This document shows, piece after piece, positions 1 to 64,000 of a stretch of DNA of 64,000 bases. Source of the stretch: Anaerolinea sp. (GTDB lineage: Bacteria > Chloroflexota > Anaerolineae > Anaerolineales > Villigracilaceae); contig DYPU01000002.1 in assembly GCA_020719725.1 (NCBI GenBank), positions 1-64,000 on the forward strand, in the 5' to 3' direction. A model generated the notes under the pieces. That model ran no database searches and was not told the origin of the DNA. It saw nothing but the letters and a program-made list of their open reading frames with translations. The position numbers were made by a program, and so were the translations under genes. The stretch's first letter is position 1; the number at the start of each line of letters is the position of its first letter.

Positions 1-55
1 CCATCGTGCCTACGTTAAGATGTGGTTTGCTGCGGTCAAATTTCTGCTTCGCCAT
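1..55 (-). CDS. tuf: Elongation factor Tu, N-terminal fragment (runs off the window)
   Basis: Reverse complement reads AGGAGAGAAAG-ATG GCG AAG CAG AAA TTT GAC CGC AGC AAA CCA CAT CTT AAC GTA GGC ACG = MAKQKFDRSKPHLNVGTM, typical EF-Tu N-terminus; located downstream of a tRNA-Thr/Tyr/Thr cluster. Confidence 0.92.
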   Translation of the reverse strand, partial: MAKQKFDRSKPHLNVGTM

Positions 56-100
56 CTTTCTCTCCTTGAAAAATAGAACAGAGTCCAGATTCAGCAACAG

Positions 101-173
101 AGCCCTCGATGGGACTTGAACCCATGACCTCGCCCTTACCAAGGGCGTGCTCTGCCAACTGAGCTACGAGGGC
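101..173 (-). tRNA. tRNA-Thr (anticodon GGT)
   Basis: Reverse complement GCCCTCGTAGCTCAGTTGGCAGAGCACGCCCTTGGTAAGGGCGAGGTCATGGGTTCAAGTCCCATCGAGGGCT folds as a cloverleaf, 7-bp acceptor, anticodon GGT. Confidence 0.95.
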
Positions 174-203
174 ATTACGTGCTGCCGGGATTTTCCCGGA
201 AGG

Positions 204-286
204 TGGGCGGTGAAGGATTCGAACCTCCGAAGGCTTCTGCCAACTGATTTACAGTCAGTCCCCGTTGGCCACTTGGGTAACCGCCC
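204..286 (-). tRNA. tRNA-Tyr (anticodon GTA), class II with long variable arm
   Basis: Reverse complement GGGCGGTTACCCAAGTGGCCAACGGGGACTGACTGTAAATCAGTTGGCAGAAGCCTTCGGAGGTTCGAATCCTTCACCGCCCA; anticodon loop CTGTAAA. Confidence 0.95.
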
Positions 287-390
287 AAACTTATTGTTCA
301 GCTTTTATCGGCTGAGGGCCTGGTCTTACTTGCTTGAAGTTAGACAAAGCTTTCCGCAGACAAAAAATGACTATTGTAAAGTGCTTCTTG

Positions 391-463
391 AGCCGACGAC
401 GAGAATCGAACTCGTAACCTTCCGCTTACAAGGCGGGTGCTCTGCCGATTGAGCTACGTCGGC
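391..463 (-). tRNA. tRNA-Thr (anticodon TGT)
   Basis: Reverse complement GCCGACGTAGCTCAATCGGCAGAGCACCCGCCTTGTAAGCGGAAGGTTACGAGTTCGATTCTCGTCGTCGGCT; cloverleaf, anticodon TGT. Confidence 0.95.
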
Positions 464-491
464 GTCGAGAGCTTGCCGATTAAGCGGGCAA

Positions 492-520
492 ATTATACCA
501 AAGCATATCTGGCGAGGCAA
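492..520 (-). promoter_or_regulatory. Sigma70-type promoter for the tRNA-Thr/Tyr/Thr-tuf operon
   Basis: Minus strand TTGCCT (515-520) - 17 nt - TATAAT (492-497), with TG extended -10 (TGGTATAAT); predicted start about 22 nt upstream of the first tRNA. Confidence 0.75.
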
Positions 521-635
521 GGCTAACGAGAAAGTTTCAGCCTGGGTGACTGCCTATTGTGCGGCCATACAGGCTAAGGGTCATTCGCGCGGATGCGGAG
601 TCTATCAGAGTTCTGTTTGGGAGTCAAGTCTCGTA

Positions 636-644
636 TGTTATAAT
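636..644 (+). promoter_or_regulatory. Extended -10 promoter element upstream of trpS
   Basis: TGTTATAAT about 33 nt upstream of the trpS ATG. Confidence 0.55.
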
Positions 645-676
645 TTTGACGATAAAATCTGTTTAGAGAGGCTAAA

Positions 677-1663
677 ATGACGAAAAAGGGTCGTGTTTTT
701 TCTGGCGCTCGTCCTACCGGACGCCAACATCTTGGTAATTATTTGGGCGCAATCAAAAATTATGTTGCTTTGCAAGACAATTATGATTGTGTTTATTGTA
801 TTGTGGATTTACATGCGCTGACTACGGTGGAAACAACCGCAGATTTGAAGCAAAATACCTATGAAATGGCGTTAGATTGGCTTGCGGCGGGCATTCGGCC
901 TGAAGAAACGACCTTATTTGTTCAATCTCATGTGCCTCAGGTGACAGAATTGCACACTATCCTTTCAATGGTGACACCTTTGGGGAAATTAACGGATTTG
1001 CCAACCTTTAAGGAAAAGGTGCGTCAGAACGAGGGCAATATTAATTATGGCTTGGTGGGGTATCCGGTTTTGATGACGGCGGATATTGTGCTATATCGTT
1101 CGGATGTTGTGCCGGTGGGTATTGATCAGGCTCCTCATATTGAGTTTGCGCGTGAAATTGTTCGTTCTTTTAATTATCGGTTTCAGACCAAGGCTTTGCT
1201 TGAGCCGCAGATGAAAAATACCGAGATTCCCAAGGTGTTAGGGATTGACGGTAAGGAAAAAATGGGTAAGAGCTTGAATAATCATATAGAATTGGCTGCA
1301 ACTCCGGATGAGACGCGCCTGCGGGTGATGCAGATGGTGACTGATCCACAACGAATGAAGCGTACTGATCCGGGCAATCCCGATATTTGTAATGTTTTTT
1401 CGATGCACAAGATTTTTACCCCAGCCGAAGATGTGGAAATGATTAACCGTGAGTGTCGCGTGGCCGGAATTGGATGTGTCGATTGTAAAAAACGGTTTGC
1501 TGAAAATCTTAATAAGTCTTTGGATCCATTTCGGACCAGGCGTGCAGAAATTGGCAAAAATCCGGAAGATGTTTGGGATATTTTGCACGAGGGCGCCAAG
1601 CGGGCCAGGGTGATTGCGGAAAAGACCATGCAAGATGTGCGGGCAGCGGTGCAGTTGCCTTAG
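677..1663 (+). CDS. trpS: Tryptophanyl-tRNA synthetase
   Basis: RVFSGARPTGRQHLGNYLGAI (HIGH region) and GKEKMGKSLNN (KMSKS variant); length 328 aa. Confidence 0.95.
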   Translation: MTKKGRVFSGARPTGRQHLGNYLGAIKNYVALQDNYDCVYCIVDLHALTTVETTADLKQNTYEMALDWLAAGIRPEETTLFVQSHVPQVTELHTILSMVTPLGKLTDLPTFKEKVRQNEGNINYGLVGYPVLMTADIVLYRSDVVPVGIDQAPHIEFAREIVRSFNYRFQTKALLEPQMKNTEIPKVLGIDGKEKMGKSLNNHIELAATPDETRLRVMQMVTDPQRMKRTDPGNPDICNVFSMHKIFTPAEDVEMINRECRVAGIGCVDCKKRFAENLNKSLDPFRTRRAEIGKNPEDVWDILHEGAKRARVIAEKTMQDVRAAVQLP

Positions 1664-1688
1664 GATGTTTGGCATTTTTGGACGTTGG

Positions 1689-1725
1689 TGCGTAATTCGT
1701 GTTAGGCGGATTACGCATTTTTTTT
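1689..1725 (+). terminator. Rho-independent-like terminator after trpS
   Basis: TGCGTAAT (1689-1696) / ATTACGCA (1710-1717) followed by eight T. Confidence 0.7.
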
Positions 1726-1735
1726 AGGAGGCAGA

Positions 1736-2176
1736 ATGCGGGCGCTGGTGCAACGGGTAAGTTCTGGTAAGGTTTCGGTGGATGGAAAAGTGGTTTCCGC
1801 AATTTCGCGCGGCTTGGTTATTTTTTTGGGCGTTGGGCATGGCGATGGCGAAGCTCAGGCGGCCTGGCTGGCTGAAAAAATTGCTCATTTGCGGGTTTTT
1901 GAAGATTCTGGTGGCAAGATGAACCTTTCTCTGGTGGATGTTGGCGGCGAGGCGCTGGTGATTAGCCAATTTACGTTATATGCTGATGTGCAAAAGGGGC
2001 GTCGGCCTTCTTTTGTTGAGGCGGCTTTGCCTGCTTTGGCGGCTCCGCTGGTTGAAAAGTTTACGGAAATGTTACGCCAGCAGGGGATTCCTGCTGGCGT
2101 AGGTGTTTTTGGGGCCCACATGTTGGTAGAGATTTATAACGACGGTCCAGTAACCCTTTGGTTGGAGCGCGTTTAG
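1736..2176 (+). CDS. dtd: D-aminoacyl-tRNA deacylase
   Basis: [20 protein letters not shown]...[22 protein letters not shown] is the DTD signature; RBS AGGAGG upstream. Confidence 0.95.
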
Positions 2177-3207
2177 TGGGTTTCTGTTACTTTTCGAATG
2201 GTGCGTGGGGCCTCGGTGTCAAATCCGCGAGTACGGGTGAGGTGATAACAGAAGAGTTGGGCCGGGATGATGGCGATGATCGGCGAAAGCCATTCGGGGA
2301 TGCCGGCTGGAAGCTGGATGGGCGATTGGGCCAGCGCTAGCGCTTCGGGCGAGTCGGAAATGATGGTTAGCTCGGCGTGATGGGTTTCGCGCAGGGTGCG
2401 AAGCAGGGGCAGCATATCTGGCAGGATGATGCCGGAGGGCGCAGCGACGAAGACGGGGAAGCCTCGCTCTACCATGGCGATTGGCCCATGTTGGAAATCG
2501 GCGGTGGAGTAGGGCTCGGCGACAGAGTAGGTCAACTCTTTTAGTTTCAAGGACCATTCAAAGGCGGTGGCGTAGTTAAAACCGCGTCCAATGACGACAC
2601 AGTGTTCCATATAACGGAAGCGTTCTGCCAGCCGGGCGATTTCTTCATCCAGCGCTAAGACTTGTTGAGCCCAAATGGGGAGTTTTTGTAGTTCGGCGCG
2701 GCGCACGTCGTCGTCGGCTAGTTCGACGGAGAGCAGGGCCATGGCGAGCAGTTCGGCGGTGTAGGTTTTTGTGGCGGCGACTGCCTTTTCTGGCCCGGCG
2801 GCGATGTCGATGACGAAGTTGGCGGCGTGGGCGAGGGGGGAATCGGGGGCATTGGTGATGGCGAGCGAGGCGCAGCCTTGGCGTTTGCCTTCGTCAACTA
2901 CGGCGATAATATCTGGTGATTGACCGGATTGAGAGACGGCGGTGATGAGTGCGCCATTAAGTTTTGGCATTTGTTGGTAGTAGGTGAACAGGGAGGGGGT
3001 TGCCAGCGCTACAGGGAGATGATTGTATGCGCCCCACATATAGTTGGCGTAACGCCCGGCGTTATCCGAGGTGCCTCGGGCGGCGAGAAAGACGTAGGCC
3101 GGGTCTATTTTGCGAATTTCTGTGGCAATTCTGGTTATTTCGCTTTGTTTTCCAAGCAGGCCTTGGATGATGGTTGGTTGTTCGTGAATTTCGGAATGCA
3201 GGCTCAT
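2173..3207 (-). CDS. SIS-domain protein, GlmS/NagB-II type (glucosamine-6-phosphate deaminase-like)
   Basis: Two SIS domains without glutaminase domain: [62 protein letters not shown]. Confidence 0.8.
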
Positions 3208-3268
3208 GGGTGACTCCTTGTTGAGTAAAAAAATCCTAAAGGTTTCAAAAATCTTTAGGATTTTACTC

Positions 3269-4237
3269 TTAAAGTTCTGAATTCTCTTTTAGCCATTGCA
3301 GTACGTCGCCTGTTTTGGTGAAGGCCAGGGCTGTGACGGTGTCGGCTGCGCCGTAGTAGATGGCGACGCGGTCAGTCGGTTGATCGTAGAGCGCGGCGCA
3401 GGGAAAGGCGACGTTGGGAACATCACCAACGCATTCGTAGGGTGTTTGCGGGGCGAGTAGGTAGGCAGAGCCGCGGTAAATTACTTTCCAGGGTTGTTCC
3501 AGGTCGAGCAGGGCTGCGCCGAAGGAGTAGACGAATCCGTTGCAGGAGGTTAGAACGCCGTGATAGAACAGCAGCCAGCCTTCGGGGGTTTCGATGGGGG
3601 TGGGGCCTGCTCCAATTTTGGTGGATTGCCAGCCGCTTTTGGTGCCCATTACAAAGCGGTGTTCTCCCCAGTGAATCAGATTGGGGCTTTGGCTAAGGTA
3701 GATGTCGCCAAAGGGGGTGTGGCCGTTATCGCTTGGCCGGCTGAGCATGACATATTTGCCGTTAATTTTGCGGGGAAAGAGGACGCCGTTGCGATTGAAG
3801 GGCAGCAGGGCATTTTCTAAGAAGTGGAATTGTTTAAAGTTGTAAGTGTAGCCCACGCCAATGGTAGGGCCATGGTAGCCATTACACCAGGTGACGTAGT
3901 AGCGGTCTTCGAGCCAGGTAACGCGCGGGTCATAGCGGTATTGATAGCGGCCAATTTCGGGGTCGTTGCATTGCCATTCAATTGGGTTTGGGTCAAGCGT
4001 CCAGTTCAGCGCATCTGCGCTGCGGCCAGTGTGTAAGTTCATTTCGCGTTTTTTGTTATCACAACGAAAGACCCCTGCAAAAGCGCCTTGGTATGGAACA
4101 ACCGCGCTGTTAAAGATGCTGTTTGAGGTTGGGATCAGGTCACGTGGGATGATGGGATTGGCTTCATAACGCCAAATGACATCGTTATTGTTGGCCGGAC
4201 GATCTTGCCAGGGAATATTGGGGATATTGGGTTTCAT
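3269..4237 (-). CDS. GH130-family glycoside phosphorylase (beta-1,4-mannooligosaccharide/mannosylglucose phosphorylase-like)
   Basis: [11 protein letters not shown]...[19 protein letters not shown]...[18 protein letters not shown]...[19 protein letters not shown] matches GH130; RBS GAGGAG before ATG. Confidence 0.85.
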
Positions 4238-4270
4238 GCGACTCTCCTCGTGAAAACATTTTTTTTGGCA

Positions 4271-4346
4271 TTTACCCCGTTTGGGTAAGAAAAAATTGGC
4301 TTGGCTTTTGTGTGACCGGTCACCTTACCCATTTGGGTAGGGTGAC
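4271..4346. promoter_or_regulatory. Cluster of inverted repeats between GH130 and lacI
   Basis: TTACCCCGTTTGGGTAA (from about 4271), perfect palindrome GTGACCGGTCAC (4312-4323), and hairpin GTCACCTTACCC-ATTT-GGGTAGGGTGAC (4319-4346). Confidence 0.55.
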
Positions 4347-4380
4347 TTTTTGTTTTCAGAAAAAAAGTCCTATTTTTCTC

Positions 4381-4435
4381 TTGACTCGTTGTTAAAAAAA
4401 GGTTAATATGAAACCGGTTACTGAAACCGGTTTCA
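4381..4435 (+). promoter_or_regulatory. Promoter plus LacI-type operators upstream of lacI
   Basis: TTGACT (4381-4386), 17-nt spacer, TAATAT (4404-4409); perfect palindrome TGAAACCGGTTTCA (4422-4435) and adjacent imperfect copy TGAAACCGGTTACT (4409-4422) over the predicted start site. Confidence 0.75.
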
Positions 4436-4456
4436 GAGATTGTATCATGGATAATT

Positions 4457-5482
4457 ATGACTCGTAAATCTTCGTCTGTGACCATTCGTGATGTTGCCCG
4501 CCAGGCCAGTGTATCTGTGGCTACTGTGAGTCGTTTTATCAATCAGACGGCTCCGGTCTCGGATGATGTTGCAGAGCGAATCCAAGCAGTGATGAAAAAT
4601 TTGCGGTATACGCCGCATATCGCGGCCCGAAACCTGGCGACAAATCGCACCAATGCAATTGGTTTGATGGTTTCTTTCAATATGTACGGTGATTTTTTTG
4701 GCCCAATGCTGAATGGAATTGAGTCTGTGGTAGGAGAGCACGGCCTGAATCTGCTGATCTCTACTAATAACCTTGCTTTGCGCGGTGGGCATGGCGGAAT
4801 GCCGCTTGGCCCGAATAACGCCGACGGGTTGATTGTTTATGCAGACAGTATGGATGATGTGGATATTCATCATTTTTATGAAATGGAATTTCCGATGGTG
4901 ATGGTTTATCGAAAGCCGCCAGAAGGTTTAAAAATTCCATGTATAAATATCGAAAACAAAGCCGCCTCACATAAAATTGTTGAACATCTTATCAAAGTAC
5001 ATCATCGTCGTCGTATTATTTATTTGCGTGGGCCTGAAGGACAACAGGACTCTTATTGGCGCGAGTTGGGATACCGCAAAGCGCTCGATGAGAATGGTAT
5101 CGAATACGATCCGCTGTTGGTTTTGCCAGGTGAATTTGAGCGACATATTGCATCCATGACGATTACGGATGCTTTATTGAATGGCCTGGAGTTTGACGCT
5201 GTTTTTGCCGGAGATGATGACGCTGCGGTTGGCGTGATGGGAGCCTTGCGGGATGCTGGCAAACGTGTGCCGCAGGATGTCTCGGTGGTTGGATTTGATG
5301 ATCAGCGCACCTCCTCCTTTTTGACCCCAGCTTTGACCACTGTTCGCGCTCCGACGCTGGAGGTTGGCCGGGTGGCTGCCCAGCAGTTGATTAACCTGAT
5401 GCGTAATGGTGAGGCCGAGTGTGAAATTCTTCTTCCTACCGAAATTGTCATCCGTGAATCTTGCGGGTGTCATACCTCTTAG
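4457..5482 (+). CDS. LacI-family transcriptional regulator
   Basis: VTIRDVARQASVSVATVSRFINQT HTH plus periplasmic-binding-like domain ending DVSVVGFDDQRTSSFLTPALTTVRAP. Confidence 0.93.
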   Translation: MTRKSSSVTIRDVARQASVSVATVSRFINQTAPVSDDVAERIQAVMKNLRYTPHIAARNLATNRTNAIGLMVSFNMYGDFFGPMLNGIESVVGEHGLNLLISTNNLALRGGHGGMPLGPNNADGLIVYADSMDDVDIHHFYEMEFPMVMVYRKPPEGLKIPCINIENKAASHKIVEHLIKVHHRRRIIYLRGPEGQQDSYWRELGYRKALDENGIEYDPLLVLPGEFERHIASMTITDALLNGLEFDAVFAGDDDAAVGVMGALRDAGKRVPQDVSVVGFDDQRTSSFLTPALTTVRAPTLEVGRVAAQQLINLMRNGEAECEILLPTEIVIRESCGCHTS

Positions 5483-5594
5483 ATCTCAACCTCTTGTTTA
5501 AGCCTTGAAAGGAGGCGTAACCGTCATAGAGATTTTCAACCTGTTATTGACCACGTCAAGTTGTGCTCACTATTCCAAAAGGAGAATAATCACC

Positions 5595-7025
5595 ATGAAA
5601 AAGTTGTCTGTTGTTGCGATTTTGCTTCTGATTGCGTCCATGATTTTGGCCGCTTGCGCTCCGGCTGCCCCCGTTGCTGAAGAAGCCGCTCCCGTTGCTG
5701 AGGAAGCCGCTCCCGCTGCCGAAGGTAAAGTTCAGGTGCGTTGGTTTGTTGGCCTTGGCACCGGCACCAACCCCGAGCAGGTCGCTGTTCAGGAAGAAGT
5801 TGTGGCTGATTTCAACGCTTCCCAAGATCAAATTGAACTCGTTCTCGAGATTGTGCCTTACGACAGCGCCCGCGATACCCTGGCGACCCAAATTGCCTCG
5901 GGTAGTGGCCCCGATATTATTGGCCCAGTAGGTTGGGGTGGTTCCAACGCTTTCTATGGTCAATGGCTGGATGTTGCTCCCTACATTGAAGAAACTGGTT
6001 TCGACACCAGTATCTTTGATCCCGCTCTGGTCAAGTTCTATCAGACCGAAGAAGGCCAAATTGGTTTGCCCTTCGCCGTGTTCCCCGGTGCCGTTTATTT
6101 CATGCCCTCCATGTTTGACGAAGCCGGCCTGGCTTATCCTCCCCAAAAGTACGGCGAAAAGTACGTACTCGATGGTGCGGAAGTTGACTGGACTTGGGAT
6201 GTTATGACCGAAGTTGCCAAGCGTCTGACCGTGGATGCCAACGGCCTTTCCTCTGTTGAAGAAGGTTTTGACCCCACCCAGATCGTTCAAGTTGGTTACA
6301 GCCCGCAATGGCAGCACCCGAACTCGGTTGCGACCTTCTTCGGCGCTTCCAAAATCTTTGAAGGCGATACCAAGGGTTCCTACAAGTCGGCCATTCCTGA
6401 TAACTGGAAAGCCGCCTGGCAGTGGTACTACGATGGTATGTACGGCGCACAGCCCTACATGGCTACTGGCCCGCTCTCTGGTTCTCCCGAATTTGGTAAT
6501 GGCAACCTCTTCAATGCTGGTAAAGCTGCCATGGGCCTGTCCCAGACCTGGTACACCTGCTGCTTGGGCGATTTCGCCAAGGTCAATGAATTCCAACTTG
6601 GTATTCAACCGATGAGCGCTGACGGTGTTGTCCACGGTCGTATCGACGCCGACACCTTCCGCATCTGGAAGGGTACTGCCCACCCCAAAGAATCCTTTGA
6701 AGTTTTGGCTTACCTCATCACCACTGGCGGCGACAAACTCCTGTCCGCTTACGGTGCCATGCCCGCCATTGCCTCCAAGACCGAAGCCTTCTTTGAAAAG
6801 AAAGCTGTTGATTATCCCTTCGTCACCGCTGAAAGCTGGGATGTGTTTGTTCAGGGTCTCGCTTATCCCGATACCCCCAGCGCCGAACAGTACATGCCCA
6901 ATTGGACTGAAGCGTTTGCTCGTATTCAGACCTTCGGTGATTTGATGAACAATACTCCTGACCTCGACTTTGATGCTGAGTTCCAGAGGTTGCAAGATGA
7001 CTTGACGGCCATCTACAACAAGTAA
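5595..7025 (+). CDS. ABC transporter extracellular solute-binding lipoprotein (family 1)
   Basis: ATG at 5595 after AAGGAGAATAATCACC; MKKLSVVAILLLIASMILAAC lipobox; SBP family 1 sequence; followed by MalF/MalG-type permeases. Confidence 0.92.
   Translation: MKKLSVVAILLLIASMILAACAPAAPVAEEAAPVAEEAAPAAEGKVQVRWFVGLGTGTNPEQVAVQEEVVADFNASQDQIELVLEIVPYDSARDTLATQIASGSGPDIIGPVGWGGSNAFYGQWLDVAPYIEETGFDTSIFDPALVKFYQTEEGQIGLPFAVFPGAVYFMPSMFDEAGLAYPPQKYGEKYVLDGAEVDWTWDVMTEVAKRLTVDANGLSSVEEGFDPTQIVQVGYSPQWQHPNSVATFFGASKIFEGDTKGSYKSAIPDNWKAAWQWYYDGMYGAQPYMATGPLSGSPEFGNGNLFNAGKAAMGLSQTWYTCCLGDFAKVNEFQLGIQPMSADGVVHGRIDADTFRIWKGTAHPKESFEVLAYLITTGGDKLLSAYGAMPAIASKTEAFFEKKAVDYPFVTAESWDVFVQGLAYPDTPSAEQYMPNWTEAFARIQTFGDLMNNTPDLDFDAEFQRLQDDLTAIYNK
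5673..5714 (+). repeat. 21-bp tandem coding repeat (VAEEAAP x2 plus partial third unit)
   Basis: GTTGCTGAAGAAGCCGCTCCC then GTTGCTGAGGAAGCCGCTCCC then GCTGCCGAAGG. Confidence 0.85.
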
Positions 7026-7042
7026 TTTGTAATAGAGTTTTC

Positions 7043-7072
7043 AGGCGGACCAGCCTTCGGGTTGGTCCGCCT
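7043..7072 (+). promoter_or_regulatory. Intercistronic hairpin with UUCG tetraloop between SBP and permease genes
   Basis: AGGCGGACCAGCC-TTCG-GGTTGGTCCGCCT, 13-bp stem (one G-U), no T tract. Confidence 0.75.
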
Positions 7073-7099
7073 CCCTTACTTCTAATAAAGGAGTGCCTC

Positions 7100-8095
7100 A
7101 TGTTTGAGCAACTCAGCAATCTCCCCAAATTACCTTCCCTGAGCAGTATTCGCAAAATGTCAGCCCTGACACGTCGTGAGATGTATCTTGGGTTGGGATT
7201 TTTGTCTCCATGGATTATCGGTTTTTTGGTTTTTACCGTCATCCCACTGGTCGCCAGCCTGGTTTTTAGTTTCATGGACTTAAAAATTACCGATGGTATT
7301 TTTACGTCTCCAAAATTTGTCGGTTTGCAGAACTATGTCGATATGGTGCAAGACCCCCAAGTCTGGAGCACTGGCGCAACCAAAGGATCGATGTGGATCA
7401 CAGTGAAGTTTGGGCTGCTTGCCTTGCCGGTTGGTATATTCTTACCACTGCTCCTGGCGCTCCTGATGAACAACAAAAACCTTAAGGGCCAAAATTTTTT
7501 CCGCAGCATGTTTTACATGCCTTATATTGTGCCTTTTGTAGCATCGGTTTTTCTGTGGGGCGGTATGCTCAACCCCGAAACAGGTTGGATTAACCGGGCT
7601 TTGATGGAACTGGGAATGCCAAAAGAATCTTTACCCACCTGGGCCAATGACATCAACTGGGTTTATCCGAGCTATGTCATTATGGGCATTTGGGGGGTTG
7701 GTAACGCTATGCTTATTATGTTGGCTGGCCTGCAAGGCGTTCCTACTGAACTATATGATGCTGCCCAAATGGATGGCGCCAACCCATGGCAAACTTTTTG
7801 GAATGTCACCTTTCCAATGATTTCGCCGGTAATTTTTTACAACCTAGTCTTGAGCGTGGTGGGGCTATTCCAATATTTTCTGGTGCCACTGGTGGTTAAT
7901 AATGGCACGGGGCGTCCAGGCGGCGCAACCTTATTCTACAATTTGTACTTATATAAAACATTCTTTGTATATCAAGACATGGCATACGGCTCAACCCTGG
8001 CATGGGTACTATTTGCCGTGATACTGGTTGTGACTGTTGCGCTGTTTTCCACTGCCAAATATTGGGTTTATTACGCAGGGGATTCCCGTTCCTAA
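7100..8095 (+). CDS. ABC sugar transporter permease (MalF type)
   Basis: Multi-TM protein with EAA-loop-like ELYDAAQMDGANPWQTFWNVTFPMISPV; starts after the SBP gene. Confidence 0.92.
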   Translation: MFEQLSNLPKLPSLSSIRKMSALTRREMYLGLGFLSPWIIGFLVFTVIPLVASLVFSFMDLKITDGIFTSPKFVGLQNYVDMVQDPQVWSTGATKGSMWITVKFGLLALPVGIFLPLLLALLMNNKNLKGQNFFRSMFYMPYIVPFVASVFLWGGMLNPETGWINRALMELGMPKESLPTWANDINWVYPSYVIMGIWGVGNAMLIMLAGLQGVPTELYDAAQMDGANPWQTFWNVTFPMISPVIFYNLVLSVVGLFQYFLVPLVVNNGTGRPGGATLFYNLYLYKTFFVYQDMAYGSTLAWVLFAVILVVTVALFSTAKYWVYYAGDSRS

Positions 8096-8109
8096 CGAGG
8101 AGATGAGAG

Positions 8110-9177
8110 ATGAAAATCACACGAACCAACATCTTAAACGGGTTGAATTCAACCTTTATAACTCTCCTTGTGCTTGCCATTTTGGTTATTTTCCTTTCCC
8201 CGTTTGCCTTTATGGTCTTTACTTCGCTAAAGACCCAGGATCAAATCTCGGTGATTGGTGCTCCTATTTGGCCCGCAGCCCCCTCCACCTTTGACTATAA
8301 CGGCAAAGCTCTGGAAGTCTATACCGTTCCAGCCAACACTTGTGTAGGCAGTGACCCGGCCGACACCTCCACCGTCGATTTAGGCATTTTCAAAAAAGGT
8401 CGCCAGGAAAGCATTTTTGTTGATCCAAATAACCTGGATCGTGGCGAGTTTACCTGCAAAGTTTCTTATCGCGCGCTGGAACGACCCTGGAAGTTTTCGC
8501 CCACCTGGTCGAACTACACCGAAGTATGGGAAACGATTGAGTTTCCAAAGTTACTTTGGAATACCTTTATGTACGCCGTACTATCAAACGTGGGCGTAAT
8601 TATTTCCTGCACCCTGGTGGCCTATGGCTTTTCCCGGTTCCGCTTCCCGGGGCGTGATTTTCTGTTTGTGTTGCTCATTTCAACAATTTTCCTGCCGGGA
8701 ACGGTAACAGTTATTCCGCAATTTGCTTTCTTCCAGAAAATTGGCTGGGTGGGCACCTGGTTGCCGCTGATTGTTCCCACTTTTTTTGCGAATGCCTATG
8801 ATGTTTTTCTCATGCGCCAATATTTTATGACTTTGCCTCGTGAACTGGATGAAGCTGCCATGATTGATGGCGCAGGCCCCTTCCGCGTCCTCTTCTCGGT
8901 CATTTTGCCCCAGTCTTATCCTGTGCTGATGGCTGTCACCGTTTTCCACATTGTTTATGCCTGGAATGACTATTTTGGCCCGCTCATTTACCTTTCCACC
9001 AACCGTGAAAACTGGCCTATTTCCATTGCGCTTTCCACCTTCAATGGCATTTACGGGCAAAAGCCGCAACTCATTCAAGCCGGTGCTTTGATGACCCTTA
9101 TCTTGCCGCTGATCCTCTTCTTTGTTGCACAGCGCTTCTTTGTCCAGGGCATTGTTGTGACCGGGGTTGAAAAATAA
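8110..9177 (+). CDS. ABC sugar transporter permease (MalG type) with enlarged extracytoplasmic loop
   Basis: ELDEAAMIDGAGPFRVLFSVILPQSYPVL; FSPFAFMVFTSLKT N-terminal TM; long insertion between TM1 and TM2. Confidence 0.92.
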   Translation: MKITRTNILNGLNSTFITLLVLAILVIFLSPFAFMVFTSLKTQDQISVIGAPIWPAAPSTFDYNGKALEVYTVPANTCVGSDPADTSTVDLGIFKKGRQESIFVDPNNLDRGEFTCKVSYRALERPWKFSPTWSNYTEVWETIEFPKLLWNTFMYAVLSNVGVIISCTLVAYGFSRFRFPGRDFLFVLLISTIFLPGTVTVIPQFAFFQKIGWVGTWLPLIVPTFFANAYDVFLMRQYFMTLPRELDEAAMIDGAGPFRVLFSVILPQSYPVLMAVTVFHIVYAWNDYFGPLIYLSTNRENWPISIALSTFNGIYGQKPQLIQAGALMTLILPLILFFVAQRFFVQGIVVTGVEK

Positions 9178-9178
9178 T

Positions 9179-10582
9179 ATGAGAAACGTAAAACGTAACC
9201 TTCGCCCAATCTTCATACTCATTACGTTTTACGTTTCTTTCTTTGCTCTGCTGGCCTGCACTGCCCAGCCGGTCAGCCTGCCGATTGTCACTGAACCCGC
9301 GCCTGCCGCACCAACACCTATTTCATTGCCAACTTTTACGCCTGCGCCGTCCCCCGTCCCCGGCGGCTTGTATGTGGACGCGGGTCAGTCTTTAGGCCAA
9401 ATTAGCCCTGTTTTTTATGGCACAAACTGGGGCCCCTGGTTGGGCGTTCCCCCGGCGATGCTGCCAACCATTTCATCTCTTGGGTTGAAAATAATCCGCT
9501 TCCCTGGTGGCCATTGGGGCGACCAGAACACTGTTAGCAAAAGCCAGATTGATATGTTGATGTCTTTCTGTAAGCAGTGGGGAGCCGAGCCGTTTTTCCA
9601 CGTTCGGCTGGCGGGTAGCAGCCCTGCCGAAGCTGCCGAGATGGTGCGTTATGTCAACATTGAAAAAGGCTATCATGTTCGTTACTGGGGGATCGGTAAT
9701 GAAGCTAATTTATTTGCCAATGATCAAGTTATGAATTTGCCGGGCTATACTGCCGAGCAATTTTCTACCGATTGGCGTTTTTTTGCCGAGGCGATGAAGG
9801 AAGTTGACCCTTCGATCAAGCTGATAGGGCCCGAAACTAGCCAGTTTATTGCGCAACCAACGGCCAGTTACGGTAACGAGTTTGATGAGTGGTTGATCAC
9901 TTTCCTTAAGAAAAATGCTGATTTGGTGGATGTGGTGGCCGTTCATCGTTATCCCTTCCCGGCCTCCGTTCAGAGCGGCCCGCCCACCAAAGACCAGTTG
10001 CGCGCCAACTCGGTTGAGTGGGACACAATCATTCCTCGATTGCATAGCCTGGTGCGCGAACATACCGGGCGTGATTTACCGGTTGCCATTACCGAGCTAA
10101 ATTCGTCCTGGTCTCCTAATACCGGCGGCGAAGCTACCATGGATTCGCACTTTAACGGAATCTGGTTTGCAGATGTGATGGGCCGCATGATTAAGCAGGA
10201 TACCTTCATGCTTCAACAGTTTGCCGTCAGTGGAAAATTTGGCATGATGGGCCGCGACCAGCTTTTTAGCCAGGGACTGGTTTACCAGATGTACAACCGT
10301 TTTGGCACAGAACGCATCTATGCCGCGACCGATCAACAATATGTCACCATTTACGCCGCAAAACGCCCGGATGGGGCCCTAACCTTGATGGTGATTAACC
10401 TGAATTCGGGGCCGAAAACGATAGAACTAAAGGTGGACGGTTTTCAAGCCGATCAAGCGGAAGTTTGGCTATTGGATTTGGAACATTCTGCCGAACAGGT
10501 TGCCTCGGTTTCCTTTAGCGCGGTCAATACACTTAGCCTTTCCCCAGAATCCGTTACGCTTTATATTTTGCCCGCACCCTAA
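9179..10582 (+). CDS. Lipoprotein glycoside hydrolase, clan GH-A-like (GH39/GH51-related)
   Basis: Signal peptide/lipobox LLAC plus P/T linker; IIRFPGGHWGDQ, RYWGIGNEANLF (acid/base E), LPVAITELNSSW (nucleophile E). Confidence 0.65.
   Translation: MRNVKRNLRPIFILITFYVSFFALLACTAQPVSLPIVTEPAPAAPTPISLPTFTPAPSPVPGGLYVDAGQSLGQISPVFYGTNWGPWLGVPPAMLPTISSLGLKIIRFPGGHWGDQNTVSKSQIDMLMSFCKQWGAEPFFHVRLAGSSPAEAAEMVRYVNIEKGYHVRYWGIGNEANLFANDQVMNLPGYTAEQFSTDWRFFAEAMKEVDPSIKLIGPETSQFIAQPTASYGNEFDEWLITFLKKNADLVDVVAVHRYPFPASVQSGPPTKDQLRANSVEWDTIIPRLHSLVREHTGRDLPVAITELNSSWSPNTGGEATMDSHFNGIWFADVMGRMIKQDTFMLQQFAVSGKFGMMGRDQLFSQGLVYQMYNRFGTERIYAATDQQYVTIYAAKRPDGALTLMVINLNSGPKTIELKVDGFQADQAEVWLLDLEHSAEQVASVSFSAVNTLSLSPESVTLYILPAP
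9183..9237. repeat. Palindromic element with 16-bp perfect inverted repeats overlapping the start of the GH-A gene
   Basis: GAAACGTAAAACGTAA (9183-9198) and TTACGTTTTACGTTTC (9222-9237), exact reverse complements. Confidence 0.85.
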
Positions 10583-10594
10583 AAGGATATTTCT

Positions 10595-11563
10595 GTGAGG
10601 CGCCAATTTTTTATCTTGAGCTTTATTTTTCTTCTCCTGGGGGGATGTCTACCGCAGAAGACATCCCCCTCTCCTTTGATTGAGCCGGTTTTGCCAACCC
10701 CGGCGGCAGTTCGTTTTCGGGTATTGGCTTATGTGACGGAAGATACCATCCCTGAGTTGATTGCTTACGAGAAGCTGACGCATATCAACTATGCTTTTTT
10801 ACTGCCTCGCGCGGATGGAACCTTTCGGGATGTGACCAACCCCTGGAAGTTGAAAAAAATTATCGAAATGGCGCACCAGCGCGATGTGAGTGTGCTGGTT
10901 TCGGTCGGTGGCTGGGGGCTTCACAACGAGTTTGAAGCTATCGCCGTAGACCCGGCGCTGCGCGCGGTTTTTGTCCAAAATTTGGCCGATTATGCCGAAA
11001 AATATCAACTGGATGGCATCGATATTGATTGGGAATACCCGGTTGCGGGATTGTCAGATGCTAATTATCTGGCGCTGATGCGTGAGCTGCGCGCGGCTTT
11101 GCCTGCCGGGATTTTATTGACCACGGCTGTGCCAGCTTACGGAGACAACGCGGAGGGTATTCCGGCGGAAGCCTTTGAAGTGCTGGATTTTGCCAACTTG
11201 ATGGTCTACGATATGGCGCATGAGGCCCATGCCACGTTGGAAATGGCTGAACAGGCTCTGGAGTATTGGGCTGGGCGTGGGTTGGCGCGTGAAAAAATGG
11301 TATTGGGTGTGCCTTTTTACAGCCGTCCTGGTGAGGTTCCGTATCGCAAATTGGTTGCCAGTGATCCTGCTGCGGCTCAGGTGGATCGCTTTGAGTTTGC
11401 TGGGGCGATGCAGTATTACAACGGGATTCCAACCATGCAGGCCAAGACCCACCTGGCTTTGGAACGCGCTTCGGGAATTATGTTTTGGGCTTTGTCGCAA
11501 GATGCGACGGATGAATATTCTTTGTTGTCTGCAATTCACCAGGTGGTAACCTCTCAACCTTAA
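10595..11563 (+). CDS. GH18 chitinase-like lipoprotein
   Basis: GTG start; LLLGGC lipobox; YQLDGIDIDWEYPV = DxxDxDxE GH18 motif; VSVGGW. Confidence 0.92.
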   Translation: MRRQFFILSFIFLLLGGCLPQKTSPSPLIEPVLPTPAAVRFRVLAYVTEDTIPELIAYEKLTHINYAFLLPRADGTFRDVTNPWKLKKIIEMAHQRDVSVLVSVGGWGLHNEFEAIAVDPALRAVFVQNLADYAEKYQLDGIDIDWEYPVAGLSDANYLALMRELRAALPAGILLTTAVPAYGDNAEGIPAEAFEVLDFANLMVYDMAHEAHATLEMAEQALEYWAGRGLAREKMVLGVPFYSRPGEVPYRKLVASDPAAAQVDRFEFAGAMQYYNGIPTMQAKTHLALERASGIMFWALSQDATDEYSLLSAIHQVVTSQP

Positions 11564-11592
11564 GAGTTTTGATGCTTTTGCGTGGCCCATTC

Positions 11593-11618
11593 AGGGAACG
11601 GTGATTGGTCCCGTTCCC
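11593..11618 (+). terminator. Hairpin/terminator after GH18 gene
   Basis: GGGAACGG...CCGTTCCC followed by TTTTC. Confidence 0.6.
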
Positions 11619-11649
11619 TTTTCTTTCACCAATTTTCATTGAGGTTATC

Positions 11650-12888
11650 ATGAATCATATTTCTCCGGCAGTTCGCACGATTTTGTTGGTTTGGTTGGGC
11701 TGGTTTGTGGTTTTGTTCGGAATTCAGGTGGTGACGCCGATGCGTTTAAACCTGAAACGGCCCGATCAAGCCGTGGCCTGGTCGGCTCAGGAAACAACCC
11801 TGGCAAACAAAAAAAATAATCCGCTGATTGCTGATCCGTTTTTGAATGAGCAGGTTTCGTGGGATTCGGAATATTACCTTTCGATTGCGCTGCATGGCTA
11901 TGATGATCGCAGCGCAGGCATGGATTGGCTGACCTCCGATTCTGGTGAGGAGCGTTCGCTCAATTATGCTTTTTTCCCGCTTTATCCCCAGTTAATCAAT
12001 CTTTTCTATCGCATTTTGGCTCCGTTTACGGCTCCGCTGACTGATTTGGCGCGGGGCGCGCTGGCTGGGGTGATGGTTTCGCTCTTGGGTACGTTGGCGG
12101 CCATGTTTGCGCTTTATGACATGCTGGCTGGTGAAATGGACGAAAATGACCGTTTGCGGGCTGTTTTCTATTTTCTTATTTTCCCCTCGGCCTTTTTTAT
12201 GGCGATGGTGTACACCGAGGGCTTGTTTATGGGGATTTCTTTTAGCGTTTTGGCGCTCAGTAAGCGTGGAAAATGGGTGTGGGCCTCACTGTTGGCAATT
12301 CTCGCGCCCTGGACGCGGGCGGTGGGGGCGGCTTTGTTCATTGCGCTGGCTGTGCGCTGGCTGCTTAGTGTGGATTGGAAGCAGCCGCTCAGGCCTCAGG
12401 TGACTCGTAATTTTTTTATGCAAGGATTATTCGCCACGTTTCCAGCGCTTTCTTACTATGCCTGGCGTTTATCAGACTTTGGCAAAGGTTGGGAAGTGGC
12501 TCAGCAGTGGTTTGGCCGCGTGGAATTGGGCTTTCAGCAAACCCTGGGCGCGTACGCCTGGCAGTTGGAACACGCCGCCACTCACCCTGAATCGCAGGTT
12601 TATTTTGCGCTGGATTTTCTCTGTCTGGCATTGGCCGTGCTGTCCAGTCTGGTCTACTTGCGGAAAGACCCGGCCCTGGCTTTGTTTGGGCTGGCGGTCA
12701 TCATTCTTTCGGCTTTTAGCGGCGGCGGACAAGGCCTGGCGCGTTATGTTTTGCCTGTTCCGGCCATGTATATCACTTTGGCGCGTTTGGGCCGCAACCC
12801 GGCCTTCGACCGCACCTGGACGCTTGCCAGCGCTTTTACGATGGGCCTTTCAGCGGTCTTATTTGCGTTTGATTTTTGGGTTGGATAA
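11650..12888 (+). CDS. PIG-V-like membrane mannosyltransferase
   Basis: Multi-TM; VSWDSEYYLSIALHGYDD...YAFFPLYPQLINLFYRI; YTEGLFMGISF. Confidence 0.7.
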   Translation: MNHISPAVRTILLVWLGWFVVLFGIQVVTPMRLNLKRPDQAVAWSAQETTLANKKNNPLIADPFLNEQVSWDSEYYLSIALHGYDDRSAGMDWLTSDSGEERSLNYAFFPLYPQLINLFYRILAPFTAPLTDLARGALAGVMVSLLGTLAAMFALYDMLAGEMDENDRLRAVFYFLIFPSAFFMAMVYTEGLFMGISFSVLALSKRGKWVWASLLAILAPWTRAVGAALFIALAVRWLLSVDWKQPLRPQVTRNFFMQGLFATFPALSYYAWRLSDFGKGWEVAQQWFGRVELGFQQTLGAYAWQLEHAATHPESQVYFALDFLCLALAVLSSLVYLRKDPALALFGLAVIILSAFSGGGQGLARYVLPVPAMYITLARLGRNPAFDRTWTLASAFTMGLSAVLFAFDFWVG

Positions 12889-12890
12889 TT

Positions 12891-13946
12891 TTGACGACGA
12901 GACAGATCACCTGGGCTTTTTTGACAGCCTGCGCTGTATGGGCCGCGGCTTGCAGCGCTGCTGAGACTGGGCTTCCGGCAACGCCTGCCCCAACAGCTAC
13001 CCCTGTCCCTGAATATGCAGCGCTTTCCCATATTTATTTTGGCGTTTTTTCGGCTGGAACTGAGCTGGAGCAAGAACTGGGCCAAAAATTTACAGCGCAA
13101 TTGTATTACCACCGCTGGGGAGCGCCATTGGGTATTCAGACCTTTGCAGAAAATGCCAAAAATGGCTGGATAACAATGCCTACCTGGGAATATCGCCCAA
13201 GTTTTGGCGTGGATAGCCCCTATATTTTGCAGCCTCTGAAAGCCATTTTGGACGGACAGCAGGATGACTATCTGCGGGCCTTCGCCAGGCAGTCCGCTAC
13301 TTTTGGCAAACCCATCCTGTTGCGCTGGGGCCACGAAATGAACGGCGATTGGTATCCCTGGAGTGGCGCAAGAAATGGCGGCGCACTACCAGACCAATAC
13401 GGCAACCTCCAAAAAGCGGATGGGCCAGAGCTATTTGTGGATACCTACCGCTATATACACAAAATTTTTGAGCAAGAACAAGCTGAAAATGTGCTCTGGG
13501 TCTGGTGTCCTAATGTGGCGATGACCGGCGCGCTGGGCGAACCCTGGAATGCAATTTCTAACTACTATCCGGGTGATGAATATGTCGATTGGTTATGCGT
13601 GGATGGTTACAACTGGGGTTCCAGCCAAAGCTGGAGTAAATGGCAAACGTTTGACGAAATTTATGCCGAAACGTATGCCCAGTTGCAAGCCATCAACCCA
13701 TCCAAACCAATGATGATCGGTGAATTTGCCTCGTCCGAAGAAGGCGGCGACAAAGCCGCCTGGATTGCAGACACCTTTCAACGCATCCCAACCGCGTATC
13801 CACAACTCCGTATGATTTTCTGGTTTCACATCAACAAAGAAACTGATTGGCGAATTAATTCATCCCAGGCCAGCCTGGAGGCTTTCAAACAAGGGTTTTT
13901 AGACCCGGTTTGGGATGCAGAACCCTGGCCTGCACTTCTTCCATAA
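12891..13946 (+). CDS. GH26-like beta-mannanase lipoprotein
   Basis: AAAC lipobox plus P/T linker; PILLRWGHEMNGDWYPWSG and PMMIGEFASSEEGG (GH26 catalytic motifs). Start uncertain (TTG at 12876 or 12891). Confidence 0.85.
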   Translation: MTTRQITWAFLTACAVWAAACSAAETGLPATPAPTATPVPEYAALSHIYFGVFSAGTELEQELGQKFTAQLYYHRWGAPLGIQTFAENAKNGWITMPTWEYRPSFGVDSPYILQPLKAILDGQQDDYLRAFARQSATFGKPILLRWGHEMNGDWYPWSGARNGGALPDQYGNLQKADGPELFVDTYRYIHKIFEQEQAENVLWVWCPNVAMTGALGEPWNAISNYYPGDEYVDWLCVDGYNWGSSQSWSKWQTFDEIYAETYAQLQAINPSKPMMIGEFASSEEGGDKAAWIADTFQRIPTAYPQLRMIFWFHINKETDWRINSSQASLEAFKQGFLDPVWDAEPWPALLP

Positions 13947-13966
13947 TTTCGAAAGAGAGATTCATT

Positions 13967-16480
13967 ATGCGCTACGGATATTTTGATGACAAAGCGCGCG
14001 AGTATGTCATCACTCGCCCCGATACGCCCTTACCCTGGATCAATTACCTTGGGTCGCAGGACTACTTCGGCCTCATATCTAACACTTCTGGCGGCTATTC
14101 TTTTTACAAAGATGCCCGCCTGCGCCGCCTGACGCGCTACCGCTACAACAATGCCCCGCTTGATATGGGTGGACGTTATATTTACATGCGCGACAACACC
14201 AGCGCCGAGTTTTGGTCGCCAAGCTGGATGCCGGTTCAGCGTAACTTGGACGAATATACCTGCCGGCACGGCATGGGCTATACGGTGATTGCCTCCAGCT
14301 ATAACGGGATTCACACCCAGACCCGCACGTTCGTTCCACTCAATGAGACCCTCGAAATCTGGGAAGTGACCGTCACCAACCGGCGCGAAACTCCAGCCGA
14401 CTTGAGCTTGTTCTCTGCCATCGAGTTTGCTCTGTGGGAGGCCAACGACGACGCCACCAACTTTCAGCGCAATTACTCCATCGGACAGGTTGAAATCGTC
14501 GATGACGTTATCTACCACAAAACCGAATACCGCGAACGGCGTGACCATTTTGCCTATTTTGCCTGTTCCGCTCCGCTGGCCGGGTACGACACCCAGCGCG
14601 AAACTTTTTTGGGCGCTTATCGGGGCTGGGATAGGCCGCTTGTGGTTGAACAAGGCCAATCGGGAGATAGCGAAGCGCATGGCTGGCAGCCGATTGGCTC
14701 GCAGCACGTCCGGCTGGCGCTTCAGCCGGGTGAGCAGAGCAAAATCATCATCCTGCTTGGCTATCACGAAAACCCCAAAGACGACAAGTTTGACCCGCCC
14801 GGCTCGCAGACGATTAACAAGAAAACCGTTTTGCCGGTTATTGCCAGATATTTGAACCCGGCCCACGTGGAGGCCGCTTTTGCGGAATTGTTCAATTCGT
14901 GGACGGCGCTGCTCGCCAAATACCAGGTTCAATCACCGGATGAGCATGTCAACCGCATGGTTAATATCTGGAATGCCTATCAGTGCATGGTGACGTTCAA
15001 CATGAGCCGCTCGGCCTCTTATTTTGAGAGCGGCATTGGGCGCGGCATGGGATTCCGCGATTCGAATCAGGATTTGCTCGGTTTTGTTCACATGATTCCG
15101 GAGCGCGCCCGTGAGCGTATTCTCGATTTAACGGCCACCCAACTTAAGAACGGCGGGGCTTTCCATCAATATCAGCCGCTGACCAAGCGTGGCAACAATG
15201 ATGTCGGGACGGGTTTCAACGATGATCCGGCCTGGTTGGTTTTAGGTGTAACGGCTTATATCAAAGAAAGCGGTGATTTTAGCATTCTGAATGTGCCGGT
15301 TCAGTATGAAAACGAGCCGGGCAGTGAAATGCCGCTTTACGAACATCTTCAGCGCGCTTTGCAATATACGCTGGAGCGGCTGGGGCCTCATAACCTGCCG
15401 CTAATTGGCCGGGCCGATTGGAACGACTGCCTGAACCTGAACTGTTTTTCGGATACTCCTGGTCAGAGCTTTCAGACCACTACCAGTAAAGATGGCCTGG
15501 TTGCCGAAAGCGTGTTTATTGCCGGGTTGTTTGTGCTGGCTTGCAAGGAAATGGAAAAAATTGCGAATTATGGAGTAGGAATTACCAATTCCCTAATTTC
15601 TACTTCGCAATCTGCCAACTTGCAATTCAAAATTAATCCCCCAGAATTCTACGCAACCGCTGCCGCCGAGATGGAAAAGACCGTTTGGGCGGCAGGTTGG
15701 GATGGCGAATGGTTCCGGCGCGCCTATGATGATTTTGGCAACCCGCTAGGCTCGCAGGAAAACGCCGAAGGGCAGATTTTTATTGAGCCGCAGGGCATTT
15801 GTGTGATGGCCGGGTTGGGAATTGAGAATGGGAATGCCATTAAAGCGCTCAATTCGGTGGAGAAGCACCTTGCCACGCCGCACGGAATTGTGCTCCAGCA
15901 GCCGGTTTTTAGCCAGTATTACCTTCACCTGGGCGAGATTTCTTCTTATCCGCCTGGTTACAAAGAAAATGGCGGCATTTTTTGCCACACCAACCCCTGG
16001 ATTATGCTTTCCGAAGCCAAAGCCGGGCGCGGCGATAAGGCGTTTAGCTATTACAAGCGTATTTGTCCCTCAGCCCGCGAGAGCATCAGCGAAGTGCATC
16101 GCTGCGAGCCATACGTTTATGCTCAGATGATTGCGGGAAAGGATGCCCCGACCCATGGCGAGGCTAAGAACTCCTGGCTGACGGGAACTGCCGCCTGGAA
16201 CTATGTCGCTATTACTCAGGGCATTTTGGGCGTCAAACCGGCTTACAACGGCCTGGAAGTTGCGCCGGTTTTCCCATCCGATTGGAGTGGCTACGAAGTG
16301 GTGCGCCTGTTCCGGGGGGTGCGTTACGAACTGACGATTAAGCGGCATGGGCCTGGGAACGAAATTCGCCTGTTTGTGGAAGGTCAGCCGGTGGCTGGGA
16401 ACATTATCCCCTTGCCCGCGGCTGGGGTGGATACTGTGCGAGTTCGTGTGGAGTGTGGAAGTTCTGCTTCCACTTTGTAA
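13967..16480 (+). CDS. GH94 cellobiose phosphorylase
   Basis: MRYGYFDDKAREYVITRPDTPLPWINYLGSQDYFGLISNTSGGYSFYKDARLRRLTRYRYNN; GIGRGMGFRDSNQDLLGFVHMIPERARERI; closely resembles Cellulomonas-type cellobiose phosphorylase. Confidence 0.93.
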   Translation: MRYGYFDDKAREYVITRPDTPLPWINYLGSQDYFGLISNTSGGYSFYKDARLRRLTRYRYNNAPLDMGGRYIYMRDNTSAEFWSPSWMPVQRNLDEYTCRHGMGYTVIASSYNGIHTQTRTFVPLNETLEIWEVTVTNRRETPADLSLFSAIEFALWEANDDATNFQRNYSIGQVEIVDDVIYHKTEYRERRDHFAYFACSAPLAGYDTQRETFLGAYRGWDRPLVVEQGQSGDSEAHGWQPIGSQHVRLALQPGEQSKIIILLGYHENPKDDKFDPPGSQTINKKTVLPVIARYLNPAHVEAAFAELFNSWTALLAKYQVQSPDEHVNRMVNIWNAYQCMVTFNMSRSASYFESGIGRGMGFRDSNQDLLGFVHMIPERARERILDLTATQLKNGGAFHQYQPLTKRGNNDVGTGFNDDPAWLVLGVTAYIKESGDFSILNVPVQYENEPGSEMPLYEHLQRALQYTLERLGPHNLPLIGRADWNDCLNLNCFSDTPGQSFQTTTSKDGLVAESVFIAGLFVLACKEMEKIANYGVGITNSLISTSQSANLQFKINPPEFYATAAAEMEKTVWAAGWDGEWFRRAYDDFGNPLGSQENAEGQIFIEPQGICVMAGLGIENGNAIKALNSVEKHLATPHGIVLQQPVFSQYYLHLGEISSYPPGYKENGGIFCHTNPWIMLSEAKAGRGDKAFSYYKRICPSARESISEVHRCEPYVYAQMIAGKDAPTHGEAKNSWLTGTAAWNYVAITQGILGVKPAYNGLEVAPVFPSDWSGYEVVRLFRGVRYELTIKRHGPGNEIRLFVEGQPVAGNIIPLPAAGVDTVRVRVECGSSASTL
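15560..15611. repeat. 52-bp AT-rich imperfect palindrome inside the GH94 coding region
   Basis: ATTGCGAA...TTCGCAAT ends with inner GGAATT-ACC-AATTCC; encodes IANYGVGITNSLISTSQS. Confidence 0.65.
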
Positions 16481-16527
16481 AAATAGCAGGGCCACCCCTG
16501 CAATGTAATCAAATGATAGTTGGAACC

Positions 16528-17598
16528 ATGAAAAAAATTCTATTTGCCTGTTGTCTAATTTTTTCTCTGTTACTGACGGCTTGTGGTGTGGGTGTTTCGG
16601 CTGCTGAAGCAACGCCAACGCCTTACCCGACCCCGGTGCGTAAGGCGTTTACCGTGCAGCGTGGGGATATTGTGGTGGAGGCGCGTTTGTCGGGACGGGT
16701 TTCGCCGCTGGCGCTGACAACCGCCTCATTTGCCATGAGCGGTAAGGTGAGCGATGTCTATGTTCAGCCGGGCGATACGGTGATTGCTGGGCAGTTGCTG
16801 GCCGAGTTGGCTGAGGTGCAGGCGCTTAAATCGCAGGCCAGTAAAACCGCAGTGGAGATTCGGCGGGCCGAAATTGCATTGGAAATTGCTGAATTGACCC
16901 TGCAAAAATATAAGGCTGAGAGTCGTCCGTCTTATGATGTGCGCGGCCAGGAATTGCAAGTGGAACTGGCCCAGATGGCTTATAACGATGTTCTTTTGGG
17001 ATTGGGCATTGATCCAGACAGCAATCAGGAAGATACGCTCGAGGCGCAGGTGGCTCAGGCGCGGGTTTTTGCTCCGGCAGATGGTATGATTCTTTCTGGT
17101 GTCAGCGTGGGCCGCTCGGTTAGCCCCAATAACCCGGCTTTTGTCATTGGTGATGGCGAGCAGTTGGAAGCTGTGGCGCAGTCGGATGCGAACAAGCTCG
17201 ATAGCGAGATTAGAGAAATGTTCGAAGGCATGGCGGTGCAGCTTGCGCCCGATGCCAACCCGGCGGTTTTGCTAACCGGGAAAATCCGGCAGCTTCCTTC
17301 TCCTTATGGTACTGGCCCCAGCGATGATCGCTCAGTTTATATTAGCCTGGAACAGCCCGCTTCGGCAGAGACGTATCAGGTGGGTGATAAGGTGACGGTG
17401 ACGGTGATTCTTGCCAGCAAAACCGGCGTTCTTTGGCTACCTCCCGATGCCATTCGCTCGGCGGGCGGGCGCACATTTGTCATCATCAACAGCCCCGAAG
17501 GCCCAAAACGCATCGAAGTGGAAGTTGGCCTTAAAACCCTCGCAATGGTTGAAATTCGCTCTGGACTGGCTGAAGGGCAGATGGTTGTCGCGCCATGA
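16528..17598 (+). CDS. Efflux adaptor lipoprotein (MacA/HlyD-like)
   Basis: LLLTAC lipobox; biotinyl-lipoyl-like GKVSDVYVQPGDTVIAGQLLAEL, coiled region, FAPADGMILSGVSVGRSVSPNNPAFVIGD. Confidence 0.88.
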   Translation: MKKILFACCLIFSLLLTACGVGVSAAEATPTPYPTPVRKAFTVQRGDIVVEARLSGRVSPLALTTASFAMSGKVSDVYVQPGDTVIAGQLLAELAEVQALKSQASKTAVEIRRAEIALEIAELTLQKYKAESRPSYDVRGQELQVELAQMAYNDVLLGLGIDPDSNQEDTLEAQVAQARVFAPADGMILSGVSVGRSVSPNNPAFVIGDGEQLEAVAQSDANKLDSEIREMFEGMAVQLAPDANPAVLLTGKIRQLPSPYGTGPSDDRSVYISLEQPASAETYQVGDKVTVTVILASKTGVLWLPPDAIRSAGGRTFVIINSPEGPKRIEVEVGLKTLAMVEIRSGLAEGQMVVAP

Positions 17599-20507
17599 GC
17601 ATTTTTTCTGGCCTGGTCTCGTTTGCCTTGCAAAGCTGGACAACCGCCGGTTTTGCGCTCAAACGCTTGCTCACCGAGCGTTTTCTCAGCCTGGCGGCCA
17701 TTGCCGGGTTGATGGTCGCTTCAGGATTTATCCTGAGCGTGCCACTCTACGCCGAAGCAACTTATTTCCGCTTATTTCGGGATGAACTTTTGGCCGGACG
17801 CGAAAAAGACCTGACCAGCCGCCCGGCTGATTACGCTCCGATGGCCTTTACATTCGAGCTAAAAGCAGCCGGGCGACAAAGCCCCCAGTGGAAAAATGTG
17901 GTCGAACTCGATCAGTACCTGGCTGGTGAGGCCCTGCGCACCCTCAACTTTCCCATTTTGCAAGCCGTGCGCCGTTTTAGAACGGAAGGCTATTTTGTTT
18001 ACCCGCCCTACAACCCTGATAATCCCGATACTCAATTTCGGCTGACCTCGGTTAAGCTGGCTTTTATTACCCCCATCACAGAAACCGTTGAGTTACTAAG
18101 CGGCAGCCTCCCGGCCCCGTTTGAACCCTCTCTACAAATTGGCGAACCGCTTGAAGTGCTGGCGAACGAGGCCATTGCCGCCGAGTTTGGGGTTCAGCCA
18201 GGGGATACCTACATCTTGCGTCAGGAAGGCGTCGATATTCCGGTGCTGGTGGTTGGCCTGTGGCACGCGATTGACCCAAAAGCACCCTACTGGGGCGGCC
18301 AGGTCGGCGATTGGTTTCTGGTAGACGAAGCCAGCTACACCGGCCCAATTAGCGACATCGTTAAAGATGAATTGAGCAGCAGCCTCTGGAGCATCGTCAG
18401 CGATGGCTCTGCCCTGCTTGCCAGCGACATCCCCCTACTTGATACCCGCATTCGTACCGTGGAAGAAAAAGCCGCCCTGCTCGTGCCAAAAACCACGCTC
18501 ATCGCCTCCCCACTGGCCGCCCTGGCGCGCTACCGTCAGAACGCCCCAACCCTCACCTACCTGCTTTTTGCCTTTAGCGTCCCCATCTTGGGCCTAATTT
18601 TGGCCTTCATTGGCCTGGTTGCCGGCCTGTTTGTGGGCCAGCAACGCGGCGAAATGGCAATTCTGCGCAGCCGCGGGGCCAGCGCCCTGCAAGTCGTCTG
18701 GATTTCTCTACTGCAAGGGGTTTTACTTGGGGCAGTCGCGCTCAGCGGTGGCATCGGCCTGGGCTACCTCGTCACCCACAGCATTGGCAAAGCCCGCAGT
18801 TTTCTAGATTTCAGCGCCGCCGGCGGCCTGCGAGTCGTTCTCACACCCACCGTTTTAGCCTACGGCCTGCTCGGCATAGCCCTCATCTTGCTCCTTCAAA
18901 TTCTCATCCCCACCCTCAGCGCCGCCGCCAATACCATCGTCTCCTACAAACAAGAACGCGCCCGAATGCAAAATCAACCCTGGTGGCAAAAATATTGGTT
19001 GGATTTGCTTTTGCTCATTCCCGCCGCCTATGGTTTATGGGTTTTACAAAAGCAAAGCCAGCAGGCGATTAAAGGAATCGAGGGGATTCCTGACCCGTTG
19101 CAAAATCCGCTCTTGCTGCTGGTTCCAGCCCTGGGCATTTTTGCGGTGGCACTCTTCACCCTGCGGCTTGTCCCCCATTTGATGGAATTGATCAGTCTGT
19201 TACTGCGCCCGACAAAAAGCGTCGGATTGCTGATGGCCGCTCGCACCCTGGCCCGTACCCCCGCCTTTTATAGCGCCCCGCTTGTTTTACTGATACTCAC
19301 CCTGGGCCTTTCCGCCTTCACCGCCTCGCTGGCCCAAACCCTGGATAGCCAATTGACCAAACAAGTTTATTACAACATTGGCACCGATCTACGCCTCAGC
19401 GAAACCGGAACCACCGCCGCCGAAGAAGGCGCGGCGGCCAATTACACTTTCCGGGCCGTGGAAGAACACCTCGGCTTGCCGGGTGTCACCTCCGCCACCC
19501 GGGTTGGCCGCTACAACGCCTCGGCCCTGGCCGGGGATACTGCTGTCGAAGGGACTTTCCTCGCCATTCAGCGCGAAACCTTTGCCTCGGCAGCCTACTG
19601 GCAGCGCGATTTTGCCTCGCTTCAGCTTGGGGCACTGCTAAACGAACTGGCCGCCAACCCCAACGGGGTTTTGGTCCCAGAATCGTTTTTAACCAAACAA
19701 AAACTCAAGGTGGGTGATCTGCTAACCCTCGGTATCAGGACCGGGGTTGTCGGTCAATCGGTGCCACTTCAAGCCAAAATTGTAGGAACCTTCAAATTGT
19801 TTCCCACCTGGTACCCCGAATCGGGCCTCTTATTCGTGGGCAACCTGGATGAATTCTTTCTGCAAGCGGGCGGAGAATTTCCACACGAGGTCTGGCTTGA
19901 AACCACCCGTAACGCCGACCCAGAAGGGTTGGTTTATGCCGTGCGTGGCTACAGCATTTTGCTCGATCAGGATGCCGACCAGACGCGCCTGGTGGATAAT
20001 GGCCTGAATACATTTGTCAACGCTTGGGCCTCGGCAGATGTGAACATTCGCGCCGAACAACGCCGTCCAGAACGCCAGGGCTTGTTTGGCCTGCTTTCAG
20101 TTGGTTTTGTGGCCTCAGCTTTGTTGACGGTGCTGGGGTTTTTGCTCTACGCTTTATTCTCCTTTCGACGGCGTTTCATCGAAATGGGGATGCTGCGCGC
20201 GGTTGGTCTTTCGGTGCGCCAGATGATTGCGCTTTTGGCCGCCGAACTGGCCTTTTTGGTCTTACTTGGAATTGGGGCGGGCACAGGGTTGGGCGTGTTT
20301 GCCAGCCGCCTGTTTGTGCCGTTTTTGCAAATTGGAGCCTCAGCCCAGTCACAATACCCGCCTTTTCAGATTGAAATTGCCTGGCTGTCGATTGTGCAAA
20401 TTTACATCTTGTTTGGCGCTTTGTTTATTGTGGCGTTGGCGGTTCTTTCGCGTTTGCTGCTGCAAATGAAAATTTTCCAGGCCATCAAACTTGGGGATAC
20501 CAGCTAA
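17595..20507 (+). CDS. ABC transporter permease with two FtsX modules (MacB/LolCE-like)
   Basis: RGEMAILRSRGASALQVVWISLLQG and RRRFIEMGMLRAVGLSVRQMIALLAAELAF, both FtsX core motifs; 970 aa; ATGA overlap with the adaptor gene. Confidence 0.9.
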   Translation: MSIFSGLVSFALQSWTTAGFALKRLLTERFLSLAAIAGLMVASGFILSVPLYAEATYFRLFRDELLAGREKDLTSRPADYAPMAFTFELKAAGRQSPQWKNVVELDQYLAGEALRTLNFPILQAVRRFRTEGYFVYPPYNPDNPDTQFRLTSVKLAFITPITETVELLSGSLPAPFEPSLQIGEPLEVLANEAIAAEFGVQPGDTYILRQEGVDIPVLVVGLWHAIDPKAPYWGGQVGDWFLVDEASYTGPISDIVKDELSSSLWSIVSDGSALLASDIPLLDTRIRTVEEKAALLVPKTTLIASPLAALARYRQNAPTLTYLLFAFSVPILGLILAFIGLVAGLFVGQQRGEMAILRSRGASALQVVWISLLQGVLLGAVALSGGIGLGYLVTHSIGKARSFLDFSAAGGLRVVLTPTVLAYGLLGIALILLLQILIPTLSAAANTIVSYKQERARMQNQPWWQKYWLDLLLLIPAAYGLWVLQKQSQQAIKGIEGIPDPLQNPLLLLVPALGIFAVALFTLRLVPHLMELISLLLRPTKSVGLLMAARTLARTPAFYSAPLVLLILTLGLSAFTASLAQTLDSQLTKQVYYNIGTDLRLSETGTTAAEEGAAANYTFRAVEEHLGLPGVTSATRVGRYNASALAGDTAVEGTFLAIQRETFASAAYWQRDFASLQLGALLNELAANPNGVLVPESFLTKQKLKVGDLLTLGIRTGVVGQSVPLQAKIVGTFKLFPTWYPESGLLFVGNLDEFFLQAGGEFPHEVWLETTRNADPEGLVYAVRGYSILLDQDADQTRLVDNGLNTFVNAWASADVNIRAEQRRPERQGLFGLLSVGFVASALLTVLGFLLYALFSFRRRFIEMGMLRAVGLSVRQMIALLAAELAFLVLLGIGAGTGLGVFASRLFVPFLQIGASAQSQYPPFQIEIAWLSIVQIYILFGALFIVALAVLSRLLLQMKIFQAIKLGDTS

Positions 20508-21511
20508 TGAGCGCCGAACCGCTAATTTTGTGCGAAAATCTGGTCAAAATCTATCGGCTGGAGAGTCGTGATGGTTCTGACGCCTCAGTGGAAGTGCAGG
20601 CGCTGCAAGGCCTGGATATTGCCATCGCTGAAGGCGAGATGATTGGCATTGTGGGCGCGAGCGGCAGCGGTAAGTCTACTCTGCTTAATATTTTGGGTGG
20701 TCTCGACCGCCCCACTGGTGGCCGGGCGCTGGTGGCGCGCCAGGATTTGGGCCGCCTGAGTCAATCTGCGCTGGATGCTTATCGGCTTAACCAGGTTGGG
20801 TTTGTCTGGCAGCATGGCGCGCGCAACCTGATTCCCTACCTGACGGCTGAAGAAAATATCGAATTGCCGCTGACGCTTTCCGGCCAGGGCGGGGCCAAAG
20901 TCCGCCAGCGCGCGTTGCAATTGCTCGATCTGGTAGGGCTTTCTGCGCGGATCGGACATCGTATGGAAGAGCTTTCTGGCGGCGAACAACAGCGCGTGGC
21001 GATAGCGATTGCGCTTTCCAACCGCCCCAGCTTGCTGCTGGCCGACGAGCCAACCGGTGAACTGGATACGGCGACGGCCCAAACCATCTACGATCTATTG
21101 CGCGATCTAAACAAAAAGCTCAGCCTGACGATTGTCATTGTCAGCCATGATAGCGCCATTGCCCGACAGGTAGACCGGGTGGTAGCTGTGCGGGATGGCA
21201 AACTCGCCAGCGAAACAGTCCGCGTTCAAAAATCGGAGGGTGAACATCACCTCGAAGAACTGGCCGTACTGGATGCAGCGGGTCGCCTGCAACTTCCACG
21301 TGAATATCTGGAACATTTTCACATCCGGCGTCGCGTGCGCATTGAAGTGACCGAAGAGGGTATTTTGATTCGACCACCCCACAACGATCATCAAGGCTCG
21401 GAGCAGGTTGCCTTAGTTTCTGGGGTTGTCACCACTGCAGACGAGTTGTCAACGGTTAAAACAACGCTCTCCTGGATCGAAGCTCTCCGAAAGTGGTTGA
21501 AAACACGTTAA
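20507..21511 (+). CDS. ABC transporter ATPase with C-terminal AbrB/SpoVT-like domain
   Basis: GASGSGKST, LSGGEQQR, LLLADEPTGELD; C-terminal VLDAAGRLQLPREYLEHFHIRRRVRIEVTEEGILIRPP; TAATG overlap with permease. Confidence 0.9.
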   Translation: MSAEPLILCENLVKIYRLESRDGSDASVEVQALQGLDIAIAEGEMIGIVGASGSGKSTLLNILGGLDRPTGGRALVARQDLGRLSQSALDAYRLNQVGFVWQHGARNLIPYLTAEENIELPLTLSGQGGAKVRQRALQLLDLVGLSARIGHRMEELSGGEQQRVAIAIALSNRPSLLLADEPTGELDTATAQTIYDLLRDLNKKLSLTIVIVSHDSAIARQVDRVVAVRDGKLASETVRVQKSEGEHHLEELAVLDAAGRLQLPREYLEHFHIRRRVRIEVTEEGILIRPPHNDHQGSEQVALVSGVVTTADELSTVKTTLSWIEALRKWLKTR

Positions 21512-21570
21512 TTTGTGGCGGCTGTGTTCGTACATGCAAGTCTGAACAACTGGGAAACCTAAAAAATAGG

Positions 21571-22269
21571 ATGACCGAAACCTTTGCAATCCAAACCGAA
21601 GACCTGTGGCGCATTTATCCTACCCGCCACAACCCCGAAGGCGGCGTGGCGGCCTTGAGCGGGGTCAATTTGCGTGTGCCGCTCGGACAGGTTGTGGCGC
21701 TCAAAGGACGTTCTGGCAGTGGGAAAACAACCCTGCTAAATTGTCTGGCCGGTTTGGATCGGCCAACCTCTGGCATCGTGCGCGTTTTGGGGCGCGACCT
21801 GGCCCAAATGAGTGATGATCAACTGACGGTCTGGCGGCGTGAGCAGATTGGACTTATTTTTCAGTCTTTTGGCCTGCTGCCGACCCTCTCGGCCTATGAA
21901 AATATCGAGTTACTCTTGCGGATTAAGGGCGATGATTACGCCGTCCGCCATAAACGCGCGCTGGAATGCCTCGAAATGGTTGGCATGAGCCGTTGGCGCG
22001 ATCACCGTCCTTATGAAATGTCGGGCGGGCAGCAGCAGCGCGTGGCGATTGCGCGCGCCCTGGCAAATCACGCCCAACTCATTATGGCAGACGAGCCAAC
22101 CGGCGAATTGGACAGCAAAACGGCTGGTGAGATTTTGGCGTTTTTTCGCAGTCTGGTCGAAAGCGAAAAAATCACCATGCTGATGGTTTCACACGACCCG
22201 CTGGTGGATCAATATGTTCATCAGGTCTTTCTCTTAAAAGATGGCAATTTGGAAACCAAAATTTCATGA
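21571..22269 (+). CDS. ABC transporter ATPase (MacB/LolD-type)
   Basis: GRSGSGKTT, MSGGQQQRVAIARAL, LIMADEPTGELD. Confidence 0.92.
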   Translation: MTETFAIQTEDLWRIYPTRHNPEGGVAALSGVNLRVPLGQVVALKGRSGSGKTTLLNCLAGLDRPTSGIVRVLGRDLAQMSDDQLTVWRREQIGLIFQSFGLLPTLSAYENIELLLRIKGDDYAVRHKRALECLEMVGMSRWRDHRPYEMSGGQQQRVAIARALANHAQLIMADEPTGELDSKTAGEILAFFRSLVESEKITMLMVSHDPLVDQYVHQVFLLKDGNLETKIS

Positions 22270-24236
22270 AACGCTTTTTGAGCTTTTTCCTGCTAGGTGC
22301 TTTTTTTCTTGCGTCTTGTGCGGCCCCAACCCCGGCCCTGCCAACCCCTTTGCCGACTCTTGCGCCCACTCCAACGCTGCTGCCGCCGATTTATACCGAT
22401 TCTGCGCAACCCATCGAGGCGCGGGTGGAAGATTTGCTGACGCGCATGACTCTTGAAGAGAAAATCGGCCAGATGACTCAGGTGGAGAAAAACAGCATCG
22501 TAGCCGGGGAGATTACCCGCTACGGGATTGGGTCCATTCTAAGCGGCGGCGGGGGCAGCCCGCAGGGTAACAATACGCCCGTCGGTTGGTATGCCATGAT
22601 AAACAGCTACCAACAAGAGGCGCTGGCAACGCGCTTGAAAATCCCGCTCATTTATGGCGTGGATGCCGTTCACGGACATGGCAACCTGCTAAATGCCACC
22701 ATTTTCCCCCACAATATAGGCCTGGGCGCAGCCAACGACCCCGAACTGGTCGAAAAAATAGGGCGCGCCACTGCCGAAGAAATGCTTGCGACCGGCGTCC
22801 ACTGGGATTTCGCGCCGGTGGTGGCTGTTGCGCAGGATGTGCGTTGGGGCCGCACCTACGAAGCCTACGGCGAGGTCGAGGCGCTGGTAACACCGCTCGG
22901 CGCAGCCTATGTGCGAGGAATGCAGTCGCTTTCGGCGGATGGAAGCCAGCTCCCAGGCCAAACCCTATTCAGTCTGGCAACCCCCAAACACTTTCTGGGT
23001 GATGGGGCCACTCTTTGGGATTCGTCTCGTACCGAAAACTATAAACTCGATCAGGGCAACATGCAGGTCAACGAAGAAACCCTGCGTCAAATTTATCTGC
23101 CGCCCTATCAAGCCGCCATTGAGGCCGGCGCAATGAGCGTGATGGCTTCTTTTAGCAGTTGGAAAGGCACTAAAATGCACGCCCAAAAATACCTGCTGAC
23201 CGATGTGTTAAAAGAAGAGCTTGGATTTCAGGGTTTTATCGTGTCGGATTGGCAGGCCATTGACCAAATTAACCGCCAGGATTACTACGCCTCGGTTGTG
23301 ATTGCCATCAATGCCGGAGTCGATATGAACATGGTTCCCTATGATTACCTGACCTTTATCGAAACTATGCAAAAAGCAGTCAGCCTGGGCGATATTCCCA
23401 TGAGCCGGGTGGACGATGCGGTGCGGCGCATTTTACGAGTCAAATTTGCGCTGGGATTGTTTGAACAACCCATGCCCGACCCGGCCTGGCAGCAAACCGT
23501 CCGCTCTCCCGCTCATCTGGCTTTGGCCCGCGAGGCAGTCCGCAAATCTTTGGTTTTGCTCAAAAACGAGGCAAATTTATTACCCCTTTCCAAAGACTTT
23601 CCGCTTGTTTTTGTGGCTGGGCTGGGGGCGGATGATATTGGCCTGCAAAATGGCGGCTGGACTTTGGTTTGGCAGGGTCAGCCGGGTAATGAGACTGCCG
23701 GAAGTTCTATTTTGCAGGGCCTCAAGGCCACACTGGGGCCACACAGCCGGGTGATCTATAACCCTTCTGCTAACTTTGAAGAAATAAAAGACGAAACCGG
23801 TCTGCCGCAAAGCGCTGATTTGGGTATTTTGGTGATTGCCGAACCGCCCTACGCTGAAGGAATTGGCGACCGCGCCGATTTGACCCTTAGCGCGGACGAT
23901 CAGTCTGCGCTGACCCTGATGCGCTCCAGTGCAAAAAAAGTGCTCGTCATCCTGCTTTCGGGGCGCCCGCTTGTTGTCACCAACCAACTCGGACAGATGG
24001 ATGCTCTGGTGGCGGCCTGGTGGCCTGGAACCGAAGGCGCTGCCCTCAGCGATGTGCTGTTTGGCGACTATCCATTCACCGGGAAATCGCCCTACTCCTG
24101 GCCGCGCAGTAACAAGCAGCTTCCTATTAATTTTTACAATGCTTCTCAAAACACGGGCTGTGACGCGCCCCTCTTTCCTTTTGGATATGGTCTGGCGTTT
24201 GGCGAGACCATGCCAGAACTTCCAATTTGCCCGTAA
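22266..24236 (+). CDS. GH3 beta-glucosidase-like lipoprotein
   Basis: FFLASC lipobox plus P/T linker; IPLIYGVDAVHGHGNLLNATIFPHNIGLGAANDPELV, GFIVSDWQAI (GH3 nucleophile motif). Confidence 0.93.
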   Translation: MKRFLSFFLLGAFFLASCAAPTPALPTPLPTLAPTPTLLPPIYTDSAQPIEARVEDLLTRMTLEEKIGQMTQVEKNSIVAGEITRYGIGSILSGGGGSPQGNNTPVGWYAMINSYQQEALATRLKIPLIYGVDAVHGHGNLLNATIFPHNIGLGAANDPELVEKIGRATAEEMLATGVHWDFAPVVAVAQDVRWGRTYEAYGEVEALVTPLGAAYVRGMQSLSADGSQLPGQTLFSLATPKHFLGDGATLWDSSRTENYKLDQGNMQVNEETLRQIYLPPYQAAIEAGAMSVMASFSSWKGTKMHAQKYLLTDVLKEELGFQGFIVSDWQAIDQINRQDYYASVVIAINAGVDMNMVPYDYLTFIETMQKAVSLGDIPMSRVDDAVRRILRVKFALGLFEQPMPDPAWQQTVRSPAHLALAREAVRKSLVLLKNEANLLPLSKDFPLVFVAGLGADDIGLQNGGWTLVWQGQPGNETAGSSILQGLKATLGPHSRVIYNPSANFEEIKDETGLPQSADLGILVIAEPPYAEGIGDRADLTLSADDQSALTLMRSSAKKVLVILLSGRPLVVTNQLGQMDALVAAWWPGTEGAALSDVLFGDYPFTGKSPYSWPRSNKQLPINFYNASQNTGCDAPLFPFGYGLAFGETMPELPICP

Positions 24237-24253
24237 GGCCCATAGGACTAAAA

Positions 24254-25276
24254 ATGGACAATAAAAATTTTCAGGTTGGAATCAATCTTGGTGGCTGGCT
24301 ATCACAGTATCGCGCCTATGATCAGGCTCATTTTCAGAGCTTCATCACCGAGGCAGATATTGCCCAAATTGCGGCCTGGGGCATGGATCATGTCCGCTTG
24401 CCGGTTGATTACCCGGTCATTCAGACTGAAATCCCCCCGTACGAGTTTATCCCAAGTGGCTTGGGCTATATTCGCTCTTGTTTGCAGTGGTGTAAACAAC
24501 ATGGACTTGGCCTTATTTTGGATTTACACAAAGCGCCTGGCTTTTTCTTTGGCACACTCCAATCCAACGATCTTTTCAGCGAACCCGCCCAGCAGGAGCG
24601 CTTTTTCAATATTTGGCGTGAGCTTACGCGCCAATTTAAAGAAGAAGGTGACAACCTGGTCTTTGAATTGTTGAACGAACTGGTTTTACCTTCCAGCGAT
24701 CCCTGGAATCGGCTTGCCCGTCAAACCGTTGAGGCCATCCGCGCCATCGATTCGCAGCGCTGGATCATCATTGGCGGCAATAACTACAATTCGGCCCCCT
24801 GCCTCCCCGAAGTGACTGTTTTGGAAGATGCGCGCGTGGCTTATACGTTCCACTTTTACGAGCCAATGCCGGTCACTCACCAGAAAGCGGCCTGGGTTCC
24901 GGCCCTCATGAACTGTGAAGCTTTGCCCTACCCTTGCCCACCCCTTGCCCCTGAATTTTTCCCCGAAGAATATCGTGAAAAAATGGCCCAGCATATTGGT
25001 CAGGTTTTCGACCGTAATTTTCTATTGAATGTACTTCAACCAGCCCTCGAATTTCAGCAAAAAACAGGCCGCATTGTTTATTGTGGAGAATTTGGCGTCA
25101 TAGATCAGGCCCCGCTTGCCACACGAGTCAACTGGAATCGCGAGTTCGTAGCCTTGCTGAATGAAAACAAGATTGGCCGGGCTTACTGGTCGTACAAGCA
25201 AATGGATTTTGGCCTGGTTAACCAAGCGGGTGAGCTAATCAGCCAGAAACTGCTCGAAAGTGTCTGCCGGGTTTAA
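24254..25276 (+). CDS. GH5-family glycosidase without recognizable signal peptide
   Basis: FQVGINLGGWLSQY, MDHVRLPVDYPVIQ, LVFELLNELV (acid/base NE), IVYCGEFGV (nucleophile E). Confidence 0.88.
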   Translation: MDNKNFQVGINLGGWLSQYRAYDQAHFQSFITEADIAQIAAWGMDHVRLPVDYPVIQTEIPPYEFIPSGLGYIRSCLQWCKQHGLGLILDLHKAPGFFFGTLQSNDLFSEPAQQERFFNIWRELTRQFKEEGDNLVFELLNELVLPSSDPWNRLARQTVEAIRAIDSQRWIIIGGNNYNSAPCLPEVTVLEDARVAYTFHFYEPMPVTHQKAAWVPALMNCEALPYPCPPLAPEFFPEEYREKMAQHIGQVFDRNFLLNVLQPALEFQQKTGRIVYCGEFGVIDQAPLATRVNWNREFVALLNENKIGRAYWSYKQMDFGLVNQAGELISQKLLESVCRV

Positions 25277-25340
25277 TCCAACCTAAACAGTAACGCTTGC
25301 GCCCTTGGCTTATTCGTCTGTTTTGACGGGGTTGAATCCC

Positions 25341-25455
25341 TCCGACTTTTGGGCCGCGTCATTTCAGTTTTAGGAATGAAAGCCCTGGTCACAGGGCGCT
25401 ACACTGTAGCCGCTGGGATTGATCTCCCAGCCAGGTCGGATGCTGAAGAGTCAGC
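25341..25455 (+). ncRNA. Candidate structured RNA leader upstream of the second GH94 gene
   Basis: Closing pair TCCGAC (25341-25346)/GTCGGA (25435-25440) around GCCCTG-GTCA-CAGGGC (25382-25397), GCTACACTGTAGC (25398-25410), GCTGGGA-TTGATC-TCCCAGC (25412-25431); then GCTGA-AGAG-TCAGC (25442-25455). Confidence 0.5.
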
Positions 25456-25485
25456 TTGCATTTTTGTTCATCAGGAGTATTTTTT

Positions 25486-27918
25486 ATGAAATACGGTTAT
25501 TTTGACGATCCCCAGCGCGAATACGTCATCACCAATCCTAAAACCCCCGTCAAGTGGGTTAATTACATCGGTACGCTGGCCTTTGGCGGATTGGTGGATC
25601 ATACCGGCGGCCTGCTGCTCTGTAAAGGTGACCCGGCCCTCAACCGTATCACCAAGTACATCCCCCAGCTGCCCGCCGCCGATTTTCGGGGCGCGACCCT
25701 TTACCTGAGACTACCCTTGGAGCCGAATGGCTCCCGCAACCATGCCTATCAAATTCTCACGCCCTTTTTCACGCCCGGCCTCGATAAATTGGATCGCTAT
25801 GAGTGCCATGTTGGGCTTGGCTATACCCGTATCATCACCGAAGTCTCCGGCCTTTGCACCGATGTCACCATTTTTGTGCCTTTTGATGCTCAGGTTGAAA
25901 TTCGCTCGGTCAAAGTGACCAATTTACGCAAAACGGCCATCACCGTCGATGCCATTCCGCTGGTGGAGTACACCCATTTTGACTCACTCAAACAATTTAC
26001 CAATGCCGATTGGGTTCCCCAGACCATGACCTCCCGCCTGGTTAATCTGCCAGACGGCCATAAGGTACTCACTCAGTATGCTTTCATGCGCCGTGATTTT
26101 TGTGTCAATTATTTCACATCCACCCTGCCTTTTTCTTCCTTTGAAACCGACCGCGCCCGCTTTTTGGGCGACCACGAATATGGCACTTTCCGCAGCCCAT
26201 TGGCCTTGCAGCAGCCCGAATTGAGCAACTACCAGGCCGAACGTGGTGACAATATCGGCGCTCTGCTCATCCCACTGGGCGAAATCGGCCCCGGTGAAAC
26301 TGTCCGATTTGCCACCTTGCTCGGACAAGAATCCCGCCCCGCCGACGCGCAGCCAGCCCTCAAGCGCTTTTCCGACCCGGCGGCCATCGCCGCCGCGCTG
26401 GAAGAAATGCGCCGTTTTTGGGATACCTACTTGAGCGTGATGCAGGTTAAAACCCCAGACCCGGATATGAATACCATGCTCAATATTCACAATCCGCGCC
26501 AGTGCCACACCACCAAGAACTGGTCACGCTACCTTTCGCTTTACCAGCTCGGGTTGGGCGGTTCGCGCGGAATCGGCACCCGCGATTCATCGCAGGATGT
26601 CCTTAGCGTGCTGGCCTCCATGCCCAAAGAAGGCCTCGACCTGATTCGCAAGCTGCTCAGTGTCCAATTGTGCGCGGGCAACGCCATGCACCAATTTAAC
26701 CCGCTCACCATGCTCGGTTCAATGGGCGACTCTGCCGAAATGGAAGACCGCCCGCATTACTATTCCGACGACCATCTCTGGCTGGTACTCGCAGTCTGCG
26801 CCTACATCAAAGAAACCGGCGACACGGCTTTTCTAAACGAAATCATCCCCTTTTACGAGAAGGGCAAAGACGAAACCCCGCTCCAATCTGACACAGTGCT
26901 GGAACACCTGCGCCGCGCCCTGGCCTTCACCAAGTCTGACGTAGGTTTACACGGCCTCCCCCTGGCCGGTTTCGCAGATTGGAACGACACCATCAACTTG
27001 CGCACCGGGGCCGAATCACTTTTTACGGCCAACCTGTACGGCGTAGCCCTTAACGAAATCATTGGTCTTAGCCGCTACCTGGGCGACGAAGCCGCCGTCG
27101 CCACCTACAGCGCCGACCACGCCGAGATGAGCGCGCGCGTTAACCAACACGCCTGGGATGGCGAATGGTACATTCGCTATTTCGATCACGATGGCACGCC
27201 GCTTGGCTCAAAAGCCAACCAGCAGGGCAAAATCTTTCTCAATAGCCAAACCTGGGCTGTGCTTTCCGGCTTCGCCACCCCGGCGCGCGCCCAAAGCGCC
27301 CTCGCATCCGTCCGCAAGCATCTCAACACCCCCAAAGGCATCAAACTCTCGGCACCCGGCTACAACGGCTTCGACCCATCCAAAGGTGGCGTCACCACAT
27401 ACCCACCCGGCGCAAAAGAAAACGGTGGCATCTTCCTGCACCCCAACCCCTGGGCCATGATTGCTGAAACCATGCTCGGCAACGGCGAGCGCGCCTTTGA
27501 GTATTACACCCAAATCAACCCCGCCGCCAAAAATGACATCCTGGATGAGTACGAAATCGAACCCTATGTCTATGCCCAAAACATCTTGGCCGATGAACAT
27601 CCCCAATTTGGCCTGGGACGCAACTCCTGGCTTTCTGGCACCTCCTCTTGGACCTACCGCGCCGGAACACACTACATCCTGGGCATCCGCCCCGAATATA
27701 ACGGCCTGCGCATCGACCCCTGTATCCCCGCCGCCTGGAACGGCTTCAGCGTCATCCGCAAATTTCGCGGCGCAACCTATCAGATCTTCGTCAAAAACCC
27801 CAACCACCTCTGCAAAACCGTCTCAAAATTGACCGTAGACGGTACAATGATGGCAGGAAACCTGATCCCCGTTTTTTCGGATGGGTTGACACACACCATT
27901 GAGGTTACTTTAGGCTGA
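25486..27918 (+). CDS. GH94 family phosphorylase, second paralogue (acceptor specificity unclear)
   Basis: MKYGYFDDPQREYVITNPKTPVKWVNYIGT; GGSRGIGTRDSSQDVLSVLASMPKEGLDLI; LAGFADWNDTINL; ends EVTLG. Confidence 0.9.
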   Translation: MKYGYFDDPQREYVITNPKTPVKWVNYIGTLAFGGLVDHTGGLLLCKGDPALNRITKYIPQLPAADFRGATLYLRLPLEPNGSRNHAYQILTPFFTPGLDKLDRYECHVGLGYTRIITEVSGLCTDVTIFVPFDAQVEIRSVKVTNLRKTAITVDAIPLVEYTHFDSLKQFTNADWVPQTMTSRLVNLPDGHKVLTQYAFMRRDFCVNYFTSTLPFSSFETDRARFLGDHEYGTFRSPLALQQPELSNYQAERGDNIGALLIPLGEIGPGETVRFATLLGQESRPADAQPALKRFSDPAAIAAALEEMRRFWDTYLSVMQVKTPDPDMNTMLNIHNPRQCHTTKNWSRYLSLYQLGLGGSRGIGTRDSSQDVLSVLASMPKEGLDLIRKLLSVQLCAGNAMHQFNPLTMLGSMGDSAEMEDRPHYYSDDHLWLVLAVCAYIKETGDTAFLNEIIPFYEKGKDETPLQSDTVLEHLRRALAFTKSDVGLHGLPLAGFADWNDTINLRTGAESLFTANLYGVALNEIIGLSRYLGDEAAVATYSADHAEMSARVNQHAWDGEWYIRYFDHDGTPLGSKANQQGKIFLNSQTWAVLSGFATPARAQSALASVRKHLNTPKGIKLSAPGYNGFDPSKGGVTTYPPGAKENGGIFLHPNPWAMIAETMLGNGERAFEYYTQINPAAKNDILDEYEIEPYVYAQNILADEHPQFGLGRNSWLSGTSSWTYRAGTHYILGIRPEYNGLRIDPCIPAAWNGFSVIRKFRGATYQIFVKNPNHLCKTVSKLTVDGTMMAGNLIPVFSDGLTHTIEVTLG

Positions 27919-28772
27919 TGAACAACTTCCACGGACACCCTACCCGCCGCCTGGCTACCGATTTCTTAACAATAGACTACCTGATTGATGCTGGCCCGCG
28001 CCTGGTGCGTCTTTCGCTGAAAGGGTCAGATGTCAACCTTTTGGGCGAAGCGCCCGACGTGGGCTGGGACACCCCCTCTGGCTATTATCACCTTTTAGGC
28101 GGGCATCGCCTGTGGGCCTCGCCCGAAGAACCGGGCATCACCTACGCGCCCGATGGAAGCGGACTCTCCGTGCGCGAAATCCCCTCAGGCGTAGAACTGG
28201 CCTGGGAGCCGAAAACCGGCGCAGGTGGCATCGCCAAACTGATTCGAATCGAACCCGAAACCGACCGGGCCGCCTTGCGTTTTGTTCATCGCATCACCAA
28301 TCGCTTCAGCTATCCAGTCACGTTTGCGCCCTGGGCCATTACCGTTTTGCCGCTAGGCGGAACAGCCTACCTGCCCAGCCCGCCGGTCGGCGAAGATTTC
28401 CAACCTGATCGCGCCCTGGTGATTTGGCCCTATGTGCGCTGGAATGATCCTCGTCTGGGCTTGCATGAATCTGGGCTGACGGTGAAGGGTGAAGCCTGCC
28501 TGCCGCCGATCAAGATTGGCGCATTCTCAGCATCTGGTTGGGCGGCCTATGAGCGCGAGGGCGTTTTACTCCTCAAGTGTTTTGAGCCGCTGGTTGGCGA
28601 ATACTCCGATAAGGGCTGCAATGTTGAAATCTACTGCTCCGACAAAGTGCTCGAACTGGAGACTCTGGCTCCAGCCATGCACCTGCGCCCTGGCCAATCT
28701 ACCGAGTTTTCCGAAATTTGGGAAATTCATACCGGTGAGGCTGTGAACGAGATTTTGGCCGAATTTTTATAG
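27918..28772 (+). CDS. Galactose-mutarotase-like/DUF4380-type protein
   Basis: GPRLVRLSLKGSDVNLLGE...GYYHLLGGHRLWASPEEPGITYAPD; TGATG overlap with GH94. Confidence 0.5.
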   Translation: MNNFHGHPTRRLATDFLTIDYLIDAGPRLVRLSLKGSDVNLLGEAPDVGWDTPSGYYHLLGGHRLWASPEEPGITYAPDGSGLSVREIPSGVELAWEPKTGAGGIAKLIRIEPETDRAALRFVHRITNRFSYPVTFAPWAITVLPLGGTAYLPSPPVGEDFQPDRALVIWPYVRWNDPRLGLHESGLTVKGEACLPPIKIGAFSASGWAAYEREGVLLLKCFEPLVGEYSDKGCNVEIYCSDKVLELETLAPAMHLRPGQSTEFSEIWEIHTGEAVNEILAEFL

Positions 28773-28773
28773 C

Positions 28774-29997
28774 GTGTTCCCGTTTTGCAAAATTTACGGA
28801 GATGGATTTGTGACCAAAAAGCTTGAGCTAACGGTGATGGACGGCACCAACCCCGGCGGCGTGTTGGCCGACTATTTGCGTGAGTTCGAAGCCAGGCACG
28901 ATGTTAAAGTTAATTTGACTATTTTGGCATGGGAAACCGCCTGGACAGACATTGTTAAATATGCTTTATATGGACGCGGGCCAGATGTTTCTGAAATTGG
29001 TTCCACCTGGTTAGCCAGACTGGTGGGCATGAATGCTCTGCGCCCGTTTACCGATTCAGAATCAACCGCGTTTGAACCAGAGGCCTTTTTGCCGCAATTA
29101 TGGGAAAACGGTTTGTACGGCCATACTTTATATGGCATTCTCTGGTTTGCGGATACCCGGCTCATTTTTTATCGAAGTGATATTTTGAAAAAAGCGCATG
29201 TTGACCCGGCCAGGGCATTTTCATCGGCGCAGGAACTTGAAGTAGCCCTTGAAGCCCTAAAACAAGCCGGAGTTGATACCCCCTGGGTTATTCCTACCGA
29301 CCGCACGTTGAATAACCTGCATATTGTGGCGGCCTGGGTTTGGGGCGCGGGCGGCGATTTTCTTTCGACAGATGGCAAGGAAATTTTGTTTGACCAGCCC
29401 AAGAGCCTGTCTGGTTTTTGTGATTACTTTCGGTTGGGGCGTTTTATCTCGGCGCGCTCAATGGGGCTGAGTGATAATCTGGCTAATCGGCGTTTTCGGC
29501 AGGATAAAGCGGCCGTTTTGGCGAGCGGGCCTTGGGTTCAGCTTAATGCTTCAGAAGCAGTGAAGGTTGTGCGCGATAATTATGATACCGCTCCGTTGCC
29601 GGGAGTGCCGTTTGTTGGCAGCTCGCACATGGTGGTTTGGAAGCATTCATCCCAGGCCGAGTTGGCCTGCCGATTGGTTGAATTTCTGACATCGGCTTCG
29701 TTTCAGAGTGCGTTTTACCACGTGCCCAGTTTGTACCCTTCGCGCAACGCTTTCTTACAAGGCGAAGGCAGTCAACCTGACCCGATTCGGCGGGCCAGTG
29801 TCGAATCGATTTCGCGCGGGCGCACGTTTCCGGTTGCGACGCTGTGGGGGCTGGTCGAAGATCGGCTTTCGTTGGAGATGGGCAAAATCTGGAGTGACAT
29901 CGCGGCTAATGCGCACCACGAAGCGATTGAAGCAATTGTGACGCGGCGCATTAAGACCCTGGCCGACCGGCTGCGGTTGCCGGGCGGCGGAATATAG
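28774..29997 (+). CDS. Solute-binding-protein-like protein without signal peptide
   Basis: ELTVMDGTNPGGVLADYLREFEARHDVKVNLTILAWETAWTDIVKYALYGRGPDVSEIGSTW...GILWFADTRLIFYRSDIL is SBP family 1; no lipobox or TM. GTG at 28810 after ACGGAG is an alternative start. Confidence 0.75.
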   Translation: MFPFCKIYGDGFVTKKLELTVMDGTNPGGVLADYLREFEARHDVKVNLTILAWETAWTDIVKYALYGRGPDVSEIGSTWLARLVGMNALRPFTDSESTAFEPEAFLPQLWENGLYGHTLYGILWFADTRLIFYRSDILKKAHVDPARAFSSAQELEVALEALKQAGVDTPWVIPTDRTLNNLHIVAAWVWGAGGDFLSTDGKEILFDQPKSLSGFCDYFRLGRFISARSMGLSDNLANRRFRQDKAAVLASGPWVQLNASEAVKVVRDNYDTAPLPGVPFVGSSHMVVWKHSSQAELACRLVEFLTSASFQSAFYHVPSLYPSRNAFLQGEGSQPDPIRRASVESISRGRTFPVATLWGLVEDRLSLEMGKIWSDIAANAHHEAIEAIVTRRIKTLADRLRLPGGGI

Positions 29998-29999
29998 AG

Positions 30000-30557
30000 A
30001 TGCCTGCTATTTTTGAGCCACCGGTCAAAATCCCCTGGTATTTAAAGGGCGCAATCTGGTTTGCGGAACAAACGACTGGCCGGATGATGCTTCCGGCGCG
30101 GTTGTTAGCCTGGTACCCAAAAGCGGCGCTGGCTTCGGGGTTGATGGAGGCGCTAGTGGCGCACACCGATGGGTTTTTGGACGAGCGCATCTTGAAGTTG
30201 GTGCGGGTGACGGCTTCGTTTGCGGCAGCCTGTCCATTTTGTGTGGATATGAACTCATTTGAGTATCAACGGGTGGGGATTTCAGATTTTGAGTTGTCTG
30301 TTTTGCAAAATCAGGCTGAAGTGGAGAGCGTTGCGACGTTTACGAAGCGGGAAAAACTGGCAGTTGGCTATGCCCGTTTGGTTTCGGCCAGCCCGCTGGC
30401 GTTTCCATCGGCCTTTTTTGATGAGTTAAAGGCGAATTTTAGCGAACGCGAGATTGTGATTTTGGCTGCGACGGCGGCTCAGGTCAATTATTGGGCTCGT
30501 TTAATTCAGGCGTTGGGGATTCCGCCTGCCGGGTTTTCTGATGAGTGTAAACGTTAA
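30000..30557 (+). CDS. AhpD-like/carboxymuconolactone decarboxylase family protein
   Basis: LVRVTASFAAACPFCVDMNSFEYQRVGIS (CxxC motif), EKLAVGYARLVSASP. Confidence 0.75.
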   Translation: MPAIFEPPVKIPWYLKGAIWFAEQTTGRMMLPARLLAWYPKAALASGLMEALVAHTDGFLDERILKLVRVTASFAAACPFCVDMNSFEYQRVGISDFELSVLQNQAEVESVATFTKREKLAVGYARLVSASPLAFPSAFFDELKANFSEREIVILAATAAQVNYWARLIQALGIPPAGFSDECKR

Positions 30558-31114
30558 CGGGTAGGGATCAGGTAGTGGGCAATTTCGGCAGCGGGGATGT
30601 CATCGATGCCCAATAGTGATTGGATGGTTAGCCCGTCCATGACGGCCAATAAAACGTAGGAGAGTATGCGCGTGTCGATGGCAGGGTCGAGCACTTGGGA
30701 CAGGGTGCTTGCGATCAGGCCGCGCCATTCGATGTATTTGGTTTTGAATCCGGCTCTAAGGGCTGGGTCGGAGGCGATGGCTTCTTGAATCAGGTAAAGG
30801 TGCAGGGTTCCGCGCTCATCGGCTTTCAGGATGACTTGCAGGGCCATTTTTAGCAGGCGGGCCGGGTCCAGGTTGTCTTTTTCGGCCAGGATGTGTTTGA
30901 CCAACTCGTGGGTCATTTGGCTGAAGTGTTGATCTGTGATTTCAAAAATGAGCTGGGCTTTGGATGGAAAGTGGTAAAAAAGTGTGCCTCGGCTGATGCC
31001 GAGGCTGGTGGCTATATCGGCCAGACTGGTTTTTTCGGCACCTTTTTGGGCAATCAGCCGTTCAGCGGTTTCGATTATCTTGGCGCGGGTTTCGGAGTTG
31101 TTGTTCACAGGCAC
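30554..31114 (-). CDS. TetR-family transcriptional regulator
   Basis: RAKIIETAERLIAQKGAEKTSLADIATSLGISRGTLFYHFPSKAQLI. Confidence 0.92.
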   Translation of the reverse strand: MPVNNNSETRAKIIETAERLIAQKGAEKTSLADIATSLGISRGTLFYHFPSKAQLIFEITDQHFSQMTHELVKHILAEKDNLDPARLLKMALQVILKADERGTLHLYLIQEAIASDPALRAGFKTKYIEWRGLIASTLSQVLDPAIDTRILSYVLLAVMDGLTIQSLLGIDDIPAAEIAHYLIPTR

Positions 31115-31181
31115 ACCTTCTCATTTTAGCGTTTGGGGATTATATCTCTAAATAGTGCCGCCTGTTTTTGCTGGTTTGCAA

Positions 31182-31217
31182 AGAGCCTGTCAATTCTCTT
31201 TAGAACTGACAGGCTCT
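31182..31217 (-). terminator. Hairpin terminator downstream of the desaturase gene
   Basis: AGAGCCTGTCA/TGACAGGCTCT 11-bp perfect stem plus inner TTCT/AGAA. Confidence 0.7.
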
Positions 31218-31235
31218 GGCTTGAGATGAACCGGG

Positions 31236-32252
31236 CTAATTGCCGCTTTGAGAGCGATATTGTTTTAGGATGCCATACCCGACCAATTTTCCAGCAGTCT
31301 CGTCGTAAAGGTGCAGGCTGGTGCTTTTCAGGCTGGCAAAGAGAGTCATGGGGCGAATTTGAAGTTCTGGATTGGCTTTGTAGCATTTTTGTAAAAAGTA
31401 ATTAGGGATTTTTGGGCTGAGGTGGTGGATGTGGTGAAAGCCGATGTTACCGCTAAACCATTGTAGGATGGCGGGTAATTTGTAGAAGGAACTGCCCTGT
31501 AACCCGGCTTTAAAAAAACTCCACTGTTCCTTGGGGGCCCAGTAGACGGTTTCAAACTGATGTTGGACGTAGAACAACCAGACTCCGGCGCTGGAGGCCA
31601 GCACTGCGATAGGCAGGAAAACCTTGAAGAAGGCGGCGTACCCCAGCCATTGCCCCAGTGTAATCACAATTGCCAGTTGTACAAAATTGGTATAGAGCAC
31701 GTTAATCTTTTCGCGGCGGCCTGTGCCAGGAATCCATAACCGATGTGAGATGAGAAAGACAAAGGTCGAGCCAACCGTAAAAAGGAAGAGTGGGTTACGC
31801 AGAATGCGGTATCCGGTCCGTTTCCACCAGGGTGCAGCCAGATATTCCTGAACTGTCAGGGTGGGAACATCGCCTACGCCGCGTTTATCCAAATTTCCGG
31901 CAGTGGCGTGGTGGATGGCGTGGTCGTGCCGCCAATAGTAAAACGGGGTCAGGGTAATTATTCCTAAAATAACGCCTAAAATCTCATTGGCATTGCGCGA
32001 TTTAAAGAACGAGCCATGGCAGCAATCATGGAAGATGATGAAGGCGCGTACCATAAACCCTGCGGCTGGAATGGACAAGAGTAGGGTTAGCCAGTAAGAG
32101 ATGTTTAAACTCCAAAACATGGCCGCCCACAGCGCAAAGTAGGGCACAAGGGTATTGACGACTTGCCAGACGCTGCGCCAGGCATCCGGTTGGCTGTAGG
32201 GCGCAACCAGTTTTTGCCAGTTTAACTTTTCAGAATTGGGAGATGCAGACAT
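31236..32252 (-). CDS. Membrane fatty acid desaturase (delta-12/omega-6-like)
   Basis: Histidine boxes FHDCCHGS, HDHAIHH, GFHHIHHLSPKIPNY. Confidence 0.9.
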   Translation of the reverse strand: MSASPNSEKLNWQKLVAPYSQPDAWRSVWQVVNTLVPYFALWAAMFWSLNISYWLTLLLSIPAAGFMVRAFIIFHDCCHGSFFKSRNANEILGVILGIITLTPFYYWRHDHAIHHATAGNLDKRGVGDVPTLTVQEYLAAPWWKRTGYRILRNPLFLFTVGSTFVFLISHRLWIPGTGRREKINVLYTNFVQLAIVITLGQWLGYAAFFKVFLPIAVLASSAGVWLFYVQHQFETVYWAPKEQWSFFKAGLQGSSFYKLPAILQWFSGNIGFHHIHHLSPKIPNYFLQKCYKANPELQIRPMTLFASLKSTSLHLYDETAGKLVGYGILKQYRSQSGN

Positions 32253-32350
32253 TTTTCACCTCGGCGGGTAGGATTTGACGGTTTTGTGCGAATTTTTGTT
32301 CTTCGAGCCTAACTTTACCTAAAATACGCGCGAAAACACTTGTTAAGGAT

Positions 32351-32382
32351 ATTATATCAAATTTATCAGTCGTTCGACCGAC
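32351..32382 (-). promoter_or_regulatory. Desaturase promoter with TetR-type operator at the -35 position
   Basis: Minus-strand TGATATAAT (32351-32359) with near-palindrome GTCGTTCGACCGAC (32369-32382) centred where -35 would lie. Confidence 0.6.
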
Positions 32383-32591
32383 CGGGATATGATTAATGGT
32401 TTTGAGTGGTATAAAAAACCGGCGCTGTCGATTTTAATGTGTTGGCAGGATAGGGCCGCCCTTACAGGTTTTCACATTAGAAACGGTAGCGCAAAAAACT
32501 AGCGGGTTGGTAGTGTAAAAAGTCACTGGATAAAACCAAAATACGGTATTATCATAGCAGCACTTATTTTCATAACCATCAGGAGGAGAGT

Positions 32592-33851
32592 ATGCCCGCG
32601 TTAGATGAAATCCTATCCATTATTTTGGGAGGGGGCCGTGGGGCGCGTCTGTATCCGCTGACCAAGCTGCGCTCCAAACCGGCTGTACCAATTGCAGGAA
32701 AGTACCGCCTGATAGATATTCCGATTAGCAATTGTATTAATTCACATATTTACCGCATTGCCGTGTTGACGCAATTCCACTCAGTCTCATTGCACCGGCA
32801 TATCACGAATACCTATCAGTTTGACCATTATCATGCTGGTTGGGTGCAAATTTTGGCTGCCGAACAAACACTTACCAGCGATGATTGGTATCAAGGCACA
32901 GCCGACGCGGTGCGCAAGCAAATCCGAGAAATTCAGGCTTCGGGGGCCAAATATGTGCTCATTTTGGCGGGTGACCACCTTTATCGCATGGATTATTCCA
33001 AGATGGCGGCCTTCCATTGGGACAAAGATGCCGATATTACCGTAGCGGTACAGCCCACCTCGCGCGAGGAAGCCTCGCGCCTGGGCATTCTCAAACGCGG
33101 CGAGGACGACCGCATCACCGCGTTTGTGGAAAAACCCAAAGACGAAAAGACTCAGGCCCAGTTTATTAGCCGCGATGACCCCGAACGCCCGTTTTTGGCT
33201 TCGATGGGTATCTATATGTTCAAAACCGAAGTGTTGATTGACCTGCTGACCAATTTCCCAGACCATGATGATTTTGGCAAAGATGTCATTCCTCACGCCA
33301 TTGGCAAAGATGCGGTCTTTGGCTATGATTTTGACGGTTACTGGCAGGATATTGGAACCATTCGTTCTTTTTACGAGACCAATTTGCAGTTGGCAACCGC
33401 CAATTCCCCATTTAACTTTTTTGACGCCCAGCGCCCGATTTACACCAACCCGCGCATTTTACCTGGCTCGTTGGTTTTAGACAGCAACCTGAAAGATGTC
33501 TTACTTTCGGAAGGTTGCCGGATTCAAAAAGCAAAAATTTCGCATTCGGTCATTGGCTTGCGCAGCCATGTTGGCCCAGGGACAATCATCAAAGACACCA
33601 TTATGATGGGTTCTGATGATTACGATGTCATGCCGCACCGCAAAAATGACGTGGCGATGGGCGTTGGCCCCAATTGCCATATTGAAGGCGCAATTTTGGA
33701 TAAAAATGTGCGAATTGGCGAGGGGGTGGTTATCAAGCCTTTCCCACGCGGCACCGAAATTGATGCTGGAACCTGGGTCGTGCAAGATGGGATTGTGGTC
33801 ATCCCTAAAGACACCACAATTTTGCCAAATACCCGCATTGCCCCCGAATAA
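32592..33851 (+). CDS. glgC: Glucose-1-phosphate adenylyltransferase
   Basis: IILGGGRGARLYPLTKLRSKPAVPIAGKYRLIDIPISNCINS; C-terminal left-handed beta-helix region. Confidence 0.95.
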   Translation: MPALDEILSIILGGGRGARLYPLTKLRSKPAVPIAGKYRLIDIPISNCINSHIYRIAVLTQFHSVSLHRHITNTYQFDHYHAGWVQILAAEQTLTSDDWYQGTADAVRKQIREIQASGAKYVLILAGDHLYRMDYSKMAAFHWDKDADITVAVQPTSREEASRLGILKRGEDDRITAFVEKPKDEKTQAQFISRDDPERPFLASMGIYMFKTEVLIDLLTNFPDHDDFGKDVIPHAIGKDAVFGYDFDGYWQDIGTIRSFYETNLQLATANSPFNFFDAQRPIYTNPRILPGSLVLDSNLKDVLLSEGCRIQKAKISHSVIGLRSHVGPGTIIKDTIMMGSDDYDVMPHRKNDVAMGVGPNCHIEGAILDKNVRIGEGVVIKPFPRGTEIDAGTWVVQDGIVVIPKDTTILPNTRIAPE

Positions 33852-33857
33852 AAACCC

Positions 33858-33892
33858 AATAACCCATCCTATGTGATTCAGGATGGGTTATT
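33858..33892. terminator. Hairpin after glgC
   Basis: AATAACCCATCCT/AGGATGGGTTATT, 13-bp perfect stem. Confidence 0.6.
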
Positions 33893-33913
33893 GCACAGCC
33901 TGGAGAAAAAGTT

Positions 33914-36838
33914 ATGCCTGATGTTCAACCAGATCGATATACAGAAAGCACATTTTGGCACACGCTTTCACCGCAAGATGTTCTTAAACGCTTAAATGTC
34001 GCCGAAAATGGCCTGACAACAGAAGAAGCTCAAAAGCGTCAAGAAGAATATGGTCTAAATCAATTGACCGAAGCCTCCCGACCCGGCTTTTTAGCCTTGC
34101 TCTGGGAGCAAATCAGCGACTTCGTGGTGATGCTGCTCATCATTGCCGCCATTGTTTCAGCCATTGTGGGCTGGGGCGAGTATAACGCCACCGGTGAGAT
34201 CGCCGAATTTATCGACGCGGGCGCAATTATTGCGATCGTGGTGCTCAATGCCACTTTGGGCATTGTACAGGAACGCCGCGCCGAAGAAGCCCTGGCCGCG
34301 CTAAAGAAATTGGCCGCGCCGGAAGCGCACATCTTACGCAACGGAGAACGCGTCAGCCTTCCGGCCCGCGAATTGGTTCCGGGAGATATTGTCTACCTCG
34401 AAGCTGGTAATTTCATCCCGGCGGACGTGCGCTTGCTCGAAGCGGTCAACCTGCGGGTGGAAGAAGCCTCGCTTACCGGCGAATCGCTGCCGGTGCAAAA
34501 AAATGCTGCCATGCAGCTCGATTCTGAAGCGCCACTCGGTGATCGAAAAAATACCGCGTTCATGGGCACAACCGTCTCCTACGGGCGCGGCAAAGGTGTC
34601 GTCACTTCCACTGGCATGAAAACCCAATTGGGGCTTATTGCTGAAATGCTGCAATCTGTCGAAACAGAAGAAACGCCGCTGCAAAAACGGCTCGATGAAC
34701 TAGGGAAAACTCTCAGCATCGCAGCTTTGGTTTTGGTGGCAGTTGTCTTTTTGGTGGCGTTGTTTAACCGCACCGATATGTCTATTTTGCTCCGTGAGCC
34801 GCTCGGTTACTTTAGCGAATATGTTCGAGAAATTACCGAAGTGTTTATGATCGCTGTCAGCCTGGCAATTGCGGCTGTGCCCGAAGGCTTGCCCGCAGTG
34901 GTGACGATTTCACTGGCGCTAGGAATGCAAGAGATGATTAAGCGCCACGCCCTCATCCGCAAATTGTCTTCCGTTGAGACGCTTGGTTCCGCCACCACAA
35001 TTTGCTCCGATAAAACCGGAACCCTGACCCAGAACGAAATGACCGTCACCCGTATCTGGGCCGACAACCAGTTTATTGGTGTGACCGGAACCGGGTATTT
35101 GCCGCAAGGCGAATTTCAGATAAACGGTGAAACTGTTGAGATCAAGAAATACCTCGGAATTTTGACGACGCTCTGGCTGGGAACCATCAACAATGACGCC
35201 GAAGTGGAAGCAGGCGAGCAAAAAGCCCGCGTTATTGGCGACCCAACCGAGGCCGCCTTGATTGTAGTCGCCGAAAAGGCTGGGGCGCTGCACGCCGATA
35301 TCGACCGCGCCTACCCGCGTGAAAATGAAATCCCCTTTGATTCTGAGCGTAAACGGATGATCACCGTCCACAGCATTGTGGACCCTCAGCCGGATGACCC
35401 CTCACCATTTCAAAATACCAGCCACAAAGATTGGGATGTGGTGGCGGTTAAAGGCGCGCCTGATGTGGTGTTAAAACTGTGTACCCAGTATCAGACGATG
35501 GATGACAAAGCCGCTCCGCTAACATCAGCCATGCGCGATGCGATTTTGGCCGCCAACGATAGCATGACCAAAGATGCTCTGCGCGTCTTGGGCGTAGCCT
35601 ACCGCCTCGACCGGGATGTGCCGGATACCGAATTGACCCCCGAAATGGTTGAACACGAACTGGTCTTTGTCGGCCTGATCGGGATGATCGACCCGCCGCG
35701 CTCCGAAGTAAAACCGGCCCTGATGAAGGCCCTGGCCGCAGGCATTCGCACGGTGATGATTACCGGTGACTTTCCCAACACGGCCCGCGCAATTGCTGAG
35801 GCAATTGGTCTTTTGCGCCCTGGTCACAAGGTTATGGCGGGCGCTGAAATTGACGACCTGAGCGAAGAACAACTAAAGAAAACAGTGATGGATACCGATG
35901 TCTTCGCCCGCGTCTCGCCGGAACACAAGATGCGGATTGTTGACGCGCTACAGGCCAATAATCAAATTGTCGCCATGACCGGTGATGGCGTAAATGATGC
36001 TCCGGCCATCAAACGCGCTGATATTGGCGTGGCGATGGGCATTACCGGAACCGATGTCGCCAAAGGCGCAGCCGACATGGTGTTGACAGACGATAACTAT
36101 GCCAGCATCGTTTCAGCCGTCGAGCAGGGTCGTATTATCTACTCGAACATTCGCAAATTTGTCTTTTTCCTGCTTTCCAGCAACGTAGCCGAAATCATGA
36201 TCATCTTCCTGGCTACGCTGGCGGGGTTGCCTGCTCCGCTGACCGCGATACAGCTTTTGTGGCTCAATTTGGTGACAGATGGCGCGCCAGCCCTGGCTTT
36301 GGCTATGGAAAAAGGCGACCCGGACATCATGGATTACAAACCGCGTTCCAAAGACGAGCCGATCATCAACAAATCGATGCAGCTCGGCATCCTGATTCAG
36401 ATGATTGCCCAGACCGGCGCAGTCCTGACCGCCTTTATGGTTGGCTTGATCTGGCATCTTGAAAAAGGCGCAGTTATGCCCGCCGGGGCAAATCCGATTG
36501 CTTTTATCCTCCAGCACGATTGGAGCCACGTGGATGTCCAAACCGCCGAGACGATGGCTTTTCTGACGCTTTCTTTTGCCGAACTATTCCGCGCCTACAC
36601 CGTCCGCTCTGAACGGACTTCGCTCTTCAAGATTGGCGTTTTTTCCAACAAGTGGATGCAGTATGCTGTTGGGCTTTCCGTGGTTTTGTTGGTCTTGGTT
36701 ACAACCGTGCCATTTTTGCAGCCGGTTTTCAATACCCATAACCCATCGCCGCCCGAATGGGGCGTGGTTTTGGGCCTGGCTATTCTACCTGCCATTGCCG
36801 AAGAAATCACCAAAATTTTCTTGCGTAAAAATAAATAA
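33914..36838 (+). CDS. Cation-transporting P-type ATPase (Ca2+-ATPase-like, PacL/SERCA type)
   Basis: [80 protein letters not shown]. Confidence 0.93.
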
Positions 36839-36849
36839 ACATAAACCGT

Positions 36850-36886
36850 AAAAAACGACCGCTTGAAAAGCAAGCGGTCGTTTTTT
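36850..36886. terminator. Bidirectional-looking terminator after the P-type ATPase
   Basis: AAAAAACGACCGCTTG AAAAG CAAGCGGTCGTTTTTT. Confidence 0.85.
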
Positions 36887-37035
36887 ATCACATCTCTGGC
36901 AAGGTAACCTACAATAGGTTTTTGCAAAAATTGCAATGGACGCAAGTGAAAACCCAACTTCATGTATTGGTCACAGAAAGGATAGACATTTTGCGAAAAC
37001 CGTATTGCGCAAATAGGCCCCAAAAGCCCAAAATT

Positions 37036-37100
37036 ACCACGGAGACACTGAGTTCACGAGTTTTAAAAGGTTTTCTCGGTGTTTTCCGTGTCTCTGTGGT
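37036..37100. repeat. Imperfect inverted repeat, probable dispersed-repeat remnant
   Basis: ACCACGGAGACAC (37036-37048) against GTGTCTCTGTGGT (about 37088-37100); related CACAAAGACACAGAG follows at about 37163. Confidence 0.6.
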
Positions 37101-37410
37101 GAAATGAGTGACAAACGGTTGTTTAGCCTTTGCTTGACCAATACAGAAAACCCAACTAAAAGCACAAAGACACAGAGCTGCAAAGTTTTTTGACAGATTT
37201 TTTGGCTGTCTTCATATCGGTCATGAGGTCTTTGGACTTTTTCAAGACATCCAATGGACAACTTGAAGAAAATTTTTCAAAAACCAGCCGGGGCTTCTTA
37301 AAACTTTGCGAAAATCTGTTTCACCCGCAAAATTCGTGTCCAGGATTTGGTTTTTAAGCGCCGCTTGAGCCGCTGCTCCCGGCTTTGCCAGATTTGCAAA
37401 AGGCGAAACA

Positions 37411-38532
37411 ATGAAAAATTTACTTGAGGTGATTCTGCTTTTTGCCCGCATGGGCTTCACCGCTTTTGGCGGCCCGGTGGCGCACATCGCCATGTTTCAT
37501 GATGAAGTTGTTCGCCGCCGCAAATGGCTGGACGAACAGCGTTTTCTGGACTTGCTGGGGGCTACTCAGCTTATCCCTGGCCCCAATTCCACCGAAATGG
37601 TGATGCACCTTGGTTTTTTACGAGCCGGTTGGCCTGGCCTTATTTTAGGTGGAGCTGCCTTTATTTTGCCAGCCACCTTAATCGTCACGGGTTTAGCCTG
37701 GGCTTATGTTCAATTTGGCAGTTTACCTCAGGTTGGCGCAATTCTATATGGGGTTAAGCCGGTCATCCTGGCGATAATTGTTCAGGCACTCTATGATTTA
37801 GGCAAACGCGCCTTAAAAACCCGTTTGCTGATCATCCTGGCGCTGACTGTCTTTGTTTTTTATTTTTTGGGGGTTAACGAAATCCTGCTACTTTTTGGCG
37901 CAGGATTGCTCTTTATGCTCTACCAAAATCGCGGGGCTGGGCCGCGCCTGGCGGCAATTTTGCTACCGCTGACGGGGCTTGGCTTTCCGGCTTTTTTTAT
38001 CCAACCTTTCAGCCTCTCCACCCTGTTTTGGTCATTTTTAAAAATTGGCGCGGTGCTTTATGGCAGCGGTTACGTTTTACTGGCTTTCTTGCGCGCCGAT
38101 TTTGTCCTGCGGCTGGGTTGGCTAACCGATCAACAACTGCTGGACGCCATCGCCATTGGTCAGGTAACTCCTGGCCCGCTTTTCACCTCGGCCACCTTCA
38201 TTGGCTATATTTTGGGTGGCCTGCCGGGCGCTTTTTTGGCAACTTTGGGAATTTTCCTGCCCGCATACCTGTTCGTTATAATCAGCAATCCATTTCTTCC
38301 CAAACTGCGTCATTCACCCTGGACGGCCAGCCTGCTGGATGCCGTCAACGCCGCCTCACTGGCCCTGATGGCAGCGGTGACGTTGGCGCTGGGGTACAGC
38401 TCGGTAACCGACTTATTGACAGTTTTTCTGGCAATCGGCGCTTTTTGGGGATTACTGCGTTTTAAAATTAACGCCACCTGGCTGGTGCTGGCTGGCGCGC
38501 TGTTGGGCGGCCTGGCAAAATTAATTTTCTAA
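37411..38532 (+). CDS. chrA: Chromate transporter family protein (ChrA-like)
   Basis: ARMGFTAFGGPVAHIAMFHDEVVRRRKWLDEQRFLDLLGATQLIPGPNSTEMVMHLG; second half AIAIGQVTPGPLFTSATFIGYI. Confidence 0.88.
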   Translation: MKNLLEVILLFARMGFTAFGGPVAHIAMFHDEVVRRRKWLDEQRFLDLLGATQLIPGPNSTEMVMHLGFLRAGWPGLILGGAAFILPATLIVTGLAWAYVQFGSLPQVGAILYGVKPVILAIIVQALYDLGKRALKTRLLIILALTVFVFYFLGVNEILLLFGAGLLFMLYQNRGAGPRLAAILLPLTGLGFPAFFIQPFSLSTLFWSFLKIGAVLYGSGYVLLAFLRADFVLRLGWLTDQQLLDAIAIGQVTPGPLFTSATFIGYILGGLPGAFLATLGIFLPAYLFVIISNPFLPKLRHSPWTASLLDAVNAASLALMAAVTLALGYSSVTDLLTVFLAIGAFWGLLRFKINATWLVLAGALLGGLAKLIF

Positions 38533-39165
38533 ACATCCGGGGATGGAGAAACTTTTACGATGGAGATCACACTGCCCCAGCGTTTGCAACGCTGAAGCGT
38601 GGTACGCCGTTCCATAGCCTTTGTGACGCTCCAACCCGTAGCCCGGATACTGACCAGCGAGGTTCACCAACGCCTCATCGCGGGCCGTTTTTGCCAGCAC
38701 CGAGGCTGCCGCAATGCTGAGGGAGTGTTGCTCCCCTTTGGGCAAAATCAGATGGGGCAGGGTTAGTTTCGGCCAGTGAATGTAATCTATCAATAAATAG
38801 TCTGGGGTGAGGGGAATGGATTGAATGGCGCGGCTCATTGCCAGGCGCGTGGCAGGCAAAATGCCGATCTCATCTATTTCGGCGGCAGAGGCCGCTCCAA
38901 CCGCCCAGGCCAGGGCAACCGCTTTAATTTTTGGGGCCAGTCGGAAGCGGCTAAGGGCGGTCATCTGTTTCGAGTCGCGGACTCCGGCTAAGCTGAGTTG
39001 GAGTTCTGGATCCTCTGGCAGAATGACCAGGCTTGCCATAACGGGGCCAGCCCAGGCCCCGCGACCGGCTTCGTCCATCCCCCCGATTAGTTTTAAGCCT
39101 TTTTGCCATAAGGCCTGCTCCAAATGCAGGCCAGGGGGGTTATTCATATTTTCCGAGCTGTCCAT
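38521..39165 (-). CDS. rnhB: Ribonuclease HII
   Basis: LIGGMDEAGRGAWAGPVMASLVIL, GVRDSKQMTALSR, SIAAASVLAKTARD. Confidence 0.93.
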   Translation of the reverse strand: MDSSENMNNPPGLHLEQALWQKGLKLIGGMDEAGRGAWAGPVMASLVILPEDPELQLSLAGVRDSKQMTALSRFRLAPKIKAVALAWAVGAASAAEIDEIGILPATRLAMSRAIQSIPLTPDYLLIDYIHWPKLTLPHLILPKGEQHSLSIAAASVLAKTARDEALVNLAGQYPGYGLERHKGYGTAYHASALQTLGQCDLHRKSFSIPGCLEN

Positions 39166-39859
39166 TGCGGCGAATGATGAGTAAATCGCGGAACATGCGC
39201 CACGAGTCGCGAGCTACGTTGATTTTGCTTTCGGGGTTGAAGTACCACGGGATGGGGACTTCCAGGATGGGCAGGCCGCGCAGGCTGGCGATGTAGAGCA
39301 GTTCCACATCGAAAGACCAGCCCAGCAGGGTTTGGTGGCCGAAAAGGTCTGTTATAACATCGGCCCGGAACATTTTGAAGCCGCATTGTGTGTCGTGCAG
39401 GCCGGGTAAGACCAGGCTGCGGATGAAAGTGTTAAAGACCCGGCCTGTGATGTGACGATGGAGGGGTTCATTGTAGCGGATTGCGCCGGGGGCTTCACGC
39501 GAGGCGATGGCGACTGGGACATTGATTGCCGGGGGTAAAAAGCGTGAGATTTCGTCAATTGGCATGGATAAATCCGCGTCGGCAAAGAAGCGATAGTCGC
39601 CGGTGGCGGCGAGCATTCCGGTTTTGACGGCCAGGCCTTTGCCGGGCTGGTCTTGGTGGATGGTGCGCAGGCTGGGGAGTTGGGCGCTAAAATTCTGCGC
39701 AATTGGCAGGGTTTTGTCGTTGCTGGCATTTTCGATGACAAGCACTTCGATCGTGAAGGGTTGTGAATTGCAGAAGCGCCCAACCTGGGTGAGGGTTTCG
39801 GGTAGCCGTTTTTCTTCGTTATGGGCCGGGATGATGATGCTGAGAAAAGGGTTAGCCAT
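39140..39859 (-). CDS. Family 2 glycosyltransferase (dolichyl-phosphate glucosyltransferase-like)
   Basis: LSIIIPAHNEEKRLPETL, KGLAVKTGMLAATGDYRFFADADLSMP, DTQCGFKMFRADV. Confidence 0.88.
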   Translation of the reverse strand: MANPFLSIIIPAHNEEKRLPETLTQVGRFCNSQPFTIEVLVIENASNDKTLPIAQNFSAQLPSLRTIHQDQPGKGLAVKTGMLAATGDYRFFADADLSMPIDEISRFLPPAINVPVAIASREAPGAIRYNEPLHRHITGRVFNTFIRSLVLPGLHDTQCGFKMFRADVITDLFGHQTLLGWSFDVELLYIASLRGLPILEVPIPWYFNPESKINVARDSWRMFRDLLIIRRNGQLGKYE

Positions 39860-40736
39860 TGGGTTGGGATGAAATGTAGAGAATGAAGATGATTACGATG
39901 CAGAGCCAGACCAGCAGGATGCCCGCCAAAATGGCGAGTTGGGCAATGGACATTCCGGCGATGCGTTTTCCTTTTTTACTTTTTTGTTTGAGTGCTGCGG
40001 GGGTTGGTTCTTCTGTCAAACTAAAGGAATCGCTTGGGCTGGCAGTTTGTTCTGGTTCTGGCGCATCATCAAAGCCAAAAGCGCCCTGTTTTTCGGGCTG
40101 ACTGGGTTCTTGAGGGGCTAGTTTGGGGCTGGCCTGATTGGCTACTTTGCCAGTGAGAATGATTTGGGCTAACGTTGCTACCATTTCTGGGCTAAAAGTG
40201 CCGCGGGCCTGCTCCATCGATGCGGCGAAACGTTCCAGCGCGTCGCTCATGACCACGCGCACAACGGGCCGCACAGATTCGATGTGTGTGCCTGGGTTGG
40301 CAGACATCAGAATCGCCTCAACTGTGACCGTGCCTTTCAGCCCGGCTCGATCCAGAAAAAGCTGTAACACCTGTCCCATGCGTGAAGTGCGTAGAATTTG
40401 GTTAATTTTAGCGGGGGCAAATTGATCACCCGAAATTAAGCCCCATTCCTCGCCTTTGGCGCGATAAACCCCCTTTTCGGTAATGACATTTACCAAAAAG
40501 ATGCCCGGCGGCCCAATTAAAATAAGAGGTAGTTCAACATCGGTCCCGCCGAGGGTGATGTTGCGCAACAGAATAAAGTTACGGCTTAATTGCTTATCCA
40601 GAATCGGCAGAATCTTCTCCTGAGCCTGAATGCGGTCGTACCAGGTTAGCCCGTATTTTAGGGTTGCTTGAATACGGTCTGTAAACGTAACCTGCCCATC
40701 TTCCTGACGGTATGGGGTTTTATCAATAATTTTCAT
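39852..40736 (-). CDS. Membrane protein with possible NERD-like domain, function unknown
   Basis: LLRNITLGGTDVELPLILIGPPGIFLVNVITEKGVYRAKGEEW; C-terminal TM helix. Confidence 0.5.
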   Translation of the reverse strand: MKIIDKTPYRQEDGQVTFTDRIQATLKYGLTWYDRIQAQEKILPILDKQLSRNFILLRNITLGGTDVELPLILIGPPGIFLVNVITEKGVYRAKGEEWGLISGDQFAPAKINQILRTSRMGQVLQLFLDRAGLKGTVTVEAILMSANPGTHIESVRPVVRVVMSDALERFAASMEQARGTFSPEMVATLAQIILTGKVANQASPKLAPQEPSQPEKQGAFGFDDAPEPEQTASPSDSFSLTEEPTPAALKQKSKKGKRIAGMSIAQLAILAGILLVWLCIVIIFILYISSQPNG

Positions 40737-40766
40737 GCCAGTCTCCCTGCTAACGCTGGAACCTGC

Positions 40767-41054
40767 TTAAAAGACCGGAACATCATCCAGCCAATCCTGG
40801 TCTGACTTTGAGCCTGTGCCGATAAACGCCTGTTTTAAGAGAACTTCTTTACCGGTTTCAAAACTGCCCGCCAGTAATTCTTTGCGATGCCCGGTGAAGC
40901 ACTTTTTGCCCTGTTGCAGCCGTTCAACGAGAGCTTCACGAGAGATGAGAACATGATCTGAAAAAGTCGCGCCGCGTTTTTCATAAGCGCGTACCAAGTT
41001 AATCGTACCCTTCGGCGCATAACGCACCGCCTCAATCACAATATCCAATTTCAT
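40767..41054 (-). CDS. Small conserved-looking protein of unknown function
   Basis: ATG at 41054 preceded by TTGGAGGCTCGT; 95 aa, MKLDIVIEAVRYAPKGTINLVRAYEKRGATFSDHVLISREALVERLQQGKKCFTG. Confidence 0.6.
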   Translation of the reverse strand: MKLDIVIEAVRYAPKGTINLVRAYEKRGATFSDHVLISREALVERLQQGKKCFTGHRKELLAGSFETGKEVLLKQAFIGTGSKSDQDWLDDVPVF

Positions 41055-41189
41055 ACGAGCCTCCAAGGGAAAATGCTATGCTTTCTATTTTAAGCCATTT
41101 AACGATTGTTGTCACATGCTCTATTCGGGCTATTGGGATGGCTTTGTAGAATCTTCTTGTGGCACTAAGAGTCTTTTTTATTTAATCGA

Positions 41190-41219
41190 AAAACCGCCGA
41201 CCTAAAAGGCCGACGGTTC
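41190..41219 (-). terminator. Terminator of the tRNA-Pro transcript
   Basis: Minus strand AACCGTCGGCC-TTTT-AGGTCGGCGGTT followed by TTT. Confidence 0.6.
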
Positions 41220-41228
41220 TTGTCTTAG

Positions 41229-41301
41229 TCGGGGTGGGCGGACTTGAACCGCCGGCCCCCGCGTCCCAAACGCGGTGCGCTGCCAACTGCGCTACACCCC
41301 G
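41229..41301 (-). tRNA. tRNA-Pro (anticodon TGG)
   Basis: Reverse complement CGGGGTGTAGCGCAGTTGGCAGCGCACCGCGTTTGGGACGCGGGGGCCGGCGGTTCAAGTCCGCCCACCCCGA. Confidence 0.95.
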
Positions 41302-41339
41302 AACAGCGCGAGTATAATCCGAACCTGGGTGCAACGTCA

Positions 41340-42266
41340 ATGTATAAATCAAAATCTGCCTGCTCGCCGCACAAACGAAGGGTTTTTTGCCTGCTCTTGG
41401 GGGTGTTTCTGCTCGTATTCGGTCCCCTTTTGGCCTGCCTCCCGCCAAAACAGCCGGAGGCCCGCCCCAGCCCGCTTCCGTCAACTCTTCTGCCCACAGT
41501 TGCCCCCAGCCCCGCGAAAGTGACCGCTACGCTTTTGCCCAGTCCCGCGCCGACCATTCAACCTTGCGCCCCGGCCAAGCTCCAAACTGACAGCATTCAA
41601 ACCGACCTGCTGGATAAGCCGATGGACTATCACGTCATCTTGCCGCCTTGTTATGCGGAAAGCCCGCATCAACGGTATCCCAGCCTATACCTGTTACACG
41701 GCCAAAACTTTGACGAAGACCAATGGCTGCGCCTGGGCGTGGCCGAAACCGCTCAGCGCCTGATGCAAGCGGGTGAAATTGTCCCGTTTATCATCATTTT
41801 GCCTTTTGACCATTCTTTCAAGCAACCCCGCGACTACAATTTTGAAGAAGTCTTTCTTAGCCTGCTTTTGCCGCGCATCGATGCCGAATATCGCACGTTG
41901 GCGCGGCCTCAAGCGCGAGCCATTGGCGGCCTCAGCCGGGGCGGGGCCTGGGCCATTTATCTGGCTTCGCGCCATCCCGATTTGTTTGGTATCGTTGGGG
42001 CGCATTCGCCGGTTGTGTTTTATTCCAATACCAGCGCCCTGCCCATCCGGTTACGGGATATTCCAGTGGAGCAAAAGCCAGTTTTCTATATTGATGCAGG
42101 TAATAATGATGTCGATTTTAGAGATGTGCAACAATTTACCGAACTGCTTAATGGTTTGGATGTGCCACACGAATGGCACTACAACCAGGGCTTTCACAAT
42201 GAAGCCTACTGGAGCCGCCATGTTGAAGAATACCTGAGTTGGTATTCCAGCCAGTTTACGCCGTAG
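41340..42266 (+). CDS. Putative esterase (enterochelin/feruloyl-esterase-like alpha/beta hydrolase), lipoprotein
   Basis: GPLLAC lipobox plus P/T linker; YPSLYLLHGQNFDEDQW, AIGGLSRGGAWAIYLASRHPDLFGIVGAHSP (GxSxG). Confidence 0.85.
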   Translation: MYKSKSACSPHKRRVFCLLLGVFLLVFGPLLACLPPKQPEARPSPLPSTLLPTVAPSPAKVTATLLPSPAPTIQPCAPAKLQTDSIQTDLLDKPMDYHVILPPCYAESPHQRYPSLYLLHGQNFDEDQWLRLGVAETAQRLMQAGEIVPFIIILPFDHSFKQPRDYNFEEVFLSLLLPRIDAEYRTLARPQARAIGGLSRGGAWAIYLASRHPDLFGIVGAHSPVVFYSNTSALPIRLRDIPVEQKPVFYIDAGNNDVDFRDVQQFTELLNGLDVPHEWHYNQGFHNEAYWSRHVEEYLSWYSSQFTP

Positions 42267-42297
42267 TTCGTTCTTTTCTGTAATTTGCAAATGACTT

Positions 42298-42306
42298 TGT
42301 TATAAT
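42298..42306 (+). promoter_or_regulatory. Extended -10 immediately upstream of gatC
   Basis: TGTTATAAT ending 7 nt before the gatC ATG. Confidence 0.65.
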
Positions 42307-42313
42307 CGCCCGC

Positions 42314-42604
42314 ATGTCTCTTACCCTGCAAGAAGTTGAACATATTGCCAGGCTAGCCCGCCTGGAATTGAGCGACGAGCAAAAAGCTCGTTATCGTGAA
42401 CAACTCTCTGCCATTCTGGAGCATGTGGCCCAATTGCAAAAATTGGACACTGCCAGCATTCCGCCCATGTTGACGGTTTTTGGCGGAGAAGATAGCCACT
42501 TACGCCTCGATCAAGCCCGCCCAGGCCTGAGCGCTACCGATTTACTGCAAAACGCGCCGGAACAAGAAAAAGGGCAGTTCAAAATTCCGCCAGTGTTTGA
42601 ATAA
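42314..42604 (+). CDS. gatC: Asp/Glu-tRNA amidotransferase subunit C
   Basis: MSLTLQEVEHIARLARLELSDEQKARYREQLSAILEHVAQLQKLDT. Confidence 0.95.
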   Translation: MSLTLQEVEHIARLARLELSDEQKARYREQLSAILEHVAQLQKLDTASIPPMLTVFGGEDSHLRLDQARPGLSATDLLQNAPEQEKGQFKIPPVFE

Positions 42605-42663
42605 GGATGCCGGGATTCAGGCCAACCCTGAACCCTCGCGCCGGATACTTAATCCACTTACCT

Positions 42664-44130
42664 ATGAATCTTAGCGATCTATCTCTCACTCAGGCTCAAG
42701 CCCTTTTACAAAAGGGAGACATTTCCAGCCACGAATTGACCCTGGCGCATCTGGAGCGTATCACTGCGCTGGATGGCGCTTTGCACGCCTTTTTGCATCT
42801 CGACGGCGCATCGGCGCTGAAACAGGCCGCCGCCGCCGATGCAAGACGCAAGACGCAAGACCACCCGCTGCCCCTGCTCGGCATTCCTCTGGCTGTCAAA
42901 GATGTTTTTGTGGTGGCAGGAATGCCTTGCACCTGCGGCTCAAAAATTTTGGAAGGTTACCGGCCACCCTTTACTGCAACCGCCGTCAAAAAATTGCAAG
43001 AAGCAGGGATGGTCATTTTGGGCAAGACCAATACCGATGAATTTGCGATGGGCTCCAGCACCGAAAACTCGGCCTATGGGGTGACGCATAACCCCTGGGA
43101 CTTAGAACGGGTTCCGGGCGGTTCTTCGGGGGGCTCGGCGGCGGCAGTGGCGGCTCACTTCACCCCGGCGGCGCTTGGTTCAGATACCGGCGGCAGCGTG
43201 CGCCAGCCAGCCTCGTTTTGTGGGGTGACGGGTCTTAAGCCGACGTATGGCCGGGTTTCACGCTATGGCCTGGTGGCTTATGGTTCTTCGTTGGACAGCG
43301 TGGGGGCTTTGGGGCGTTCTGCGGCAGATGTGGCAGCGGTTTTTAGCGCGATGGCGGGCCGCGATGAATTGGATGCGACCTCGCAGGATGTTCCCGTTTC
43401 AGCGGTTGATTTGCGCTTAAACGGTGAACGGCCTCTAAATGGAATTCGCATTGGCGTGGCAAAAGAATATTTTATTGACGGTATCCAGGCTGAGGTGGAA
43501 CAGGCGGTGCGAGTGGCGATTCGCCAGTTGGAAAGCCTGGGCGCGGAGATTCGCCCTGTTAGCCTGCCGCATACCGAATACGCGCTTCCCGTTTATTATT
43601 TAATTGCTCCGGCAGAAGCCTCGGCAAATTTGGCGCGTTTTGATGGCGTGCGTTATGGCCCGCGGTTGACGGGCCAGGCTATGTGGGATATGTTTACCCG
43701 AACGCGCGGGGTAAAATTTGGCGAGGAAGCTACCCGGCGGGTGATGTTGGGGACTTATGCGCTTTCGGCGGGCTATTATGATGCGTTTTATGGTCAGGCT
43801 CAAAAGGTGCGAACGTTGATTAAGCGCGATTTTGAGCAGGCTTTTGCTGAGGTGGATGCAATTGCCTGCCCGGTTGCCCCAACTACTGCTTTTAAAATTG
43901 GGGCGCATGGGGACGACCCGCTGGCGATGTATTTGGAAGATGTTTTTACCTTACCGGCCAATCTGGCGGGTGTGCCTGGGCTGGCTTTTCCGGTTGGGTT
44001 CGATAAGGCCAGGCTGCCAATTGGGATGCAGCTAATGGGGCGGCACTTTGGGGAGGCCGATTTGCTGCGCTTGGCGCACGCTTATCAGCAGGTGACAGAT
44101 TGGCACTGGATGCAGCCAGGCAGAGTTTAG
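42664..44130 (+). CDS. gatA: Asp/Glu-tRNA amidotransferase subunit A
   Basis: LLGIPLAVKDVF, GKTNTDEFAMGSSTENSAYGVTHNPWDLERVPGGSSGGSAAAVAA, GSDTGGSVRQPASFCG. Confidence 0.96.
   Translation: MNLSDLSLTQAQALLQKGDISSHELTLAHLERITALDGALHAFLHLDGASALKQAAAADARRKTQDHPLPLLGIPLAVKDVFVVAGMPCTCGSKILEGYRPPFTATAVKKLQEAGMVILGKTNTDEFAMGSSTENSAYGVTHNPWDLERVPGGSSGGSAAAVAAHFTPAALGSDTGGSVRQPASFCGVTGLKPTYGRVSRYGLVAYGSSLDSVGALGRSAADVAAVFSAMAGRDELDATSQDVPVSAVDLRLNGERPLNGIRIGVAKEYFIDGIQAEVEQAVRVAIRQLESLGAEIRPVSLPHTEYALPVYYLIAPAEASANLARFDGVRYGPRLTGQAMWDMFTRTRGVKFGEEATRRVMLGTYALSAGYYDAFYGQAQKVRTLIKRDFEQAFAEVDAIACPVAPTTAFKIGAHGDDPLAMYLEDVFTLPANLAGVPGLAFPVGFDKARLPIGMQLMGRHFGEADLLRLAHAYQQVTDWHWMQPGRV
42841..42861 (+). repeat. 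Three perfect 7-bp tandem copies (GCAAGAC) inside gatA
   Basis: GCAAGAC GCAAGAC GCAAGAC, 21 nt and so frame-preserving. Confidence 0.9.
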
Positions 44131-44193
44131 CGTCTCTCGCTTTGGCAATCAAAATGTTCTGATTTTGGATTGCCTACCATAAAGGAGTATTGA

Positions 44194-45168
44194 ATGAATA
44201 TTTTTGTAACGGGTGGAGCGGGTTATATTGGCTCGGCAACCACAGAAGCGTTGCTGGCGGCGGGGCATAGTGTCACGGTTTACGATTCTCTTGTGACGGG
44301 ACACCGTAATGCGATTCCGGCGGGTGCAACATTCATTCAGGCTGATTTGGCCGACAGCCATTCTTTGGCGCTGGCCTTGATTGGGCAGAAGTTTGATGCG
44401 GTGATGCACTTTGCCGCCTTTATTGAGGCCGGTGAGAGTATGAAAGACCCCGGTAAGTTTTTTAGGAACAACGTGGTCAATTCCCTTTCGCTAATGGATA
44501 TGGCCGTGCGGGCTGGGGTCAGGCGTTTTGTGCTTTCTTCTACGGCGGCGGTCTATCAATCGAGCGAAGAGCCATTGAGCGAGACCTCGCCGATTGGCGC
44601 CACCAATACCTATGGGTATACCAAGTTGGTTGTGGAACAATCGTTGGATTGGTATCGCCAAATTCACGGGTTGCATTTTGCGGCGCTGCGTTATTTCAAT
44701 GCCAGCGGCGCGCGGGCGGGGCATGGCGAAGCTCACCAGCCTGAATCTCACCTGATTCCGCGCGTTATTCAGGTGGCGTTGGGCCAGGCCGAAGCCGCGT
44801 ATATTTATGGAACCGATTACCCCACGCCCGATGGAACCTGCATCCGCGATTACATTCACATTCTCGATCTGGTTTCTGCGCACTTGTTGGCACTGGAAGC
44901 GTTGGGCGAACGAGATAAATTGGTTTACAACATTGGGTCGGGCAATGGCTATTCGGTGCGCGAGGTGATTGATGCCACAAAAGCGGTTAGCGGTGTCGAT
45001 ATTAAGGTGATTGAAGGCCCACGCAGGCCTGGCGATTCGGCGCGATTGGTGGCCTCTTCTGAAAAAATTCGGCGCGAGTTGGGCTGGGTTCCCCAACATG
45101 ATAGTATGCAAGATATTCTCGGCTCGGCCTGGGAATGGCATAAAAATCACCCGAAGGGATATGCCTAA
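44194..45168 (+). CDS. galE: UDP-glucose 4-epimerase
   Basis: MNIFVTGGAGYIGSATTEALLAAGHSVTVYDSLVTGH, YGYTKLVVEQ, LRYFNASGA. Confidence 0.93.
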   Translation: MNIFVTGGAGYIGSATTEALLAAGHSVTVYDSLVTGHRNAIPAGATFIQADLADSHSLALALIGQKFDAVMHFAAFIEAGESMKDPGKFFRNNVVNSLSLMDMAVRAGVRRFVLSSTAAVYQSSEEPLSETSPIGATNTYGYTKLVVEQSLDWYRQIHGLHFAALRYFNASGARAGHGEAHQPESHLIPRVIQVALGQAEAAYIYGTDYPTPDGTCIRDYIHILDLVSAHLLALEALGERDKLVYNIGSGNGYSVREVIDATKAVSGVDIKVIEGPRRPGDSARLVASSEKIRRELGWVPQHDSMQDILGSAWEWHKNHPKGYA

Positions 45169-45170
45169 AA

Positions 45171-45818
45171 ATGCTTACCTTTTTAGTGGTTTTGCTGGGT
45201 TGGTTGCTTTCGCTTGCGCTGCATGAGTTTTCTCATGCCTATGTGGCCTATCGTGGTGGTGATTGGACGGTAAAGGACAAGGGCTATCTCGATTTTGACC
45301 TGTTTAAGTACACCCACCCGGTTTATTCGTTTTTGCTACCCATGATTTTTTTGGTGATGGGCGGAATTGGCCTGCCGGGCGGGGCCGTGTATATTGAAAC
45401 CTGGCGGCTGCGTTCACGCTGGTGGGAGACAGCCGTTTCTCTGGCTGGGCCACTCTCTAATGTGGCGATTGCGCTGCTGCTGGCCTTGGTCTTGCAAGTT
45501 GACGGAATTGCCAATTCGCTGATTGGGCCGGGCCTGGCATTTCTGGCGCTTTTACAAGTGACCGCGGCCCTCTTCAACTTGCTGCCTTTGCCCCCGTTTG
45601 ACGGCTATGGCGCGCTGCGTCCGCACCTGAATGTGCCTTTGCGCCTGCAAATTGATAATTTTGGACGCTATTCAATGTGGATTGTGATTTTGCTGTTTTG
45701 GTATGTACCTTTTGTGAGCAATATCTTCTGGATGGCCGTTTATCTCTTTGCCGGGGCCATCCAGCTTCCGCTGGGGCTTTCGGGGCTGGGCTATGATCAG
45801 TTTATGTTTTGGCGTTAG
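45171..45818 (+). CDS. M50-family (site-2-protease-like) membrane metallopeptidase
   Basis: ALHEFSHAYVAYRGGD (HExxH), AGPLSNVAIALLLA, FNLLPLPPFDGYGAL (NxxPxPPxDG). Confidence 0.88.
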   Translation: MLTFLVVLLGWLLSLALHEFSHAYVAYRGGDWTVKDKGYLDFDLFKYTHPVYSFLLPMIFLVMGGIGLPGGAVYIETWRLRSRWWETAVSLAGPLSNVAIALLLALVLQVDGIANSLIGPGLAFLALLQVTAALFNLLPLPPFDGYGALRPHLNVPLRLQIDNFGRYSMWIVILLFWYVPFVSNIFWMAVYLFAGAIQLPLGLSGLGYDQFMFWR

Positions 45819-45845
45819 CCGGTTTCGCTAGGATCATCCGCTCTG

Positions 45846-45895
45846 ACACATAAAAAGTGGGCAACAGGCTAACCTGTTGCCCACTTTTTATGTGT
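45846..45895. terminator. 23-bp perfect hairpin between convergent genes (bidirectional terminator)
   Basis: ACACATAAAAAGTGGGCAACAGG-CTAA-CCTGTTGCCCACTTTTTATGTGT. Confidence 0.9.
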
Positions 45896-46259
45896 TAACC
45901 AGTTCCAACTCACGGTAGAGCACCCAGCGCCCTTTACGGTCGTCTGAAGTTTTTATTTCGCGGTCATAGTAAATGTCAAAAACCTGTCCCGTTTGAACCC
46001 GCACCCGAAAAAAGAATCGCCCTACACCGAGTGAGCCTCTGCTGGTGGCTGCGGCGGCATGAGATGGACGCATATTCTTGGCGGCACGCCCGCGTCGGGT
46101 AAAATCGCTCCATCCGGCCAGCAATTCAGCAATCGGGTAGTTGGTTTTGTTCCAAATAAACCGATTCGGGCAGGGTGGAGTCTTTTCGTATACTGGCGCA
46201 GAATCCCATTCAACCTGAATTGTTTCGTCTATAAAGCGGCTTGGGCTAAAGTCGGGCAT
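45888..46259 (-). CDS. DUF6504-like small protein
   Basis: FIDETIQVEWDS...PNRFIWNKTNYPIAELLAGWSDF...FFRVRVQTGQVFDIYYDRE. Confidence 0.5.
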   Translation of the reverse strand: MPDFSPSRFIDETIQVEWDSAPVYEKTPPCPNRFIWNKTNYPIAELLAGWSDFTRRGRAAKNMRPSHAAAATSRGSLGVGRFFFRVRVQTGQVFDIYYDREIKTSDDRKGRWVLYRELELVNT

Positions 46260-46388
46260 GGGCAAAGTATACTTCTTTTTGCCTGGAACGGAACTTCCCT
46301 GGCATCTCAAGCGTTTATAATAACAACCTCTCTGCTTTTTTTGCCAGAGCTAATCGGAGAGACCCCAATAAGACGAGGAGAGAAAGCC

Positions 46389-46832
46389 ATGAGCGCCTTA
46401 TTTTTTGAAGATTTCCAGCCAGGCATGAAAGTCACCTCTGCCGGGCGAACTGTCACCGAACACGATGTTGCCACCTTTGCCGGGCTTTCCGGTGATTTTA
46501 ACCAGATTCATACCGATGCCGAGTTCGCCAAAACTACTCCTTTTGGGCAGCGCATCGCGCATGGTTTGCTGGGCTTAGCCATTGCCTCGGGCCTGGCGGT
46601 GCAAACGGGCATTTTAGGTGCCAATGTCATTGCCTTCCGTGAGGTCGGCGAGTGGAAATTTGTCAAACCAGTTTTTTTGGGTGATACCATTCAGGTTGAA
46701 ATGGAAGTTCGCGAAACCAAAGCGTTTCCTCGCCTGGGGGGCGGCCTGGTTACTCTGGGCGTCCACGTCAATAACCAGGCCGGTGAAACCACCATGAAAG
46801 GCCTCTGGACTGTGCTTGTCAAGTTTAAATAG
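46389..46832 (+). CDS. MaoC-like dehydratase
   Basis: ATG 46389 after GAGGAGAG; MSALFFEDFQPGMKVTSAGRTVTEHDVATFAGLSGDFNQIHTD, RIAHGLLGLAIASGL. Confidence 0.92.
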   Translation: MSALFFEDFQPGMKVTSAGRTVTEHDVATFAGLSGDFNQIHTDAEFAKTTPFGQRIAHGLLGLAIASGLAVQTGILGANVIAFREVGEWKFVKPVFLGDTIQVEMEVRETKAFPRLGGGLVTLGVHVNNQAGETTMKGLWTVLVKFK

Positions 46833-46854
46833 ACTTTTTTCACACTGAGAGTGT

Positions 46855-49800
46855 ATGACTGACCCTAAAGAACCATCTCCTGCCGAGTTTGACCCCAGCC
46901 GCTTCGCTGCCACCCGCCGCCTGGACCCCGCTGAATCTGGAACGATTCTGCCCCAGGGCGGGCGCTCACAGCGCACCTCCCCGCCGCCGCTCTACCCCGC
47001 TCCGGCTGAAATGGCGCTACCAGAGCGAGTCGATGAAGTGGACCTGAATGCCACCCGCGTCAGCCCGCTGGCCTACCAGCCCAGCCTGCGCCCGCCTGCG
47101 CCAGGGATGGGGCCAACCGGCTCCCCGCCCCCGCCACTCGATCCGCGCCGCGGCCTGGGCTGCTTGATGCGCGGCTTAGTGGTTTCCCTGTTCGTTTTGA
47201 CGATTCTTTTTTTGGTTGGGTCGGTTGTAGCGGTGTTGGGCTACGCTTCCATTGCATCCACCCTGCCTTCCGTAGACGATTTACGCGGGCGCACCTCCCA
47301 ATTTGAAACCACTCGAATCTTGGATCGAAACGGTGTGCCGCTTTATGAGATTCTCGACCCCAATGCTGGGCGGCGCACTTATGTTTCGCTTGACCAGATT
47401 TCCCCGCTGGTATTGGCAGCTACCATTGCCACCGAAGACAAAGAGTTTTACAACCATCCCGGCTTCGATCTGGTTGCGATTGCGCGCGCTTTGTGGCAAA
47501 ACCTGACCTCTGGCGAAATTGAATCGGGCGCATCCACCATTCATCAACAATTGGCACGCAGCCTGCTGCTTGGCCCGGAAGAGCGCTTTGAGCGTTCCTA
47601 TTACCGAAAAATCCGCGAAGTGATTCTTGCCGCAGAAATTAGCCGGCTTTACACCAAAAACGAAATTCTCGAAATTTATCTTAACGAAAACAACTACGGT
47701 AACCTGGCTTATGGAATTGAAGCCGCCGCCGAAACCTATTTCAGCACAACTGCCGATCAACTGACCCTGGCGCAGGCCACCTTTTTGGCCGGGCTGCCAC
47801 AATCCCCGGCCACACACGATATTTACAGCAACCGCGAATCGACTTTGAGCCGCCATAAAGCTGTGCTGGTTTTGATGTACAGCCTGAGCGAAGAACGCAA
47901 TTGCATCACAGTCAGCAACAGCCCGGAGCCAGTCTGCGTTACGGTGGAGGCTGCTTTGGCCGCCGCCCAGGAAATTGAAGACTACAACTTCCCCGCGCCA
48001 GACGTGACAGTGCGTCACCCGCATTGGGTGCAATTTGTGCGCGAACAGTTGGAAGCTCAATTTGGCGCACAAACCATTTACAGGGAAGGATTCACCGTTT
48101 ACACCACGCTCGATTTGCAACTGCAAGAAGAAGCCCAGCGGATTGTGACCCAACAAGTTGCCAGCCTGGTGGACAAAAACGCCACCAATGGCGCGCTGCT
48201 GGCTATTCAGCCAACAACCGGCCAAATTTTGGCAATGGTTGGCTCGGCAGATTTTTACAACGAAGCCATTGATGGTCAAGTCAACATGGCGATCACTCAG
48301 ACTCGCCAGCCGGGTTCATCCATTAAGCCTTTTACCTATCTGGCGGCTTTTGAAAAAGGCTGGACACCCGCCACGCTGATCTGGGATGTCCCCTCTTACT
48401 TTACCCCATCGGGCCGCCCAGATGACCCTGGCGAATTATATGTGCCGGTTAATTATGACGGTAAATTTCACGGGCCAGTCACCGTCCGAACGGCGCTTTC
48501 TAATTCTTATAACATTCCCGCTGTCAAGGCCCTGGCTTTTGTCGGCATCTATGACGATCCGACCACCGACTACGCCGACGGACTGGTGGGAATTTCGCAG
48601 CGCCTGGGAATTACCAGCCTGACCCGACCCGATTACGGCTTGGCGCTGGCCCTGGGGGGTGGCGAAGTCTCTCTCCTGGAGATGACCGGCGCCTATGCTG
48701 TGATTGCCAACAACGGAGTGCGTATTCCACCCGTCTCGATTCTAAAAATCACCGATTACCAGGGCAATTTGGTCTATGAATATCAGTCCCCCGCAGGCCA
48801 GCAAGCCATTCGACCGGAACACGCCTATTTGATGGCCTCCATTTTGTCGGATAACGAAGCCCGCGCGCCCATGTTTGGCCGAAACTCCATCCTGAATTTA
48901 CCGTTTCCGGCAGCGGCCAAAACCGGAACCACCAACGACTTCCGCGATAACTGGACCATGGGTTTTACCCCAGACCTGGCGTTAGGGGTTTGGGTGGGCA
49001 ACGCGGATTACACCCCCATGCAAAATACCACCGGACTCAGTGGGGCCGCGCCGATCTGGGCCGAATTTATGCAAGTGGCTATTCCCAAACTAACCGGAAA
49101 TAACCCGGCCTCATTTCTGCGCCCGCAAGGCATTATGGATAAGGTGATTTGCGCCATTTCGGGCACAGAACCTTCCAGCCATTGCCCCCAGCAGCGCGCC
49201 GAAATCTTTGCTTTCGACCAGCCGCCCCTCTCTGCCAAAGACGACCTGTGGAAAAATGAAATCATTGACACCTGGAGCGGCCAGCGCGCCAGCCCGGCTT
49301 GCGATCAATTTGTCGATGAGCGCCTGGTCCTGAACGTGACAGATGCTTTTGCCCGACGCTGGTTGCGTAAAGAAGACCAGGGCCAGGACTGGGCCAAAGA
49401 AGCCGGATTCAAATCGCCCATCTTTTTTGTGCCAGATGGCGAATGTACCGAAGCCAATTTGCGCCCGATGCTAGAGTTTGTTGGCTTACACGACGGCGAT
49501 ATTGTCACCACCGATGAACTGGAGGTAAAACTACTAGCCAACGGCTCAGGGTTTGAGCGCTATAGCCTGGCTTTTGGCTATGGCAACGCCCCGCAAGAAT
49601 GGGAAGTTCTCTTTGAAAGTGACAAGGAAGTTGGGCAACCGGCGATAGTTTTTCGCTGGAAAGTAGATAAGCTGCAAGAAGACAAAATCACCCTGCGTTT
49701 GCGGATGGAAAACAAAAATGGCGGTTACGCCGAAAGAATTATCCATTTGCGGATTGAAATCCCGGAACCAACCGCCACGCCCCTGCCGCCAACTGAAACG

Positions 49801-49911
49801 CCTCTGCCACCCACCGAAACACCCCTGCCACCCACCGAAACCCCCGTCCTGCCGACGGAAACGCCGATTCCATCGCCGGAGCCAACTTTTGAAGCCTCCC
49901 CGACCCCTTAG
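46855..49911 (+). CDS. Class A penicillin-binding protein (PBP1A-like transglycosylase/transpeptidase)
   Basis: ATEDKEFYNHPGFD, GASTIHQQLARSLLL, RQPGSSIKPFTYLAA, AAKTGTTNDFRDNW. Confidence 0.94.
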   Translation: MTDPKEPSPAEFDPSRFAATRRLDPAESGTILPQGGRSQRTSPPPLYPAPAEMALPERVDEVDLNATRVSPLAYQPSLRPPAPGMGPTGSPPPPLDPRRGLGCLMRGLVVSLFVLTILFLVGSVVAVLGYASIASTLPSVDDLRGRTSQFETTRILDRNGVPLYEILDPNAGRRTYVSLDQISPLVLAATIATEDKEFYNHPGFDLVAIARALWQNLTSGEIESGASTIHQQLARSLLLGPEERFERSYYRKIREVILAAEISRLYTKNEILEIYLNENNYGNLAYGIEAAAETYFSTTADQLTLAQATFLAGLPQSPATHDIYSNRESTLSRHKAVLVLMYSLSEERNCITVSNSPEPVCVTVEAALAAAQEIEDYNFPAPDVTVRHPHWVQFVREQLEAQFGAQTIYREGFTVYTTLDLQLQEEAQRIVTQQVASLVDKNATNGALLAIQPTTGQILAMVGSADFYNEAIDGQVNMAITQTRQPGSSIKPFTYLAAFEKGWTPATLIWDVPSYFTPSGRPDDPGELYVPVNYDGKFHGPVTVRTALSNSYNIPAVKALAFVGIYDDPTTDYADGLVGISQRLGITSLTRPDYGLALALGGGEVSLLEMTGAYAVIANNGVRIPPVSILKITDYQGNLVYEYQSPAGQQAIRPEHAYLMASILSDNEARAPMFGRNSILNLPFPAAAKTGTTNDFRDNWTMGFTPDLALGVWVGNADYTPMQNTTGLSGAAPIWAEFMQVAIPKLTGNNPASFLRPQGIMDKVICAISGTEPSSHCPQQRAEIFAFDQPPLSAKDDLWKNEIIDTWSGQRASPACDQFVDERLVLNVTDAFARRWLRKEDQGQDWAKEAGFKSPIFFVPDGECTEANLRPMLEFVGLHDGDIVTTDELEVKLLANGSGFERYSLAFGYGNAPQEWEVLFESDKEVGQPAIVFRWKVDKLQEDKITLRLRMENKNGGYAERIIHLRIEIPEPTATPLPPTETPLPPTETPLPPTETPVLPTETPIPSPEPTFEASPTP
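49780..49863 (+). repeat. 21-bp x4 tandem coding repeat (PLPPTET-like) at PBP C-terminus
   Basis: CCCCTGCCGCCAACTGAAACG / CCTCTGCCACCCACCGAAACA / CCCCTGCCACCCACCGAAACC / CCCGTCCTGCCGACGGAAACG. Confidence 0.9.
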
Positions 49912-49922
49912 GACAAAAAACG

Positions 49923-50759
49923 ATGCAAATTGTCACCAGTCTTGAAGAATTACGCGCCGCCCGTCGTTTGCGGCCAGCCCCCTTGGGACTTGTTCCAACC
50001 ATGGGTTACTTGCATTCCGGTCATATCTCACTGGTGCAGCGCGCTCGCGCCGAATCTGAAAGTGTGGCCGCCAGCATTTTTGTCAACCCCACCCAGTTTG
50101 GCCCAACCGAAGACCTGGCAAAATACCCGCGCAACCTTGAAGGCGATCTAAACTTGCTTGAAGCGGCGGGAACCGACCTGGTTTGGCTGCCAACCCCGGC
50201 CCAAATGTATCCAACTGGATACCAGACCTGGGTCGAGGTCGATGGCCTGGCCTCGCCGTTGGAAGGAGCCATGCGTCCCGGCCACTTTCGTGGCGTGACG
50301 ACGGTGGTCGCCAAGCTGTTTAACGCTTTCCAACCACAGCGGGCTTATTTTGGACAAAAAGATGCCCAACAAGCTGCCGTCATCTGCCGCATGGCCCGTG
50401 ATTTGGATTTTCCCGTTGAAATTGTCATTTGCCCGACCTTGCGCGAAGCAGACGGATTGGCAATGTCCAGCCGCAATAGCTATCTTAATACAGACGAACG
50501 CCAGGCCGCGCCAGTTTTATTCCGTAGCCTAAACGCCGCCCGCGCCGCCTATTATGCTGGCGAGCGCAACGCCGAGAAACTACGTCAGATCATGACGGAC
50601 ACCCTGATCGCGGAGCCACTTGCCAGGTTGCAATATGTCTCCTGTGCCGATTATGACAGCTTGCAAGAATTGCAAGAAATTAACGGAAAAATCCTGCTTT
50701 CCATGGCCGTCTATATAGGCAAAACCCGCTTGATCGATAATTTTGTGCTGGAAAATTAG
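49923..50759 (+). CDS. panC: Pantothenate synthetase
   Basis: LGLVPTMGYLHSGHISLVQRAR, VNPTQFGPTEDLAKYPR, AMRPGHFRGVTTVVAKLFN, FGQKDAQQ. Confidence 0.96.
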   Translation: MQIVTSLEELRAARRLRPAPLGLVPTMGYLHSGHISLVQRARAESESVAASIFVNPTQFGPTEDLAKYPRNLEGDLNLLEAAGTDLVWLPTPAQMYPTGYQTWVEVDGLASPLEGAMRPGHFRGVTTVVAKLFNAFQPQRAYFGQKDAQQAAVICRMARDLDFPVEIVICPTLREADGLAMSSRNSYLNTDERQAAPVLFRSLNAARAAYYAGERNAEKLRQIMTDTLIAEPLARLQYVSCADYDSLQELQEINGKILLSMAVYIGKTRLIDNFVLEN

Positions 50760-50849
50760 CTGATCCTGTTTCGCTCATCGCCGACCCCTTATCAACGGGT
50801 CGGTGATTTTTTTAAACAAAAACTACCAGAGTAGCTATTTCAAAACAAC

Positions 50850-50858
50850 TGGTAAAAT
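50850..50858 (+). promoter_or_regulatory. Extended -10-like element 7 nt before ATG
   Basis: TGGTAAAAT then TCACCGCG... ATG at 50866. Confidence 0.5.
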
Positions 50859-50865
50859 CACCGCG

Positions 50866-53070
50866 ATGAAACCAAATTTTGTCCCAAAAACTCGCCTAAA
50901 AATACCCAAAAACCTGAAACGCTGGCTAAGCGCGGCAGCGCTGGGGGCTCTTCTATTTTTGGGGATTGCCCATCACACCGTTAATTTTTGGGAACTCCCC
51001 GCTTTGTGGATGTCAGGCCTTTTTATTGTCTTTGTCCCGCTCCTGACAGCACTTTTCGCCATACTAGGCAACCGATTTTCCCCTCACCTCAAGCAAATCT
51101 CATCCAAGCGCATCTCGCTTCTGTTTCTGGCCGCTCTGGTGATTGGCGGATTTGTCTCCTGGCGAGTTTATCGCGTCCCCAATACTTACCAGCATGTCAT
51201 AATCACGCCGCTTACTGGTCAGGTTGGCCTGCTGGAGTTAAAGGGGAATTTTCAGATTATCTCGCTCCGTCAGGCTGCTCTCGCAAGTGGCTGGCGCACA
51301 GAGGGTCAGGCTTACTACGCCAGCCCGGCCTCCCAGCCGCTGGCTGTTTCATTCAAAGCGCCCGCCAATCAACCCGTCATAGCTCTTTTTCTGACTTCGC
51401 CGCAGGGTGGAACCGCCACCGTTAAATTGAATTTTCAAACCGGGCAGGTGGAACTATCTAAAGACCCGCCCGGCCAATTGACATTGCGGCTTGTCTCCGA
51501 ATATCGCGGCCTCCCCAATTGGATATTTATCCCCCTGCTGCTGATCGCCGACCTTGTCACCTTTGGCCTTACGACGCTACTACTCCTAATTTTACAAGAA
51601 ATTGGCGCAACCGCCGCAAAACGCGAACCTGCCCCGGTTGCACGCTTCGACCTGTTGATTTTGCTGGCAATAGGGATAGTTTTACATCTTGTCAACATGC
51701 TCTCGGTTCCGACTCTTCTTTCGCCAGATAGCCCGGCCTACTTACAAGGCGCTGTTCATTTACTGGAATATGGCAATTTTGATGGCGCCTCAACCAGTGT
51801 TGGGCCGGGTACGACGTTGTTGTTTGCGCCCGTGTTGTGGCTTTTTACAAGAAACCCCTGGGGGCCAAAGATAGTGCTGCATCTATTCGGATTGGCGTGC
51901 ATACCTGTCAGCCACCGGCTTGGCTGGCAGCTTAGCCGCAGCCGCCTGGTTGCTTTTTTAAGTGGATTAATTGTTGCCAACTCGCCAGACCTATTCTTTT
52001 ATTCCAATTACCCCATGTCGGATATGCCGAATATCTTTTTTGTGCTTCTTTTTTGCGTCGTCTTGCTCTCCGCTATCGAAAAATTGAGCCTGCCCTGGAC
52101 GATAGCGCTGATGGCGACTGCTTCTTTTGCTTCTTTGCTGCGGTCTGAGAACGTTTTGCTCATCGCCATTGGCGCTTTTGCGTTGACTGTCTCCGCTCTT
52201 TGGCGTTGGTATTGTAAAGTTCCGTTAAAATTAAAATCCACCCTAATACAGATGGGACTCTCCCTGCTGCTTGCCAGTTTGCCAGTTTTCTGGTGGTCGT
52301 ATCATAACCTGAAAAACAACGGCTTTTTTGGAATGAGCAATTACATGGGCGTCGTGCTATATGACGGCTGGGTCTATTTTGGCGATGCCATCAATCTCTC
52401 CTTTTCCGACCCCAATTCACTGGCGATTCAAGAAATTCGACAGGTTGCCAGCCAATATCCGCCAGCCATCACAGACAAGAAAGGCATTGCCACTGGCTGG
52501 GAAAGCTACTACAGTATGCTGGCTGCTGGCTATTCGGGCAGCCAGGCCATGGATTTACTCAAATCTGCCGCGTTGGATTCCATCCAAAAGAATCCCCGGC
52601 TGACGCTTGAACTGCTTTTGCTAAAATTCAGTATAGGAATGCGGCCAGAGTTACCCAACCCCATAACCTACCCCTTGCCGGGAGAGCCGGGCTGGGGCAA
52701 GCCGGTCGAAACCGAATTTTTTGATGCCGACGCCGTCAACCTGCCGTCTCTAATCAGCCTCCAGCGCGCCGCCTATGAAAAAGCGAGCATCGGATATGCT
52801 CTGCTTTACCCCGGTTGGATTTTAGTGACTATTGCGGCTTTGCTCTTAAGCAGTCTCCGCCAGCCGCTGCTTAAGTGGGCGATACTGGTTGCTGTTATTG
52901 GCTCGCGCATTTTCATTCCACTAACCATCAGCGTCGCTTTCTGGCGCTACAGCCTGGCGGGCTGGCTGCCTTTACAAATTCTGACCCTCAGCTGGCTCAT
53001 GCTTCTTTTTAGTGGTATCAGCGTCCTGGCCCGCCCTGCGCGCACTCTCTCCGAGACGGTATCGGCTTAG
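50866..53070 (+). CDS. Polytopic membrane protein, GT39/ArnT-like glycosyltransferase
   Basis: Many TMs; LLSPDSPAYLQGAVHLLEYG, ANSPDLFFYSNYPMSDMPNIFFVLLF. Confidence 0.65.
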   Translation: MKPNFVPKTRLKIPKNLKRWLSAAALGALLFLGIAHHTVNFWELPALWMSGLFIVFVPLLTALFAILGNRFSPHLKQISSKRISLLFLAALVIGGFVSWRVYRVPNTYQHVIITPLTGQVGLLELKGNFQIISLRQAALASGWRTEGQAYYASPASQPLAVSFKAPANQPVIALFLTSPQGGTATVKLNFQTGQVELSKDPPGQLTLRLVSEYRGLPNWIFIPLLLIADLVTFGLTTLLLLILQEIGATAAKREPAPVARFDLLILLAIGIVLHLVNMLSVPTLLSPDSPAYLQGAVHLLEYGNFDGASTSVGPGTTLLFAPVLWLFTRNPWGPKIVLHLFGLACIPVSHRLGWQLSRSRLVAFLSGLIVANSPDLFFYSNYPMSDMPNIFFVLLFCVVLLSAIEKLSLPWTIALMATASFASLLRSENVLLIAIGAFALTVSALWRWYCKVPLKLKSTLIQMGLSLLLASLPVFWWSYHNLKNNGFFGMSNYMGVVLYDGWVYFGDAINLSFSDPNSLAIQEIRQVASQYPPAITDKKGIATGWESYYSMLAAGYSGSQAMDLLKSAALDSIQKNPRLTLELLLLKFSIGMRPELPNPITYPLPGEPGWGKPVETEFFDADAVNLPSLISLQRAAYEKASIGYALLYPGWILVTIAALLLSSLRQPLLKWAILVAVIGSRIFIPLTISVAFWRYSLAGWLPLQILTLSWLMLLFSGISVLARPARTLSETVSA

Positions 53071-53092
53071 CTTTAGCCAGCAGGATTCAAAC

Positions 53093-54103
53093 ATGAATAC
53101 GCTCAACCCTCAGGTTAACGCAATTCGTCTTGCCGTGGTGATCCCTTGTTATCGGGTGGAATGTGAAATTGAACAAGTTATCCGCGCGCTGCCAGAATAT
53201 ATCGACTATATCATCGTCGTTGACGATGCCTCCCCCGATCAAACCGCCGCAATCGTCGCAAAACTGGCCCAAACAGACGCACGCCTAACGCTGATGCGCC
53301 ACCCCCAAAACCGCGGAGTTGGGGGAGCCATGAAAACCGGCTTTAAAAAAGCGCTCGAATTGGGCGCACAGATTGTCGCCAAAGTGGACGGCGACGGCCA
53401 GATGGACACCTCATATTTACCCGGCTTGCTACTGCCCCTGCTCAAAGGCCAGGCCGACTATGCCAAAGGAAATCGTTTCCGCGACTTTCAAGCGCTTCAA
53501 AAAATGCCGCTGATGCGCCGGATTGGCAATATGGGCTTGGGCTTCCTGACCAAAGCAGCAACTGGCTATTGGAATATGTTCGACCCTGCCAACGGTTTTT
53601 TCGCCATCCGCGCCGAGCTGCTCACCAAAATCCCGCTGGAAAAGGTTGCAGACACTTACTTTTTTGAAACATCCATGCTTGCCAATTTATACTTAATCGG
53701 CGCTGTCGTAAAAGACATTCCCATGCCCGCCCGTTATCTCGGAGAAAAATCCAACCTGTCCATTCGCAGAATCCTGTTGGAATTTCCGGCCAAATTGATG
53801 CAAATCTTCCTGCGCCGCATCATTCTCAAAACCTTTATCTACGATTTTTCCATGGCCTCCGTCTACTTGCTCGCTGGTTTACCCTTGCTCTTTTTTGGGC
53901 TCGCCTTTGGAATATATAAATGGATCAGCTACGCAAGCCAGGCAATCCCCGCTCCAACCGGCACGGTGATGCTTCCGACCCTTTCTGTGTTGCTCGGAAT
54001 CCAATTCCTGGTGGCCGCCATCGAAATCGACATTCGCTCCACCCCCAAAGAACCCTTGTTAGGCGCATTGCTCGATGATGCGAACCTAAACATAATACGG
54101 TAA
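53093..54103 (+). CDS. Family 2 glycosyltransferase with C-terminal TM helices
   Basis: LAVVIPCYRVECEIEQVIRALPEYIDYIIVVDDASPDQTAAIV, KVDGDGQMDTSYL. Confidence 0.9.
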   Translation: MNTLNPQVNAIRLAVVIPCYRVECEIEQVIRALPEYIDYIIVVDDASPDQTAAIVAKLAQTDARLTLMRHPQNRGVGGAMKTGFKKALELGAQIVAKVDGDGQMDTSYLPGLLLPLLKGQADYAKGNRFRDFQALQKMPLMRRIGNMGLGFLTKAATGYWNMFDPANGFFAIRAELLTKIPLEKVADTYFFETSMLANLYLIGAVVKDIPMPARYLGEKSNLSIRRILLEFPAKLMQIFLRRIILKTFIYDFSMASVYLLAGLPLLFFGLAFGIYKWISYASQAIPAPTGTVMLPTLSVLLGIQFLVAAIEIDIRSTPKEPLLGALLDDANLNIIR

Positions 54104-54149
54104 AATCACCCCGCACGCCAAAATCCAAACTCCAAAACCGAAAGCTCTT

Positions 54150-55820
54150 ATGCCATCAGATACTCAAGTCATTTACTCCATGATGCGCGTTGGGCGCATC
54201 CACCCGCCCAGCAAACAAGTCCTGCGTGATATTTCGCTCGGCTTCTACTACGGCGCCAAAATTGGCGTGCTCGGCCTGAACGGCGCAGGCAAATCCACCC
54301 TTCTGCGCATCATGGCCGGCATCGACCAGAATTACATTGGCGAAATCGCCATAAGCAAGGGCTACACCATCGGCTATCTACCGCAGGAACCCGAACTCGA
54401 CCTCGAAAAGACCGTCATTGAGATCATCCGCGAGGGTGTCAAGCCAATTGTCGATATGCTGGCACGCTATGACGAGGTCAACGCTAAATTTGGCGAAGCG
54501 GATGCCGATTTCGATGCCCTGATCGCCGAACAGGCCAAACTACAAGATGAACTCGATAAACACGATGCCTGGAATCTTGATTCTCATTTGGATGTCGCCA
54601 TGGACGCCTTGCGCTGCCCCCCGGCGGAAGCCGTTGTCAAGAATCTCTCTGGCGGCGAGAAAAGGCGGATCGCTCTCACCCGTCTCCTGCTCACGGAACC
54701 CGACATTTTACTGCTCGACGAACCGACCAATCACCTCGACGCTGAATCTGTGGCCTGGCTGGAGCATCACCTTCAGCAATATAAAGGGACGGTAATCGCC
54801 GTAACCCACGACCGTTACTTTCTCGACAATGTCGCCGGATGGATTTTGGAATTGGATCGCGGCTACGGCATCCCCTGGAAAGGCAACTATTCCTCGTGGT
54901 TGGAGCAAAAACAAGAGAGCTTGCGTCAGGAAGAGAAAACCGAATCGAAACGCCAGAAAACCCTCGAACGTGAGTTGGAATGGATTCGCATGTCGCCCAA
55001 GGCTCGCCAATCCAAAGGTCAGGCGCGTGTCACCGCTTACGAAAAATTGCTCTCGCAGGAAGTGGAAAAATACCGCAGCGAACAGGAAATTTACATTCCG
55101 CCCGGCCCGCGCCTGGGGGATGTGGTCATCGACCTTAACGGTATTACCAAAAGCTACGGGGAACGCTTGTTGCTGGATAATTTCACCGCAAAAATTGAAC
55201 CAGGCTCGATTGTGGGAATTGTCGGCCCTAACGGCGCGGGTAAAACCACCCTGCTGAGAATGATCACCGGGCAAGAAAAGCCGGATAGCGGTAACATTCG
55301 CATTGGTGAAACCGTTAAATTGGGCTACGCCGATCAAAACCGCAGCCTCGACCCTGAAAAATCGGTTTACGAAGAAATCACGGGGGGCGCGGAGCAGTTG
55401 GAATTGGGCAGCCGCAAGGTTAATGCGCGTGGTTATTGTTCTTCGTTCAACTTTGCGGGCGCAGATCAGCAGAAAAAGATTAGTATGTTGTCGGGCGGCG
55501 AGCGTAACCGCGTTCATTTGGCTAAGATGCTCAAGGAAGGCGGTAATGTGTTGCTGCTCGATGAGCCGACCAATGACCTGGATGTGAATACTTTACGGGC
55601 GTTGGAAGATGCGCTGGAAGAGTATGCCGGGTGCGCGGTGGTAGTCAGCCATGACCGTTGGTTTCTCGACCGCATTTGTACTCATATTTTGGCTTTTGAG
55701 GGCGATTCTCAGGCGCGGCTGTTTCTGGGGAATTGGTCTGATTATGAAGAAGATTTTAAGGCCCGCTATGGCAAGGATGTTCAACCGCATCGTGTTAAGT
55801 ATCGCACGTTGAAGCGCTAA
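54150..55820 (+). CDS. ettA: ABC-F protein, energy-dependent translational throttle EttA
   Basis: Two ABC domains: GLNGAGKSTLLRIMAGID, SGGEKRRIALTRLLL, GPNGAGKTTLLRMITG, LSGGERNRVHLAKML. Confidence 0.93.
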   Translation: MPSDTQVIYSMMRVGRIHPPSKQVLRDISLGFYYGAKIGVLGLNGAGKSTLLRIMAGIDQNYIGEIAISKGYTIGYLPQEPELDLEKTVIEIIREGVKPIVDMLARYDEVNAKFGEADADFDALIAEQAKLQDELDKHDAWNLDSHLDVAMDALRCPPAEAVVKNLSGGEKRRIALTRLLLTEPDILLLDEPTNHLDAESVAWLEHHLQQYKGTVIAVTHDRYFLDNVAGWILELDRGYGIPWKGNYSSWLEQKQESLRQEEKTESKRQKTLERELEWIRMSPKARQSKGQARVTAYEKLLSQEVEKYRSEQEIYIPPGPRLGDVVIDLNGITKSYGERLLLDNFTAKIEPGSIVGIVGPNGAGKTTLLRMITGQEKPDSGNIRIGETVKLGYADQNRSLDPEKSVYEEITGGAEQLELGSRKVNARGYCSSFNFAGADQQKKISMLSGGERNRVHLAKMLKEGGNVLLLDEPTNDLDVNTLRALEDALEEYAGCAVVVSHDRWFLDRICTHILAFEGDSQARLFLGNWSDYEEDFKARYGKDVQPHRVKYRTLKR

Positions 55821-55846
55821 AGGGCAGTTTTGGTGTTGAATGTGGC

Positions 55847-57343
55847 TTAGACCCAGCCGAAGGTGCGGGTGACGGCTTTTTTCCAGGCTGCATACAGGCT
55901 GGCGCGTTGTTCGGATTCCATTTGTGGCGACCAGGCTTTGTCCAGGCCCCAGTTGGCGCGTAGTTCGTTAAAATCCTGCCAAAAGCCAACTGCCAGTCCG
56001 GCGGCGTAAGCTGCTCCCAGGGCGGTGGTTTCGGCTACTTTGGGCCGGATGACCGGTACGCCCAGCAAGTCGGACTGAAATTGCATCAGGGTTTCGTTGA
56101 AGACCATGCCGCCATCGGCTTTGAGGGCGGTTAGCTTTACGCCTGAGTCTTTTTCCATTGCGTCTAGCACTTCGCGCACCTGATAAGCGGTTGCTTCGAG
56201 TGCTGCCCGGGCGATGTGGCCTTTGTTGACAAAGCGTGTCAGCCCTACGATGACTCCGCGCGCATCTGAGCGCCAGTAGGGGGCGAACAGGCCGCTAAAA
56301 GCCGGGACAAAATAAATGCCGCCATTGTCACTGACCATGCTGGCAAGGGTTTCCACATCTGCCGAGTTTTCTATCAGCCCCAGGTTGTCGCGCAGCCACT
56401 GCACCAGCGCGCCCGCAATTGCAATGGAGCCTTCCAGGGCATATACGGCGGGTTGATTGCCAATTTTGTAGGCCAGCGTGGTGAGTAGACCATTTTTTGA
56501 GGCTACCGGGGTTTCTCCGGTGTTGAGCAACATAAAGCAGCCGGTTCCGTAGGTGTTTTTGGCTTCGCCGGGCAGAAAACAGGTCTGACCAAAGAGCGCG
56601 GCGTGTTGGTCGCCCAGATCACCGGCGACGGGTACGCCGCCGAGCGGGGCGCGGGCTGTACCGTAGACTTCGGACGATGAGCGAATTTGGGGCAGCATGG
56701 CGCGTGGAATGTCGAGCAGAGCCAAAATTTCATCGTCCCAATCCAGTGTGTACAGGTTCATCAGCAGGGTTCGCCCGGCATTGGTGACATCGGTGACGTG
56801 GACTCCGGTTAAATTCCAGATCAGCCAGGTGTCGATATTGCCAAAGAGTAGTTCGCCGTTTTCGGCGCGGGCGCGGGCTTCGGGGACATTGTCTAAAATC
56901 CATTTGATTTTTGGCCCAGAAAAGTAGGTTGCCAGTGGCAGGCCGGTTTTCTGGCGCAGTCGATTTTGGCCTGCGCTGAGTGTTGTGGAAGTATCGGCGG
57001 CCAGGGCTGTGCAGATTTCGTCGGTGCGCGTATCTTGCCAGACAATGGCGTTGTAGATCGGTTCACCGCTGGTTTTGTCCCAAACCACGGTGGTTTCACG
57101 CTGATTGGTGATTCCCAGCGCGGCCACTTCTGCGGCGCCGACCCCGGCTTTTGCCAGCCCAGTTCGAATCACCTCCTGCGTGCGTGTCCAAATTTCGAGT
57201 GGGTCGTGTTCAACCCAGCCGGGTTTGGGGTAAATCTGAGTGTGTTCGCGCTGTTCCACCGCCACTATGCTTCCGGCGTGGTCAAACAGGATGAAGCGGG
57301 TGCTGGTCGTACCCTGATCGATGGATGCAATGTATTTGGACAC
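55847..57343 (-). CDS. glpK: Glycerol kinase
   Basis: [52 protein letters not shown] start at 57343 likely (the longer ORF lacks support). Confidence 0.94.
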
Positions 57344-57441
57344 GGAGACTCCGCTGGGAAGCAATGAGATGATGTGGAATGTTTTTTGGTTTTGCGGCAC
57401 ATAAACCAGGCTGCGCCACTCAGAACAGGCATTTTTAAAAG

Positions 57442-58362
57442 TTACTCAGTCCAATGGCGCGCGCCAGCCAAAAAGGCTTTGCCTGGCATGGATGGTTTTC
57501 CGGCGGGCTGGACTTCGTCGAGCACTAACAGGCCAAAGGCTGTCCCTATGGCGGGTAAACCCTGCTGGCTGAGGCGTTGTCCTGGCGTTGCCTGGCCCTC
57601 GCTCACATGCGCTTGGTGAACTTTGAGCGAGGCTTCGGCATAGGGTAGGAAAGCCCCCGGCCAGGGGCGCATGGCGCGCACCCGGCGCTCCAACTCCAGC
57701 GCGGTTTGACTAAAATTGAGCAGGCCGTCTTCTTTTTTTAGCATGGGCGCGTAGGTTGCGCCAAGGCTGGGCTGAACTTGTGGGTCAAGTTCACCGCTCA
57801 GGTAGCCTGGCAGGGTTTCCAGGAGTAGCTTGGCTCCCAGGCTGGATAAACGCTCGAATAATGAGCCGCCGGTTTCATCGCGGGCCAATTGCAATGTTTT
57901 TTGCGAAAGCATTGGCCCGGTGTCGATGCCGGGATCCATTTTCATAATGGTCACGCCGCTGATGGCGTCCCCGGCCAAGAGGCAGGCCTGAATGGGAGCC
58001 GCGCCGCGCCACCTGGGCAAAAGCGAAGCGTGGACGTTGATACAGCCAAAGCGCGGCAGGTCTAGCACTTCGGGGCGCAGAATTTGCCCGAAAGCGGCCA
58101 CCACGATCAGGTCTGGGTTCCAGGCTTTTAGTTTCTCGATCGCTTCAGGTTGACGCAAACGCTGGGGTTGGATGGCTTCTACTCCGAGAGCGGCGGCGGC
58201 TAATTTGACGGGCGGCGGCGTGAGCTTGTTTCCGCGCCCGGATGGGCGATCGGGCTGGGTGACAACGCCCAGCAGGTCATATCCAGCTTCGGCTAGCGCG
58301 TGTAACACTGGCACAGAAAAATCGGGCGAACCCATGAAAACGGTGCGTATGGTATTGGTCAT
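57442..58362 (-). CDS. fmt: Methionyl-tRNA formyltransferase
   Basis: [63 protein letters not shown]. Confidence 0.96.
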
Positions 58363-58703
58363 ACGCTAATTTTAACACGACGCGCGCTCTAATTCAGTTG
58401 CGTCTCTTTGGAAATTGTATCTTCTCAAAAAAGGTGAAAACCCTAAGGGTTTTCCTGGCTGGTAAAAAATGATTAAACAGTCAAATTTGCTGGCAAAATA
58501 TCCGACTTGGCAGAAAACCTTTCGGCTTTAGATATTTGCCCAAAATTATTAAGAAAGTACTGGAAATTTGTGTAAAGTGCGCCTCTGCAACAGACTGCTC
58601 TTATGGTAATTCTCAAAAGGAGATTTTGATATTTAGATAATTAATATCCAAATAGCGTGTTAGGATTGGGCCTTCTTAAAAATCTGCTTTAAAAGGATAA
58701 AAA

Positions 58704-59090
58704 ATGAAACTTAATCGTAAATCATTGTTTGTGATTTTTCTCGCTTTGGTTATGCTCTTTGGACTGGCTGCCTGTGGAACCACTGCGAGTGAAGCCGATG
58801 CTGGTGAATCGGATACTGCCGCTGAAGCCCCTGTCGTAGAAGAGTCTGCCGAAGGTGGTGAGATTGTGCCTTCGTTTGTTTTCACCAATACAGGTTCCAC
58901 GGATATTTGTGAACTGTATTTATCGCCTGCCTCGCAAGAGGATTGGGGTGTTGATCAATTGGCTGGGAACACCATCCCGGCGGGTCAGCAATTCCAGTTG
59001 AATAATATTCCCGCCGGTTTGTATGATGCCAAGGCTGTTGGTTGTGATGGCAGCGGGGAAGCAATTGTGCAATTGGATATTCAGAACTAA
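58704..59090 (+). CDS. Small putative lipoprotein of unknown function
   Basis: LFGLAAC lipobox, acidic linker, ICELYLSPASQEDWGVDQLAGNTIPAGQQFQLNNIPAGLYDAKAVGCDG. Confidence 0.8.
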   Translation: MKLNRKSLFVIFLALVMLFGLAACGTTASEADAGESDTAAEAPVVEESAEGGEIVPSFVFTNTGSTDICELYLSPASQEDWGVDQLAGNTIPAGQQFQLNNIPAGLYDAKAVGCDGSGEAIVQLDIQN

Positions 59091-59113
59091 AGGCTGAGCT
59101 TTTTGCCTTCTCA

Positions 59114-59150
59114 GAAAAACTCCGGGCATTAATGGCGCTCGGAGTTTTTC
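59114..59150 (+). terminator. Terminator after small lipoprotein gene
   Basis: GAAAAACTCCG...CGGAGTTTTTC. Confidence 0.8.
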
Positions 59151-59191
59151 TTTTGCGAAAATCGCAAAAATCACCGGCTTACAAACAAAAA

Positions 59192-59200
59192 TGCTATAAT
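59192..59200 (+). promoter_or_regulatory. Extended -10 promoter for leader/cDPG-synthetase-like gene
   Basis: TGCTATAAT. Confidence 0.65.
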
Positions 59201-59206
59201 CTGACC

Positions 59207-59414
59207 TGTTGTTTCGCCTTTCTCTTGGCGCTTTTGGGCATCACAGCCCCAGAAGTGATGTGACGTACCTGGCGTGTTGCCAGGGACGAAAAATCAGCGA
59301 AGTTTGACAGCATACAGGCTCCCGAAATCTCTGGTGAAGCGCAGGAGATATTTTCCCGGAGTCCAAAATCAGAAGATTTTGGACTGATTCAAAAGTTCCA
59401 AAACGTTTGAATCA
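59207..59414 (+). ncRNA. Candidate structured 5' leader RNA of the cDPG-synthetase-like gene
   Basis: CGTACCTGGC-gtgtt-GCCAGGGACG (59264-59288), GTCCAAAATC-AGAA-GATTTTGGAC (59361-59384), abutting TGATTCAAA...TTTGAATCA (59385-59414); promoter at 59192-59200, ATG at 59481. Confidence 0.5.
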
Positions 59415-59480
59415 TCGCCATTTTGTATTGTTGCAAACCTGTCGTTGAAAACTCATCTTTTCTGTTAAGGAGAACACTGC

Positions 59481-60803
59481 ATGTCCCCCATCAAAACCCT
59501 CATCATGGGAGCCGCCGGACGCGACTTCCACAACTTTAACACCTTCTTCCGTGGGAATAAGGATTATGAAGTCGTCGCTTTTACCGCGACCCAAATTCCC
59601 GATATCGACGACCGCCGTTACCCCGCCGCCCTGGCAGGTGATTTATACCCGGCTGGCATTCCGATTCATCCCGAAGAAGAGCTGGCTGAACTGATTCAAA
59701 AGCACGGCGTTCAGCAAGTAATTTTTGCCTATTCAGATGTGCCGCACGAATACGTCATGCACAAGGCTTCGACCGTCAATGCCCTGGGCGCTGACTTTCG
59801 CCTGATGGGTAGCAAATACACCCAGGTCAAATCGACCAAGCCGGTCGTCTCGGTCTGCGCTGTTCGCACCGGGTCCGGCAAAAGCCAGACCACCCGCCGT
59901 GTCTCGCTCATTCTGCGCGAAATGGGCTACAAAGTGGCCGCCATCCGCCACCCCATGCCTTACGGCGACCTGGTCAAGCAGGAAGTTCAGCGCTTCGCCA
60001 CCTACGCTGACCTCGACAAGCACGAATGCACCATCGAAGAGCGCGAAGAATACGAACCCCACATCGATAACGGCGTGATCGTCTTCGCCGGCGTCGATTA
60101 CGAGAAAATTTTGCGCGCTGCTGAAAAAGAAGTTGACATCATTCTGTGGGACGGTGGCAATAACGACTTCCCCTTCTACGTCTCAGACTTGCAGATCGTT
60201 GTCGCTGACCCGCACCGCCCCGGCCACGAGAGCACCTACTACCCCGGCGAAACCAACGTCCGCGCGGCAGATGTTTTCGTGATCAACAAAGTCGACACCG
60301 CCGATGCTGAGAATGTCATCAAAGTTCGCGAAGCCCTGCGCAAGATGAACCCGACCGCCATCATGATCGAAGGCGCTTCCCCGCTCTTCGTCGATGACCC
60401 TGAATCGATCCGTGGCAAGCGCGTTTTGGTCGTTGAAGACGGCCCGACCCTGACCCACGGCGAAATGGCCTACGGTGCCGGTTATGTCGCCGCCCGCCGC
60501 TTCGGCGCCAAAGAAATCGTCGACCCGCGCCCGTATGCGGTCAAATCCATCGCCGCCACCTACGTCAAATATCCGAAAACCGGCCCAATCCTGCCAGCCA
60601 TGGGCTACGGTGACGCCCAGATGCGCGACCTAGAGGCTACCATCGAAGCCGCCGACGTTGATATGGTCATCATCGGCACTCCAATCGACCTGACCCGCGT
60701 CATCAAAATCAACAAACCTTCCCAGCGCGTGCGCTATGAACTGCAAGAGATCGGCCAACCAACCCTGGAAGGTCTTCTAAAGGCCAAATTCGGCAAGAAA
60801 TAA
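59481..60803 (+). CDS. Cyclic 2,3-diphosphoglycerate synthetase-like GTPase
   Basis: MSPIKTLIMGAAGRDFHNFNTFFRGNKDYEVVAFTATQIPDI, VRTGSGKSQTTRRV, ADPHRPGHESTYYPGETNVRAADVFVINKVDTA. Confidence 0.85.
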   Translation: MSPIKTLIMGAAGRDFHNFNTFFRGNKDYEVVAFTATQIPDIDDRRYPAALAGDLYPAGIPIHPEEELAELIQKHGVQQVIFAYSDVPHEYVMHKASTVNALGADFRLMGSKYTQVKSTKPVVSVCAVRTGSGKSQTTRRVSLILREMGYKVAAIRHPMPYGDLVKQEVQRFATYADLDKHECTIEEREEYEPHIDNGVIVFAGVDYEKILRAAEKEVDIILWDGGNNDFPFYVSDLQIVVADPHRPGHESTYYPGETNVRAADVFVINKVDTADAENVIKVREALRKMNPTAIMIEGASPLFVDDPESIRGKRVLVVEDGPTLTHGEMAYGAGYVAARRFGAKEIVDPRPYAVKSIAATYVKYPKTGPILPAMGYGDAQMRDLEATIEAADVDMVIIGTPIDLTRVIKINKPSQRVRYELQEIGQPTLEGLLKAKFGKK

Positions 60804-60814
60804 CCCGAAATCAG

Positions 60815-60843
60815 GTAGGGGCGTAGCATTTTTACGCCCCTAC
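60815..60843 (+). terminator. Hairpin after cDPGS-like gene
   Basis: GTAGGGGCGTA/TACGCCCCTAC. Confidence 0.6.
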
Positions 60844-60884
60844 TGCGCCTCCGCACATCCGAAAACAAATAGCTGTGTTATCAG

Positions 60885-60917
60885 AACTGGGGACGGGTTG
60901 CCCGCCCCCAGTTTTTT
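60885..60917 (+). terminator. Terminator-like hairpin upstream of bioY
   Basis: AACTGGGGACGGG-TTG-CCCGCCCCCAGTT followed by TTTT. Confidence 0.65.
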
Positions 60918-60944
60918 ACCTGAATTAGGAGATTTATCCCCGCT

Positions 60945-61322
60945 ATGACCACTCTCGCCCCGACCCTTACCACCCGTTTCTTGCCCGCCGTTGACCAGAA
61001 ACTGCGCGACCTTCTGCTGGTTTCCGCTGGCGCAGCCTATGCCTTCGGCCCAACCGGCGGCTACCTGCTTGGATTCATTGTCGCAGCCTACGTCACCGGC
61101 TGGCTGGCCGAGCGCGGCCTGGAGCGTAACTTCAGTACCTCGATTTTGCCCTTCTTGACTGGGACATTGGTTATCTACGCGTTGGGTGCCGCCTGGCTTT
61201 CCTGCTACATTGGCGCAGCGGCGGCAATTACCCACGGAATTTTGCCCTTTCTGCCCGGCGACCTTGTCAAACTGCTATTGGCCGCTCTTGCTTTGCCCGC
61301 TGCCTGGAAACTGACCAACTAA
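60945..61322 (+). CDS. bioY: BioY-like biotin transporter S-component, apparently with internal deletion
   Basis: GPTGGYLLGFIVAAYVTGWLAERG and GILPFLPGDLVKLLLAALALP are BioY hallmarks, but the ORF is 125 aa and lacks the central LPFTPVPITxQT / LLGxxxGLPVFAGG segments. Confidence 0.75.
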   Translation: MTTLAPTLTTRFLPAVDQKLRDLLLVSAGAAYAFGPTGGYLLGFIVAAYVTGWLAERGLERNFSTSILPFLTGTLVIYALGAAWLSCYIGAAAAITHGILPFLPGDLVKLLLAALALPAAWKLTN

Positions 61323-61347
61323 ACACTCCAACAAGCCTCGAGGCCCC

Positions 61348-62754
61348 ATGCCCAAACGTGACATCTACTTACTTTCGCCCAAAGCGCTTGCCCCCGAAAC
61401 CATCGCCGTCGCCTTTGCTAAAACCTCGCGCGCGCCCGAATCCTTTCGAGAAATTGCCGCCGAACTCACCGACGAGAAAAGCGCCCAATTTCACGAAAAA
61501 TGGGTGGTGGGATATGGGCACGCCTCGGTGGCCGAACACGCCGTTTTGCATCTGGCCCTCGAAAACGTCTCGCGGATTGCGGTCGAAGCCATCGAATCAA
61601 ACCGCCTGGCCTCCTACACCGAAAAATCGACCCGTTACCAAAAATGGGACAGCGACGCTTTTACCATTCCCCCCGAACTGCAAGATAGCCCCCTTCAGCC
61701 AGAATTTACGCGCACCGTGGGCCTACTCTTTGAAACCTACCAGCGCTCACTCGAACCCGTCAAAACCCTGGTCTCTGGGCAGGCTGCGCGGCGCGCCAAT
61801 GAAACGGACGAAGCCTACGACCGTCGCGTCCGCTCACAATACGTCGATTCTTGCCGCTTTCTGCTGCCCGCCGCCGCCAACGCCAACCTGGGCCTGACCG
61901 CCAATGGCCGCGTCATCGAAAACACCCTGCGCAAACTTCTTTCCCACCCTCTGGCCGAAGTGCGCCAAATCGGCGCAGAAATCAAACGTGAAGCCAGGGC
62001 CGAAATTCCAACCCTGGTCAAATATGCCGAGCCAGTTCCGTATTTGATAGAAACCATCCGCAATCTTTCCGCCTTGGCGCTGCCGTCAGATCACTCGACA
62101 GCCCCATTCTGTGAATTGATCGATTATGACGAATATGGAGAAGAGAAAATTTTGGCGGCAGCCTTGTACCGTTCGAGCGGAGTTGCCTACGCTCAAGCCC
62201 TGAATGCCGTCCGCGCCGCCCCTCAGCCGGTTCGCCGTCAGTGGGCCGAGGCGCTGCTGGGGCGGCTAACCCGCTTCGACATTCCCCTGCGCGAGTTGGA
62301 ACATGCCACTTTTACCTTTGACCTGATTATGGATCAGGGCGCATACGCCGAGTTTAAACGTCACCGCATGATGACGCAAACGCCGCAACGCCTGGGCTGT
62401 GATCTGGGCTACGTCACCCCGCGCCGCATTGTTGAAGCCGGTTTCGAGGCCGAATACCGGGCCGCGATGGATTGCGCGGCTGAAACGTATTATAAACTGG
62501 CCGCCTTTAACTCGGATGTGGCCCAATATGTAGTTCCCAATGGCTATAACCGGCGAGTGCTGGCTTCCTTCAACTTGCGCACTGCATATCACTTTTGTCA
62601 ACTACGCTCTGCGGCCAATGCCCACTTCTCGATTCGCCGCATTGCCCAAAAAGTGGCCGAAGAGATTCGGCGAGTGTATCCGCTCTTGAGTGAATTTATG
62701 TTTATAAAAGAGGATGAAACCTGGCAGGCTGTGGAAGAAAACTATTTTGGGTAA
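61348..62754 (+). CDS. Tandem ThyX-like (FAD-dependent thymidylate synthase family) protein
   Basis: Two ThyX-like halves: GHASVAEHAVLHLALENVSRIAVEAIESNRLASYTEKSTRY and RELEHATFTFDLIMDQGAYAEFKRHRMMTQTPQRLG...FNLRTAYHFCQLRSAANAHFSIRRIAQ. Confidence 0.82.
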   Translation: MPKRDIYLLSPKALAPETIAVAFAKTSRAPESFREIAAELTDEKSAQFHEKWVVGYGHASVAEHAVLHLALENVSRIAVEAIESNRLASYTEKSTRYQKWDSDAFTIPPELQDSPLQPEFTRTVGLLFETYQRSLEPVKTLVSGQAARRANETDEAYDRRVRSQYVDSCRFLLPAAANANLGLTANGRVIENTLRKLLSHPLAEVRQIGAEIKREARAEIPTLVKYAEPVPYLIETIRNLSALALPSDHSTAPFCELIDYDEYGEEKILAAALYRSSGVAYAQALNAVRAAPQPVRRQWAEALLGRLTRFDIPLRELEHATFTFDLIMDQGAYAEFKRHRMMTQTPQRLGCDLGYVTPRRIVEAGFEAEYRAAMDCAAETYYKLAAFNSDVAQYVVPNGYNRRVLASFNLRTAYHFCQLRSAANAHFSIRRIAQKVAEEIRRVYPLLSEFMFIKEDETWQAVEENYFG

Positions 62755-62761
62755 TTTGCCC

Positions 62762-63004
62762 CTATCTACCCATTAGTTTTTTCTTTTGTTCCCGTTTTAG
62801 TGCCTTGATCGCTCGCTCGCGCTTCAAGGCACTAATTTTATCGGGTTGTTCTTCAATGTAAATCATTTTTACCGGGCGGCGGGTACTGGTATAGCGCGCG
62901 CCACTGCCGGCATTGTGTTGTTTTTCGCGCCGAGCCGGGTCTGTCGTCCAACCGGTGTAGAACGTGCCATCGGCACATTCCAGAATATAGCAATAAAATG
63001 GCAT
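62762..63004 (-). CDS. GIY-YIG domain protein (UPF0213/YhbQ-like)
   Basis: MPFYCYILECADGTFYTGWTTDPARREKQHNAGSGARYTSTRRPVKMIYIEE. Confidence 0.93.
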   Translation of the reverse strand: MPFYCYILECADGTFYTGWTTDPARREKQHNAGSGARYTSTRRPVKMIYIEEQPDKISALKRERAIKALKREQKKKLMGR

Positions 63005-63008
63005 CTGG

Positions 63009-63974
63009 CTATTTCTGCCTGCCCAGCCCAAGCAAGCGTTCCAAAAAGCCTGTTTTGGGAGGAAGTTTTGGCCCGGCTGCTTCAATTTGAAGCCAATTGC
63101 CGGCTGTGCGCTCAGACCACCAGCGCTGACGCGCTTCGGCGGCCTGGCTAAGGGTAGAGGTCAGTTGGGCTTCGTCCCCGGCGGCAATTTGAGTGCGCAG
63201 GTTTGTCAGTGTTTGAAGATAGGCATCCAGGGCGCGTAAACTGGCTGCCGGGTTGATCAGGGCGGCTTGCGCCAGGGCTTGAGGCTCATCCTGGCTGGCG
63301 GCGGGCAGGCTGACAGCGGCATAGGCTCGCCCAGCCAGGCGGCGCATTTCCGGCCAGCCTGGCCCATCCACGGTTTGATGAATGAGGGCCGCTGAAAGCA
63401 GTTGTGGCAAAAGGTGGGCAGATGCCATCAGGTTGTCCGATTCCTGCAGGTCCATGAAAAACGATTCGGCGCCAAGCAATGCCACCAGATCGGCGGCCAG
63501 CTTGACGGCTGTGCCGGGTGTGCCTGGCGGGCTGATTATGCCCATTACGCCCCCTCGGAACAAATCGGCATGGGCCGGGCGTTCCAGGTCGGTAATATGG
63601 TGAGGGCTTAGGGCAGGAACCAGCCCAATATAATGATGGCCTGGCTCCAGGTCAGCTTGCCAGCCCGTAATCTGCCCTTTGATTGGTGAAGTATCTGCCA
63701 CGACAACGTTCTGGCGCAGGTCTGGCGCAATGCTGCGCAGGGTGGCTTTGATTGCGGGTATGGGCAAGGCCAAAATGACCAGGTCGGCTTGTTCCACGCT
63801 GCGCGGCAGGTTTAGCTCCACTTTGTCTAACGCGCCAAGTTCGCGGGCTTTGCTGGCGCGAACAAAGTTTTTGTCGTGGCCGGTGCGTTCAATTTTATCG
63901 GCATGGGCGGCGAGTGCCAGCCCAATAGACGTGCCTACTTGTCCCAGGCCAAGAATGGTTATTTTGAAGGTCAT
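63009..63974 (-). CDS. Prephenate dehydrogenase-like (TyrA family) protein
   Basis: ITILGLGQVGTSIGLAL Rossmann motif; VVVADTSPIKGQI; RBS GGAGGCG upstream of ATG. Confidence 0.8.
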   Translation of the reverse strand: MTFKITILGLGQVGTSIGLALAAHADKIERTGHDKNFVRASKARELGALDKVELNLPRSVEQADLVILALPIPAIKATLRSIAPDLRQNVVVADTSPIKGQITGWQADLEPGHHYIGLVPALSPHHITDLERPAHADLFRGGVMGIISPPGTPGTAVKLAADLVALLGAESFFMDLQESDNLMASAHLLPQLLSAALIHQTVDGPGWPEMRRLAGRAYAAVSLPAASQDEPQALAQAALINPAASLRALDAYLQTLTNLRTQIAAGDEAQLTSTLSQAAEARQRWWSERTAGNWLQIEAAGPKLPPKTGFLERLLGLGRQK

Positions 63975-64000
63975 ACCGCCTCCGGTTGTGATTTAGATTG

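Follow-up and report, generated by a model that had tools for sequence, protein, structure and literature searches.

The leader that precedes a poorly understood P-loop gene in this Anaerolinea genome (59207-59480 of the window, meaning the whole 64,000-nt stretch of DNA that was analysed) raises the question of whether it is a regulatory RNA, and of what kind. A first-pass annotation of the sequence had called it a candidate riboswitch or sRNA on the strength of three hairpins. Here the leader is compared with its counterparts in related genomes, and the features to which the following sections refer are all on the forward strand:

59192-59200, +, extended -10 box TGCTATAAT, the probable promoter of the leader by consensus match only, with a predicted start near 59207
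59225-59263, +, orphan argS tail, encoding LALLGITAPEVM as the last 12 codons plus the stop; 5' part of the RNA, recognized from its translation and from intact argS ends in relatives
59228-59233, +, 5' strand of pseudoknot helix PK1 (GCGCUU), which pairs with the H2 loop
59236-59249, +, P0, a proposed hairpin GGGC(AUCACA)GCCC, predicted in compact members; invariant and hence beyond the reach of covariation
59250-59260, +, 5' strand of P4, CAGAAGUGAUG, the proposed switching strand, complementary to 59454-59464
59264-59288, +, hairpin H1 (CGTACCTGGC/GCCAGGGACG), directly after the argS stop; covariation
59294-59300, +, 5' strand of P3 (UCAGCGA); covariation
59327-59349, +, hairpin H2, with a varying but mostly paired stem; its loop AAGCGC (59337-59342) is the 3' strand of PK1 by complementarity
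59361-59384, +, dispersed palindromic repeat GTCCAAAATC-AGAA-GATTTTGGAC, outside the conserved RNA, also present at other places in this genome and in congeners
59385-59414, +, inverted repeat TGATTCAAA/TTTGAATCA in the variable segment, present in genomes G001 and G002 and absent from G003
59442-59448, +, 3' strand of P3 (UCGUUGA); covariation
59454-59464, +, CAUCUUUUCUG, the proposed 3' strand of P4, from the CATCTT found near the start codon
59467-59472, +, Shine-Dalgarno sequence AAGGAG, from the sequence
59481-60803, +, gene for a 440-aa P-loop protein, a distant relative of cyclic 2,3-diphosphoglycerate synthetase (cDPGS), from PF02492 and PDB 9sxb

The leader and the gene that it precedes

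The elements on which the first-pass annotation relied were all found where it had placed them, including the extended -10 box, the ATG at 59481 and the three hairpin pairs. Its description of the leader as structured is borne out by folding, since the 279-nt sequence reaches -95.2 kcal/mol against a mean of -72.0 and lies below all 200 of 200 dinucleotide shuffles (z -4.55). The remark that no U tract follows the leader hairpins also holds, and the terminator scan lists no terminator-like site.

The label "cDPG synthetase-like" given to the downstream gene fared less well. The 440-aa protein shows weak similarity to PF02492 (CobW/HypB/UreG; E 1.4e-5) and to an archaeal cDPGS (PDB 9sxb; E 7.1e-5), so that a weak homology stands, but the alignment to the archaeal enzyme is limited to 124 residues (196-319). 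The two are P-loop proteins of similar length with a weak profile match (PMC10690619; PDB 9sxb); however, they are too distant for the transfer of an enzymatic function or for the inference of a ligand.

An argS tail conserved as RNA

The most conserved part of the leader, 59225-59263, had been overlooked in the first-pass annotation. A DNA search of 61 genomes confines conservation across genera to approximately 42 nt (59225-59266), and about half of the relatives possess an intact argS whose end is this DNA (59225-59263) and whose immediate downstream neighbour is the same P-loop gene. In the present genome argS is found on a separate contig (C122) with another tail sequence (LLAISAPDVM), and the P-loop locus keeps the tail alone, beginning 24 nt downstream of the extended -10 box. 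Where the two genes have parted ways, the element keeps to the P-loop gene and not to argS.

The codons of this tail are revealing of what has been conserved. Thirteen element-bearing argS genes use one codon per position for their final 12 sense codons and for the stop, and the same genes show synonymous variation at codons farther upstream; 26 control argS genes use up to six codons at the same last positions. Because the search pattern did not constrain four of the invariant codons (GGC, TTG, CTT, GCG) or several degenerate positions, ascertainment is not the cause of the zero synonymous variation. More specifically, orphan copies (those that do not complete an argS) keep the same letters without any argS to encode, and in four genomes that have both an argS with its own tail and an orphan copy nearby (G003, G022, G026 and G028), the DNA of the argS tail has diverged and the orphan copy is unchanged. 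The identity of the tail holds across genera whose flanks cannot be aligned. On this evidence, 59225-59263 is conserved as RNA and not as protein.

One genome, G087, carries both forms of the tail, with GCGCTT in the argS copy and GTGCTA in an orphan copy 1.9 kb away. Its locus (L183; G087:C62:26100-28505) has the appearance of an intermediate state, in which an intact argS with its tail is followed by an inserted membrane/sulfatase-like gene, an orphan tail and the P-loop gene, and the insert is bordered by direct repeats of the tail (~30 bp). A phage origin was considered and rejected, as the viral contigs hold no copy of the element and the inserted gene of G087, judged by reading only, is not integrase-like.

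Covarying structure

Hairpin H1, the first of the three in the earlier annotation, is conserved and covaries among 29 species. Its cells are paired in 90.9% of cases against 72.1% in shuffles, five pairs have changed on both sides, and its covariation score of 0.514 compares with 0.165 when shuffled and 0.07-0.18 in slid controls. G-U cells outnumber A-C cells by 29 to 4, an excess that places the RNA on the forward strand. The long-range helix P3, which spans the variable segment, is 84% paired over 25 sequences, compared with 72% (maximum 80%) with shuffled strands and 17-35% in slid controls. For PK1, whose loop was located by its complementarity and occupies the same place in the same hairpin throughout, all 6 pairs form in 23 of 24 sequences, and the remaining sequence forms 5 of them. 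One lineage exhibits a compensatory change, GUGCUA being matched by the loop UAGCAC (L112, L126, L129) or UAGCGC (L123). An exact 6-mer would arise by chance within ~190 nt in ~5% of sequences (190/4096); it is seen in 21 of 29, with GCGCUU or GUGCUA. In two minimal members that lack H2 (L119 and L127), the GCGCUU strand has drifted. Covariation thus extends to H1, P3, H2 and PK1, whose base pairs are kept through compensatory changes, double ones included.

The other two hairpins of the first-pass annotation did not survive the comparison. Both 59361-59384 and 59385-59414 sit in the segment enclosed by P3, which varies between genera. The former is a dispersed repeat, TCCAAAATC-N4-GATTTTGGA, of which this genome has 3 perfect copies, G001 has 11 and G004 has 7; the reversed pattern has no match. 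The latter lies in the variable segment of some congeners. As a genomic repeat and as part of a variable segment, respectively, neither is usable as evidence for a riboswitch. Further copies of the 59361-59384 repeat in this genome are found on contigs C72 and C123.

The invariant core of the element is ~30 nt long. The conserved structure stops a few nucleotides before the Shine-Dalgarno sequence and ends with CAUCUUUUCUG; of the 29 members, 24 have CAUCUU close to the start codon, as does 1 of 37 loci without the element. Save for one mismatch, CAUCUUUUCUG is complementary to CAGAAGUGAUG, the invariant strand of the core, whose GUGAU portion has the P0 loop AUCAC as a possible alternative partner. 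A thermodynamic proof of such a switch was not obtained in ensemble folding, where P4 exceeds 0.5 in 5 of 29 members and is thus weakly supported; covariation is blind to this helix because the core strand hardly varies. Direct folding of the compact member L130 yields P0, H1, P3 and the proposed P4, with an energy that is not below that of shuffles (z -0.87). An H-type pseudoknot within the 42-mer as an isolated motif was dropped as the main explanation because the 42-mer is the argS C-terminus, and its pairings are kept as a proposal.

These results bear on whether the tail could be a fossil, that is, a functionless piece left behind when argS moved or when DNA integrated at its end, with an identity that stems from recent events. 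Orphan copies do sit where relatives have argS, and the G087 insert does lie between direct repeats of the tail. However, the identity across genera with unalignable flanks, the covariation of H1, P3 and PK1 and the lack of synonymous change in coupled argS copies all speak against it; the compensatory changes already contradict it, and only an alignment error could rescue it. The fossil explanation is therefore highly improbable.

Distribution and known RNA families

The core pattern, scanned against the genome_contigs collection (one genome per species, 85,462 species), matched 28 species, all of them Anaerolineae or unclassified Chloroflexota, or 29 when the window is included. Of the 29 copies, 14 complete an argS frame and 15 are orphans. 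A covariance model built from the core and first hairpin, which does not require the pattern, was searched against the family and yielded a strong group at 62 bits or more, followed by a gap down to 43.6 bits. The genomes of the strong group agree with those of the pattern scan, and the weaker matches that were read are mostly ordinary argS tails. In a 400-genome sample of the phylum the model added weak matches of at most 36 bits and nothing stronger. Neither search, of family or phylum, gave a strong match away from the locus of argS and the P-loop gene. Each genome has a single locus, and all copies examined hold a constant position upstream of the same cDPGS-like gene on the sense strand. 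A tree of the downstream protein, which is weakly resolved and does not include the protein of the window, implies 4 changes between coupled and orphan states and 8 changes in the presence of the element, with a direction that cannot be inferred.

A TATAAT-like box lies within 60 nt upstream of 11 of the 15 orphan copies and of none of the 14 argS-coupled copies, which suggests that the orphan RNA has gained its own transcription. Such a box, together with the strong fold, might be taken to indicate a free-standing small RNA or ribozyme expressed from its own promoter. Yet there is no terminator before the ATG, no known RNA family is matched, and the element always stands directly upstream of one gene and has no strong match elsewhere in the family and phylum searches; this possibility is accordingly given very little weight. 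Thus, of the first-pass proposal of a "riboswitch or sRNA", the cis-regulatory leader and riboswitch candidate stands, given its covariation, lack of an Rfam match and single associated gene, and the free-standing sRNA does not.

The absence of a known family rests on scans with Rfam 15. The leader of the window has no match at gathering or permissive thresholds, and 12 further members scanned at E values up to 5 likewise gave none. T-box leaders are structured and precede aminoacyl-tRNA synthetase operons. The present element resembles them as a structured leader near a tRNA synthetase gene, but it follows argS rather than preceding it and has no T-box match in Rfam. A hammerhead-like reading of GUGAUGUGA...CGAAA was also rejected, since the hammerhead consensus CUGANGA is not present and the Rfam scan gave no match.

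No published motif of this kind was found among open-licence PMC papers. The closest parallels are orphan riboswitch candidates such as the carA, icd-II and gltD motifs (PMC8632094), with which the leader shares a covarying structure, conserved unpaired letters, association with one gene type, an end at the ribosome-binding site and confinement to a single lineage. Unlike those motifs, this leader shares its 5' third with the coding end of argS, a segment that persists as an orphan; it has no Rfam family, and a second, unrelated leader is found on the same gene in sister genera. The odc1 motif is a leader with a uORF built into it (PMC8632094), and the present leader likewise has a short open frame within its conserved structure; its putative frame, however, stems from argS and has no Shine-Dalgarno sequence in orphan copies. 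Thus the kind of RNA, a lineage-specific structured leader, is already known, and its overlap with the 3' end of argS and the survival of that end make it an unusual variant.

Probable regulation of the P-loop gene

Because all copies precede the same cDPGS-like gene, the most suitable reading of the element is a riboswitch-like leader that acts in cis. Comparison of the sequences gives good support for the RNA itself and strongly suggests that the leader regulates the downstream P-loop gene. To the full reading, in which a lineage-specific cis-acting RNA of ~200-250 nt controls the P-loop gene in a riboswitch-like manner, most likely at translation initiation, we assign a probability of approximately 0.6.

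In coupled relatives the 5' segment of the RNA is encoded within the last 12 codons of the argS that lies immediately before it. The body of argS has left the locus in this genome, among others, and a promoter-like box stands in front of the tail, which would have been retained because the RNA needs it. In the mechanism that we propose, the invariant core would serve as the sensor, CAGAAGUGAUG would pair by turns with the P0 loop AUCAC and with CAUCUUUUCUG, which lies next to the Shine-Dalgarno sequence, and this switch of partner would alter initiation at the P-loop gene. What is sensed would probably be a metabolite rather than a protein.

Alternatively, the leader may bind a protein, such that the gene product, ArgS or another RNA-binding protein represses translation in the manner of ribosomal-protein or aminoacyl-tRNA-synthetase autoregulation. 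An invariant core of ~30 nt and a single target gene suit a binding site for a protein no less than an aptamer, and the link to argS makes ArgS a candidate. Against this, the element remains with the P-loop gene when the two separate, and a pseudoknotted architecture with a wholly invariant core is common in aptamers. Protein binding is thus an unlikely explanation, if one that deserves consideration.

The open frame in the core suggests a further alternative, a leader-peptide attenuator in which (A/U)UG GGC AUC ACA GCC CCA GAA GUG AUG UGA would be read by ribosomes, either as a peptide of 9 aa or as the end of argS, and the position of the ribosome would set the downstream fold. All copies have UUG or AUG at the first position, with AUG in orphan copies only, and a ribosome finishing argS would be expected to cover PK1, P0 and P4. 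Yet the orphan copies lack a Shine-Dalgarno sequence before the frame, and conservation extends to all synonymous sites and also to the 5' GCGCUU strand that pairs with H2; attenuation of this type is consequently quite improbable.

If the riboswitch-like reading is correct, the element would be an unusually well-documented example of an RNA regulator that shares its sequence with a protein-coding gene and persists after the coding role is lost; the coupled, the duplicated and the orphan state can each be observed.

Another structured leader of the P-loop gene

Six relatives that lack the element described above (motif 1) have in common a different sequence of ~75 nt, GGGUAAAAACG-P2-CGGACACUGUCC-P1' (L044, L050, L051, L057, L059 and L061). 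This motif 2, in which GGGUAAAAACG-stem-CGGACACUGUCC is closed by a second stem, is unrelated to motif 1. Of 152 family genomes, 33 carry it, in 34 copies altogether, against 0 matches of the reversed pattern; within a sample of the class, its matches all fall in this family. In all 31 loci read (L208-L238) the same P-loop gene follows, with its start codon directly after the motif. Its two helices covary, with 90% paired compared with 81% when shuffled and with changes on both sides of 15 of the 21 pairs, and an Rfam scan of six motif 2 loci gave no match. Motif 2 is thus a candidate riboswitch class on comparative grounds. None of the strong motif 1 genomes is among the motif 2 genomes, and several sister genomes possess the P-loop gene with neither motif, which indicates that the control is dispensable.

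The occurrence of two unrelated structured leaders on one gene makes a stronger case for its control at the RNA level. Two independent leaders would mark this poorly understood gene as under signal control and offer two RNAs for a ligand search. Tentatively, and with more doubt than confidence, one may imagine that a new riboswitch class evolved over the end of an essential gene, froze its last codons as RNA and was later freed as a leader with its own promoter. Motif 2 would then be an unrelated aptamer for the same gene in sister genera, and both RNAs may sense the same metabolite, tied to the P-loop protein.

Neighbouring features

A conserved downstream partner was sought as a clue to the ligand and the approach was abandoned, as the genes after the P-loop gene, named by reading their proteins, differ among genomes (bioY, obgE and others). 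Upstream of the leader, 59113-59151 contains an inverted repeat (AGAAAAACTCCGGGC/GCTCGGAGTTTTTCT) that leads into a T-rich stretch and lies after a small lipoprotein-like gene. It is missing from the list of the terminator scan; by its sequence it resembles a two-way terminator that sets the lipoprotein-like gene apart from the leader, and the preceding transcript may end there. In the present genome the bioY homologue (60945-61322) encodes 125 aa compared with ~189 aa in relatives; its Pfam match begins at profile position 47, and ~64 internal residues are missing in frame (compare L131), which may reflect a real deletion or an assembly collapse.
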